64,000 nucleotides of DNA from Phorcus lineatus (Eukaryota; Mollusca; Gastropoda; Trochida; Trochidae), in assembly GCA_921293015.1 (NCBI GenBank), contig OV121092.1, forward strand, positions 10,112,001 through 10,176,000, given 5' to 3'. Numbering within the stretch: the stretch's first letter is position 1; each line of letters opens with the position of its first letter. Below, piece after piece: positions 1 to 64,000 of the stretch. A model generated the notes under the pieces. The model was given only the letters and a program-made list of their open reading frames with translations, was not told the DNA's origin and made no database searches. The translations under genes were made by a program, and so were the position numbers.

Positions 1-100
1 TGGCTGAATCATGGATCACGGCGCGAAGGTTTTGCTTGGGTTTACACCTAGGGTAAGAAGAGTGGAGCATCAGCTATACGTCTTATCCTGAGACAGGACG
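1..100. repeat. Terminal arm of a family-D TIR element, cut by the window edge
   Basis: This stretch matches the right arm of the complete element at 13221-14022, with the same order of blocks ending in GAGACAGGA(T/C)G. Only this arm is inside the window. It is non-coding. The family assignment rests on by-eye alignment to the complete copy, which has a 9-bp TSD. Confidence 0.75.
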
Positions 101-230
101 TGCTCATAGCGACTCATTGTATGCAGCAATTACATGTTTAGTAGTGCATTTCACATTGTGAATTAATTCTTTCTTTAAATTTGGCATCCTGCTAAAACCT
201 TGTATTTCACCACACCTACCGAGACGACTC

Positions 231-742
231 TCCACCACTGGACTCAATACCTTATTTTGGTGTGGTGGTTAGCGTTCTTCAGAGACCCTGAGAGCTATGC
301 CAGCTGGAGCTAACAGGCTCCTGGTAGGGCCACCCACGAAGGACAGGTCGACGGGTAGAAGCCAGATTAAATTTGAGTCCTTGTAAAACCTGCTTTCTAT
401 CTCTCACTATGCCTTTCTTTCAGTCTTTTCCCTCATCCTGTCGATCCCTTTCTCCCTGATCTTTCCACTCTCTTTTTGATGCTCGTCATCCACGTGTTTA
501 ATAACTGAAATATTGTTCAAAGCGAGTGAGTGAGTGAGTTGGGGTTTAACGTGCTTTGAACAATATTTCAGTTATTAAGCACGTGGATGACAAGCATCCG
601 AAAGTGAGTCGACTGACAATGGAGAAAGGGATCGAAAGGATGAGAGAAAAGACGGAAAGACAGGTGAGAGACAGATAACAGGTTTTACAAGGACTCAAAT
701 TTAGTCTGGCTTCTACCTGTCGACCTGTCCAGCTGGCATCCT
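231..742. mobile_element. Inverted pair of SINE-A copies inside a MITE, with a flanking 10-bp direct repeat
   Basis: A plus-sense SINE-A (231-523, starting at the CCACCACTGG head) runs directly into a minus-sense copy (524-742). They meet at a GAGT repeat and form a near-palindrome. GAGACGACTC occurs immediately before (221-230) and after (743-752) the pair, and uninterrupted family-C MITEs carry it once. This suggests one TSD around the whole pair, or a second copy landing in the tail of the first. The left copy lacks its own terminal CGTTAAACCCCAAC segment. Confidence 0.7.
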
Positions 743-869
743 GAGACGACTCGCATTCGAAAACAGCGGCACAACCGGGATGGATAAGTCTGTATGTTGA
801 ATTCAAGCTCCTTATTTAGCGACATAGCATTGGCTGAAAAAAACAAGTAAATAAGTGAGCACAACTCAC

Positions 870-1395
870 ATACCCCCGCTTCAAACTATAGTCTAGCTTT
901 CTTTGTTGGTCTAACCCTCATAAAGCTTACTTAAGGATCATGGTTGATAAGTGTATTAAGTTTGCTGAAGCTAGCATGTATAGTTTGTAGATATGCTCAT
1001 TGAAAAAGTCATTGTTTTAGTAACGTTTCCATGTAAACCGCAAAACGTAAAATTATTTTTTGGTCTTACCCTCAAAAGGCGCACCAATTGATCATGGTTG
1101 ATAATGTAAGTGTATGAAGTTTGGTGAAGATAGCATGTATAGTTTAGGAGATATTCTCCGGACAAAGGACTTGGTCACAGATTCACTGTTTTAGTCATGT
1201 TTCCATGGAAACCGAAAACAAAATCTTTTGTTGATCCAACCCTCAAAAGGCACATCTTGGGATCATGGTTGACAAGTGTATGAAGTTTGGTGAAGCTAAC
1301 ATGTATAGTTAAGGAGATATGCTTCGGACAAAGATTCATGACAGACGGACAGAATGAACGCTATATACCCCGCTTATGCTGTAAGGCGGGGGTAT
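870..1395. mobile_element. Element G: tandem-repeat element with 10-bp TIRs and a terminal hairpin
   Basis: The ends are perfect inverted repeats, ATACCCCCGC at 870-879 and GCGGGGGTAT at 1386-1395. Inside are three diverged repeats of about 150-170 bp, each starting with GATCATGGTTGA (near 939, 1091 and 1260). They are followed by a GACGGAC motif and a subterminal hairpin (1364-1373 with 1386-1396). Similar flanks (ATAAGTGAGCA and ATAGGCGAGCA) could be an imperfect TSD in the host MITE. Open frames here are by-products of the repeat. The class is uncertain; tandem units plus a 3-prime hairpin recall Helitron-like or pearl-type elements of molluscs. Confidence 0.65.
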
Positions 1396-1455
1396 AATAA
1401 TAGGCGAGCATAGCCACGAATATCAAGCCGCAAGCCATTCGAGGATTTTTTGGGG

Positions 1456-1809
1456 CAAACATCAATTAGGTTGAGTGATTGAGGCGACTTATAAGTATCT
1501 ACTTTAAACAATATATCTATCTACAGTTTAAATTTTTTTGACTCCGTTGCTTAATTTCAGAAATGCATTATAATGTCCGCATTACATTATGAAATAGACA
1601 CGTCTATCAACAATATCGCCTTTGATAAATTCATAGATTGGACAATTTCAATATTATAAGCTAAATTTGTATCTACTCTGTTATACAGGTGCTGCATGTG
1701 ATAAGTTTTTAATAAGGTTTACTTTCATACATTTGTCATTTATATTCATATATTTTGCAGGTTACAAATATTACCGAGAGACAGCCAGACAGGACGAGAT
1801 CAAGATGTA
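1456..1809. other. AT-rich spacer, no feature seen
   Basis: I see no convincing frame, repeat or RNA. The sequence is AT-rich intergenic DNA between the first composite repeat block and the next SINE-A. Confidence 0.5.
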
Positions 1810-1985
1810 CAGAGTGAGTGAGTTGGGGTTTAACGTGCTTTGAACAATATTTCAGTCATTAAACACGTGGATGACAAGCATCCAAAAGAGAGTGGACAGA
1901 TAAGGGAGAAAGGGATCGACAGGATGAAGGAAAAGACGGAAAGAAAGGCATAGTAAGATATAGACAACAGGTTTTAGAAGGAGCA
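1810..1985 (-). mobile_element. SINE-A, 5-prime truncated
   Basis: Read on the minus strand, it has the SINE-A 3-prime half ending in CGTTAAACCCCAACTCACTC. The head is missing. The copy breaks off inside the CTTCTAAAACCTG block. Loss of the 5-prime part with retention of the tail fits target-primed reverse transcription. Confidence 0.8.
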
Positions 1986-2129
1986 AGACAACCAATCTGG
2001 ACAGCTTCTCCTCACTGAATTGAGACAAATGTATAGCTTTGATGGAAAGAAGCAAAGCGACATCAATAACATCATAAATATCTCCTGGCAACAACCATTG
2101 ACGATGTTGCTTGCAAGATTTACCAGAAT

Positions 2130-2600
2130 AATCCTCTGAAGACAGCTGTGTGGAGCATATTTTTGTCAAGAGGTCCGTGAAGACTCTCGTTGTTTGTGCG
2201 AGAAGGGGAAAAGTTATTTCTACCCCAAAGACTATCAGACATTTAAAGTCCTTCTCCTGGGATAGTGTCATCAAAGAAATGGTGACTGAAAATCCAAAAC
2301 GTCTGCAAGTGTTGCTGGCGGTGCTAATTCTTTAAATAAAAGACTTGATCAATATCAAACATACTGAGTCACTTGTGGAAATTCTTGGAATTATCTATGG
2401 CATCTTGATGAAGTTTTCAACTTTCAAGATCTGCGAAGATATTATATCTATGCTCATGTATGATGATATAGTCCCTCCGAAAGTAGATAAAATTGACTTG
2501 CAAAAGTTTCCTTTGAAGTTCAAACTTTTAACCATGGAAGCAGTGTTTGAAAAACGTTTAAGAAACAGCCCTTGTATAAGTGTAATTTTGTCAATTTAAC
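2130..2600 (+). pseudogene. Broken coding relic of an unclassified repetitive protein
   Basis: Two consecutive frames, about 2150-2335 and 2345-2599, read as one protein-like stretch rich in charged and leucine residues. Recognisable pieces are STPKTIRHLKSFSWD and the FKLLTMEAVF region. They are separated by stops and a probable frameshift. The first part faintly recalls a short-motif hypothetical protein family that is repeated in cnidarian and mollusc genomes, but I cannot name a domain. No start codon, promoter or splice sites stand out. It could also be an accidental open stretch, since the composition is ordinary for AT-rich DNA. It lies directly after a SINE-A and before a MITE, so a transposon origin is plausible. 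Confidence 0.3.
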
Positions 2601-2833
2601 TGACGAAATAACCAGCTAGTGGAAGGGACCTTTCTTCACACACTTACGGTAGATAATATTTCATGGTTATTATAGGCAGTCTGGCAACAGGGTGTGCAGA
2701 GTATGTTATCAGTATTTTTAATTTCAAACTAAAAAGTGCTTATTCTCGTAAATGGACAGGGTTACATGATCTTAATTATCCTTATCTTACAACACTGTTA
2801 CAGTGAACTAAGTCGAAGTATTCTGGACATTTT

Positions 2834-3094
2834 CATCAGGCTGCTTAACTTCCTAGTACTTCCTCGATCTCTTTCGGGTTAAGCTCACCTGTTATTTTTC
2901 AGCCAATGAAATGTCATGAAGGACCTTGAAGCTGCTAGCTTGAACTGAAATTGTTTTTTTTTCATCCGGGTTGTGACGCTGATGCTGAATCGTCACTGTT
3001 TAGATAGCCAGCGATACGAGGGTTTTGGTTTGAAGGTGATCAGGGTATTGGGAAAGAGCGAGAGCGGATGCATATATGCTGACTAAGCAGGATG
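2834..3094 (-). mobile_element. Family-C MITE, diverged
   Basis: The copy ends at GCAGGATG (3094). It shares the CAGCCAATGAAATG, CATCCGGGTTGTG, TAGCGATACGAG-like and GATCAGGGTAT blocks with the other minus-orientation copies (22634, 47956). The left terminus is degraded. Non-coding. Confidence 0.7.
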
Positions 3095-3140
3095 CTAATT
3101 TTTGAACTTGTTGCTCAACTAAGACAATGAGAGGAACAAT

Positions 3141-3430
3141 GAGTGAGTGAGTTAAGAGTTTTACGTGGTTTGAACAATAATTCAGTTATTAAACACGTGA
3201 ATGACAATCAATCATCCAAAAGAGAGTGGACAGGTCAGGGAGAAAGGACAAGTGACAAGACTGTAGGAAAGGCATATTAAGAGATAGAAAGCAGGGTTTA
3301 GAAGGACTCAAATCTGGGCTGACCTGTCCAGCGTGGATGCCCCTACCAGGAGCATGTTAGCTCCAGCTGGCATAGCTCTCGGGGTCTTTAAACCACCTCA
3401 CCACGATAAGGTATTGGATCCAGTGGTGGG
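3141..3430 (-). mobile_element. SINE-A, nearly full length, diverged
   Basis: Both ends are present on the minus strand. The head is the complement of CCAGTGGTGG near 3421-3430, and the tail is a GAGT repeat at 3141. Several internal small deletions are visible. I found no clear TSD. Confidence 0.8.
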
Positions 3431-3773
3431 ACAATAATGAATGCTGGTTTCTCCGCCTAATGTTTGGCATGAATAATTGGAAAAATTTCTTAAATTAGGG
3501 ATTTTCCCATAACCTGTTGGCTATACTGCTAGGGTATCTCCCACATGAACACATTTTTTAGTTCTTCTTGCATTTTGCAGAGGCTTAATTAATTCTTGAT
3601 ATAATTACATGTGAATTTATAAAGCGGTTGTATTCGGCTAACGATGCTAAAAACAGCTCCAGAAAAAAATTGTAAGTCACAATTCTGACCACATGACACA
3701 TTTGAGCTACTGATTATGAATTATATACAAATTTTAATATATCCTTGCATTCTGAAATTCCATTAGTCACATG

Positions 3774-3932
3774 GAGTGAGTTGGAGTTCAACGTGTTTTA
3801 AACAATATTTCAGTTATTAAACACGTGGATGACAAGCATTCAAAAGAGAGTGACAGATCAGGAAGAAAGGGACCTCTGGGTCTCTGAAACACGCATACCA
3901 CCCTAGCTACCACGATAAGGTCCAGTGGTGGA
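3774..3932 (-). mobile_element. SINE-A with a large internal deletion
   Basis: The tail module and the first ~100 bases after it are joined directly to the head region (ACCACGATAAGGTCCAGTGGTGG). The middle of the element is absent. Confidence 0.75.
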
Positions 3933-4076
3933 ATAGTCATATTGAATTTGTCTATCAAATTAACGGCAGTAATGGTTGGAAACAGATTTTCTTACTCTAT
4001 GACAGATACATGTATGAATAATTGCAAGTTTATTTCAATAAATTAAAAAGTGACCGGAGAAAAGTCGTATGTGGGG

Positions 4077-4160
4077 CATCCTGCTTACATCAGCATATTT
4101 GTCTCCGCCTTGCAATATGATTGAGCTATGCGAAGACAAATACGTTGATGTAGCAAGATG
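4077..4160. mobile_element. 84-bp miniature family-C derivative
   Basis: It consists almost only of the two family-C terminal arms. CATCCTGCTTACATCAGC at the left is mirrored by GTTGATGTAGCAAGATG at the right, with about 20 bp between the arms. Flanks TATGTGGGG and GATATGGGT agree at 6 of 9 positions, so a decayed TSD is possible but not secure. Confidence 0.65.
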
Positions 4161-4285
4161 GATATGGGTCATATACTACTAGTAGTTTTCTGCTGTAATT
4201 TAGTGGGTTGTTCTTGTGTGTGTGTGTGTAGTACTGAGCGTAGTTGACAAATTTTGATAGGGTCAGTTTGAGGAAATGTAAAATA

Positions 4286-4538
4286 GCGTGCTTCAGAGAC
4301 CCTGAGAGCTATGCCAGCTGGTGTTAACATGCTCCTGGTAAGGGCATCCACGTGAACGAGTAGAAGCCAGACCAAATTTGAGTCCTTCTAAAACCTGCTT
4401 TCTATCTCTCACTATGCCTTTTTTTCCGTCTTTTCCCTTTCTCCCTGGTCTGTGCACTCTCTTTTGGATGCTTGTCGTCCAAGTGTTTAAGAACTGCAAT
4501 ATGGTTGAAAGCACGTTAAACCCCAACATACTCACTCA
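4286..4538 (+). mobile_element. SINE-A, head-truncated
   Basis: It begins inside the GCGTGCTTCAGAGACC block and runs to the CGTTAAACCCCAACATACTCACTC tail. Open frames across it on both strands also appear in the other SINE copies and are not genes. Confidence 0.8.
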
Positions 4539-5130
4539 ATCGTTAAATAGCTTTGCAAATATGAAACAACCTGTCCACTCGTTGCTTCAATTCTCGTAGT
4601 TAGTTGTAGTTGTCGTAGTTAAACACAGTGCAAAACATTGAGGAGACAAGAGTCAGAGTATAAGGGTTTAGAATAAACAAACTATGCAGGCAATAGGAAC
4701 AATACCCACAGGAGTAGGAATAATTCAAGATCATGACAGCTATTTGTGTATAGAATAGTTGTGATTAAAACTAGTTTGCATAGGTTTTGTTTAGCATTCG
4801 AATGATCTCTTTCGGAGTTGCCCCCGAAATCTGTTATTGTTACACAAATTAAATAAATTTATTTAAACTGAAACGTCGCATTATTGCAGTAAAGAAGTTG
4901 TAAATCCACTTAACTTGTTCTCAATTAATTACGTTTTTAGAAGAATTGATGTATTTGATATTAAGGGCTTATGTGTTAGAGGAGAGTGGCGGGGGACGCG
5001 ATCGATGTATTCATGCTCTGATATGATTTGTGGGTAGACGTCTTGAAAAGCCAAAGTGCTATCTCTGCACTCCAAGATGTTGCTCAATGGGCTCTATTCC
5101 AAATACTATATGGTTAGTTCCGGATAGTAA
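4539..5130. other. AT-rich spacer, no gene seen
   Basis: It holds short direct repeats of TAGTTGTAGTTGTCGTAGTT type near 4600 and otherwise unremarkable sequence. A stop at 5128 closes the frame of the retroelement relic that follows. Confidence 0.45.
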
Positions 5131-6701
5131 TCAGAAGTTTATAATCCAACAAAAAAGCAATACCAGTTTTGTAGACTTGCGTTTGGACTGACATCCAGTC
5201 CACCCATACAGAACAGCATCATTAGCATACATGAGGATGGTTTTCAGACTTCGCATGATAGGACAGTGAAACTACTCAAGGACTCAATATATGTAGATGA
5301 TCTAGTGGCAGGGCCCAATGAACAAGATGAAGCTGTAGAACTCTACAAGGAAGCAGGTTTCAGTTTCAGAAAATGGAGATCAAATAATAAGTCTGTTCAA
5401 CAAGAAGTAAAGGGGTCACATTATGTTGACAATGAAGGTGAAGGTGAAGTTAATGTTCTTGGCATTATTTGGCACTCACATGAGGACAATTTTAGCATAT
5501 ACTTGAATAGACTTGTGGAATATGGAAGAAAGCTACTAGTCACAATGAGGTCTATTCTCAAGATATCAGCAAAGATATTTGACCCATTGGGTCTACTTTC
5601 TCCTTTTACAGTTCGGTGTAACGTACTATTCCAAGAACTTTATAAGGAAAAGGTAGCATGGGATGTGGAACTTGCTGGGAAGTTGAGAACATGGTGGGAG
5701 TCTTCGTTTGATGACATTGAGCTGTTATCAAGTATTCACATACCACGAAGCTTCAGCGTTGGGAGACACGAGGTTATCAACAGACAGTTACACGGGTTCT
5801 GTGACTTATTGGAAAAGGCGCATGCTGCAATTGTATATCTGCGTACAAAATACAGTGACAATGAGGTGAAGGTCCAGATTGTGGCTTCCAAAACAAAGGT
5901 CTCGCCATTGAAGAAACAGTCCATTCATAGACTTGAGCTACTGAGAGCAGTGTTGCTTGTCCATTTGATGAACACAATTATCAAATCATTTCAGACCATT
6001 GATTTCAAGATCCATAGAAATTTCTACTGGACCGACTCATTCAAATTCCTCTGTTGGATAAAAAAACCACTCTTAAATAGTGGAAACAATATGTCCAGCA
6101 TCGAACTCAGCAGATTCATCAAGTAAGCAAACCTGAGGAATGGAATTTCTGTCCTGGATGAATCAACATTGTCTTTTTCTACCGACACGTGGTTGCACAG
6201 GGAAGCAGTTGTTGAAACATACGGAATGGACCATTATTCCTGCATATGGCCCCATTTCAACTAGTTTTGAAAGCAAGACAGCAGATGAGGAAATTGTTAA
6301 AACACCAAGAATGTTGGTGCATTCACTGTTAGCTACTGAAGATGTCACAGTGAACCTTGAGAACATTATGGACACTGACAAAGACAGTAGTCGTTCAAAG
6401 TTAATCAAAATAACAAGCCTTGCTCTGAAGTTTCTTGCTTTGTAATAGGTTCGACAAGAAAGGTCCAGATTGATGCACAGGACATCTGAAATGCTCTGGA
6501 TTCAATCAGTTCAAATATCAGCATTCCAGGAACAGCTGCATTTCCTTCAAAATAATCCCAGGAAACACTTCAACAATACAAGAACATCGAGTTAGAGTTG
6601 AATGATAAAATCATGCGCTGTAGGGGTCGCATCAAAGCGGACATTTCAGAGAGTTCCAAGTGTCCCAATCTGTTGCTAAACAACCACTCCTTTACGGCAC
6701 T
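5131..6701 (+). pseudogene. BEL/Pao-type retrotransposon polyprotein relic (RT, RNase H, start of integrase)
   Basis: The longest open stretch (about 5131-6126) carries the reverse-transcriptase catalytic motif YVDD near 5290. Next comes the FDPLGLLSPFTV block typical of the BEL/Pao RT-RNase H connection. A GFCD-type first RNase H aspartate follows, then an LELLRAV block and a YWTDS motif. These are the expected order and spacing for this superfamily. After a stop at 6126 the similarity continues in other frames, with the RGCTGKQLL region near 6190 and the CRGRIK zinc-finger or integrase leader near 6610-6700, so several frameshifts and stops are present. The RT N-terminus, gag, protease, integrase core and LTRs are not seen. 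A SINE-A cuts off the right side at 6702. It is an inactive fossil fragment. Confidence 0.8.
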
Positions 6702-7074
6702 CCACCACTGGACTCGATACCTTATCGTGGTGGGGTGGTTTGCGTGCTTCAGGGACCCCGAGAGCTATGGAAGCCGGAGCGTTCATGCTCCTGGTAGGAA
6801 CACCCAAGCTGGACAGGTCGCGACGGGTAGAAGCCAGACTAAATTTGAGTCCTTCTTAAACCTGTTGTCTATCTCGCACTATGCCTTTCTTTCCGTCTAT
6901 TCCCTCATCCTGTCAATCCCTTTCTCCCTTCTCTGTCCACTCTCTTTGGGATGCTTGTCATTCACGTGTTTAATAACTGAAATATTGTTGAAAGCACGTT
7001 AAACCCCAACTCACTCATCAACGTGTTTAAAAGTTGAAATATTGTTCAAAACACGTTAAGCCACAACTCACTCA
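6702..7074 (+). mobile_element. Full-length SINE-A with a duplicated tail
   Basis: It runs from CCACCACTGG at 6702 to the CCCCAACTCACTC tail at about 7016. Then a second diverged copy of the last ~55 bp follows (7017-7074, ending CCACAACTCACTC). It interrupts the retrotransposon relic to its left. Confidence 0.8.
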
Positions 7075-7075
7075 A

Positions 7076-7663
7076 AAGAGATTACATATCCACGGAATGC
7101 CGAATTAGTGAAAGGAGTTCCCGGTATAATGCGGCTGCTTCACCATTTAAGCCCTAGTGAAAAGAGTCGGTATAATGCGGCTGCTTCACCATTTAAGCCC
7201 TTTCGCTAAGGGACTTGGGAATTGCCGCTACGTAGGCCCGGAATTCCTAAATCGAAAGACAGGGACAGTCATCCCAACGAATGTTACTCTCGCACAAGTC
7301 CTTGCACATCCTACATAGGAAGTGTGGATCCTTTAGCGCAGACTTCCGACCCTCACAGCGAGTGCTGCGGAGCAAAGACGCGAGGCAAAGGTTACGACAA
7401 GCGTAGGTTAGCGAGTCAGACGGAAACCTAAGCCCAGACACCCACTAAGAAAGGGAGAAAAACCCGCTAGCATTCCGATAGCTAAGGCAGGTGAATCACC
7501 AGAAACACATAACTCGCGCAAAACGAACGACGAGACGCTTAATTGACTGTTTATTGTTGAATCGTAGTTGAGTTACCAACGCTGCTCGGGTGTGAATTCG
7601 GTGACTTTATTGAATTTCCAACATGCATGATGACAAAATAACTGTAGCAGTTATTATTATTCA
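7076..7663. other. Relatively GC-rich unique stretch with a ~45-bp tandem duplication
   Basis: CGGTATAATGCGGCTGCTTC occurs twice about 45 bp apart (near 7122 and 7167). From 7222 to 7441 both strands are open. The minus-strand frame has clustered cysteines (CRMCKDLC, then DDCPC), which faintly recalls a gag-like zinc finger. I cannot assign it, and no start, splice sites or partner domains support a gene. Confidence 0.35.
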
Positions 7664-8014
7664 GGGGCGGGATAGCGCTGTGGTTAGCACGTTCGGCTTC
7701 GGATCAGGCGGTTCGTGGTGCGAATCCCGCCAGATGCTCGGCAACTTTGTCTGCAGTAGTGAGTGAGTTGGGGTTTAACGTGCTTTGAACAATATTTCAG
7801 TTATTAAACACGTGTTGTCTGCAGTAGGGAACTGTTCTACACAGTCAGGTTTGGGTGCAATGCTACACTGAATTTCAGCGTGGTACCACCCATGGCTTTC
7901 ACCGCAATGCATAGCTACTATAGTGTTGCGGGCTTTCTTCCTGCAGTTATACTAATAGCCGCGATATAAGTGAAATAATCTTGAAAGCGGCGTTAAAACC
8001 TTACTCACCTCGCC
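7664..8014 (+). mobile_element. SINE-B, full length, tRNA-derived, with TSD
   Basis: The head GGCGGGATAGCGCTGTGGTTAG has a pol III A-box-like block and a tRNA-like arm, though its B box is altered here (GGTGCGAATCC). The body contains the TTTGGGTGCAATGCTACACTG and ACCGCAATGCATAG blocks. The tail is GCGGCGTTAAAACC. The 12-bp direct repeat TATTATTATTCA flanks it exactly (7652-7663 and 8015-8026). A SINE-A fragment sits inside at 7760-7814. Confidence 0.9.
7760..7814 (-). mobile_element. 55-bp SINE-A insertion with 13-bp TSD, nested in SINE-B
   Basis: Only the last 55 bp of SINE-A are present, tail included. The SINE-B sequence TTGTCTGCAGTAG is duplicated exactly on both sides (7747-7759 and 7815-7827). 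The insert is strongly 5-prime truncated. This shows that SINE-A moved after this SINE-B copy had inserted. Confidence 0.92.
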
Positions 8015-8259
8015 TATTATTATTCACCCTGCAACAATACATAAAATAAGAAGTGCAGGTCTATAGTAATAAAACAATATATTAGCAGCATTCTACTTTT
8101 AGCAGATATTGAGTCTGCGAGTATGCAAGTTGCATGCGAAGGGAAAAGACTATACTTACAACTAGTTGACACATACTCTGCATCCAGGCGGCAATCGGCA
8201 GTCCTCGGCGTAGCTCGTTGTTTCTCGGCTGGTCCGGTGGGCAATTCACAAGACTTTAA

Positions 8260-8650
8260 TTCCTGATGGTAAACGGGGACTGCTGATCACCACACCCCCT
8301 CCCTGTCTTCTGAGGCCCCTCTCTATGGGGCCGAGAGCCGTCCGCAAGTCCTCCGGCGTACCAGACAGGAGTGAAGATCGGGAACGCGTTCACGGCTTAA
8401 ATGAGTGTTGGAGAGTTGAATCGGTGCTCCCCGGGTGGCATATAGGGGGAATCGGTTTCCTGGAGCAACCTGGCTGATGGGATAGCCTGTAGGGCTTGGT
8501 CCTGAGCCGCATGGAACTGTGCGCGGCCTGCAATCTAGAAGTGGCTGTTTGGGAATGTTTCAATCCACTCCTTGACGGTTGACTCCATCCCTGTATAGAA
8601 ATTGATATGGAGGGTCCAGGTTGGCCAGGAGGATGTGGAGACACCAAACA
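8260..8650. other. GC-rich unidentified stretch
   Basis: It is markedly richer in GC than its AT-rich surroundings, without a convincing protein frame. It joins the SINE-like repeat at 8650-8897 and could be the 5-prime part of that element or another retroposon. I do not recognise it. Confidence 0.35.
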
Positions 8651-8897
8651 TTTGTGACTTGGGTCTCATCCTGTGTTATGTCCCTGGGCAAGACACTTCA
8701 TCCACTTTGCACTCAGTTCACCCAGCTGTAGAAATGGGTACCTGAACAAGGGGGAAGTACGGACGTATACGGTCGCGCGGAGCGCTTGTTAATCGGCAGC
8801 ACCGAAAGTACTATCCCTCCAGGGTAATAATACTCATGGCGCTTTGAGCATGCTTTGTCATGGATATATGCGTGGTATAGGAAAGCTATTATTATTA
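8650..8897 (+). repeat. Widespread SINE-like repeat (GGGCAAGACACTT / AATGGGTACCTG type)
   Basis: It contains CCCTGGGCAAGACACTTCATCC, CCCAGCTGTAGAAATGGGTACC and GCGCTTTGAGCATGC blocks and ends in an ATTATTATTA tail. This combination is a dispersed repeat known from many invertebrate genomes (family name from memory not certain). Related fragments lie at 30450-30620 and probably 36800-37000. Confidence 0.6.
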
Positions 8898-9433
8898 CAA
8901 AGTAAAACATCTGAAAACAAGAAAGGAATATATCATTTGTCTGTTACAATACATATTTTTTTTTAAGTTAAAGTTATCTACAAAAAACGACCAAATTCAG
9001 AACTTTTATATTGTAGAACAATCACAATAGAGCAATTAATTATGTAGATCAGTATGAATAATAACTGTTTGATACCAGTCATCAAAGTTTTAAAACTTAC
9101 AAATAAATATAAGGTAGAACGTTAATATAATTCAATTAATCCTCAAGAAAATAACCATTTAAATTAGAGCACTAGTTCAGCCATTAGCTGCGCCTAGCAT
9201 TGATGATTACAGCAATAACAATAACAACAACTGGAATTTCCTCCTCCAAGACTGTTGACAACCAGATCTAAGATGATTACTAATACCTATTTCAAATTAT
9301 TTGTGCACATGTTTTGACGAAATCAAAGTTTCATAAAATTTCGGGCCACAATGAACATCTGCCCGAACGAGACATACTGTTATGATTAAAGTAACTAAGA
9401 GATTCAAGTGTATGAATTTTACACGCATTCTCT
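8898..9433. other. AT-rich spacer, nothing recognised
   Basis: Highly AT-rich, with no frame or repeat of note. Confidence 0.45.
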
Positions 9434-9626
9434 CTTTGGGTGCAATGCTATACTGAATTTCAGCGCAGTACCACCCATGGTTCACTAGTTCCAGCCGATG
9501 CTCGCTTGTTTCACCGCAATGCATAGCCACAATGGTGTTGCGGGCTTTCTCCCTGCAATAATTCTAGCAGCCGCGATATAAGTGAAGTAATCTTGAAAGC
9601 GGCGTTAAACACCAACTCACCTCACC
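9434..9626 (+). mobile_element. SINE-B, 5-prime truncated
   Basis: It begins at TTTGGGTGCAATGCTA and runs to GCGGCGTTAAACACCAACTCACCTCACC. The tRNA-like head is absent. I found no convincing TSD. Confidence 0.85.
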
Positions 9627-10338
9627 GCATATCAGGACTTCCGTTGGCACTGTGCAAATTCGAGTGGAACAGGAAATGAAACCAGAGTTGATTATGATTA
9701 TACTACATATTGTGCAATTAAAGCATAATTAGAATGTAAACTTCCGGGATTAATATCCTTTATACTTAAGATGTTCACCAAATTATAAAATCTCGGACAT
9801 AGCATCAAATGTTGCCTTAAATCCCAGGATAGAGACTGGAAGCGAGAGGAACGCAAGCGCAACGACCCCATGAAACCAGTACTGCACTCGGAAAATCCAT
9901 GTCGATGATAAGCATGTTACAGCGATCAATTCTGTATGTAATCGTTATATAGCTTTGTATAAACGATTATTCAAAATCGCAATTCACGGTGTTCGACCCA
10001 AGAAATAGGTTTTATTGTTCATGCTTAGAACTTTTCAATAGAACGTTGTTGATAAAATGAAAGCCATTTATATTATTGGGTCGGGCCCAATAAATCGGGA
10101 AATGTCCCAAAATTACTTAAAAGGCCCAAGAATGCGAGGCTTAAAATCACCAATATCCTATGGTTGTAGGTGTGTCCGCTGATTTCTGGGCAGAGGAAGG
10201 GAGGCGTGGTACCTATGCCGGTGATTTACTTTAGACTTTTTACCTTGCTTTTATGATATCAGGGTTATAAGCAAAATTTTTTTTGTAATCAACTTTTAAT
10301 TACAGAACTCCCTGCTACAGAACAAGGGAACTCCAGCC
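9627..10338. other. Spacer without recognised features
   Basis: No coding frame or known repeat was seen. It ends at the left TSD of the next TIR element. Confidence 0.4.
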
Positions 10339-10347
10339 CAGGAAAGC

Positions 10348-11005
10348 CATTCTCTGCCAACGGAGGTAGCTCCGTCATAAATTTCTATACAACCTCTGTC
10401 TTAATAAGAAGGTTTCAGCTGGACAGGTCGCGACGGGTAGAAGCCAGACTAAATTTGAGTCCTTCTAAAACCTGTTTTCTATCTCTCACTGTGCCTTTCT
10501 TTCCGTCTTTTTTCTCTCATCCTTTCGATCCCTTTCTCCCTTGTCTGTCCACTCTATTTTGGATGCTTGTCATCTACGTGTTTAATAACTGACATATTGT
10601 TCAAAGCACGTTAAACCCCAACCCACTCACTTGTGCACGAAGTGATGAACGCTGATTGGATGCAATCAAAGTTAGTTGTGCAATCAGCGACGCCGTTTCA
10701 AAAGGTTTCATTCAAATCGCCTAAGTTATTTCCGTAAGGTTCCCAAAAGCTAAACTTTATTTACTTTGAGTCGTCTTTACAGAACACAAACGCCTCATTT
10801 TCCGACTGTTTCATCGCACTGGCCTGTGTAACATCAAATACGTCATTCAAGCATTAGGTGTTTTCATTGGCTGAAATATAGCCAGGTAGTTTAATTTGCA
10901 ATATTGTCCCGCTAGGGGAAAGTGCCGGAAGACTGAGAAACCTTCGAATTAAGACGAAGGTTGTATAGGAATTTATGACGGAGCTACCTCTGTTGGGAGA
11001 GAATG
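10348..11005. mobile_element. MULE-type non-autonomous element with ~69-bp TIRs and 9-bp TSD
   Basis: The left arm (10348-10416, CATTCTCTGCCAACGGAGG...) and right arm (about 10937-11005) are inverted copies with about six differences over 69 bp. The 9-bp repeat CAGGAAAGC flanks the element exactly (10339-10347 and 11006-11014). Long TIRs plus a 9-bp TSD are the signature of Mutator-like elements. It has no transposase frame. A SINE-A (10417-10630) sits just inside the left arm. Confidence 0.85.
10417..10630 (+). mobile_element. SINE-A, 5-prime truncated, inside a MULE-type MITE
   Basis: It begins at AGCTGGACAGGTCG and ends CCCCAACCCACTCAC. The head is missing. It lies immediately inside the left TIR of the 10348-11005 element, so it inserted after that element. 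Confidence 0.85.
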
Positions 11006-11059
11006 CAGGAAAGCAATAGCCCCATTGAATTTAAAGTAATTGCAGAAACAGACTTCACA

Positions 11060-11413
11060 AACAAATACATCATATTCACTCACACATTCACCCATTTAAT
11101 ATGTACATGAGATCATAAACATCATTATATATTTAGACAAGAAGAAAATAGTTCAAGAAGGATTATTTACTTTACTAAGTCATGGCATAACATCCATTAT
11201 GCATATAAATTGTCGTCTTTGCTTTTACTGAATGCTAACAAATACATCATATTCACTCACACATTCACCCATTTAATGTGTACATGAGATCATAAACATC
11301 ATTATATATTTAGACAAGAAGAAAATAGTTCAAGAAGGATTCTTTACTTTACTAAGTCATGGTATAACATCCATTATGCATATAAATTGTCTTCTTTGCT
11401 TTTACTGAATGCT
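11060..11413. repeat. Near-identical 177-bp tandem duplication
   Basis: Unit 1 (11060-11236) and unit 2 (11237-11413) both start AACAAATACATCATATTC and end CTTTTACTGAATGCT. Only a handful of differences are visible (for example AATATG versus AATGTG). The duplication looks recent. It is non-coding. Confidence 0.9.
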
Positions 11414-12180
11414 ATATTTTTTGCAATGACATATCTGTTGAACATGTAATTTCTAAAATGATTATAGTCTAGTTTACATTTTAAAACCTTAAATTTGTAT
11501 ATAAAAATGTTTGCCAATAATAATAGCAAATCAAAAACATCAGTGTAAACATTCTTTCTCAACCCAAACTTAACAAGCTGCACGTTAAAATTCAAATTGT
11601 AGATATGGGAGCATTTTTCCTTTAGCGGTTTAAGAAAAAGTTGCCAAAAAGCCTGTACTTGTTTACAATGCCAAAGATGTGAAATTGTCTCAACTTCGCA
11701 TTGACAAAATGTGCAAAGGTTGCTATCTGCTTTTTTATCTTAAATAGAAAAGAGTTAGTTGACTAAATATGATTTTTAATTATAAAATGAAACCACCTCA
11801 ATATAGTATCTGTTGTAGTCACAGTTCCCAAATATATTACCTCGTTAGCAATTTGTTATAGTATATTGGTTCCGTAATGAATTCATATTATGACATAGGC
11901 TGGATCTTATGTGTAAACTTATCAAAAGCAACAATACAATCACACCAAAAGTCATTCTTGGTTTCCTTGGTAAGTTTGCTTGGAAAGGAGTTAAAAAAAA
12001 GCTTCAATCATACATAAGCAAAATTTATGATAGGTTGCATTATAATATCGACAGTGTCTCAGAAACATTCTAATAACATTTAATCAGTAACACAAGATTA
12101 ACAGGACCTGCATGTGTTAAATTAAGAGGGAAACGACGTTTTACAAAATAGGTTGTGATGACAGATTTAAAGCTTAAATA
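11414..12180. other. AT-rich spacer, no gene
   Basis: No frames with coding character and no repeat that I recognise. Confidence 0.45.
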
Positions 12181-12182
12181 AG

Positions 12183-12720
12183 CTAATTAAAGCTTAGCAA
12201 GTCCATGACAGTTACACTATAGCGGGTGTAAGTAAACACGGAATCTTTCAACAATCTTTCATGTGCTTCTTCCTTGTGGTCTTGGGCATAACACCATAGG
12301 CGGCCTGCTGTGTCATGGTTTTGGTTAAAGCTTGATCTTTCTGGGACCACTGTATGATCTTCCAAACAGAAGGATGTTGATGGCCGAACAGGTTGTAGAA
12401 CGTGTTGTTTCATCCCTCACAGGCGTTGTTTGTACGGGAGTTACCCTGCAGTGTGGCCTGATGCACATCCCATGTTACTGGAGGGTAGGAGGGTGGCGTC
12501 ACTGAGGCGGAGTGGGGTTAGGGTGCCATAAGCTGCATTTGGTCGTTGCCTGTAGGTGCCAGTCACGTAGTTCTCGTCAACGTAGGCAAGCAGTAATTCT
12601 GCATCTTCATGAACAGTGTCCTTCAGATGCTCCATGCCCTCCACACACAGCATCTTCAAAATCAGTGACCACTGACTCGTCTTTATCTGTAGCTGCTTGT
12701 TTCTCGCGTGTACCGTTGTA
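12183..12720 (-). pseudogene. MULE-family transposase C-terminal relic
   Basis: On the minus strand a VVTDFED block (second catalytic Asp plus the DFE motif) lies near 12670. It is followed in other frames by AYVDENYVTGTYRQRP and then TWDVHQATLQGNSRTNN-ACEG. Then a stop replaces the expected Trp, and NNTFYNLFGHQHPSVWK follows. The NN-x-CEG and GHxHPSxWK blocks are the C-terminal signature of FLYWCH-associated MULE transposases. At least one frameshift, one in-frame TGA and a deletion between the DFE block and the C-terminal part are needed, so it is dead. It is a different lineage from the transposase at 50008-51897, which has NNNLEGWHG instead. No TIRs were identified around it. Confidence 0.7.
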
Positions 12721-13211
12721 AAAGAAGGGTTTTTACAAATATGGAATAGATTTTTCCTACCTTTCTTGGGAAATATATGTGTCTAATTTAGTTCACGTGC
12801 AGTCATTAAGAATTGTACTGCCGTTTTGACTCTTAAACACCACTGATGGCCCTTCAATTTGAGATTTGCATAAACAATCGTTTTTCGTAGTAAAGGTTGA
12901 CAATTATTTCGGAAAACCCACATGGTCACGTGGTTTTAAATTCAATATAGATGTGTTCATTGGTAATACGATATTGCCAAAATACAAAGAGGCTAAGTAT
13001 GATTGGTTTAAAGTTCCTGTGAAATTCCAAGTGTAATACAGAGAGAAATTTCTGCTGTTAAAATAATACATAACTGCATATATGCCTCACTATTCTATTA
13101 TTTGATGCAATGAACAAATAATTATATAACCTTTTCTAAATAGAGGATAGCATGTAGGTCTTTTTTCTGCTGTTGGCCTTAACCTATCCTATTTGTACCC
13201 TATTACTTCGA
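12721..13211. other. Spacer, no feature seen
   Basis: AT-rich sequence with no recognised repeat or frame. Confidence 0.4.
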
Positions 13212-13220
13212 AGTATTTCC

Positions 13221-14022
13221 CATCCTGTCTCAGGGTAAGACGTATAGCTGACGCTCCACTCTTCTTACCCTGGGTGTAAACCCCAGCAAAAACTTCGCGC
13301 CGGTCCTGTTCCCTATAACCTTTCTAAAAATAATCAACCAATGACTGCGCTTGAAAGACGAGTCGGCAATTTCATATGGCAACACCCATCCCTTCAAATT
13401 CAAACCGAGTGAGTGAGATTGGGATTAAGATGTTTTGAACCATATTTAAATTTTTAAACACGTGGATAATAAGCATCAGAAAGAGGATCTAAAGGATGAG
13501 GGAAAAGACGGAATGAAAGGCATTGTGAGAGATAGACAACAGGTCTCAAATTTGGTCTGACTTCTACCTGACGACCTATCAAGCTTGGGTGCCCCTGCCA
13601 GGAGTATGTAAGCTCCGGCTGGCATAGCTCTAGGGGTCTCGGGACCATTCTAACCACCACGATTAGGTATTGAGTTAAGTGGTGGAAAATCAAACTGATC
13701 TCTTAAAACTGCATGCATGATTTGTTTTAATAAACTAACCAGAATCGCAAAATTGGACTCAGACACTATCACCATGGTCGACCGGTTAAGAAACTTTCGA
13801 TTCCAGTTTGTTTATCTATGGACGTCCCCATTTAGCGTATGAGCGAAAGCCAACTCCTGTTTGAGAGGCTCTCTTTGGTTGGCTGAAATTTAATCGCATA
13901 CCATCGCGATTAAAGTATTTGATTGGCTGAATCATGCGTTACGGTGCGAAGTTTTTGCTGGGGTTTACACCCAGGGTAAGAGAGTGGAGCGTCAGCTATA
14001 CGTCTTAACCTGAGACAGGATG
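13221..14022. mobile_element. Family-D MULE-type MITE with ~85-bp TIRs and 9-bp TSD
   Basis: The ends start CATCCTGTCTCAGG and extend as inverted arms of about 85 bp (13221-13305 against about 13938-14022), including the GCTCCACTCTTCTTACCC and GGTGTAAACCCC blocks. AGTATTTCC is duplicated exactly at 13212-13220 and 14023-14031. There is no transposase. A SINE-A (13407-13685) interrupts the middle. The right arm matches window positions 1-100. Confidence 0.9.
13407..13685 (-). mobile_element. SINE-A inside the family-D MITE
   Basis: Head and tail are both present on the minus strand. The copy is diverged (GATTGGGATTAAGATG in place of the usual tail block). Confidence 0.8.
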
Positions 14023-14285
14023 AGTATTTCCTAGCCTAATTAGAGTGCTTCCAACTTTGCCTTTTAAAAGGCTTTTCTTATTATTACTCGCCCGTGTATG
14101 ATAATGCAGTGTAATATTTATACGGCGATATTAAACAAGTGTTATATCGTTGCACGTATGACGTCATTAAATTGTGTGATTGTGACGTCACAATGTTGGC
14201 ACCGCCGTCACAAGGCACAGAAATGTTTCATTCAGTACACTTTCGGCAATCATGCTTGATTACTAAGGTCAAGTAATAAAAAGAA

Positions 14286-14423
14286 CACTAAATTTCCTCC
14301 AATTTAATACTATTTTTATTAAACGAGTTATTGATTCGGTATCAAACTCGGTTCGCTCGTTTTATACTGAATTATTGACTCGTTTAATGAAAATAGTTTT
14401 AAATTGAAGGTCGTTTAGTATCC
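14286..14423. repeat. Fold-back element, ~65-bp arms
   Basis: ACTATTTTTATTAAACGAG on the left is mirrored by CTCGTTTAATGAAAATAGT on the right. The arms extend about 65 bp with few mismatches around a short GGTTCGC centre. The transcript or single strand would form one long hairpin. TGACGTCA occurs about 125 bp to the left (14158 area). Confidence 0.75.
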
Positions 14424-16167
14424 TATATATATCTTGTTATTAAAATGAGAACGACTTGGCAAGATAATAATGTTTGCAGATGATGTTGCCTTCCCAAGAC
14501 ATTACATTCTAATTTCGATATAAATTAGACATTTCTTTTTAGTGGTGTCTGAAACTTTGGTTTTAGATTAATGATTAATTTTAACTATTACACGTCCCAC
14601 TGATTGTTTGAAAGGGGGACGTGTAATAGTTGGAAAATACAAACATATCCCCTCTCAAAACAGGAAACGTTCCTGATGTATAATGTGGATATCAGTAGAA
14701 AATAAACTCTATAAACATGCAGTTGTTCACTCAAATCTTTAATATAGGATAATGATCCTTTTATTTCCACTGGTCAAGTGCAGCTTACATATATTGGCAT
14801 GACAATTGATGCAGAATAATTTTTTGATGCACTTCGACGCTGACCTGCTGTGAAACCACTTCATCCAGCTATTCCAAGGGTCATTTATTGTATAGCACTT
14901 GTTAATTGAACTTCTACACATTCTAAAACCAAGCACCTGCTGTGATAATGGCTCATTGGTCAAATGAACCATCGCACTTAACCGAAAAGCATGTAATAAC
15001 TGAAGTGACCAAGTATCTGAATTGTTTGATTAGAAACTGCATGTGCGTTTTGTGGATACAAATTTCATTTAAGAGATAAATCGCAGAGATTAAACATGTC
15101 TTTCTTTGTTGTACATCTTGCGTGACCTGAATGTGAATTCCACGTGGGTTCCTGCTCCACGCTACCTCCAATACCTCAAATTGCTAGTTGTCATTTTTCA
15201 TGGTCACATTTTCATCAAGTTTCATCAGAAAAATTGCTCAAAATCGAAATTTTTAATTAGAGATATAGTTTTTTTACCACTTGCCATAAGGCATTTGTCT
15301 TCAAAACGGATTAATTTACAAGAATTACTAAAATAGAACCATGCACGATGGTCTTAACCCATTGACGTAAAGTCTCGTACAGGATAATTGAGTCACAGGT
15401 GTAGTCATTATAGGCTTGTAGTCAGTCTTCCAACAAATACGTAGATGAAAGAAGTAACACTAATAGATGACCACAATGTTCTATTGATCATATTTTCTTC
15501 TTCAAACAATAGAGTTTAATTACAAGTTCACCCAAGGGTCATTTCTGTGTAGGTATAAGATACCTATTATTAAAGATCAATTCATTATTCCTCTCATAAT
15601 CTGCCATTTTGTGGTCTCTGATACCTGATTTCATACAATTTACCTGCTGAAAACTACTCCTGTCGAAACATTAATTTAAGAAATCTGTTTTTGTACAAAC
15701 TTTGTTCGCATGCTCGTGTTTTTTAAATCGACTGTAAAAGCCAAAATTCCCAGCTTTTGAAGGTTGCAAATTGGAGGGTTTTTTTATATTCACTTCTTAC
15801 TATCAGGATAATTCTTTCAGAAAAAGTTCCTCACTATTTAACTAAGTCTGACGATCATTGTACATGTGCAGCGTTTACAAAATTGGGAGAAACGTTAACT
15901 GCTACCACCTGTTAATGAAAGAAAAAGCAAGTAAAGGATTCCTCACACTAACAGGTGTTGCGGAAGATGAACGCTGTGCTAGGCTATTGAAGTTGATAGC
16001 TTCTAAAATAGTTTCTAAAGCGAAGTTCTAAATCTGAGTCTCATCACAACAATTTGTTCCTGATTATAAAGTTGAGTATATTGTTCTGTACATGGAGACA
16101 AAGTTGTATATGTAAATGTTGTATTGTTGTCTTACAGCTTGTTGCTGAGCAGTTGTACAACGATACT
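14424..16167. other. AT-rich spacer, no gene seen
   Basis: Several short open frames occur here, but none has domain-like content, codon bias or paired splice sites that I can defend. There are no recognised repeats. Confidence 0.4.
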
Positions 16168-16168
16168 C

Positions 16169-16464
16169 AGAGGTTAGCGCGTTCGGCTTCGAATCAAGAA
16201 ATAAGAGGTCCGTGGTTCGAATCCCGCCAGGTGCTAGGCAACATTGTCTGCAGTAAAGAACTGTTCTACACGCAGTCAGGTTTGGGTGCAATGCTACACT
16301 GAATTTCAGCGCAGTAGCAACCATAGTTCGCTAGTTCAAGCAGGTTTCACCGCAATGCATAGCCACAGTGGTGTTGCGGGCTTTCTCCCTGCAATAATAC
16401 TAGCGGCCTCGATATAAGTGAAATACTCTTGCAAGTGGCGTTAAACCCCAATTCACCTCACCTC
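16169..16464 (+). mobile_element. SINE-B lacking the first ~18 bp
   Basis: It starts at AGAGGTTAGCGCGTTCGGCTTCG and retains a perfect B box, GGTTCGAATCC (about 16216-16226). It runs through the canonical body to TTAAACCCCAATTCACCTCACC. A small insertion in the anticodon-arm region (AAGAAATAAG) is specific to this copy. Confidence 0.85.
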
Positions 16465-17479
16465 AATTCTTTATCGTTTTGGTTTATTTAAGTATTCAAA
16501 CTTGACCTCACGTCAGCGGTATTTGGTCAAAGATTCATTTCATCGGATATATTAAACAATTTAAAGGATTGTTTTTGAAAAAAGACTATTTACACGAAAA
16601 GTCATTTGATAGGTTAAAACGTTTAGGTGTCTGTACTCACTCCAGAATATGCAATATTCCATTATTCATTAAAAACAGCCAGTCGCATCATCAGGAAATA
16701 ACTATGAAAGAAAGTAATAAACTTTTAGCCATAAAGGTCGAGCCAAAAGGACGAGTATCTTAGCTCAGGCAGTTGGCAAGTACGTGATGACGTATTGATC
16801 ATTGGTCCCTTATTTCCGTCAAATAAACTAAGAAAAATGCCTATAGGATAAAATTTTAAACAGAAAACGGTAGCAATTCACCTAAAGGCGCGCAGGTATT
16901 CGCTTAGGTTCCCGTTCCACAGATTTAAACTTATATTTTAATTGCTATCAAATGCAACATGTTGGTTGTTGATTGGCTAGGATTATTGGATTATTGGACT
17001 CTACAAACTCAGGTTAATTTACCTTCGAATTCCGCTAACGCTAGTTTCAGTTGTCCATCTTTCAAAATTCTATTAAACAGGTATAAATCTACAATTTGCT
17101 TATATAAATGCGTAGATTTTTAAAGAATGTCATTTATCTTTAGTGAGCCATTTATTATTATCATCATATAATTTAAGCATAAAGCATGAATAGGATGTGG
17201 TTTGGGTTACAGTTTTGCAGACTCGAAACTTGTTTTGAAAGATGAGTAATATCATTGCAAACGAAAACGTTTATCACGGCGAATTCATAAGTATACCGTT
17301 TTTTTCGCATTATCAACTTCTTTGCAATAATCAAAGTTTGGTTACGAGGTTAGGTCAGATGAACCGATAGAAAGCTTTTGTCGTCGATTGTCATCAAATT
17401 TGTGAAATCAAAATAACTTTTACATCATGCAAAATATACATTGAAAAGCTAGCAAAATCGTGGGTTTCAAAATATTGCT
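16465..17479. other. AT-rich spacer
   Basis: No gene or element recognised. Its right part (17400 onward) grades into family-E sequence. Confidence 0.4.
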
Positions 17480-18060
17480 TGAACAGTTTTTTTTTCTGAT
17501 GTTATATTATTTTATATATTGTTTTACATTACTACTAAAATGTCTATGGATGGCAGTTTGAACAAGAATTGCTCACAAAGAGTGATGCAGCAGGCTGGAA
17601 ATCGACTGGTCTGCAACACTAGTGTCATTTACGAGATCTGATGGTTGTTTATATCTATCATAGCTGATTAGAATATCACGGATGTCGATTTTCCATAATT
17701 GGATAGTATAAATAGTAAAATCTCATTGTTCAGAAATAGAGCTGACAATCTGACAACGTATTTGGATATTAATCAGCTCTCGGTACGTTTAATCTTAGGT
17801 TAACTAGCAGGGTTTTCTGTAAACATTTATATAAACAGTTATATAATACTAAACAGTTTATGCGCTATATTTTAAATCAAATCATTAATCGATTGTAAGG
17901 CAATGACATTGTTTATGATTCGAGTTTTGAGTTATAATACAAACAATATATTTAATGTTTATGGAAAGATTTTACGAAACTGACAATTTATCACTACGGT
18001 TCAGTGTGTTTCCGTTTAACATTGAGCATAATAATATGATTAGTATTTTTCTAAATCATA
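17480..18060 (+). repeat. Family-E repeat, most diverged copy
   Basis: It shares ordered blocks with 23090-23480, 32700-33170, 33172-34250 and 36250-36770. These are GATGCAGCAGGCTGGAAATC, ACGAGATCTGATGGTTG, GATGTCGATTTTC, AGCTGACAA, and a weak form of ATCGATTGTAAGGCAATGA. It is non-coding. Confidence 0.6.
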
Positions 18061-18082
18061 AAAAATAGAGCCATGGGCTCTG

Positions 18083-19405
18083 TAGCTCATCAAACTTTTG
18101 ATAGAAATAGGTGTTTGGGTTTAGACCATGGGGTCATGGGCAGTGTAGGAAAGATAGCCTGTCCCAACGTCCGAGTTATTCACAATCAAATAAAAAAGGC
18201 CCATTGCCCATTTGGGGTCAAGGGGTCACTGAACCTACAATTCAGAATCCCCATTGTCCAAGGAGTCTACACACAACTGTTAAGCTATCAAGACCTTTTG
18301 GAACTGGAGAAGAAGATGAAAGTAGGATTTTAAGGTTTTGATCCCTGTGACCCCATTTGGGGTCAAGTGGTCACCAAACCTACAATTTAGAATCCCCAGT
18401 GTCCAAGGAGTCTTCACACAATTTTTCAGCTCTCTAGACCTTTTGGAACTAGGGAAAAAGATGAAATTAGGTTTTGACCCCTGTGACCCCATTTGGGGTC
18501 ATGGGGTCACCAAACCTACAATTTAGAATCCCCGTTGGCCAAGGAGTCTACACACACCTTTTCAGCTCTCTAGACCTTTTGGAACTAGGGAAAAAGATGA
18601 AATTAGGTTTTTTAGGTTTTGACCCCTGTGACCCCATTTGGGGTCACCAAACCTACAATTTAGAATCCCCGTTGGCCAAGGAGTCTACACACAATTTTTC
18701 AGCTCTCTAGACCTTTTGGAACTAGGGAAAAAGATGAAATTAGGTTTTTTAAGTTTTGACTCCTGTGACCCCATTTGGGGTCATGGGGTCACCAAACCTA
18801 CAATTTAGAATCCCCGTTGGCCAAGGAGTCTACACACACCTTTTCAGCTCTCTAGACCTTTTGGAACTGGAGAAGAAGATGAAAATAGGTTTTTCAGGTT
18901 TTGACCCCTGTGACCCCATTTCGGGTCATGGGGTCACCAAACATACAATTTAGAATCTCCAGTGCCCAAGGAGTCTACACACAACTATTCAGCTCTCTGG
19001 ACCTTTTGGAACTGGAGAAGAAGATGAAAATAGGTTTTTCATGTCTTGACCCCTCTGACCTCATTTGGGGTCATGGGGTCACAAAATCTACAATTTAGAA
19101 TCCCAATTGGCCAAGAAGTCTACACACAACTTTTCAGCTCTCTGGACCTTTTGGAACTGGAGAAGAAGATTAAAATAGATTTTTAAGGTTTTGACCCTTG
19201 TGACCCCATTTGGGGTCATGAGGTCACGAAATCTATAATTTAGAATCCCCATTTGCCAAGGAGTATGCACATAAAATTTCAGCTCTCTAGAGTCATTGGT
19301 TTTGGAGAAGAAGTCGAAAAAGTGAAAAGTTTACGGACGGATGGACGGACGCCGGACGCCATGCCATGCCATAAGCCCATCGGGTCTTTCAGACCTGATG
19401 AGCTA
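18083..19405. mobile_element. Element H: eight ~145-bp tandem units between 10-bp TIRs
   Basis: The ends are TAGCTCATCA (18083-18092) and TGATGAGCTA (19396-19405), a perfect 10-bp inverted pair. Between them are about eight direct units of 135-146 bp, with TGACCCCATTTGGGGTCA-type cores near 18205, 18349, 18484, 18629, 18766, 18911, 19055 and 19201. These are followed by a GGACGGACGCCGGACG stretch and a hairpin (about 19374-19387 pairing with 19391-19404). Many overlapping open frames reading QFRIP...GQGV arise from the repeat itself. Unit lengths that are not multiples of three argue against coding. The architecture parallels element G at 870-1395. Confidence 0.8.
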
Positions 19406-19593
19406 AAAATTTTTGAGAGACATGACGTAAGTTTCCCTTAAAACATGTGCAGGGTTTGTTGTATCAAATAATATATCATTCTGCTTGATAAATAAGTGAG
19501 TTTATATTTAGCCGTATTTAAAACATGACTTGATTTAAATGCCACATCATAATCAACCTTTTGTTTCGCATATGAATTAATGGGTACGGTATA

Positions 19594-19594
<1 letters not shown>

Positions 19595-19687
<93 letters not shown>

Positions 19688-19694
19688 GTATGTA
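19595..19694. repeat. Long (TA)n followed by (TATG)n microsatellite
   Basis: About 40 TA units (19595-19674) are followed by about five TATG units. The Tyr-Ile frame on the minus strand is an artefact of the repeat. Confidence 0.95.
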
Positions 19695-19984
19695 TAATAT
19701 TCACTCAGCCTCCTTGGGCAAATTCATAACATTGAACCTTTAGCTAAAGAATAGTTTGTATGTTAGAAGAGAACTTTTGACTAGCTGAAGGTTGTCACAT
19801 TATTGTCATGGGAAAAGTTTACTAATAGATAAGTCAAGTTTTGAAAATGTTTTATTATGAGATGTTGTATCACATGTAACTATAACTTTTTGAGAAATGT
19901 CATTTGGATTTCAAATGCTGTACATAAAGAATGAAAAGTCATGCTCCCTGTGCACATAGACTATTTCTCATACTCTTAACAAAG

Positions 19985-20700
19985 TTGTTATGATAGGTTT
20001 TTGTAGAGCCTCATTGTTAAACATTACTTCACACTAATTTTAAGTTTGGTTCATTTTTATCCTCCTCCCTCATGAGATGAGCTAAAACATTATTCTAATA
20101 TCAATAATGTCACAAGAATATATAAAAAAAAGTCTGCATGATAAGAAAATAAACGAGAATAATAATAACGTTTTTGAAAACAACATTTGGGTTTCTCTTC
20201 AGTACCAATCAAAGAATTCTCATCTTCTCATTATTGTGTTTTTATAAGCTTTTTATAGCCCCATTGTTAAATTGTTAAATATTGCTTCTAACAAGTCTAA
20301 TTTTGATTTTGTTGTCCTTCCCTTTAATGAGAAAAGCTGTTGCATCATTACATTATAAATAATGTTGAAATATAATAAGAAAAGAATAAAGAAATTTTAG
20401 TCTATGTGAATAAGAAAATAAAATTTAATTAGTTTGCAAAAACCTTAGAAAATGTTAACGTCACGAACAGTCTGTGTTTACATTTTAACGCTGTTGACAA
20501 TCACATAAGGGCAAGAAAGTTATGAATGTCAAACATAGATTTTTTTTCTTCCGAGGATCGTGAATTTTGCAATTTTTCTCATGTACCTAATTTCCGGCTT
20601 CGAATTCGCCCTACAAGATTTCGTACTTTTAAAGACAAAGGTTTTGTAAGAAACAAATTTTCTCCCACGTGTCAAATTAAGAGGAGCTCTATATCAATGA
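19985..20700 (+). repeat. Left arm of a large inverted repeat, with an internal ~240-bp duplication
   Basis: Blocks CCCATTGTTAAATTGTTAAATATTGC, GTTGTCCTTCCCT and the TTTCTCATGTACCTAATTTCCGGCT region recur in reverse-complement order at 24636-25720. Within the arm, 19985-20115 and 20225-20365 are diverged tandem copies about 240 bp apart. The open frame at 20526-20834 falls in this repeated, frame-inconsistent sequence, so I do not call it a gene. Confidence 0.65.
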
Positions 20701-20954
20701 AGGGGGATTGTCTGACAAATTGTGTGATACAAATTATTTTGCTTAGTTTCTTTGTATTCGTAACCCCCAATCTAGAAAATGTTTTTGTGAAGATATTGAT
20801 ATTCTTATTTCTGTTAGTTAAAATCAACATTTAATTATTCTTAATTGTACAGATGCTTTCAATCCGTACTTTTTTGGTCCAATTATTTAAGTTTGAGAAA
20901 TGTTGAAAGGTATTTTCCGTGAATATATTCATTTTCATAATGTATCTACACTCT

Positions 20955-20956
<2 letters not shown>

Positions 20957-20987
<31 letters not shown>
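20957..20987. repeat. Poly-C (21) / poly-A (10) junction
   Basis: A homopolymer run of 21 C is followed by 10 A. It is prone to assembly length error. Confidence 0.95.
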
Positions 20988-20988
<1 letters not shown>

Positions 20989-21189
20989 AAAAATCTGTAA
21001 TCTCAAATGTGCTTGGGTGTTTTAGCTGATAGTTTGATATTTGGTACGGAATGTATTACCAATTGCTGTTTGGCAGTAAAAAAAACCTATAGCATCTACC
21101 TGTTATTACAGATTTTAAGTCATATAACTCTTAATACACGATTCAGAATTTTTTTAGTGATATTTAATTTACACATCTCTTACATCAGT

Positions 21190-21258
21190 GGGGCGGGATA
21201 GCGCAGTGGTTAACGCGTTTTGCTTCGGATCAAGAGCTCCTGAGTTCGAATCCCACCA
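21190..21258 (+). mobile_element. tRNA-like SINE head without the SINE-B body
   Basis: GGGCGGGATAGCGCAGTGG (A-box-like) and AGTTCGAATCCCACC (B-box-like) are present. The sequence after 21258 (CAGAGTTACCTCTGTTGGGGGAG) is unlike SINE-B and resembles the TIR of the 10348-11005 element for about 20 bp. The copy is either chimeric or truncated. Functional tRNA folding is not expected. Confidence 0.65.
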
Positions 21259-21540
21259 GAGAACAGAGTTACCTCTGTTGGGGGAGAATACTGAAAACCC
21301 TGCCTGATTACAAATTACTTTGGAAATTTGTGCATTGGTCAGTAAAACTCAAATGAAACACGCAAATCAAATCAACACTATTAATTGCAAATTCCAGACT
21401 TCATTGCACAGTCCGAACATTGTGTGTCTCAATTAAATTGTAAAGAGAGCGTGTAATTCCTTTCTATAAGAGAACCAATGCAAAGCATGTATGAACTAAT
21501 TAAAAAACCTGACGTTCGTGCTCCCTTCTTTTTTAAACAG

Positions 21541-21747
21541 GGGGCGGGATAGTGCAGTAAGGTTTGGGTGCCTTGCTACACTGAATTTCAACGCGGTACG
21601 ACCCATGATCCGTTAGTACCAGCCGACGCTCGCAGGTTTCACCGCAATGCATAGCCCCATTGGTGTTGCGGGCTTTCTCCCTGCAATAAACAAATATGAG
21701 TGAAATACTCTTGCTGCATCGTTAACCCCCAAATCACCTCACCTCAC
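21541..21747 (+). mobile_element. SINE-B with an internal deletion
   Basis: The first ~20 bp of the head (GGGGCGGGATAGTGCAGTAAG) are fused to the body at GGTTTGGGTGC. The rest of the tRNA-like region and the linker are lost. The tail is diverged (CATCGTTAACCCCCAAATCACCTCACC). Confidence 0.85.
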
Positions 21748-22633
21748 TTCAACCAGGATTGACTCTGACACATTCAATTTATGCCTCTTCAAATCGTTTT
21801 TAGTCTGACAGTTGTAGATAAAAGACTTTAAAATCTGTTTTCAAACAAACAAATATTGTCTAACAGAATACACATAGCTGTTCTGCATGGAGTACTTAAC
21901 TTTTCTTACTTGAGTAAGTCAAATTTAACCATCATTGCCATGGTAATGAAACAGTGGCTTGGTTACTGTTTCATTACCTATGTTATTATGTGGAGAGTTT
22001 TCAAACAAAAGTCTTCAAACATAAAAAGTCACAAACAGGCTAGGAAATTTAGAACGCTGGTTTTACTTCAGGAAACGAATCGTGCTTACATGTAGATGAT
22101 TCAGGTGCAACGACAAGTTAAACCCATTCAATAATCTTATAACTTAAAACCTCAAAGCTCACACCAAGAAAAGTGTTGAGTGTTAGAATATTGTCTACGA
22201 AGATAGCACTTTTAAAGATGAGGGTGAAAATTAAGGACCAATATATAAGATGTCATGAAATATATACTTAATATCCTGGTTGCAAACGTTGTTGCAACAT
22301 CTTATGATGGATGCGACAATCCTTTCTAATGTTTCTCAGTTATTCTCATACACTCTCATTCAGAAGGTTTATATGAATATCTCCAATCATTAGTGAGTCT
22401 TTCATTTGTTTTCATATTTTATAGCATAAGTTGGATGTGTCTTGTCCTTTGTCATTCATTTACTAATTATTATTGATGATCCGCATACAAGATGCAGCTG
22501 CAAATTGTTCTTAACTAATTGAATAAACTCACTATGAAGAACCCAGACATGTTACCTTCAGTTAATTACTGATCAAATGTTTGAAGTAGTAACTCATATC
22601 AACAACTTGTAAATCAAACTTCTCAATGGACAT

Positions 22634-22975
22634 CATCCCACTACATCAGCGCAATTGAATCCGCTGACCCAGCTCCTTCCATATAACCTGATCTCCTTCG
22701 AGCCAAATCCCTCGTGCGACTGGCGCGGCTTGATGTTCGTTGCTCTGCTCACCTGTTATTGCTTCAGCCAATGAAATGCCGTTATCCAAGGAGCTTGAAG
22801 CTACTCATTTGAAGTTAACGGAATTTTCCTTCCGGGTTGTGCCGCTGTTGCTGGATGCGAGTCGTCTCCTTGGCTGGTTAGATGGCTAGCGATACGAGGC
22901 TTTTGGCCTAAAGGATATCAGGGTATATGGAAGGAACTGGATCAGGGGATTCAATTACACTGATGAACCAGGATG
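22634..22975 (-). mobile_element. Family-C MITE with exact 9-bp TSD
   Basis: A 342-bp element begins CATCCCACTACATCAGCG and ends ...ACCAGGATG, with imperfect TIRs that continue inward (ACCTGATCTCCTTCGAGCC against GGCCTAAAGGATATCAGGGT). AATGGACAT is duplicated exactly at 22625-22633 and 22976-22984. The 9-bp TSD places family C with Mutator-like elements. Confidence 0.9.
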
Positions 22976-23089
22976 AATGGACATTTACTGTCCTTTAATT
23001 CTTAAAACCAAGAACAAAACATTCATCGAGAAAAGCACGAAAAATCATAGATTATGATTTACTGCTAAAAAGCGTTGACATTAATGCAG

Positions 23090-24060
23090 TTTTTCCAATG
23101 TACTCTAATTTACACTGATTACGCTTTGCCGATAAGACGTCCACTCACGACACTGAACTGTTTAGACAGAGTAATGCATTCAGGCAGGAATTAAATAGCA
23201 ATAAAATAGAATACCTTGTGTCGTTTACGAGGGCTGATTGTAATGTATGATCTTCATAACGGCTTGGATTATACATAATGTCGATTTTCTATATTTGGAT
23301 AAAATAAATATTATATTCTCGTTGTTAAAAATGCGAAGCCATTAGCTGACAACAAAAGTGGACATTAAACATATCTTGCTACTCCCAATGTTCTGTCTAC
23401 CACAGGCACCTCATAAACCGATTGTGAAGCAATAAATGTAGTTAATGATTTTTGTTGCGAGTGTTGAATATTAGAATATTTGTGAAATAGTTATTTAGAT
23501 TTTGGACATTTTGGCGCATCCACAAGAATCACTAAGGGTCAAAATGAGATATTCTGATTAAAACTGTGAAAACAAATGACTACATTATAATTGTCTTTTA
23601 TTGTCATTAAACAGCTCTTCCTACTTTCAATGCTATGTCAACGAGCAAGGTACAGAAAGAATGAATATTAAATGGTTTATATGTTGTACATCTAACCGAT
23701 ATCATAAACCGATTGTGAAGCGATAAATGTAGTTAATGATACGGGTTTTGAGTTGTATAAGTTACCATGTTTGAGGAAATTCATGTAGTTTAAGATACGG
23801 GTTTTGGTTTGTTTAAATTACAATGTTTGAAAAAAAAGTATATGATTTTGACAATTTTGATTCTTCCATTTGGAAACCAACTGAGCTGATTACATATTTA
23901 AGATTGTCAGAAAATATTGTCCTATCTCAACACAGCTGCTTCCTCACTACGTAGTTAATATAATAATTATTTACATATAGTGTGTGTTGTACATAACAGC
24001 AGTATAAATCCATTATGTTAGTCCGTTTACATTTAGAAACCTTGGAGTTGTGAAAATTAT
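23090..24060 (+). repeat. Family-E repeats, one full copy plus a partial second
   Basis: CATAAACCGATTGTGAAGC occurs at about 23413 and again at about 23704, each followed by (A/G)ATAAATGTAGTTAATGAT. The upstream blocks (AGAGTAATGCATTCAGGC, ACGAGGGCTGATTG) occur once, so the second copy is partial. It is part of duplication unit 1. Confidence 0.7.
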
Positions 24061-24403
24061 CATATTTTGCCTTGATTAGAATCAGCACTCCCGTCTCTTA
24101 TTTTTTGGACTTTTACTTTCAATATATCATAAATAAAAAGTTCTGTAACTTCTTTTTGCAGTGAAATCCACGTATTCTTAGATAAGATGGAAGTTGCTAG
24201 TTTACATGAACATAACTGGATATATCTTGTAGATAATCAGAATTCCAAATTAACATATACTTGTTTGAAGTTACAATAGCATTTTGACAGCTGAAACACT
24301 GCGAGAATAAAGGTCTTTTTTGTTTTGGAATGAAACGGGAAGAAGAGAGAAGCTGTGCAGCTCTATTATAAAAAGAAATATATTACCTTTCTTCAAAATT
24401 AAT

Positions 24404-24635
24404 GAGTGAGTGAGTGAGTGAGTTGGGGTTTAACGTGCTTTCAACAATATTTCAGTTATTAAGCACGTGGATGACAAGCTTTTAAAAGAGAGTGGACAGA
24501 TCAAGGAGAAAGGGATCGACAGGATGAGATAAAAGACGGAAAGAAAGGCATAGTGAGAGATAGAAAGTAGGTTTTAGAAGGACTCAAATTTGGTCTGACT
24601 TCTACCCGTCGACCTGTCCAGCCTGGGTGCCCCTA
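24404..24635 (-). mobile_element. SINE-A, 5-prime truncated, long (GAGT)n tail
   Basis: The tail carries four or five GAGT units (complement of CACT). The head side stops at the CACCCAGGCTGGACAGG block. It abuts the right arm of the inverted repeat. Confidence 0.85.
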
Positions 24636-25004
24636 TTGAGATCAACTTTCCTTGACTCTAAAAGACACACTTGACAGACATGCATTATTTGCGACAAAGC
24701 CTGTGTTTTAAAAGTACCAAATCTTGTAAGCCCAAATTTGTAGCCGGAAATTATACACATGAGAAAAATCATGTTTAAAAAAATCTGTTTGAACATTCAC
24801 ATCACCCTATCTCTTACATGATTGTGTTTAGTGTTGAAATATAAATACAAACTGTTCGTGACCTATACATGAAGCTTTTTGCAAACAGAGTATAGTTTAT
24901 TATCTTATTCATATGGCTTTATATTTTACACTTGGACACTGCACATGTAAGGGAAACATTTTACCAAAATGTCAATTTCACAACTTTTTAATCAATTCGG
25001 TGAA

Positions 25005-25330
25005 ACCACCACTGGACTCAATACCTTATCGTGGTGTGGTGGTTTGCGTGCTTCAGAGACCCCGAGAGCTATGCCAGCCAGAGTTGACATGCTCCTAGTA
25101 GGGACTCCCAAGCTGGACAGGTCGAACGGGTAGAAGCCAGACCAAATTTGAGTCGTTCTAAAACCTGTTGTCTATCTCTCACTATGCCTTTCTTTCCGTT
25201 TTTTTCCTCATCCTTTCGATCCCTTTCTCCCTTATCTCTGTTTTGGATGCTTGTCATCCACGTGTTTAATAACTGAAATATTGTTCAAAGCACGTTAAAC
25301 CCCAACTCACTCACTCACTCACTCACTCAG
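25005..25330 (+). mobile_element. Reference full-length SINE-A (~325 bp) with 9-bp TSD
   Basis: It is complete from CCACCACTGGACTC to the CCCCAAC(TCAC)n tail. TTCGGTGAA is duplicated at 24996-25004 and 25331-25339. I see no clear pol III A or B box in the head, unlike SINE-B, so the origin of the head is not identified. It may be the remnant of a LINE 5-prime region or an atypical SINE. Confidence 0.88.
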
Positions 25331-25504
25331 TTCGGTGAACACCGTATTTTACACTATCAAAAGGCAATCAATCTATTTGATGTTGTAGAATTTTAAAATT
25401 TCTCATCAGCTTTTAACCAACTTTGTGACATTTGTCAGATGTTTTTACAACCTTTGTGCTGTGACACCTTTTTGCTTTTGCAATCATTTTCATTTCATTA
25501 AATT

Positions 25505-25564
25505 CCTCGCCGCTAATGGCTGAAATAACACCCAAGCGGCGTTAAACAATAACTCGCTCACTCA
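25505..25564 (+). mobile_element. SINE 3-prime tail fragment of a third type
   Basis: CGCCGCTAATGGCTGAAATAA is followed by AAGCGGCGTTAAACAATAACTCGCTCACTC. It has the same terminal module as SINE-A and SINE-B with a different upstream sequence. Confidence 0.65.
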
Positions 25565-26067
25565 TTTTATTTTTTATATTCTTTTCTTGACATTATTTAT
25601 ATTAAAATGATGTAATAGCTCATTTCATTAGAGGGAGGGACAACAAATTCAAAATTAGACTAGTGTTAAGCAATATTTAACAATTTAACAATGGGGCTAT
25701 TAAGAGCTTATGAAAACTGAGAAAATGTGTTAATGGTTGTGAAAAGGGCATGTCTTTTCAGTTTTTATGTACATTGAAATTAACATGTCGTTTATATAAA
25801 CGTTATCATTACATTTTGTACAACATCTCCTTTATCTTTACCTTTCCCTCAAAGATGACGAGAATGTGCAGTTAGGCTATTTGTAGTCATTTTGCAAGAT
25901 TGTATAAGTATTATATGATATGATATCTCTACTTCCATTCCTCGATATTATTCGCATTCTTTCATACAATGGGAAAAAGCAATATGTCTTGAAATAAAAT
26001 CTGTACAATCCAATTATTTATGAATTAGTGTAGAATATGTAAATTCTTAAAGAAAACAATACTTAAG

Positions 26068-26323
26068 GGAATCCCGCCAGGGGCTTGGCAACTTTGTCTG
26101 CAGTAGAGAACTGTTCTACACGCAGTCAGGTTTGGGTGCAATGCTACACTGAAATTCAGTGCAGTACCAACCATGGTTCGCTAGTTCCAGCCGATGCTCG
26201 CAGGTTTCACCGCAATGCATAGTCACAATAGTGTTGCGGGCTTTCTCCCTGCAATAATAATAGCAGCCGCGATATAAGTGAAATAATCTTGAAAGCGGCG
26301 TTAAACACCAACTCACCTCACCT
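26068..26323 (+). mobile_element. SINE-B, truncated in the B-box region
   Basis: It starts at GGGAATCCCGCCAGG and runs through the whole body to CACCAACTCACCTCACC. Confidence 0.88.
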
Positions 26324-26466
26324 AAATACATAGGGCTACCTGAAATCAAAACGACGTCTAATCTTGTTTAATACTGTGAATGAAAGTTTTTCAGGAGCCT
26401 AAGTATCTCTTTGTTTCTACCTCTTAGCACAGAAAATGATAGAGAAGGGCGAAGACGTCGTAAAAC

Positions 26467-26766
26467 CATCCTGCTATATCAGTGTATATATGAATCCGCT
26501 CTCGCTTCTTCCTAATACCCTGATCTCCTTCAAGCCAAAACCCTCGTATCGCTATCTACCTAACCAGCCAATGAGACGACTCGCATTCAACAACGCACAG
26601 CCCGAATGGACAAAATCCCTTGATTTCAAGCTAGTAGCTTCAAGCTTCTTAATTAACGGCATTTCTTTGGCTGAAATAATATCAAGCCGCCAGCTAGCTA
26701 TACGAGGGATAAGCCCGAAAGAGATCAGGGTGATGGCGGATTCATTTACGCTGATATAGCAGGATG
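26467..26766 (+). mobile_element. Family-C MITE, 300 bp, both TIRs intact
   Basis: CATCCTGCTATATCAGTGTATATGAATCCGC at the left is mirrored by GCGGATTCATTTACGCTGATATAGCAGGATG at the right. The inverted arms extend inward to about 80 bp (CCCTCGTAT / ATACGAGGG). An open frame spans most of it on each strand only because the element is short and palindromic. The TSD is not conserved. Confidence 0.88.
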
Positions 26767-26769
26767 CAT

Positions 26770-29145
26770 CAAAACTTGTCCTATACATTCACAACATAAA
26801 GAGAACCAGGAACAGTTTCCATGGTGACCTTGTTTATATCCTACACTTATAGACTGGCGGTGAGGTGGACCTAACTAACTCAATTGTTGGAAAAACAATT
26901 ATTAAGTCAAGAATGAAATCGAAATGAAAACCAAGACAACAGTGATGATCAGTTAAATTAACTAATTTCCCAGAAAAAGTGGCACATGACACCAGTATAT
27001 AATAACATTGACGTTATTAAGTGTATCGTTATGAAAACAATATGCTATTTCGTCTAGGGTCACGTGACCGGATCTCTCCTACTCGAATAGCTGGATACTA
27101 TTGCATGCAAAATACATACCCTTACAAAGCTAACCTTCCTTGATGACCAGCTCTCTGGGTTAAAAAAGACCTTCTGTGGAACCAAACTTATTTTATATGA
27201 CAACAGCAAAGGATGTTTAATCATTTATCATGTCGCAAATATAAATAGTTGAAAATGATGAAATGATTGTCTGCATACAGGTGCAAAACTTTTGTTTCCA
27301 TATTTCCAGTAATAGAAATGTTCAAAGAAAACTTATTGTTTGTAAAATGATTATAACTTTTCTCATCACTTGTGTGGTTCAAAATTATTAAGACATGAGC
27401 ATACGATATGAATACATTATGTTAGTATTTATATGTGATCTTATCGGTCTTGTCTTTGTTACTTTTAACTCTTTCTTTAGTTTTCAATGCTCGTTGGTAC
27501 AGATGGTCAATGCACTTATGTATGCTCAGGAATTTGTCTCGATACGTTGCATATCATCAGTAGAAGTTGCTATTCATAGGTATTGCTTTATCATAGCAAA
27601 TAGAATGGTTGTTAATAATGGTCACCATAGCTCGGGACCAATTTGACAGTAGAGATGATATGTCCATTTTACACTGATAAAGCCCAGGAGGCAAGCAGAA
27701 TTACAGCTAAATGGTAATTTGGTTCGGGCGTAGTTGTGGTAATTAAGTCGTTGCACTTAATTTCTAATAATTCGATCATCCACACAAATTGTCGAATAGT
27801 TGCTTAGAGCAATTCATATACTGCTGTCTAGTTGCCCTATACACTCTACATTTGGATGACATTAGCGAGACTTTACTGTTAAACAAAGTGAGCCATAAAT
27901 GTTGAAATCTGCATACAAATTCTGTTACAGAAACGTTGGACATTTGAATCATTGATAAGAGTGTTTCCTTGTTTAATTCGTCACAAGTATACCAGAAAGA
28001 TTTCTAATGTTTATGACATAGACAAAGAGTTTTAAAAAGCATCAAATATCTCGGACACTATAAATTTTCGTGTCAGAAGTCCAAAACGTCAAACAAAATA
28101 ATTTTACGTGTTCGTTTTGTCTGAATGTTACATATTTCTTCCTCTTTACGACCTTATCCAATTACACGATTTTACTTGGTTCATAATGTTAAACATGTTC
28201 ACGGATAAATCAGGGAGCTTCCTTTGTATATATTAGCTGTGAGTACATGTAAAAATGAAATTAATTAGTAGTATAACGAAATACCGAGAGCAGAATGATA
28301 TTATCAATCAAGTTTGCAACGACAAAGTTTAAGTTTTGTGTTCTGTAATGGAGCAATATTCATGCTTTCTGGCAGTATCAGCCTCAGAATCAAGATCATG
28401 CAACTTTGCTCTTGGTTCCGATCACGTGACACAAAAGTTTACTCATGATAAATTGTGATCACCGTTTTTAAGACACACACAGCTACACGTCATAGCCAAA
28501 ACATTGTGAATTGTTTCTGAAAACTTATGAAAATCGGCAAGTTACGTCCATCAAACCATTGGTTGTCAAGTCTTTGTAACATTAGCACATGTTGGCACCA
28601 TTTCGTGGTCATATCATATCATATGGAACGTCTCGTACAGCAAAGTGACCCATGCTTACATAAATGTCTAAAATAGAATACTGGTTATTTCAAGAATAAC
28701 TTAAGTGGCTTCTTGTTTTATGAAAGTTTTATCAGCGGTAATATGTATCAACCATTGATCAGTTATTGTAGTTAGAAGAGTCTTCTGTATTGTATTTCAG
28801 ATATACAGTACACATGTACTTTATGATGTGTTTATAAATTTTCTGGTTATGCTGATTTCATCATTACTAGACAATGTTTAGCAAGAAGACAAATAAAAAG
28901 ATGAGATGTGAAGACATCCCGCTACAGAAAATGCATATTCAGCTATCCAAAATTTCATTTGTTTATATTATCAATATTAAATCACGTACATTTATTTTTA
29001 TCTGAAACAACAGCTGCTTTATTAGTTGTTTGATCTAATAGTGGCCAGGTCCATTGTACTGACATACTCCTCAATAAAACCAAATATCAAAGTAACTAGT
29101 AATTCAAAACACGATGATTTGACTTGAAAGTTCACCTTGCTAAAC
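26770..29145. other. Duplicated non-coding DNA, no gene
   Basis: This portion of unit 1 has a counterpart at 38.0-40.3 kb but no shared open frame. The 83-codon frame at 27395-27646 has no matching frame in unit 2. There is no recognised domain or RNA. Confidence 0.45.
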
Positions 29146-29159
29146 TCTCTCCATTAAGT

Positions 29160-29443
29160 TGGGTCGGTGTTTTAACGCCGCTTTCAAGATTATTTAACTT
29201 ATGTCGCGGCTGCTAGTATTAATGCAGGGAGAAAGCCCGCAACAACATTGTCGCTATGCATTGCGGTGAAACCTGCGAGCATCGGCTGGAACTAGCGAAC
29301 CATGGGTGGTACTGCGCTGAATTTCAGTGTAGCATTGCACCCAAACCTAACTGCGTATAGAACAGTTCTCTACTGCAGACAAAGTTGCCGAGCCCCTGGG
29401 GGGATTCGAACCACGGACCTCATGATCCGAAGCCGAACGTGCT
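29160..29443 (-). mobile_element. SINE-B with 14-bp TSD, absent from the paralogous locus
   Basis: It reads from the tail (GTGTTTTAACGCCGCTTTC on the plus strand) to the B box and part of the tRNA-like head. TCTCTCCATTAAGT (29146-29159) and TCTCTCCAATAAGT (29444-29457) form a TSD with one mismatch. In unit 2 the matching position (about 40296-40312) continues without any SINE. Confidence 0.9.
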
Positions 29444-30449
29444 TCTCTCCAATAAGTATCACTTTTCTTACAATGAAACTCAACTAATAGATATGGTATT
29501 TTATCATATATTGAAAGTATTCTTATGTGTTATTGGAGAGTCCTTTTTTATATTCCACTGGCATGGACAAAATATGGTTTGCTTCTGTCTCACGAACGAT
29601 ACATACATGACGGTACAATGAAACACTCGGAAGGGGTTTTGATGGACATTTTACAAAAGCAAACAAGTGAGATTAAGGTAAAACTGAGCTTCCAAGCAAC
29701 TCTGTGGATTTTTTAATTTTTAATTTTCAAATCCTCGTGTCTTCTCTTTGACATTTGACATACACACTGATTTTATGATCAACATTATGTTGACCCATGA
29801 GAAGTCTAATGAAAACTAATGAGTCAAAGTAATTCATATTGACAGAACATTGAATTGAAGACACTCTATTATAATACTTCCTTTAGGAGTTCTAAATGTA
29901 TAACATAATCCTGATAAAAAATATACAAGAAGTATGAATATCTTCAAAATTCAATTTTGGGAAACAGAGGTGACAAATTAAAAATAGGAACATCAATTAT
30001 AAATCACACCTCTTCTTTAAGGTCCTTAACATAATAATATATTGAGTCTGATATATGTTAGTCAATATTCAGCTTATTGAGTGGAAGCTAAGTTGATGAA
30101 CCCATTTCTAAAAGTATTTAAACAAATTGAAACAATTTCTTAAATCCTCGAATCAAATCAAAATCAATCTCACGAATCTGAATAAGGCAGTAACGTCTAC
30201 AAGCAATTCTTTACAATGATCAACATCTTTTAAAAATTGCTAAATGCTTATGGTATCAGTGACGTTCAGCAACATCGGGCGTGGCTCGCCGTGTGGGTGG
30301 GTTATTTGTCAATAATGGTTAAACTGAGATTTTTAAGGGCTGTGGTTTCTACTTGGGCAAGAGACTTAGTATAAAAATTTGCACGCACCGTACCTGATAA
30401 CAAAAAGTTTGTTTGTGATGACCTTCTAGCGACAAATAGACAGACAGAT

Positions 30450-30625
30450 TTTAGCGACGGATAAGTCAGCTAAGCTTAGACCAGGGTAATAATGTTAGTT
30501 GCGCCTTGAGCATGCACTAGTGGATGAAAATGTGTGACTTGTTGTCGTTATTCTTAGTATTTCTGTCATTGTTATTATTATCATTGTTATTGTTATTATT
30601 ATTGATGTTATTTTTATCATTTTTG
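30450..30625 (+). repeat. 3-prime end of the GCGC(T/C)TTGAGCATGC SINE-like repeat, with (TTA)n tail
   Basis: CCAGGGTAATAATGTTAGTTGCGCCTTGAGCATGC parallels 8818-8851. An impure ATTATTATTGTT tail follows. Confidence 0.55.
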
Positions 30626-30689
30626 TTATATATCTCTATTAATGTTTGGATTGTAAAGAAGGAAAAAGTAAATTATCTATGTTAGGATT

Positions 30690-31100
30690 TAAGCAACGTG
30701 TACAGGACATGTATAAACAGTGCTGGAGTCAAGATGCAAGTTATTCTCCATTTTTGTCCACTTATTGTACCTTACTGAAAGAGATTTGACTTGAATAAAA
30801 TCTTACAATTGAGAAGGACATTAACAAAATTTAAATGCTGCTCAAATAATTTCAAAGTTATTAATTACAACATGTCCAGAATCCTAACCCTGCTGATATG
30901 ATATGTCGATATTGCGGAGAAGTTGAAGATGAATATCATGTTTTGTTGATATATCCCTTTTAAGCCCACATTCGTGAATAATAGTTACCGATTTATTGTG
31001 TGAAGCATCCATGTACTCAACACTTTATGTCCTTGTATTCAACAACCAACAGTAATCTATTGCTCCGCTTAGAGCTACCTATATAAAGAATTTTTATTAA
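30690..31100 (+). pseudogene. LINE reverse-transcriptase C-terminal relic
   Basis: The zinc-knuckle-like block CRYCGEVEDEYHVLL (near 30905-30950), followed by a Pro-Phe and an AHIRE-type block, matches the C-terminal CxxC...EDExHFLL signature of several LINE clades. It is preceded by a decayed YKQCWSQDASYS stretch and followed by HPCTQHFMSLYSTTNS. Several stops lie in frame (for example after the first Pro-Phe and in the 30790-30870 segment), so it is non-functional. The clade cannot be resolved from this fragment, and no 3-prime tail was identified. Confidence 0.65.
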
Positions 31101-33202
31101 GATAGCGCTCTGGTATTGTTTCACATTCTTTAATTTAAATCAGTTAGGTGTCATGATGTGGGGATGTTAGATATCTCAGTGCAAAACTGGCTCTGTGTAT
31201 ACAATTATTTTTCATACCAATACACTGGAAACAATGACCTTGTACATGTGTATGTGCGGCAACTCAAATACCTTTGTCAACTATCTGACTGAGAAGAAAT
31301 GTTACCTCTAATGTTGATATAAAATTGCACCAAGAAACATAAGCGGTTCCATATTGATGTTGAAAACAAACATTTTCCAATCAATGACAACTGTCTTTCA
31401 AAGGACACGATTCCCAAATATCTATAATTATCTTCTTGCATGCCAGGACAATAACAATAAAAACCTTTACTATTTATAATGTAATGTAAAACGTGCCATT
31501 GTCATAGAAGCCATATATTTCTTGTGACTGTCCAAATGTGAAAATTCCTATTATTTAAAGCTGCAATTAGTGTTACAACAAATCTTACGCAACAATTTTC
31601 GATCGCAAAAAAACCCACTATAAACCACATTCCCAGAAGAGTAAATCAGGTTTGGTTGTGACACAAACAGATTGTGCCTTTAATTCGAAAGTTATTTAAG
31701 AATTACCTTAATTGAACAGACTCCAACTTACGACAAAAGAGACAAGAAGGGTCTGAAATGGTCTGACACGTTGAAAATGAATGGCTTCTGTGTCTGTTTT
31801 CAAACAAACTAAAACTGTCTACCAGACTCGCTGTTTTGTAAGGATCACTTAACTATTCTAACTCAACTTCAAGTCGAAATTGACCTTTATTGCCACGGTA
31901 ATGAAGCACTGTTTCATTTCTTCTGTTATAAGATAGACAAGAATGAACTACAGTCTGTGGACACAAAATCACAAACAGTTTGGGGAAGTTTACGTCACTG
32001 TTTTTACACAAGGATACGCATTGTGCTGAAATGTTACCGAAAAAAAAGAACTTCCTTGTAGATGATTCAGGCTCAGCTTCATGTTATATCCATGCAATAA
32101 ATTAAGAACTTATAACCATTAAGCTCACAACAAAATGATGAGGGTTGATTGCTGTCCAATCTAAAAATATTTGGATAGGCTGGGATACGATTACTGGACT
32201 GTACTAACTTCAACTAGTCCATTTGAGATAACTTTGGAATAATACTTAAAGAGAATATGAACTTTTCAAAATGAAGGGTGAAAATTCAGGATGCAAATAA
32301 CATATGGCATGTGGTATATACTTAATTTCCTCGCTGAAACTGTTGTAATGAATGTGACAAAACATTAAGTTAGTTTTTTCTTCATATTTCTTTCAGAATT
32401 TTTGTAAGAATATTTGTTATCGTGGGTGAGTTTTTTATTATTATCAATATCTAATAGCATAAATTGGATATGCTTTGACCTTAGAGTCCAGTAAGGCTAG
32501 ATCCAGTTTCAAGTTGTTCTGAACTAAGCAAATAAGTTAATTATCTAGTACCCATACATGTTACCTGCAGTTGATTACTTATCGATCTTGTAAAACAAAA
32601 AGTCTGAATAGATATGTGTAGTTCTCTCGTACTCTTATATCAAGAGCAAAACAATCACTGAGAAAGCTAGAACAATTGCGGATTATGATTTACCGCTAGA
32701 AACGAGCTTTAACAGTTTTTCCAGTGTTATCTAATTTACACTGATTACACATTACCAATAAAATGTCATTTCGCAACAGTTCGATCATGAACTGCTCAGA
32801 CAGAGTAATGCGTACAGGCGAGAAATCAATAGCATCAAAATATCACGTGTCACTAACGAGGTCTGATTGTTATTTATAATGATCATAACTGCTGGAGTAT
32901 CAGTAATGTCGATTTGGATATCATAAATAATAAAGTCTCCTTGATTAAACGTAAGAAGATATGAGCTGACAACAAACTGGACATTTAACATCTCTGGCTC
33001 CTGTCAATGCTTTGTCTACGTGAAATGTTCTTTTAAAACATATTTAATATTTAAGGTTCTTCATGTTTATGTAACCGACATCATAAACCGAATGTGGGGC
33101 AATAAATGTAGATTATGATACGAATTTTGAGTTGTGTAAATTTGAATGATTGTGGAAAAGTCAATTAGAGTTGAAATTTACAAGAGTAATGCTTACGGGC
33201 GT

Positions 33203-33444
33203 ATCCCGCCAGGGGCTCGGCAACTTTGTCTGCAGTAGAGAACTGTTCTACACGCAGTCAGGTTTGGGTGCAATGCTACACTGAAATTCAGCGCAGTACC
33301 ACCCATGGTTCGCGAGTTCCAGCCGATGCTCTTAGGTTTCACCGCAATGCATAGCCACAATGGTGTTGCGGGCTTTTTCCCTGCAATAATACTAGCAGCC
33401 GCGAAAAAATCTTGAAAGCGGCGTTAAACACCAACTCATCTCAC
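33203..33444 (+). mobile_element. SINE-B, 5-prime truncated, 11-bp TSD, inside family E
   Basis: CTTACGGGCGT is duplicated exactly at 33192-33202 and 33445-33455. The copy starts in the tRNA-like region (ATCCCGCCAGG) and ends CTCATCTCAC. The host repeat resumes afterwards (GGGCGTGAAACCAATAG, like GGCGGGAAATCAATAG at 36284). Confidence 0.92.
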
Positions 33445-33525
33445 CTTACGGGCGTGAAACCAATAGGACTACAATTATGTGTTATCTACGGAGTTTGATT
33501 GTTAGTTATAATCATCAAAACTGCC

Positions 33526-33791
33526 AGCCACCACTTGACTCGGTACCTTCACGTGGTGTGGTGGTTTGCGTAGTTCAGAAACATGCTCCTGGTATTGTCA
33601 CCCAAGCTAGAGGTCGACGGGTAGAAGCCAGATCATGTTTAAGTCGTTCAGTATGCCTTTCCTCAGTCCTTTCCCTCATTCTTTCGATCCCTTTCTCTCC
33701 GATCTGTCCACTTTCCTGGATGTCTGTCATTAACTTGCTTATTATCTTAAAAATTGTTCAAAACACGTTAGATCACAACTCACGCACTTGC
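33526..33791 (+). mobile_element. SINE-A with short TSD, inside family E
   Basis: It begins CCACCACTTGACTCGG near 33528 and ends CACAACTCACGCACTTGC. AACTGCC occurs on both sides (33519-33525 and 33792-33798). It has internal deletions relative to the 25005 reference copy. Confidence 0.8.
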
Positions 33792-34248
33792 AACTGCCTA
33801 GAAAGCCAGCGTCATCGATTTTTTAGACTGGGATACATCAGGAACTCTCATTGACAAGAAATGGAGACAATATAAGCTGACAACATAATTAGACAAAACT
33901 CTCGTTACGTTCAGTGTTATGTCTACGAGCAAGATTTTTTTTTATAAACATTATCAAATATTATATGGTGTAAGTGTTGTTGATTTATACCACATAATAA
34001 GCCATCTTTGAGGCAATAAATTTAGTCATACAAGTATTGAGTTGTGAAAATAGGATGTTTCTAAAATATTTTATATGACTCTGACAATTTTGCGCCAACA
34101 CGTGGACCTTAAATAGTACATCTACGCTATCTTACTTAAAGATTCGCAAACCCATGGCTACATTTTAACTACAATAAATTGTCAGAAAAAGTTATCAAAT
34201 TGTCAAAATAATTGTTTCCTAACTACAAGCTTAACTTTCCCTAAACAT

Positions 34249-34256
<8 letters not shown>

Positions 34257-34324
<68 letters not shown>
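34257..34324. repeat. (TA)n microsatellite
   Basis: More than 30 TA units, with a second short TA tract at 34964-34981. Together the two tracts bracket the Penelope-like fragment. Confidence 0.95.
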
Positions 34325-34328
<4 letters not shown>

Positions 34329-34541
34329 ATATTTGAAAAAGAGTTCACAAGTATACAGTATTATATATTCAAAGACAAAAAATGACACATAGCCATCATT
34401 ACTCCAACATGTTTCATTGATATCTTCAGGGAGTCTTACAAAAACAGTTATGACGTTATGATGTCACAATATAATTGACATAACAATGGTATGACGTCAC
34501 AATATAGCAAGTGGTAGGATGGACACAATATGTTATTATTC

Positions 34542-34979
34542 TTAAGCATTAAGTTGAGGTTTTAACATTTTAATGAAAAAGTCTTCTTTCAACTGACGCA
34601 TTATTCTATCATTTGTATCCATTTTGTAGAATGGGAATATTTTGAATTTAATGTCTTTGTCTTTTGCACATGTATCCAAGTGGGCACTAAGTGGTATACA
34701 ACGTGTCTCAGGACATTTTATTTGTTGTTTATGGACGCGGACTCTGTCTCTGAGGCACTCAGTTTGTCCAATATATTCACCGGAACACCCTTGACATATA
34801 ATGACATATATGACATGTTTTGCTGCACAATCAATATTGGAGCGCACATAAAATCTCTCGTTTCTGTTTATGAATTTTATACTGGAATTTTCAAAAATAT
34901 ATGGACATGTTCCACAATTACCTCTGTTACATTTAGAAACTCTGTACTCTGGAGAGGTAGTGTTTATATATATATATAT
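34542..34979 (-). pseudogene. Penelope-like element, GIY-YIG endonuclease domain fragment
   Basis: The minus-strand frame is open from the TA tract at about 34979 to the stop at 34542, about 145 residues. It begins with a cysteine cluster (CNRGNCGTCPY) typical of the linker before the endonuclease. Then comes a conserved HVIYVIICQGCSGEYIGQTE block (the GIY-YIG core), with the catalytic Arg in LRDRVRVHKQQI and a following His-rich region. This order is characteristic of Penelope-like retroelements, whose endonuclease nicks DNA for target-primed reverse transcription. The reverse-transcriptase part is absent, so this is a 5-prime-truncated copy with no promoter of its own. The visible frame has no internal stop, so the insertion may be fairly young. 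An isolated host GIY-YIG gene is less likely, given the linker and the repeat context. Confidence 0.8.
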
Positions 34980-35104
34980 ATTCTAATAATTATGTTGTAT
35001 ACATTTTAACAACAATAAAAATCCATTTTGTTACTGTGTCTAGATTTAGAAACCTATGGGTAGTAAAATTTATCTCCCTTTTCCTTTTCCCTCTTTTATT
35101 TCCT

Positions 35105-35176
35105 TCCTGCTACATCAGCGTATTTGTCTCCACCTAACACCATCACATACCCTTATATCCTTCGGCCTAAAACGCT
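35105..35176 (+). mobile_element. Family-C terminal arm fragment
   Basis: TCCTGCTACATCAGCGTATTTGTCTCC resembles the left TIR (compare 4077). No right end is present. Confidence 0.55.
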
Positions 35177-35213
35177 TGACAAGTGAAACCCCGAGCAAGG
35201 AACTTGAGTCATC

Positions 35214-35350
35214 TTAGGGAAGAAAAGCGTAGGGAGATGGAGTGAGGCTACATCTCTTACAATGTATAGATTCGCTGAAGACTTGATTTGAATACCTGAA
35301 ATAACACTCACAATCATGTGGACATTGGTTTGCATTTAAAGCATCTGTAA
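35214..35350 (-). pseudogene. Possible LRR-receptor exon fragment (LRRNT-like cysteines)
   Basis: The minus-strand frame contains CPHDCECYF, then HCKRCSLT and a Pro-rich end. This is the CPxxCxC...C spacing of a leucine-rich-repeat N-terminal cap as found in Toll-like receptors. TTACAG just upstream (near 35352) could be an acceptor. There are no leucine-rich repeats, transmembrane segment or TIR domain nearby, and the frame stops at 35214. It may be a stranded exon or pseudogene piece, or a chance cysteine pattern. I do not claim a gene. Confidence 0.25.
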
Positions 35351-36249
35351 CATTCCAGATATGAAAATAACGTACTGTACAATTAACATTTTGAGAATAT
35401 CTGTCTTTCTTTGACAAATACCACGTTTATCTCTAGTGAGGTAGACAAGTGGGTATCATAATACCAAAAGTATGAATGTAAATTCTCTTACCTGGCTAGT
35501 TGTGATAAACATGTTATTTGTCAAGGAAAAAATATTCTGTATATTATATGACCCTTTTTTGGTTTCATGTAGAAAGTAACCTCTTCCAACGTTGTAAGAA
35601 AACCGGTATAAGAATTCTAACTGATATCTTAAGAAGAAAATTCGTCTGATGATAAAACTCGAGTGGCGAAAAACTTTATCCTACAATGCTTTAACATTAG
35701 TTATTTGGACTTCAGGTCCCCTTAACGTCAAAATTTGTTCCTGAGATTTACTACATGAAGAAGTCCAACAGCCGCGTTTTAATTGTTAACTTGTTAATAT
35801 TAAACACTAATCGACTGATGGAAATGTATTTACTGAATTCGATGGTCTAAGATTGCTTTATATGTGGATGATAAAAATGAAACAGTTATTTGATCTGATT
35901 GTTCAAGACGGACAGACAAATGAGCTATATTAGAGATAGGTTGACATTGTTATGTTCTTTCGATTCAAGTCAATACGGCTTAAGAAAACAGTCCGAATTA
36001 AAATACAAGATAGATAGTTATTCACTTAGTTTTCCATTAAATTCGAAACCTTCATTGCGAAAAACTATTAATAGAATAATAAAAAGAAAGCTATTGTCCT
36101 CTTACTTTTAGATCAAGAGAAAAAATATACATAGAGGAAAGTTAGGAACATGTCTTGCCTGAATTGAGCTTTAGCACTAATATAGTTCTTCCATGTCCAC
36201 CTTGTCTACACTGTTTATACATTTCCAATAAGATATCTTATTCTTGATA

Positions 36250-36770
36250 ATTTTAACAAAATGTGATCAGACAGTGCATGCAGGCGGGAAATCAATAGGT
36301 CTACAATATCATGTGTTATCTACGTGGTCTGATTGTTGCTTATAGTCATCAATTGCCTGGGAAATCGGTAATCGATTTTCTGCATTGGAAGAAATGAATC
36401 ATTGTCGTTGATAAGAAATTGAGACGATAAAAGCTGACAACGAATTGGACATTAATCCGCTCTTGCTACTTTCAATGTTAGGACTACGAGCAGGAATCCT
36501 TTATAAAATAATAAATAGTTTGTGTGCAGTACATTTTAAAATGATCATAAACCGATTGTGAGACAATAAAACTTGTTTATAATACGAGCTTCGAAAAATA
36601 TTACAATTTACTTTAATTTTTATTTTTGCTTTTAATCTTTTAAATTAACTTTGACAATTTAATGCTAACAAAAGAAGATTATAACCATAGAGTGACATTT
36701 ATCATCAATATGTGTTAAGTCATTACATAAACTGCATTATGTTGCATATGTTTGATAATTCCCAGTGGCA
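36250..36770 (+). repeat. Family-E repeat copy
   Basis: CATGCAGGCGGGAAATCAATAGG, ACGTGGTCTGATTGTTG, AAAGCTGACAACGAATTGGACATTAAT and CATAAACCGATTGTGAGAC occur in the same order as at 23090 and 32700. Confidence 0.7.
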
Positions 36771-37099
36771 ATTTCAGTAAAGAAAACCAGGTAACATCAG
36801 AATTTAGGACAACCTACCAATTGCGGGTTGGTATCTCTCTCCATTACTTGATAACGGAGAGTTTAATGACACTGCCAACAAATGAACCGTGATTTGAAAG
36901 ACTCGTTGGCTCACCCTTGATACGTGACGTCGTGTGTACCTCTGTCTAACCAGCAGTAATTGGGTACCTGGTATGATGCTATGGTAGTCAGAATTGCAAC
37001 CTTAAGGGCCTGACTGTCGACCGATTGTATTCTCAGCAGGATGTATTCTACTAGTATACTCCTAGACCAAGGGTTAGCATGTTAGCAGCTATACCATAC

Positions 37100-39050
37100 A
37101 ATACTTTTATGATTTATGGTGTTTCTTTGGCCTTAAATTTTAGGATTTTATTCATTTTAATAACAAAATTTAATCTATTTATCTAGATGTTTGTCCTTCC
37201 TTTTTTCCAATGATCTTTTACACATTCTTAAAAAAATATATCATTGATCTTTGTAAATATTTTTCTCACACATTTTAACGCGACAATTTTTTTATCAAAC
37301 TTATGCAATAAAGGTCTTTTAATTGTACGATATGTATATACTCTGTACAGTTTAATATATGAACCTTTCAACTAATTATAATTTAAAATGAGAAGGCCTT
37401 CGTGATGGGTGAGGTAATGAATGAAAATGTACCTTTGCGCGTGTCTCACTTGTATTTTATGAAGCTATTGTTTTATTCTTGTGTCATGCCAATAAAAGAT
37501 GAGGAAATCTTTAATTGTTATCCCATTTTACTCTAATAAAAATTTCTCTTAAAAAATAAGTCAGAAGTAAGACCATGGATGTGGGTTCTAAAGCAAAATC
37601 CAATCTTGGCAGTTTGCAATTCCTTTAACTAGAATAAAACATTCCAAAGTTTTTTGTCCAGCTACATTTAGTTATTGGAATAATTTTCGTAATTCTTATT
37701 AGAAGGAAGTGCCGACCGGTCATAATGTGAAAACACGAATATATTCATTAGTGATCGATCGTTAGTGAGAAATGATTTGTACATCATATCAATTTATTCT
37801 GTAGAATGCTATTTTCTTTTTTACTGCCATCGACGTGCTATCTGTCATATCTTAGCGAAAATGTAAATTATCGATTTGAATACCTTGGAGAAGGTATTTT
37901 ACGTTGGATAAATTGTTCTTTATCCTTTTTAGAACTAAAATATGTTTTTAAAAAATCAACAATTTTGATGCGATCAGGTCCATTAAAGTAACTCAAATTA
38001 ATACAGCTTTCAGTCCAACTTGAAAAAAAGTCAATATGATTTTGTCGACTGTCACGTGACCAGACGTCGACAATCGGATAGGATGGCCCGATGTATATTG
38101 TACCAAAATAAATACAATTATTCAGCAAACCATCTTAAATGTCACAGGGAGCCGAACCATCTTAACAAGATAAAAGGAAACTTATGATTGATCTTTTGAA
38201 ATAATTTAAATGTAACGAATAAAAGTACTTGAAAAGTGAGAAATGATTACTAGCATACATGTATAACAAAGTCCGAATTTCATGTTATAGAAATGAGAGT
38301 TAGGTTCATGGAAATCTTACAATATATAACACAATTTCAAATTCAGTTAAAGATTTATCTCGACACCTGTTTCAATTCAATTAAAAACGCCTATATCTGT
38401 AACTTCCTTCTTACTTATATACATTTTCTGTAAAGAAAACCCTGAAGAATCCCCGTGTCCTTAGGCAAAATACATTCAAACTTTCTGTAAGAAAATGTTG
38501 ATGACATTGCAGTACAAAAACAAGGGCTGTGTCATATATGTGAAGCAGCCGAAAAATATGTAAAAATTAACTAAATTTCGTCTTTGTGAATAACGATCAG
38601 GAAGAGAACAATCGGGACCAACTTCTTTATCTATGAATATGACGTTGAGACACGGGTTCATGTATGTCTTTCTTAAGCAGAGGTAACAACGGAATATGAT
38701 ATGAACATATATGAGTTCGTTCTGTTAGTATACCTGATTTATTACGCTCTTATTGATTCTCTGTCATTAAAGCATTTTCTCTCTTTCTTTGGTTGTATAC
38801 ACTTATTTACCATGTACTTATCATTGAAAAGGAAATTCATTACCAGTTAGTATTGCTTTACTGTTGTAAATAACAGTTGATAAGTAAAGTTTTCACTGTT
38901 GGAGAGAAGATTCCATGCTGAATTACAACTAATGAATTATTATGTTGGTACGTTTTTAGTGATAATATAAACTTTAATATAATTCCAGTAATATAAATAT
39001 AACTGAAAAAATATCTGTATAAATAAAATGGCTTTCCATGACTGACACTA
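37100..39050. other. AT-rich part of unit 2, no gene
   Basis: Parts correspond to unit 1 (27050-27650). No coding, RNA or mobile feature could be supported. Confidence 0.4.
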
Positions 39051-41120
39051 TATTCCAGCACCAATTTGGCAGTAGAGATGGTATGTCAATTTTCACTGAT
39101 AGAGCCCACCATGCATTGAGAATTACAGCCAAATGGTACTTTGGTTAGGACCTAGTGGCGGCAATTAAATCTAATTACTTAATTTCAAAATTTCGATAAT
39201 CAATACAAATTGCTAGATATTTTCTAAGAGCAGCAGTCGGCAGCAGAGCATTGCAGAATACTTGATACTTAAAGACATCAGTAGGACTCTTGTTGAAATT
39301 TGCATGTGAATCATGTTACAGACCTGTGAGTCACTTCAATTATTCATGATTTTCATTAGATTTACGCCCCAAGTTTACCAGGTCTGACATTTCGGAGACA
39401 TTTCGAATGTTGCTAAAATTAAATAACTCAAACCATTTCAATGTAACATGTCAGACATAATGTCAAATATGTAAATTTATTCTTACAGAAAGCTTTAACA
39501 TTTTTTCACTGCCTTAATGTAAGGATATCTGACGTTTTCCAGCCTATGCTCCCAGCGGCACCTATGAACAAATTTTACTTGGTACAAAATTAGTACGAAA
39601 GAAATACACTGGTAATTTAGCTAGCGTATTAATACTGGTTAAGATGTTTAATATCAATAATTTCTTTGTATGACCAAATTAAAAAGGAAAAATTTATAGA
39701 CTTAGTACATGTAAAAAGAACATCGAAATTAAACATTTAGAAGTAAAATACTGAACACTTGATATTATCGATTAAGTTTGCAAGAACATATTTTAATTTT
39801 TTTTGGGTTATAATTTGTAATCAAACAGTATTCATGAATTTAGCAAATCAGACTTCAGATTCATAATTTCGCAACCTTGGTTCTTAGTGCAATTGGGGCA
39901 GCATCTTATTACACCGCTAATAAAACTGGTCTAAAGCGAACAATCTTATAACTTCAAATTACCCCTAAGTACATGTTATTTTCTTCACAAGTTCTATTTG
40001 CATTCAAACTATTTGTTTTACTTAATTTGGTTTGATTATCATCTCTTGTCTCTCCATTTTGGCTTTTCTTGAGTTACAGCTGATGCATATTCAGCAATCC
40101 AAAATGGCATTTGCGGATGTAAACCAGTAATAACTTTTTATGAAACAAAAGCCTGTTATTAGTTGCTATATCTAATAATGGCCGAGTTCATTGAGCTGAC
40201 TGACATCCTCCTTCATCAAGCCAAATACTAAAATAACTAGTAATATAGAGCATTATGCTTAAACTTGAAAGATAACCTTGCTGTACTCTATCCTTTCCAG
40301 AAAGTACTTTAAGTATGAGTTATACAACAAAGAGAGTCAATTCATAGTTATGGTATTGTATGATATATTCAAATTATTCTAATGTGTTTTCTGAAAGTTT
40401 GGGAACACAAAAGGAAATAATGTCATCATTCATGAACTACATATATCTTTTTTATATAAGAATGCCATAAACATCAACAAAATGTTTTACTTCCTTCTCA
40501 AGTATGTTACATGCATGACGTTATATATGCTTAAGTAAACCCTCGGTTCGGGTGTCGATAGACATGTTAAAAACTGAAAAGGCGAGATGAAAAGAAAAAC
40601 TGAACTTCCAAGCGACTCTAAGGATTTTAAAATGTCTAACAAACTCTCGTGTGTTCTTCTTTTCACTTGACATACATACATACATCAACAACTCATCACA
40701 AGTCTAACAAGACCTAATGAGACAAAGTAATGCATGTGGATTGAAGATCGATTTGAGGACATTTTGTTACGTCCAATGCAAAATATTTTAATAACGAAGT
40801 ATAAACATCTTCAGCCTTCACTAATGAGAAAAAAATGACAATTTAAACCTATAGGAAATCAGTTATTAAGCATGCGTTCTTTTTTAATGCTTTTAAAATA
40901 AGCAACGACCTCAACATGATAATACATAAATCTAGTATATGTTGTAACAAAAACCACTTTCATTCAATAAATAATATGAATTATTGAGACGAGACTACCT
41001 TGTTGAGATCATGTCCAAAAGAGTTTATTCAAATTCAAAGTCAACTAACTGTCAAAAATTGAATTTAATGCAATTGTTTTAAGGCAGTAACGTCCTAGAA
41101 GAAATCTGTACTAATCCGTA

Positions 41121-42213
41121 TATATTGCACAGCTGTTGTATTCTTTCATCCGGTCTTGAGCGAGCGAATGAATGGAGGTGACGAAGTAGTCTATAACATT
41201 TCCGCACTTAGTAAAACTAGTCGAAGTGTCTGTTGAATCGTGCAGGTGTTGTGGTAGAAAGCGTTGCAGAAACATTAAACTTAAACAGATTTTCTATAAC
41301 TTTAGCCTCAACACAACTGATTTTCAACCATTTGTCACACACACACTTTTACGATGTATATCTCTAAACGATATTTGTGACAGACTAATTAGGGTCGACT
41401 GGTCATGCTTAAGACACACTCTCTTTGTTTGATGTAATGATCAACTCCTTTCAAACTTCCATTTGCTAAAAAGGTGCCTTTATTCAAAAACACTTACTTT
41501 GAATGAGTATATGAATCTTTTTGACATCGTTCATGTATCGATCGCTTTATGTTTCTTTTTCAGATTAATAATATCTCAATTTATTTGGATGAGACTGTTA
41601 AATCTGAATGTACATAATAGATAAAAGTGGATTCTTCCCCTCTAATATCCAGATGAGATAGGCATATGTAATAGATCAAGAAGAAATTGAGGGCTGACCA
41701 TCAACATATGCAACGGTTATTCTAAATGTTAATATCAGATTAATTATTGTGCAAGGTTTGTCATGCGTTAATTTTTTCCGAAAAGTGTGTATTTCTTTTA
41801 TCTGCTATCCCTTGTATTTTTACAAATCTATAAATCAAACTAAAGTAATTTTCTATGTAATTACTCTTTCTGTACATAAAAATGTTCGAGTAATTGGAAT
41901 TTAAGAATATTCTGTCGTCCCTTATATTAACGTTGTGTAGAAGGTGTTCAAATAGATTCATGTATTTCTGAAGAATAACCTACAACATTACTTTCAAACT
42001 AAAATCTGTATATTTAGGGTAATTTTACGCTTAGCCACATGTTTTTCTAATACTCTTATGTTCATCAGTCATACAAACTCTACAAGTGTATAAATTGCTT
42101 GCAGAATTAAATCTTTGGTCATAATCAGCATTGGATTCTCTCGACTATTGCAAAGTTTAATGATGCAAACATTTACAAATTTTGAAAAAGTAATGTTAGG
42201 TAAAGTAATGCTT
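41121..42213. other. AT-rich spacer after unit 2
   Basis: Short frames only (for example 41226-41432), with no recognised domain. Confidence 0.4.
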
Positions 42214-42222
42214 CAATTATCC

Positions 42223-42533
42223 CATCCTGCTAAATCAGCGTATATGATTCCGCTCTCGCTCCTTCCTAATACCCTGATCTAAAACCCTCTCTAACCAGCC
42301 AATGAGAACACTCGCATTCAGAAACAGCGGCACAACCCGGATGGACAAAATCCGTTGAGTTCGAGCTAATAGCTTCAAGCGCCTAATTTACGACAATTCA
42401 TTGGCTGAAAAAATAATAGGTGAGCATAGCCACGAATATCAAGCCGCCAGCCATACGAGGGATTTAACCCGAATGATATCAGGGTATAAGGAAGGAGCGA
42501 GAGCGGATTCATATACGCTGATTTAGCAGGATG
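42223..42533 (+). mobile_element. Family-C MITE with 9-bp TSD (one mismatch)
   Basis: It runs from CATCCTGCTAAATCAGCGTATATGATTCCGC to GCGGATTCATATACGCTGATTTAGCAGGATG. Flanks CAATTATCC (42214-42222) and CAATCATCC (42534-42542) agree at 8 of 9 positions. This is the best internal reference for the interrupted copy at 184-1455. Confidence 0.9.
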
Positions 42534-43889
42534 CAATCATCCATGATATCAATGTAGTTGAAATGGAATCGTACACAACTTTGTTTCATATTAAGTTTTG
42601 ACAACTTATCTTCTTGTCTTTAATCTCTTTGATGTCTGCAAGGTATTCATCTCAAGCTATGACTAACAGTATGAGTAGCTTTTCTTGAATGTTGATTAAT
42701 AACACAAAGTAGCAGATGGTAAATCACTCATTAATCGCCCACTTACCTGAACTGTAATGTAGAAATTCACACAATCTGTAAAATAATCCTCTACCAGCTG
42801 GGACTAAGAAACATTTGCAGGTGGAAATAAGTAGGAATAAACCTTCTTGTTTTACGTGGACTACAGCACCTATATACTACCCACTTGTACTTATATGATA
42901 AACATAATAGTAGCAGTACCTTTATAAATGGAAGGTTATTGAAGGAGTTACTGGATATTGTAGGAACTGTTTGGCATTCCCCATTTTCATGTTATTTGCA
43001 CCTAGTTCGAAAGTAATCAAACAAACTAATGTTATGCAGATGTATGGCCTCTAATATAAGAGACTTGATTTCGTTATGTAGGTCCTGTATGCTCTCAAAG
43101 TTACATATGCAAAGCGTCGCATAAGTGTCAATTTTTAAAAAGGAAAACTGAATATTGCTGATAAAATCATGTTCAAGATGGATATGAATTAGCTAGATTT
43201 TATGTTCATGCTTCCGTACATGTAAAATGATGATTTACATTAATTATCACATATTTTGTATTGAGATGGACATGGATTTAATTACTTTTAGCTCAAATAT
43301 TGGATTCATTAAACAAAGACAAATATAATGACGTGTTAACCTGGAGTGTTCTTATAACAAAACTGTTTTTGCTCAGCTGTTGACATTTTACATCGGGTCT
43401 CATGAACTGAAGTGTAGAAGCATCTGGATATATTCCGGTCTTGGTACAACTAGTGATACCTGAAGTGCCTGTTGATTTGAGACCTTCTGGTGTTCCAATT
43501 CTATAGATTGAAATACAAAATAATTGTGAATGTAAATCATTGTTTTTTGTTTTCAATGAAATCCAATGGTCCATAAATGTACTTGAGAATTACCTTCGTG
43601 TTCTTCATGAACTGATAGAGTGAAATGTAGTCGTCTTAATTAACGTAGAGTGGAAGTTGTTGACGTGATGTGCAGATGTGTTCCAGACATTTAGGCAATG
43701 AGAAACCAACATGTATGACAATGCTAGTGTACTTTGAAGTGCATTCCTTTATTCGGCTTACCATCTGGGCGTCTTCTTTTGCTTCCTTCCGAGTTTCGCA
43801 TTATTGCCGATTGTGTTCGTGTGACTTAAACTATTTAGGTGTTTCCCAAGAGCTGTTGCATATTTTCATTTTATTATATTTCGAATGGT
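42534..43889. other. AT-rich spacer with a block repeated near 45.3 kb
   Basis: About 42780-42960 resembles about 45210-45440 (TTGCAGGTGGAA, CCTTCTTGTT-like, ACTTATAT/G then AATAAACA blocks). The minus-strand frame at 43293-43574 has possible splice signals but no recognisable domain. Confidence 0.35.
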
Positions 43890-44272
43890 GAAATATGCCA
43901 TTTATCGGTGAAAATAAAACCCGTATTTTCACTGAGTGAAATAATTATGGTATTCTACTCAGTGAAATGATGCAACAATCATATGACGTCGTCTGTGACG
44001 TCATGAAACAATTGAATTACGTCATGCGACGGCCGCGCTAACGAAGCGTTTTAGCTTCTCCATTCATATAGTTAGGGTCATTTACGGGGTTTTGGGAAAC
44101 ATAATAAATAGAACATTTGACATTTCTCGTCGAATACCATGAATATCTCATCTCGTGAAGTAGAAAATCATATATTTACACTCGTGGCTACGCCACTCGT
44201 GAAAATATAAATTTCTACTTCACTCGATGAGATATCCATGGTATTTGACGAGAACTGTCAAATATCCTCTAT
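43890..44272. repeat. Fold-back element with ~75-bp arms and CRE-like motifs
   Basis: 44108-44272 is a long palindrome. TTTGACATTTCTCGTCGAATACCATG is mirrored by CATGGTATTTGACGAGAACTGTCAAA, around an ACTCGTGGCTACGCCACTCGT centre. Just left of it (43925-44030) is a smaller inverted pair, ACTGAGTGAAATAA / ATTCTACTCAGTGAAAT, plus TGACGTCA and related sites. It is non-coding. Confidence 0.75.
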
Positions 44273-46104
44273 ATATTTAACTAACAACATTTCATATCCA
44301 GAATGTGATCTGTTGTCGTCATCAATATAGTGGGCTAAGGGAAGATATTAAGTTCCCATTTGTTCTTAAAGTTTTAACCTTTAGTGTGACCTTTCACAAA
44401 TAATTTTGTGCCATATTACATGATTCTATATTAAAATAATGTCCTATCCAATGCCAATAAATAAAGATCTTAATCTACACTGTGAAATGTAGTGGAGCAA
44501 AATTATGAATTTGTTTTAATGATATTGATGTCATGTCTAGATACGGTAAACAACAAGTTTAAAAACATAAAATTCATAAATTTGATACAAAAACCGAATG
44601 AGGATTGATAAGATAATTTTTTGAAAGTCAGTGTAATGGATCCTCTTATAAATAATAGGAATATGTTGGTTTTTATTGACTAACACAAGAAGCAATCGTG
44701 AATATAATGGGTGAATAATAAAATCGTCCAGTGAATTAAATGAAGTCTTAATTCCATATAGTTGAATTCTGATTATCAACCATGTCACAACTAACTTGTA
44801 TAGTTTTTGTGGTAGGGGCAATTAATCCTCCTAAATTACCATGTTTCATATGACTTTTTTTCTCAATCATACGCCTGTAATAAATCTGTCTCAAAGTTAG
44901 GTCCCTTAGTAACAGAGAGATTACAAAAATAGCAATATAATTCTGAAACATGTTTTACATTATTTATTGAATTAAGTGAATTCCCCTATTCATCCTCAGA
45001 CCTGTTTAACTAGTTAATTTGACATTTATCCACCTTGTTATAGATTTTATTTACTTTGTCTTCTATTGTGCAGTTGGCCAAATATAATATATGATATGGA
45101 CATTTAGTATTTATCAGTCAATCAGACTGCAAAGGTGTTTACATCTTGATTATCAGCAACCTGGCTTTAATTTTGATGCATAAGACAGAATCACTAAATG
45201 CGTACAACCGTCCACTCAACATAACCGCAACGAAAACATTAGGAATCTTAGAAATGAGCGGCTTTGAATAATTAGTACTTGCAGGTGGAACAAGGTAGGA
45301 AAAAAACAACCTCCTTGTTGCATTTGGTTTAATTAACACTTGCACCTGTACGTGAAATACTGTACTTAACGTACCTTCATGTACTTATGTAATAAACAGA
45401 TTAGTGGCACTACCTTGAAGTGCCAGGGTATTATAGGAGCGTCGCAGATATAAATGCGCTGATGTAGCAGGATACACTTAGCAATGCTACAGCCACGTAA
45501 TGCTCAAGTTTGACAATCTTAAAGATGACAATAGCTTCTTCTCACAAGTGGGTTTTAACATGCTTCTACATCCTATTTTATCTATTGAAGGCATACGGTA
45601 ATTGAATATAGAAATTACTCTAAAAACAACCCTCAATTAGATCAGCGGGGTTATCTATTGCAAGCCCTGTTCTCACATCCAATATTCTTTAGCCTGGGAT
45701 TTATGTCGTACTCTAGCTCTTGCACTTTGCAGCTGTTTTCCACCCATAAGATAAACTACCGTTCAAACATGCTTATCACCACATTGTAATCACCCTAATA
45801 AAACAACAAAACCGGTCATCGTTGAGGTAACGTGCATAAAAAGACCTGCATTGAACAAGTTAATTTTACACTGAAGAACTTAAAACATTTACAGTTGGTA
45901 TCGTTCAAATTAAATTGTTCCTAGTGTCTCTAAATTGATAAATAAAGCAACAGACATTATAAAACCGAGCGTGGGAACTTATATATTCATACATTAATTA
46001 CAATATGAATGGCATGCTGTTTCGGGTCTGTCATCTTCTCAACTAAAATCGTTCAAGCCTTTTCCTGTTGTAGAGGGATATTGAATGTCAAACGATCTCA
46101 AACA
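44273..46104. other. AT-rich spacer with a partial MITE end
   Basis: 45423-45475 carries a family-C right-arm fragment (GCGCTGATGTAGCAGGAT). The rest shows no gene, and the minus-strand frames at 44537-44951 have no recognised content. Confidence 0.4.
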
Positions 46105-46332
46105 CCAGTAACGATTCTTTGGGCTTTGCAGCTTTGACTGCAGTATAGATCTGTTCTGCAGGCATACAGTTTCTAAGCGCAGTATCGCCACGGTTCTTGC
46201 GATGCTAGCAGGTTATACCACAATGCATAATCACAATTTTGTTTGGGCTTTCTCCCTGCAACAATCCTAGGATCCGTGAAAATGAGTAAAATACTCTTGA
46301 AAGCGGCGTTTAACCCCTAAACACCCCACCTC
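46105..46332 (+). mobile_element. SINE-B, old and diverged, 5-prime truncated
   Basis: Recognisable blocks are TTTGACTGCAGTATAGATCTGTTCTGCA, CCACAATGCATAATCACAAT, GGGCTTTCTCCCTGCAACAAT and TTGAAAGCGGCGTTTAACCCC. Many substitutions and small deletions indicate an older insertion than the other copies. Confidence 0.75.
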
Positions 46333-47955
46333 ATTCTTCTATTTGAAACATTTCTTTCTTTCCGAAACAAATACATATTTGTGAGATGAGAGAATGGGTT
46401 AATTGACACAATATTTTTACTTACTCCTCTTTCGAGACACCTGTATATAATACAACTGGCTAGTTTCACAGGGTAATTCACAACGGGACGTAAAGATCCT
46501 AAACATTGCTTTGCGGTAATAAATCTGTATGTACAAAATGTGTAAGACGACCAGTTTAAAAAATAACATACTTACTGGTGATATTCTTTAATTAAGTTGT
46601 TGTTGGAGTGTTATGATTGATAATTACAAATACACATTATGTTATAAATTAACAACTACAGCCCTTTCGTGTTTTGATAGGCAATGTTACCGCCATATAA
46701 AGTGTTTCATTACCTTCTCACGTCTGTACATGTTGCAATCATAAATGTATTTAAAATATTTCCAGGGTTAAGTCATGTACATAACAATCAAAGATTCAAT
46801 AATCAAACAATAAAACAATTACCACCAGATCTTAACATCGTTATCAATCATAAAATTTTGCTAGAAGATACTGAACGGTAACCTTATTTAAACCTATTCC
46901 TGCTCCAAACTTGATGGTGAAGGTAGACAATGATATTTGGTGTCTGGTCCATGCTCTAAAACATGCCAAGGCTTCAACATGCCCGATGCTGTGCTCTTAC
47001 AGCATGGATGATAAACAGCGTCAAATTTCAACAGGAAGACATTGAAGTTAATCACATTATGTTCGAGAAAATGGAAACAGTCTCTGGCCTTGTATCATCA
47101 ACATTTCCTACATGTACAAGGTAAGTCTCACACAACGAAGATAAAGTAAATGATCTGCATCTATCATCGGGCTACTGGGTGATTTTGCTTAAGCACTCAG
47201 GGGCTTAATAGGAAGCTTTTAAATAAATAAATTGTAAATCAATAGAACTCGCTTTTCCAATCCTCAAACAAACTTTCTACTGTCTATCAATGTTTCAATT
47301 TTAACAAATCTCTCGGGGCCAAACCAAAGGGTCAAACTTCGATATCATGATTTCCCGATTTTCTGTCAGTTATCTTGAAGACAACTTCATTGGTGCAGTT
47401 GATTGACTTTAAATAATTTCAAAGTGTCCTACTACATCAGCCTTCATTAAATCTGTAAAACTATTTCCAGTAATACCATATTATCTTAACATTTTAGGAA
47501 TAGTAGAAATTATGATTGATTATGTTTCTGCTACATTTCCATGTAGGCCAACTCTTTGATTCAATAACGTTAACATTACATACACCAAGCAATCTAATGA
47601 TAATAGACTATCAATGGTTAATTGAGGCTGCCCCCGTTAACATCCCTGGAACAAATTGAGCAAATCTTGACCGCAAAGACGTAACGTAGTCACTTAATCT
47701 AGCCTATTTAAAGACACTTTCGCTAATTTTGACCTTTAATGCGTGAGTACATTACAAACAGCTGACTGGACAAAATGAAATATAAGCCTTTCAAGCTCAC
47801 AGACGAAAGGTAATGGATAAATAGATATAGATAACCGCATCCTTAGTGACACATAGTATTTTCACATTATCTTTCTTGGCTAGGATAATAATACAAACGT
47901 CCAGAGTTATGGTCAAATCCCCTCCGAAAATGTACATCTTTATCTCTAAAATGCC
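46333..47955. other. AT-rich spacer, no gene
   Basis: No domain-bearing frame. A short MITE-like end (CCTACTACATCAGCC) lies near 47430. Confidence 0.4.
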
Positions 47956-48290
47956 CATCCTGCTTCATCAATGCAATTAAATCCGCTGATAGAGCTCCAT
48001 CCATATACCCTGATCTCGTTCGAGCCAAATCCCTTATATGGCTGGCGCGACCTGATGCTCGTGGCTAACCTAACCTTATTGCTTAAGCCAATGGAATATC
48101 GTTATCCAAGGAGCTTGAAGCTACTCTTTTGAAGTTAACGGACTTTTCCATCCGGGTTGTGCCGCTGTTGCTGGACGCGAGTCGTCTCATTGGCTGGTTA
48201 GATAACTAGCGATACGAGGCTTTTGGCTTAAAGGATGTAAGGGTATATTGAAGAAGCTCGATCATCGGATATAAATACCCTGGCCAAAAA
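47956..48290 (-). mobile_element. Family-C MITE with degraded right end
   Basis: The left TIR CATCCTGCTTCATCAATGC is intact. The internal blocks match 22634-22975 closely, and the right terminal GCAGGATG is missing. Confidence 0.8.
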
Positions 48291-49519
48291 TATTATGTTT
48301 TCTTGTTAAATGTTTTTTTAAAAAAACAGTCATATAAATGTACATAAATATTAAGTAAATTACCTACTAACAATGCATGTTTTTCTTTGTGTCTGCTGTC
48401 AAAATGTTTAAAACATTACCTTTGATTCTTTGGAGCAAGCCAATGTCCGGTTTCTAAATTACGAATTTAACTCGTTTATAGTCACTATACTGAAGTTTAA
48501 ATTTCAAGAAAGTACTGTTCAGAAACAATCACTATTTCTCGAAAAAACGAGATCATTTAAAGGTATTATATGTTTAACTTGAACAACCTACTCTGTGCCC
48601 CTTTAAGCCTAAGTAAACCCTATGATCTTCGTTGAAAGCTCAGACTTAAGTTGTCAGGGAAGTAAAGCATTAAATGAATAGGAACTATATCGATACAGGA
48701 ACTGGCGAATTCAACCACCTAAAACTCATTGTTTTTCCTCGTGAATTGTGGTTTGCCAACCGAAGACATTTGAAATGTACAATGATTCTCTATAGCTTTG
48801 CCAATTATCGACTACCACTTTCGCGATAAGTAGTTTAGTTTAAACATATTTTATTCAGCAGAAAAGGATGAGGAACAAGTTATCCAACTTAGAGTACCTT
48901 CTCCTTAGTATGTACATAAATTATTTACATTTTTACAAAGAAAGATGACAGATGATTGACAAGACAGCAGTGAAAAAGTAAAGAGCTAACAAATAGTTGA
49001 TATGTTGATGATATGCTATACAAATCTCTTTGTCTCACGTATGAACATTTCCACTGATTTAAATACATCGATATTTTGACATGGTGATAGGTCTGCACTT
49101 CCTTCTAACAAAACTTTAAGGTTAACTGTAATACCTGCTAATGTGCAAATGCGCTCTACAGATGAGTAGTTAAAGTAAAAGAGAATATAACAATCTATTA
49201 AGTATTTGCCACACTAAAATCAACGACCTACCGAGATCCATGGAAGTTAAGAAGCTCATCCTGAAACTGCTTAACTGCAAGTCGTTTCTTATCAAATATT
49301 TATAAGCCAAAAGCAAAAGTTTGTGTTGTCAAATATCAATAAATTCCTATATGGATAGTTCCAATACACTACTGTAAATTAGAGACAGGGGCTTCTACAT
49401 TTGTTCGTTTTCGGCTTAGTAATGGCCAAAACAGTCTTTTTTAAAAATGCTTTTTCTTTGTAGCTTTAATTGAATGTATCTTAAGAAACTGATGCTTTTC
49501 CTAATTACATGTTAGAATC
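48291..49519. other. AT-rich spacer, no gene
   Basis: Nothing recognised on either strand. Confidence 0.4.
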
Positions 49520-49966
49520 ATTCGGGTTGTGCCGCTGTTGCTGGATGCGAGTCGCCTCATTGGCTGGTCAGATAGCTAGCGATACGAGGCTTTTGGCCTA
49601 AAGGATATCAGGATGGGGGCGTCCTGGGAAGCAGAATGAATAGCATTAGTATAATCCCTTTGATGTTATAATCTGTGATTTCAAAGGATTAAAACACTGG
49701 GTAATGTGAAAAACTGAACTGCAAAATGCATTAAGGGTATGAAATAAACTATAATGTTTCAAACAAATTTACTCACTCACTCAGTTACTTGACTTGTCTT
49801 ATACAAACACCTAATATCTGACTGAGCTTTCACTCAAAAAAATCCGTTAGTGATGACCTGATGAGTGATGATTAATTTACTCACTGAGTGATGTTCACTA
49901 TTTTATTACATAATTGATTAGTTTACTCACAAAGTTCTACTTAGTCTTATATAAACATCAATAATG

Positions 49967-49974
49967 TATAAATA
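49967..49974 (+). promoter_or_regulatory. Candidate TATA box of the MULE transposase gene
   Basis: TATAAATA lies about 41 bp upstream of the ATG at 50008, inside the left end of the element. In AT-rich DNA this may be chance; position is the only support. Confidence 0.35.
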
Positions 49975-50007
49975 TTTTCAAACGCCAACAACGACATCAG
50001 TTCCACA

Positions 50008-51897
50008 ATGGCTCTTGCTCAGTTACCACAAGTTAATGTTAAGTTTATTCCCACTTCCCGTGGTGGTAGATACCTGTGTGTTGATGGATATATGTATAGA
50101 CTAAATAAGAGGAAAGCTGATGAATGGATCTTCTGGAGATGTCTCTCCAAAGACTGCAATGCCACAACATCAACTATTAACGACGTTGTGTCTAAGCCAC
50201 CCACAGCACACAACCACGAACCTGTGCATAATGACATTAAGGTATGTATTGTATTTCACTCGATTTATAACAATCCATGAAAAAAATAAAGTTATAAAGT
50301 TATAAAAATCCATTAGCATTCATGTAAAGTAACTTAAACCATGCACTGTAAGTATGGGATGACATTATATCTTTTTTATTTAATTTACAGATTCGACAGA
50401 CTTTATGTCGCCTAAAGTTGAAAGCAAGGTTAACATTGCAGCCGATGCCAAGCCTATTCAACGAGGAATTGTTGTCACTTCGAGATGGAGCCTGGACAGA
50501 TGACAACCGGACATTGATCCAGAACATGCCAACATACCATGGGGTGAAAAGTCAACTCCACGCCACGAGACGATCTGTCTTCCCAGCCATGCCGACACAT
50601 AGAGCTGAAATCCAGATACCAGAGGAGTACCAGAGGACAGATGCAGGGGAGAGATTTCTCTCCATCGATGATGGCGATGACGAAAAGATTCTTGGATTTA
50701 CAACAAAAAACAACCTTGAACACCTGTGTGCCACTGATGTCGTATATGGAGATGGTACATTTTACGTGTCACCAAACTTGTTCCTGTAACTCTATACGAT
50801 CCATGCAAAGGTTGCTGACCAGATGTTCCCCTTGGTCTTCTTCCTTTTGCCCAATAAGACCACAGCGACGTACACGAGAGCCTTCCGCCTTCTGAAACAA
50901 CTATCAGCTACCTATGGTCTGCAGTTGGCACCCAGTATAATACAGGTACATAAATGTCTTTCTTATATATATTAATATAATATTTTAATATATTTCAGTG
51001 AATTTATTAATGAGTAAATTATTTAACGTAACTGTCCCAAATTATATTTTTAAAGATTATTTGGATTATTTGGATTATTAATTTATGCCTTTTTGTTTCC
51101 CTTTTAGATGGACTTCGAGGTCGCAACCAAGACTGCTGCCTTGTCGGTTTTCCCAGGATCTACTTGGAAAGGATGCTTTTTCCATTTTGCCCAGTGCATA
51201 TGGCGAAAGACGCAGAATGTCGGTCTGCAAGTCGAGTACAGACTGAACCAGGACATTGGACGTTTTATACGACGCTGTGCTGGTCTTCCTTTGGTTCCTG
51301 TGGAAAATGTAAGTATACTTCATAATTGTATTTTTTTTATTTAAAAAAAAAAAATAATAATAATAAGTGTATTTCACAATCAAATACTATAAAACTATAA
51401 AAACTATAACTTAAACACCTTCCATATAATATTTCCTATTATATTCATATATATTCTTATCTTATCTTGACTGTTTCAGGTTGAAGATGTATGGGTGGAT
51501 GTCATTGCCGACATGCCAAACGACCCGAGATGCTGGCAGGTCGCAGACTACATGACGATCAACTGGGTGGAAGGAGACATTTCTTCATGGAACCACCATG
51601 ACACAGACGGACCGAGGACCAACAACAACTTGGAGGGGTGGCATGGGAGACTGAAGAAGATTGTTGGGAAAGCCCACCCCCAACGTCTTTGAGATGGTAA
51701 AATTCTTGCTGGAGGAACAGAAGCTAAACGAAATAAAGATGTTACAGTACAGTGCTGGCCAGCGACTCCCACCAAGAAAGAAGAAATACAGGGAACTGGA
51801 GAGGAACCTTGCCTCCTTGAAAGACAGACTCGCCCAAGGACAACTTGATTTGTTAAATTACTTGGATAGGGTTTCCCATGCAATCAAATTAGCTTAA
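50008..51897 (+). pseudogene. FLYWCH-MULE transposase, four exons, one stop and one frameshift
   Basis: Exons 50008-50241, 50391-50945, 51108-51308 and 51480-51897 are joined by introns with GT...AG ends (GTATGT/TTACAG, GTACAT/TTTTAG, GTAAGT/TTTCAG). All three junctions are in phase 0. Exon 1 encodes a FLYWCH zinc finger, with a Phe-Ile start, GYMYRLN, W-x-C, a second Cys and the HNH ending. Exons 2-4 encode the MULE catalytic fold. They carry YGDGTF (first Asp, about residue 199), MDFE followed by GCFFHFAQCIWRK (second Asp, about 265), and NNNLEGWHGRLKK (Glu, about 382). Two lesions break it: an in-frame TAA at 50787-50789, and a +1 shift in the five-C run at 51677-51681, after which homology continues in the next frame to the TAA at 51895. 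Total length without lesions is about 469 codons. It would cut and paste the element through its TIRs. Both lesions are single-event changes, so the copy is recently dead or the C run is a sequencing error. Confidence 0.85.
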
Positions 51898-51913
51898 GTA
51901 ACAAGATCCTCAA

Positions 51914-52082
51914 ATGAATGTCCATGTGTAACTAGTCTGTTTTATTAAATTTACTTATATTAAGTGCTATGTCAGATGCCAATGTGTATCTAGTCTGTAT
52001 TATTTAATTTGTTTATCATAAGTGCTATGTCAAATGTCCATGTCTAACTAGTATCAATGCAATGTATTTCTTCATCAATAAA
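51914..52082 (+). promoter_or_regulatory. MULE 3-prime UTR with ~60-bp repeats and a poly(A) signal
   Basis: Three diverged units carry (G/C)CCATGTGTAACTAGTCTG-like and AAGTGCTATGTCAAATG-like blocks near 51917, 51979 and 52037. AATAAA follows at 52077-52082, about 180 bp after the stop codon and still inside the element. Confidence 0.6.
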
Positions 52083-52282
52083 TTGTCTCTGTCGAATACA
52101 TGTTCGTCTTTTTACCACTTCACATTTTCATATCACCCATGTGCCTGTAATCACATAGACCGCCTATTGTTAGCGACCACTAATCCTTACAGTTAATCCC
52201 CCTAAGGCAGACTCTGTGTTTGTACTGTTCTGCTTCCCAGGACCTAACCATCAGGATACATGGAAGGAGCGGATGCAGGATG

Positions 52283-54033
52283 CTACATAAGTGATAGGTG
52301 ATACACATCAGCTTCATGATCTAATGTGAACAATTCTTAACCTCTAACTACTTCTGTTGTCAATGACAATGCAATAACAATGTGATTTCCTTTTTCTGGT
52401 AACATTTGTAATCGTCTTCAATTACTTGTAAATATCGCGTTTCATGCAGTCAAACCTTGAACGCCCAATAAAATATGTTTACCCTTTATACACTGGTATC
52501 AAACGAGGACCTACAAATGGTCAAGATAACTGTTGGGAAAACAGACGAGGTGGAAAAGACCATATAAAAGATATTGTTACCAGTCTACTGGCGCCTCTCG
52601 CACACACGACATACAGTTTGTGAGAACATAATTTCCAGAACGTCAAGGATAATTGTAGGTCTCTTGACACAAATCGTTGCTAGCATTTCAATCAACATAT
52701 TCACGGAATACCGTTACCGTTTTTTTCTGAAATGTGATTGTAGACATTCAGAGGCGTAAAATAGAATGACATATTCTATGCAGTCCTCCAAACGAAAAAC
52801 CGTGGCTTATTTTACAATCAAAGTGAAACTTAAACATGAAGGACTAAATACCTAATAACGTAATGAATAATCAATAAAGACAGACACGAATTGTTTCAGT
52901 GGCATTCTAGAAGTTGCTAGTATAAGGAAGACAATGGTTTATGGATGTAGCCAATGTGTAATATAGAAGTTGTACATCCATACACAATTGTCTTCAAAGA
53001 CACCTTTCAAATAAATTATGATGAATTGAATAATATCATTGTCATTAACTGCGATCTTAATGGTTTTTGTGTTACGTGTTAAGAGACTTGATATATATTG
53101 TACATGAAGCGTTTATCTTTCAGAGAGGAACTATTGAAGATAAATGTAGGAGTCTCTGACAAGGTTGTTTTTAGGCACATTTCTAATTCGATGACAACCG
53201 ACGGAAAAGTGTCACCTAATAGCATTATTTGCAACTGTTATAATATCATAGATTTTCTTATTGGAAAGTCAAATGGATGATGATAATGAGTAAACATTCC
53301 CTGAGTAATATATGACCATGTCTAAAGTTATTTCATTGCCTTTAAATGTGTAAAACAACTTTAAAATAGGTTGCAAATGCAACTTAAAAAAATATAAGCA
53401 CGTAGATTCTACTTTAGTTCTATCATCATGATTTGAGACATGTTACAAGTTGAAAAACTTAATGGTTAAATTTAAATAAAACGTCCCAAGAATGGCATAT
53501 TTAACATTTCTCTGTCCTATCAACCTCCTGACAACTCAACTACATACTTAATCCTTATTAAGAAACTCAATCCGCTCAGACCAGTTTTTCCGTGGCATAT
53601 CGAGGGTGAAAATAGAGGCTTTTTACATCCTGCAAGATGTCAGGGCAATGGAACACGACACGACTGTCACTTCTGAATGAACTTGAATCACGAATAAGTA
53701 CTTTGTGCACTTATCCCGTTTTCATTTTGTTTGTTGCAGAACTTGACGCTCGGAATTGATAGCTTACTCTGTACATATCTAGTATATGTCACACAGAATA
53801 CGGTCATGTCGGTCACAGGGAGTACTTGTATCCAGGGTTCTGAGATGGCATCTTATTTTCAGTTTCTTAGTGAAGTAATATGCAACCCTAACCCTTTCTT
53901 TGAAATTCTAATATAAGAATGCTACTTATTAAAATTTCTATTGAATCTAGTTAATCACTGACAGTCACAGTAGCGTGAGTACTTTTTTTCAAAAAGTCAT
54001 ATCAAACTATCAAATGAATTCGAAGTGTTTTTT
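52283..54033. other. AT-rich spacer, no gene
   Basis: No domain-bearing frame or recognised element. The open frames at 52574-52759, 53098-53280 and 53731-53916 look random. Confidence 0.4.
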
Positions 54034-54264
54034 CCGCTCATCCAGCTCCTTCCATAAACCCTGATCTCTTTCGAGCCAAATCCTGCGTGCGGCTGGCGCT
54101 GCCTGATGTTAACGGAATTTTCCATCCGGGTTGTGCCGCTGTTGCTGGAGTCGTTTCATTGGCTGGTTAGATAGCTAGCGATACGAGGCTTTTGGTTTAA
54201 AGGATATCAGGGTATATGGAAGGGGGTCGATCAGCGAATTTAATTACGCTGATGAAGCAGGATG
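54034..54264 (-). mobile_element. Family-C MITE with left-end and internal deletions
   Basis: Internal blocks CCGGGTTGTGCCGCTGTTGCTGG and TAGCGATACGAGGCTTTTGG and the right end TGATGAAGCAGGATG are intact. The left terminus and about 90 bp of the interior are missing relative to 22634-22975. Confidence 0.82.
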
Positions 54265-54269
54265 TTACT

Positions 54270-54975
54270 TATATACGTTAGATGTCTTCATTTTATTTTC
54301 AATTGATATATTATGTAAAGCAAACATCATAAGACATTCTTTTCTTAGTCAAGAATTATTAATAACATGTCATGGAAGGAGGGTTACTGGTCTTAGTTTA
54401 AACGTCTTCTTTCTTCATCTAATTTCATTTTATTTTCAATAAATATATTATGAAAAGCAAACACCATAAGACATTATTTTCGTAGTCAAGAATTATTAGT
54501 AATATGTTATGGCAGGAAGGTTACTGTTCATAGTTTAAACATCTTCTTTCTTAATCTAATTTCATTTTATTTTCAATAAATATATTATGAAAAGCAAACA
54601 TCATAAGACATTCTTTTCGTAGTCAAGAATTATTAGTAATATGTTATGGTAGGAAGGTTACTGTTCATAGTTTAAACATCTTCTTTCTTTATCTAATTTC
54701 GTTTTATTTTCAATAAAATTATTATGAAAAGCAAACATCATAAGACATTCTTTTCGTAGTCAAGAATTATTAGTAATATGTTATGGTAGGAAGGTTACTT
54801 GCCTTAGTTTAAACATCTTCTTTCTTAATCTAATTTCATTTTATTTTAAATAAATATATTATGAAAAGCAAACAACATTCTTTTCGTAGTCAAGAATTAT
54901 TAGTAATAAGTCATGGAAGGAGGATTACTCTTCTCAGTTTAAAAGTCTTCTTTCTTCATCTAATTTCGAAAGATT
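54270..54975 (+). repeat. ~137-bp satellite, five units
   Basis: TC(A/G)TTTTATTTT recurs at 54288, 54425, 54562, 54699 and 54836, a strict 137-bp period. The last unit is shortened by a ~9-bp deletion. Each unit carries AAAGCAAACA, CATAAGACATTCTTTTCGTAG, AGTCAAGAATTATTA and GGAAGGTTACT blocks. It abuts the right end of a family-C MITE. Confidence 0.92.
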
Positions 54976-55038
54976 GAGTGACATTCGATCTGCAGGGAAG
55001 AGGTTACAGAAAGGTTAACATTCATGAAACTCAATCTG

Positions 55039-55361
55039 GTGAGTTGAGGTGAGGTGAGTTGGTGTTTAACGCCGCTTTCAAGATTATTTCACTTATATCG
55101 CGGCTGCTAGTATTATTGCAGGGAGAAAGCCCGCAACACCATTGTGGCTATGCATTGCGGTGAAACCTGCTAGCATCGGCTGGAACTAGCGAACCATGGG
55201 TGGTACTGCGCTGAATTTCAGTGCAGCATTGCACCCAAACCTGACTGCGTGTAGAACAGTTCTCTACTGCAGACAAAGTTGCCGAGCCCCTGGCGGGATT
55301 CGAACCACGGACCTCCTGATCCGAAGCCGAACGCGCTAACCACTGCGCTATCCCGCCCCCC
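55039..55361 (-). mobile_element. Reference full-length SINE-B (323 bp) with exact 13-bp TSD
   Basis: GAAACTCAATCTG is duplicated exactly at 55026-55038 and 55362-55374. On the minus strand the tRNA-like head carries an A box, TAGCGCAGTGG (55340-55350), and a B box, GGTTCGAATCC (55296-55306). These are a complete internal pol III promoter. The body and the CGGCGTTAAACACCAACTCACCTCACC tail are intact. This is the best-preserved SINE-B in the window and probably one of the youngest. Confidence 0.95.
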
Positions 55362-55374
55362 GAAACTCAATCTG

Positions 55375-57570
55375 TGACTTTGGTGTAGCCAAATATTGTT
55401 GACCTTAAGCATATCTTGTTATCGTGTTAACGTATCCTTCACTTCACAGTGTGGGTGGTAGTCATCACAAGTATTCTCGTCCATTTGAAGGATAATCACT
55501 TAATAACAGGTCTGTACCTAAAGAAAGTGTACCGACTACAAATCTTTAAGCAATTAGACAAAAACTTGTCACATTTACACTGCAAAACCATGTATTTATG
55601 ATTGGTGTTGTACGATTCGATTTAGTAGAAGAGAAGATTAATTATATGCTAATCATTCTTAACTAGCGCCCAATTTACTCAAGTAGAAACACTCAACCCC
55701 GCGGTAAAATATTAAATCAGTCAGGCGTTTATTACAAAATTGAGAATTGCGATTTGCCGTTCTTACCAGCCATTTTGACCAGGTTGTCATTGCCTTGTGT
55801 TTTTGCCTGTGTAGCCGTTTAGGGCATTCTCCTATATAGTCACTACAAGAACCTTCACTAAATGTTGCTCTAAACTACCCTGAAGTAGCAAAAGCTTATA
55901 ATTTACTATTATTAGTGAAGACTTGACTTATGTGTCTGTATGATGAAGCCCATTAACAACTGTCCAGAACCTGCTGAATGAAATATCAGATGAAGATATA
56001 CCAAAACAATGGCGGTTCTATTGGTTTCGACAAGATTGTTGCTTAAGGCAATATGTAAACTTCTAAAAAGACATTAATTCACTAAAAAAAAGTAATGAAA
56101 CATTAATGGTGTTGAAAGAATATCTACAAATTAACAAAAACGTAAAATGATTAAGGATGCCTTAGAAAGCCTTCTTTTTTAGTAGCGCTGTCACTTTTCA
56201 TTGTTTTTCATTTCGATTGAATGTGCTCTTTTCTTTGGGAATACTCAAATCAAAGGCAACCAAATTATCAAACTCAGTAAAATGTAAAAACAAAATTGTT
56301 TTATTATCAGGTCTTTATAACTTCTATGCATGAATTTAAATATTCCCTCAAACTTCGTTTCCACGTGAAAACCGAGGTAAAATCGGACCTTTAAGCTTTT
56401 TCTCAGTTGATAGAAGTGTCAGAGAGAAAGTCAGATGTCTGAACTGTAACATTCTCAAACAACTTGAAGGAAAAGCCTAATGAAACAAGATCTAAGAAAT
56501 CAATATCTAACCCCTATAATACAAAGGTTGCTGAAAACAGACATTTGTTAAATTCCATCTCAAACAGCCACTTTCCCTAATTACGCAAATTTAAAAAAAT
56601 TCACAAAATCCTCAATTCATTAATTGCCTTCACTCCGCCAAATTGAAACATTTTGCGATTTAGTACTTGGCTATTTAAAACACATCTCTATGTCTGACAT
56701 CAGAGGTTTTAGAAAGAGGGTATAAAACAACCACTGAGGAAAAGTTGATTCCACAAAAGAATTTGCTAAACTACATTTCTTTAATAAGATAATTAATGAT
56801 GTGTTAAATATGTGGTCTGTCTTAATATGTCATGAACTCATGAACATGTATTGTTGAATTTCTGCTGAGAACCACCACGGTAAGTACCATAAAAGCACAA
56901 ACATGAACACAAGCATTTATGTGTAAAACTCATAATCGGCACATTTACAGATTATTGGTAACGATTGTGTCAAGTCTGGATTTGTGCTATGAAACAATGA
57001 GGGTTTCACAAGACGTGACTATGTTAAAAACTAAGATTGTTAGAATAATTTTACAGCGTGTATAACGGAAACATACAAAGACGCATCACACAATAACTTT
57101 ATATAGTGATAACCTTGTAACAGTCAGTATCCCAGTTATTCAAGAAGCACAAACGTGAAGACGAACGGACGAACACGCTGCCTGTTGTAAAGCCACGACT
57201 ACTTTGCAGCGTTTGTAAAAACGTTTATGGAATAGTAAGGTTAGTAATCCGAAGATACATTCTGAGACATTTAGAACAAATGTTATCAAGCTAAGGGGAA
57301 GTATAATATTATGCGAAATTACAAAACAAGAAAAGAAACATGTTTCTATTTCGTAAAGATATATCCATGAACATATCTTCTACCTTGAGTGAAAATACGT
57401 AATTACACCTTCCAGACAACGAGATTATTGTGCTAGACTCTAAAGTGGCTTTGTTGAACCGTAAACCAGTTTCTTTCAACACAGCTGATTAATATAAGTT
57501 GATTTAAATTACACAAAATCAATCACATGATGTTCGATGAAATCAATAAACTATCATCACATGTATATTT
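55375..57570. other. AT-rich spacer, no gene
   Basis: No recognised frames, RNAs or repeats. Confidence 0.4.
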
Positions 57571-57790
57571 GAAACGACAGAATAAAAGGTGAAACGATTG
57601 AATAAAAGGTGAAACGATTGAATAAAAGGTGAAACGATTGAATAAAAGATGAAACGATAGAAAAAAAGGTGAAACAATAGAATAAAAGGTGAAACAATAG
57701 AATAAAAGGTGAAACGATAGAAAAAAAGGTGAAACGATTGAATAAAAGATGAAACGATTGAATAAAAGGTGAAACGATAGAAAAAATGGA
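57571..57790 (+). repeat. 20-bp minisatellite, 11 units
   Basis: Eleven head-to-tail units of GAAACGATTGAATAAAAGGT type run from 57571 to 57790 without length change. Variants at positions 9, 11-12 and 19 form mixed types. An 87-residue Phe-rich minus-strand frame here exists only because of the repeat, and the 20-bp unit shifts phase each time. Confidence 0.95.
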
Positions 57791-60700
57791 AAACTCTTAG
57801 AGTCAAATAATAACTGAAGAAGGAAAGAAGGAGAGAAGGATAACGGTCAGTAAGAGGAAACTACTTAACAGTTCCTGCAAATACACTCTTGTTATCTCTG
57901 GATAAAGGCAGAGCAAGCTCGCGATGTTTAACCTGAGTTAAACGAACTGCTCTCCCAGAGTAACAAATGGGCTGTGTCAAGTGCCACTTTGTAACTTCCG
58001 CCAGTCTGCTCGAGGTTCTACGAGCCGGGTGTTTATTGCTTCACTTTACAGACATTTTTCTAGGCAAAGGAACAGAACTGAAGTCCAAACAATGCTTGAA
58101 AAATCTGTGAAGGGTTTATAAGGCTAAGCTGAAAACCTTGAAATGTAATATTCACTTTAAGTCATTTTAAATGGTTAATAAAAATTTCTTTTTCAGTTTT
58201 GTTTTCTATCAAATACATTCTGTATATGCCCTTCAGACTCTGTGTACTGAAGGAGACTAAAAGAACTCCTGGTAGCAATAGACATGGCTAGCTAGTTTCT
58301 AATCGGTCCACGAGTTGTGTAAGTATTAAAGAAGATATGCTTTTCAGTAGGACTCCTTCTAAAAATACAGTTCGAAACAACCAGATAAAATGTTAAATAT
58401 AAATGTGTCAATAACTCTGTGTTGTTTCTTATTTTGGAAACGAATAAAATATTTTCGAAAGTAGTCGACTTTTACAAAAATTAGATATTCTTTTCACGAA
58501 CATGATGATAGCATTCGGCATTTAGTGTTGTTCAGCACCCCAAAATAAAGTTTAAAACAGACGGCTTTTGTTTTAAGCTAATGTTCTGGATGTTGATAAC
58601 GATGCCATTTTAAGAAACATTGTACTATTATAGACTCTTCATGAGGCCAATACTTAATAATAACAATAAAAAATTAAAAAATAACCAAGGACGAGTTTTG
58701 CTCTATTTGTCTAGGCTAAATCATAAATCATGAAGCATAAACGATAACATTAGAAAACGTTGACGAACGTTACCATCAATTTGTTTCAGCCATCGTTGCA
58801 AATGAATGTCAACAGTTATCAGAATCCATATCATATAACAAATGTGATAACACAAACATGCTTATGCTCAAAGAATATGAGTAGTTGTTGTCTATGATTA
58901 TCAATTAGTCTCCAGATGTCAAGTCAACACCTTCAACGTCCAAATATTTACATGGTCCTGCCTCATTCCTCATGTAAAACACTGACTACGTTAAGTTTAC
59001 TGATATAGGTTAATGACTTTATTAAGCAACGATGACGCAGAAATAAACCACACGCGTGCAATTCTAAATGGAACATTTTATTAGGGTAATAAATGGTCCG
59101 ATATGAAGGAAAACTATGAGTCATCTGAGACTTAATTACTGTGACATTATTTTTCTTTACTGCTGTTCTTAAGAGATTGAAGAAGCAAGCCAGAAATTCT
59201 AAACTGATCTGATTTGACTTGATAACTTATAAAAGCTTTACCATAGCTAGTTCACACAACTGCAAAAATGTTATATGAGAGAGATAAACTCGAGTTACAG
59301 CTTTCAGGAAATCGCAAATGTTGAGTGCAGTTGAGAAATGTCACAAACATTATGAGTATCACAATACAGTACAGTATAGTCGAAAAGCCTTACTGTTTAT
59401 TCCAGCCAGAAAACAAATTGAAAGCAGATGTTAAGGTCAAGTCAGAAGCACTAAATATTGGCAAATGTGTTGATTACTCAGTAAACAGCTACTTTGATAC
59501 CAAAAAAAATTTTTTTTTGATTTCTTGAATGATAAAAAGAAACTTACCATGTCCAATTTCTTTCCTTCCCTGACAAACATGATCCGGAGATTATATAACA
59601 CTAAACGTCCATGTGCCCGATCCATTATTTCATATAAATCACAACAGGACAAAACATTCATTCACGCCATAACACTGATTTGTGAAAATCTAATACATTT
59701 ACACACGTGATGAATTTCCTGCAATTTTCCTGATAATTATTCAAAATGAAATGAAACAAATTAACGTACAAATCAAAGTACAAATTTGCATATTTTGAAG
59801 TAATAGCTTTCCCAAAAGGAAACTGGCAGTGGGTTTGATTATATCAATGTCACAATGTTTAGCATAGTATTCGAGTGAAACGGTTGAATGACTGAAACAA
59901 TTAATCCTTTAGTCGTATAATTTGCTGAAAGTGGTTTAATTGCCTTCTGTGTCACGACGAAGAATAGTGTCCCTTTAAATCAATCAACTGAGTGAGCATA
60001 TATATGTATATATGAACGTTATTTCCATTTAAGAAAACATTTACTTATACGATCATGAGAGGAAGTTCTAATGCGAATATGAAAGGAAGAAGCCCAGAAA
60101 GAAGTAATTTCCATATAACATGTGGCTTCAAAGCTCCCAATATACCACCGAATGTAAAACACACGCACATGTTTTGGCATTTAATGTGTGTTTTGTTTAC
60201 GAATTTCTTTTGATTCAATTACAGAGAGGGCATGTCACTAGGCTTTATTTCTTGAGAGGAATATAAGAATTTTAAGAGCAAAGTTCAAAGTTAAGAAACT
60301 TTATAAGTGATGGGCTCGGGCGAAATGAAAGAATGATACTTATGTTAAGATAAAAGATCTTTAGACTAACAAATAAGTATATGGAGTCCGGAGAAGTGGC
60401 AGTAAGTCAGGTAGCAGTTCGGAAGAGTGTATGATGACTTATGTTTTATTCAAGAGTAAACATATTATTTATTTTAACCTAGCATTTGCTCCGATATCAT
60501 ATTCATCTTTTGAGTATATATCTGCGACTGACATTTAAAGTAGACCCTGAAGAATCCACTAAAACATCTGACACACTCATCGCTAAATGCCTTTAGAAAG
60601 GAAATACATGTAATACGTCAGCTTTACCCCAGATTATCAGCATATATTTTACACTTTTTAACATTTACTGTTTTGTTTGTGCAAGATACTATACATGTCA

Positions 60701-62555
60701 AACATTCAAGTATAATCGTTCCAGTCTTCATCTATATCATCTTCGTAATCATTTTCAAGAAACACTGGTCATCTATTATAGAACACCTTCGAAATAATTT
60801 GACTTGGCGATGCCCATATTGTTCTTCTGATGTTTAAATGCTATATATTATCATGGCTTCAGATGTTGTTTATGACTCCCAGTGTTATATACCTTATGTA
60901 CCTTGTATACATATCTGAGAACCATATGGCCAAAGCCATTCTTGTTGGTGTTTGAAAAAGAACAAAGGACAGATATGTAGTTATCACTGGTATATTCATC
61001 ACGACTGATTTGTATAACATTAACATAAACAACAAACAGAATACAATAAATAAACAACAATCATAATTTCATTTCAAACATTTAACGAATTAAACGTCAT
61101 TTTAGTAAGGCTAAAAACAAAAACGTTGATAAGAAATTAATTGCTTGTATAGTACTTGCTCTGCCAATTAATGACTAAAATGGAAATTTCATAATTCAAA
61201 ATATACAAAAGAAACTTTATCATAACAGTTCCTTCATTTTAGATTTATATTAATTACTTATTATATCGCATTTTGAATATAAAAAGACTAAAGGTCACTT
61301 TCCAATCAATGATCGATTAAAGCCACTTTACAAGATATTTAAAATTATCAAACAAATGCTTTCTCACATAAACAAAAAAATACGTGCCTAATTAATGAAA
61401 TAAGTACACATGGTAACTAACATATCAATCTTTGGTATATTTTGCTTAAAATAATTAATCATAAAACGAAAGTTATCCAATAGCGTACAAACACTCACAG
61501 TTTCCCTTTCGATTTTTATTCTAAAAAATATACAATATAGATTTCCTGCTGCTAAATGCCCTTCTGTTGCAGGTTTGTCATCGATTTGAACATGTTCTCT
61601 ACCTTCAACCTTTCATTTAAGAACCTTTTTTAGGAAAAAGATCTCAACTTTGAAACATATTAGTTCTATATAACTATTCAATCAATCCAGTGCGAACTGT
61701 ATATTATTTAACTACTTTTTGTCATGAAAATGATAGAAAATCATCTAAATCTTTAAGATTGATGAAAAAAATCAAGCTGTTGTTCCAAACAATACCTCCC
61801 TTAAACAAAGTTAAAGGCAACTTTTGGTCATATGAAATATCCTGGATATAGGCATGAATACAAACAAGATAACACTCATACCATGAATGTGTGGAATAAC
61901 GTAATGCAATCATAACCGCAGCTGAAGACGGACATTACCAAAACAAATTCACATAATGCCAACGAAATAAGACATCATTACATGTACCAAGTCATGGGAT
62001 ACCGAACACGCTGTTTATAACAGGAAACAGAGTAAACCAAGTCAACAAACACCACAAAGGACACAGACGCTGTGTCGTGTCGGTATTCATGTGAACATTT
62101 ATGAATTGGATACAGATCCATTTACAATTAACTATGAAAGGAATTAAAATGAACCCAAGTTCAGTTTTGTCATTTTCACTGATTAATAATATCAATAGTG
62201 CAACCGATTCATAAAGTTACCAAATGGATCATACAGCTGATCGGTAACAAGTAAGAACGTTAAATGAACGAGAATATCAACAGATAACATATAAAGGAAA
62301 TGAATTTCGATTTTGAGCACAGGCAGTCTGAGCATTTGAGCGTATTAGTGTATCACAAGCAATCATTTGGCCCTCTTGAGTTGTGGATCCGACTGTTAAA
62401 GCTACTAAAATTGTCAGGGGGAACCTCTCTCGGAATTCAACACTGTCCCTTGCTGTTCATATGCTGTTCATATGCTGTCAGCACCAATACTAGAGACATC
62501 ATTCTGACAGCATAAATGTCTGAATCATTTGCCCAGTAAAGATCGCTTTTGACAG
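57791..62555. other. Long AT-rich intergenic stretch, no gene
   Basis: Apart from short purine tracts (GAAGGAAAGAAGGAG near 57820), I see no supported feature. Frames at 59325-59528, 60851-61060 and 61722-61913 have no recognisable content. If the receptor's 3-prime UTR is long, part of it lies at the right end of this stretch. Confidence 0.35.
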
Positions 62556-62559
62556 CATC

Positions 62560-63225
62560 GTTTACACCGGAGGTTTCTGAAGCAGCGCTGAGACAGATGT
62601 GTTGTGCTTTCCGAAGGGCTGTTAACACCGACTCAGTTTAGAGCAGCTTCTAGGCACATAAGTTTCGCTACTGTCCACACTTGTCCGCTCTCTCTGTAGT
62701 AGCGCTGACCCAGCTAGGTTGTGTTTCTGTCAATACTAGTGATATGAATGACCCTGCGAACATCAATAGCAGTAATGACCAAGTTGTGTTGTGCTAGTAT
62801 GAACATATGGTCTGTCTGAAGTATTGTTGACTCAGTTAAGCCGTGGTGTGTTTCTGTCAGTGTTTCTGTCAGCAATGACTTCGACTGTCTGTTTGTGGCA
62901 TCTTTTTGGTTCATATGTTTCGATACTGTCAACATAGTTACCTGAGGCAAGGTCTGAAGTAGAATTGGCCCAGTCAGGTTGTGTTACTGTCAACACTTGA
63001 GACCCTGAACGTCTAAAGCAGCAATGAACCAGTTTGCTTGTGCTATTATGAACACGTGTGTCATAGGCGCCAACTGAAGTATCGTTGACCCGGTTAGATT
63101 GTAATGTAATAATGTCAGCAATAGTGACATCTGCTTCATCTGAAGCAGTGTTGAGTCAATTGTGTTGTGCTTCTTTTATCACTTGTGTCACAGGTTCATT
63201 CTGAAGTAGCATCGACGTAGTTGAG
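62560..63225. repeat. Degenerate ~60-bp tandem repeat
   Basis: A block of form (G/A)AAG(C/T)A(G/T)...TTGA-CCAGTTAGGTTGTGTT recurs near 62579, 62697, 62766, 62819, 62957, 63015, 63077, 63141 and 63203. Later spacings are 58-64 bp; wider gaps fit two missing or decayed units. It ends about 50 bp downstream of the receptor stop codon, so it may be transcribed as 3-prime UTR. Confidence 0.6.
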
Positions 63226-63275
63226 TAGTGCAGTTTGCCCTTCAGCCACCTCTGGTTCACATTTCTTATCCCAGT

Positions 63276-63841
63276 TTAAATAACTCTATTGGAGTCTGCA
63301 CGGTTATCGTTCTTGTCTTTGGAAAGCTTTGTTTCTACAACAGATTGAACTTCATTCAAATCTTCCTCCTCTGAACTGCCTTGCCTTTTAAACATCTTTA
63401 TAGCTCTCGAACGAATTTTTCTCATTAAATCCTCGTTTTTCTTAACCTCTGTTGGTGTTATGATCCCATTTTTCCTTATCTGGTGCCTATTATTATAGGA
63501 CGCTCGTTTAAATGAGGACACCACAAATGATCGAGTTAAAGCTACACTGTCACCTCGCCTGCTCTTACGTCGGTACCACATCCTCTTCATCTCCGCGTGC
63601 ACCTGTAATGGAGAGATAAAATAGGGAACGAGTGAGTCAGTAATTTGCTATTTAACGTGTTTTCAATAAAACTTCAGCCATTAAACTCATGGATTAAAAT
63701 TCACCAAACGAGAGTGAATAGATCAGGGAGAAAAGGGATCGAAATCTTGAGGTTCTTCTTGATCTTTTAAAGTCAACATAAGTAATGTGATAGACTTACC
63801 TCTTCATTCAAAAAGCAGAAAAGTAACGCCAGGATGAATCC
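63276..63841 (-). CDS. Family B (secretin-type) GPCR, last two coding exons (partial)
   Basis: The penultimate exon (63841-63800, 42 nt) is bounded by TTTCAG and GTAAGT and encodes GFILALLFCFLNEE, the second half of transmembrane helix 7. The last exon (63602-63276) follows ATTACAG and begins VHAEMKRMW, the helix-8 start matching the E-V-x-A-E-[IM]-K-R-x-W signature of the family. Its 108-residue tail ends at a TGA or equivalent stop near 63276. Both junctions are in phase 0. The tail is basic at first (YRRKSRRGD), with Ser/Thr-rich and acidic (SSEEEDLNE) parts that could bind arrestin or PDZ-like partners, though no known motif is certain. Such receptors bind peptide hormones and couple mainly to Gs at the plasma membrane. 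The ligand class (PTH-like, PDF-like, CRF-like, secretin-like) cannot be told from this end. All upstream exons lie beyond 64000. The intron (63603-63799) is only 197 bp. Confidence 0.88.
63632..63755 (-). mobile_element. Old SINE-A relic filling most of the receptor's last intron
   Basis: The tail side (GAGTGAGTCAGTAATTTGCTATTTAACGTG) and the GAGAGTGAATAGATCAGGGAGAAAAGGGATCGA block are recognisable, with many substitutions. It is 5-prime truncated and in the same orientation as the gene. Confidence 0.75.
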
Positions 63842-64000
63842 CTGAAACATTCATTCATAAAAATAACTGACATTCAGCACATTTGGACAAAATATCAGAA
63901 ATCCATATGAAGCAAGCCAAGACAAAGACAAACACAACTGTCATTGATTCCCTATGAGGCATTAACATTTTGTAGAGTTAAAGTAATACCATAATCAAAT

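Follow-up and report, generated by a model that had tools for sequence, protein, structure and literature searches.

A Mutator-like DNA transposon with a FLYWCH zinc finger in Phorcus lineatus and its intron-containing and intron-less relatives

Introduction

Mutator-like elements (MULEs) have been reported from every genome analysed in a study covering 36 molluscs together with 3 annelids (PMC10294476). The length of MULE inverted repeats is given as 14–500 bp in PMC6446971. In the same paper, the Phantom elements (group 20) are characterized by a FLYWCH finger, a SWIM finger or none, by 8–10-bp duplications, and by ends of 18–613 bp or none at all. The Muta elements are placed there with Phantom.

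The FLYWCH domain was predicted in 13 of the 14 Muta families of Aedes (PMC5225508). According to this paper, Muta1 and Muta5 of Aedes aegypti have two and three predicted exons, respectively. Muta1 carries D214, D283, H307, and E419, which corresponds to a spacing of 69 (D-D), 136 (D-E), and 24 (D-H), and mutation of the triad abolished its transposition. The Phantom-like element Tm1-A of the nematode Meloidogyne codes for a predicted FLYWCH-MULE protein of 496 aa and is about 2.5 kb long with introns (PMC3169594).

Here, we describe a MULE located in a 64,000-nucleotide stretch of the Phorcus lineatus genome (assembly GCA_921293015.1, contig OV121092.1, positions 10,112,001 to 10,176,000 of the forward strand), which is hereafter called the window.

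Results

Termini, target site, and host repeat

The element spans positions 49615–52249 of the window (Table 1). Its left end, GGGGGCGTCCTGGGAAGCAGAA, and its right end, read on the opposite strand as GGTTAGGTCCTGGGAAGCAGAA, form 22-bp inverted repeats that are identical at 18 of 22 positions. When 200,000 pairs of 22-mers were drawn at random from the window, 18 matches were reached in 4 of them. The element is bordered by an exact 8-bp direct repeat, ATCAGGAT; the chance match rate of random 8-mer pairs is 5.2e-5. The left flank of the element matches seven other places in the window. In six of the seven, the match runs on like the right flank of the element (by eye; the exception is the copy at 782). 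The empty site is therefore known, since the host repeat crosses the insertion point uninterrupted in these six copies. The earlier note had placed the boundaries by the inverted repeats, the duplication, and the resumption of the host repeat on both sides, and had described the element as nested in a repeat. Both readings agree with these data.

At the insertion locus, the host repeat is partial as judged by eye. It consists of a portion from about 49519 to 49614 and about 25 bases from 52258, and its left arm is missing. Copies of the repeat are located in the window at 22833, 48149, 54123, and 2962, and on the reverse strand at 26608, 42343, and 782. Its left and right arms look complementary by eye, e.g., in the copies at 26608 and 42343, which suggests a longer foldback element.

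Elsewhere in the window, the motifs of the 331-codon open frame at 5131–6126 (+) resemble part of a BEL/Pao-type polymerase, and those of the 146-codon open frame at 34542–34982 (−) a Penelope-type GIY-YIG endonuclease. The CTCACTCACTCAC-type repeat tails found in the window are, we assume, reminiscent of vetigastropod snails.

Table 1. Features of the element and its flanks, in window coordinates.
Feature	Position	Strand	Remarks
Host repeat, portion left of the insertion	49519–49614	+	
Target site duplication ATCAGGAT, left copy, 8 bp	49607–49614	+	empty site also seen
Terminal inverted repeat, left, 22 bp	49615–49636	+	
TATAAATA, possible core promoter	49967–49974	+	position only
Exon 1, FLYWCH zinc finger	50008–50241	+	Pfam PF04500, E 2.1e-10
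Intron 1	50242–50390	+	phase 0, GT-AG
Exon 2	50391–50945	+	first catalytic Asp 50751–50753; in-frame TAA 50787–50789
Intron 2	50946–51107	+	phase 0, GT-AG
Exon 3	51108–51308	+	second catalytic Asp 51111–51113; conserved His 51183–51185
Intron 3	51309–51479	+	phase 0, GT-AG
Exon 4	51480–51897	+	catalytic Glu 51633–51635; frame break between ~51655 and 51692
58-bp tandem repeat, ~2.3 copies	51917–52052	+	3′ of the coding part
AATAAA, possible polyadenylation signal	52077–52082	+	
Terminal inverted repeat, right, 22 bp	52228–52249	−	outer 8 bp unlike those of the left end
Target site duplication ATCAGGAT, right copy, 8 bp	52250–52257	+	
Host repeat, portion right of the insertion	52258–52282	+	end approximate, by eye

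Gene structure and protein domains

The predicted gene is composed of four exons with 42–49% G+C and three introns with 18–24% G+C. The sequence TCAGTT at 49997 could serve as the transcription start site. The spliced frame, with X in place of the stop, was compared with Pfam. It matched PF10551, the MULE/IS256-type DDE transposase domain, with an E value of 2.2e-12 and a score of 47.7 bits (cut-off 27.6), over model positions 2–98 of 99. It also matched PF04500 (FLYWCH) with 36.8 bits (cut-off 23.6). In the predicted spliced protein of about 467 aa, the FLYWCH domain occupies residues 13–70 and the MULE domain residues 196–292. In an exon-by-exon search, the MULE exons scored singly under the cut-off. 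The catalytic D, D, and E occur in the expected order with a spacing of 66 (D-D), 117 (D-E), and 24 (D-H). The earlier note was right in proposing a MULE with a FLYWCH finger, four exons, and three phase-0 introns; the finger is N-terminal, and the predicted introns have GT-AG ends.

Among solved structures, exon 1 gave five matches, one of which was 2rpr, a zinc finger protein of the FLYWCH type (E 5.8e-4), the other four being unrelated proteins. The spliced protein matched 2rpr with an E value of 0.0068 and an aldehyde dehydrogenase with 0.071, the latter taken as a chance match.

The protein has the D, D, and E residues that characterize Mutator transposases, the second D being followed by the conserved His, and the 8-bp duplication lies within the 8–11 bp typical of this superfamily. 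Long terminal inverted repeats, which are common but not required in Mutator, are absent. The 22-bp ends do not exclude the element from the MULEs because they fall inside the published range of 14–500 bp (PMC6446971). The 8-bp duplication and the 22-bp ends would also suit a hAT-type element.

Elements of the hAT type likewise have 8-bp duplications and short inverted ends. A hAT origin was nevertheless rejected as extremely improbable: the protein fits the MULE model almost over its full length and has a FLYWCH domain in addition, and no hAT family was present among the Pfam matches at E values up to 1.

Copies in the source genome and damage in the window copy

The source genome (958 Mb, 74 contigs) was searched with the whole element. 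At least 67 pieces, which are not to be equated with copies, matched it; this is a lower bound, because 40 of the 193 candidates were scored. The check for other copies that the earlier note had suggested thus had a positive outcome. Stretches were fetched around the matching pieces (n = 39), and 40 loci, including the window, were scanned for ends. L002–L008 were skipped, being the same places with other flanks, and L033, a single site read both ways, was dropped from the count of loci with both ends. Both ends were present in 12 of the 40 loci. In 8 of the 12, the window included, the ends are bordered by an 8-bp duplication with no more than one mismatch, which is exact in 6. No duplication was found in the remaining four (L009, L011, L014, and L016); L016 is visibly rearranged. 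Of the eight loci with paired duplications, including the window, six have GGGGGCGT as the outer octamer of one end and GGTTAGGT as that of the opposite end. The left 22 bp were found unchanged at one end in four of the other seven such loci and with a single difference in one more.

Two copies, L009 and L010, are open through all four exons and retain the splice sites. In L009, exon 2 is shortened in frame by a deletion of 36 bases. The frame of L010 continues to 485 codons in the absence of the usual final stop, and this copy is devoid of the usual 5′ terminus. Other copies are damaged: exon 3 of L011 contains a stop, the frames of L014 are lost, and L013, L015, and L022 have deletions. In L011 and L012, the start codon is missing owing to a common deletion. 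The flanks of these two copies displayed no similarity to each other at an E value of 1e-5; a perfect duplication is present in L012 and absent from L011. A version without a start codon thus appears to have been mobile, which suggests that it was assisted by a transposase encoded elsewhere. The 3′ flank is common to L017 and L018 (99% over 510 bases), and these two are probably a duplicated stretch and not two insertions.

In the window copy, exon 2 is interrupted by an in-frame TAA and exon 4 by a frame break of one base (Table 1); the earlier note mentions neither. The TAA is missing from all eight other copies compared, and the extra base of exon 4 from all four copies with an undeleted exon 4 (L009–L012). 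The exons of these copies are 98.5–100% identical to those of the window. Judging by its sequence, the window copy is dead as a gene, since the stop and the frame break prevent it from encoding the full transposase. At most, a transposase from another copy could move it as a passenger.

Alternatively, the stop and the frame break may be assembly or base-calling errors in an intact copy. The break in exon 4 adjoins a C-rich run, and such runs commonly attract single-base errors; it is also not present in other copies. We regard this explanation as unlikely, since it has to account for two separate lesions in a single copy, one of which is a stop codon inside an otherwise aligned exon.

A further rival reading of the locus is a transposase-derived host gene, i.e., a domesticated FLYWCH factor. 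Animal FLYWCH domain proteins have been described as derivatives of Mutator transposases (PMC10027918). In the present case, domestication has a negligible probability and was rejected, because the sequence occurs in many copies with transposon ends and target duplications, and the window copy is broken. As a transposon, the family was probably mobile in this genome recently. This is indicated by near-identical copies free of both breaks, by the ends that they have in common, and by the 8-bp duplications at 8 of the 12 loci in which both ends are present.

Introns in diverged relatives

The exon 3 query gave at least 150 matches in the source genome, with 150 of the 615 candidates scored; the genome holds many relatives. 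No relative was found among the 12 pattern matches obtained by scanning viral_contigs with exon 3, among the 251 obtained there with a three-row alignment, or among the 314 obtained by scanning genome_contigs with the alignment.

Two relatives, L027 and L028, have 62 and 65% amino-acid identity, and their introns are placed as in the window gene. Third codon positions differ more often than second ones (230 versus 79 of 393 in L027 and 227 versus 69 of 375 in L028), as expected under protein constraint. Two introns of L027 are 45 and 50% identical to those of the window, the same as shuffles. The predicted introns are therefore supported by introns at the same places in diverged relatives from the same genome. 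L025, L026, L031, and L042 were also compared at the protein level, and of these only L025 was used further. It displays weak constraint (dN 0.13, dS 0.21, 133 codons) and in-frame stops, and it looks decayed.

The junctions were surveyed in 22 loci, namely 20 fetched exon 3 matches together with L027 and L028. Intron-sized gaps were observed in 7 loci for junction 1 and in 10 loci each for junctions 2 and 3; the loci outside these counts were incomplete at the junction, gap-free, or unreadable. Introns that could be placed at both ends read GT-AG. As the protein alignment ends short, some junction positions deviate by a few bases. L027 is cut at the third junction and retains the acceptor there. 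L048 is a mixture of two neighbouring elements. L055 has no intron 2 and lacks some coding sequence, and it keeps introns 1 and 3; hence, not every locus is all-or-none for introns.

Intron-less relatives and the tree

Eight loci (L058–L065) are gap-free at junctions 2 and 3, where no leftover sequence is present. No intron-sized gap was found at junction 1 in the five of them in which it was readable. Their longest methionine-started frames have 344–458 codons. The single frame of L058 matches both FLYWCH and MULE. L062 gave a MULE match only; FLYWCH was not found in it, and its exon 1 side is unassigned. Several of the eight loci are present in many equal-scoring copies, alongside the three-intron families. 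In copies compared by eye, inverted ends and 8-bp duplications were clear in L049, L050, L053, and L064, and not in L054.

An unrooted tree was calculated for 17 rows, i.e., L010 and 16 of the 22 surveyed loci. The mixed locus L048, the fragment L052, the near copies L055 (of L056/L057) and L059 (of L058), and L066 and L067, the junctions of which were not interpretable, were left out. A single branch parts the three-intron rows from the intron-less ones, with a support of 93/96 (not starred, drawn open). One change was obtained in 90% of 200 bootstrap trees, in which near-copies inflate the clustering. L062 forms a long branch, and the tree program warns that long branches meet there. Since one branch of this unrooted tree separates both kinds, a single event, or a single block of events, would suffice to part them, by either gain or loss. 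This reading is weakened by the loss of one intron in L055, by the long branch of L062, and by the unstarred separating branch.

Discussion

The inverted ends, the 8-bp duplication, the FLYWCH and MULE domains, the D-D-E residues, the introns common to relatives, and the near-identical copies together identify the element at 49615–52249, at the sequence level, almost certainly as a Mutator-superfamily DNA transposon that moves by cut and paste and, by its architecture, is of the Phantom/Muta type. In an element of this kind, a transposase translated from the spliced transcript would bind the ends via its FLYWCH finger, the DDE core would excise the element, and a staggered insertion would generate the 8-bp duplication.

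There is an even chance that one MULE lineage within a single animal genome acquired all three introns together or lost all of them at once. A gain would mean intron acquisition in the own gene of a DNA transposon. A loss would mean that a spliced transcript had been copied back into a cut-and-paste transposon. In plant CACTA transposases, repeated loss of all introns has been argued, and the authors invoke reverse transcription (PMC4158355). The Phorcus lineatus genome offers a natural comparison, with diverged MULE families that have common intron positions beside intron-less relatives, and the question of intron loss raised for plant CACTA could be tested here in an animal MULE.

In the finger, the duplication, and the end length, the window element has the features described for Phantom, to which it may belong by descent. 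No title naming this element was found among the matches listed for open-licence papers. The MULE-Mollusca and MULE-Cg entries in Table 1 of PMC6446971 are likewise mollusc MULE transposases; compared by description, they have no zinc finger listed there, whereas the window element has FLYWCH. Tm1-A resembles the window element in its size of about 2.5 kb, its introns, and the combination of FLYWCH (5–66) and MULE (197–294) in 496 aa, which is close to the 13–70 and 196–292 found here. It differs in its foldback-type ends and mostly 9-bp duplications.

Muta1 and Muta5 have in common with the window element the N-terminal FLYWCH domain, the DDE order, the D-H spacing of 24, and an intron-containing gene. 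Their duplications are 8 or 9 bp long, compared to 8 bp here. The Muta1 and Muta5 proteins are of comparable size (504 or 554 aa versus about 467 aa). The D-E spacing is shorter in the window element (117 versus 136 in Muta1). The ends of Muta1 and Muta5 are long and internally repeated (151 bp in Muta5), in contrast to 22 bp here, and two or three exons are predicted in them versus four in the window element. The earlier note had called such an element uncommon. This does not hold, because its architecture is that of the published Phantom/Muta MULEs, and many relatives occur in the same genome. The window element is an ordinary one; with it, a family with short ends and four exons joins the FLYWCH MULEs known from animals.
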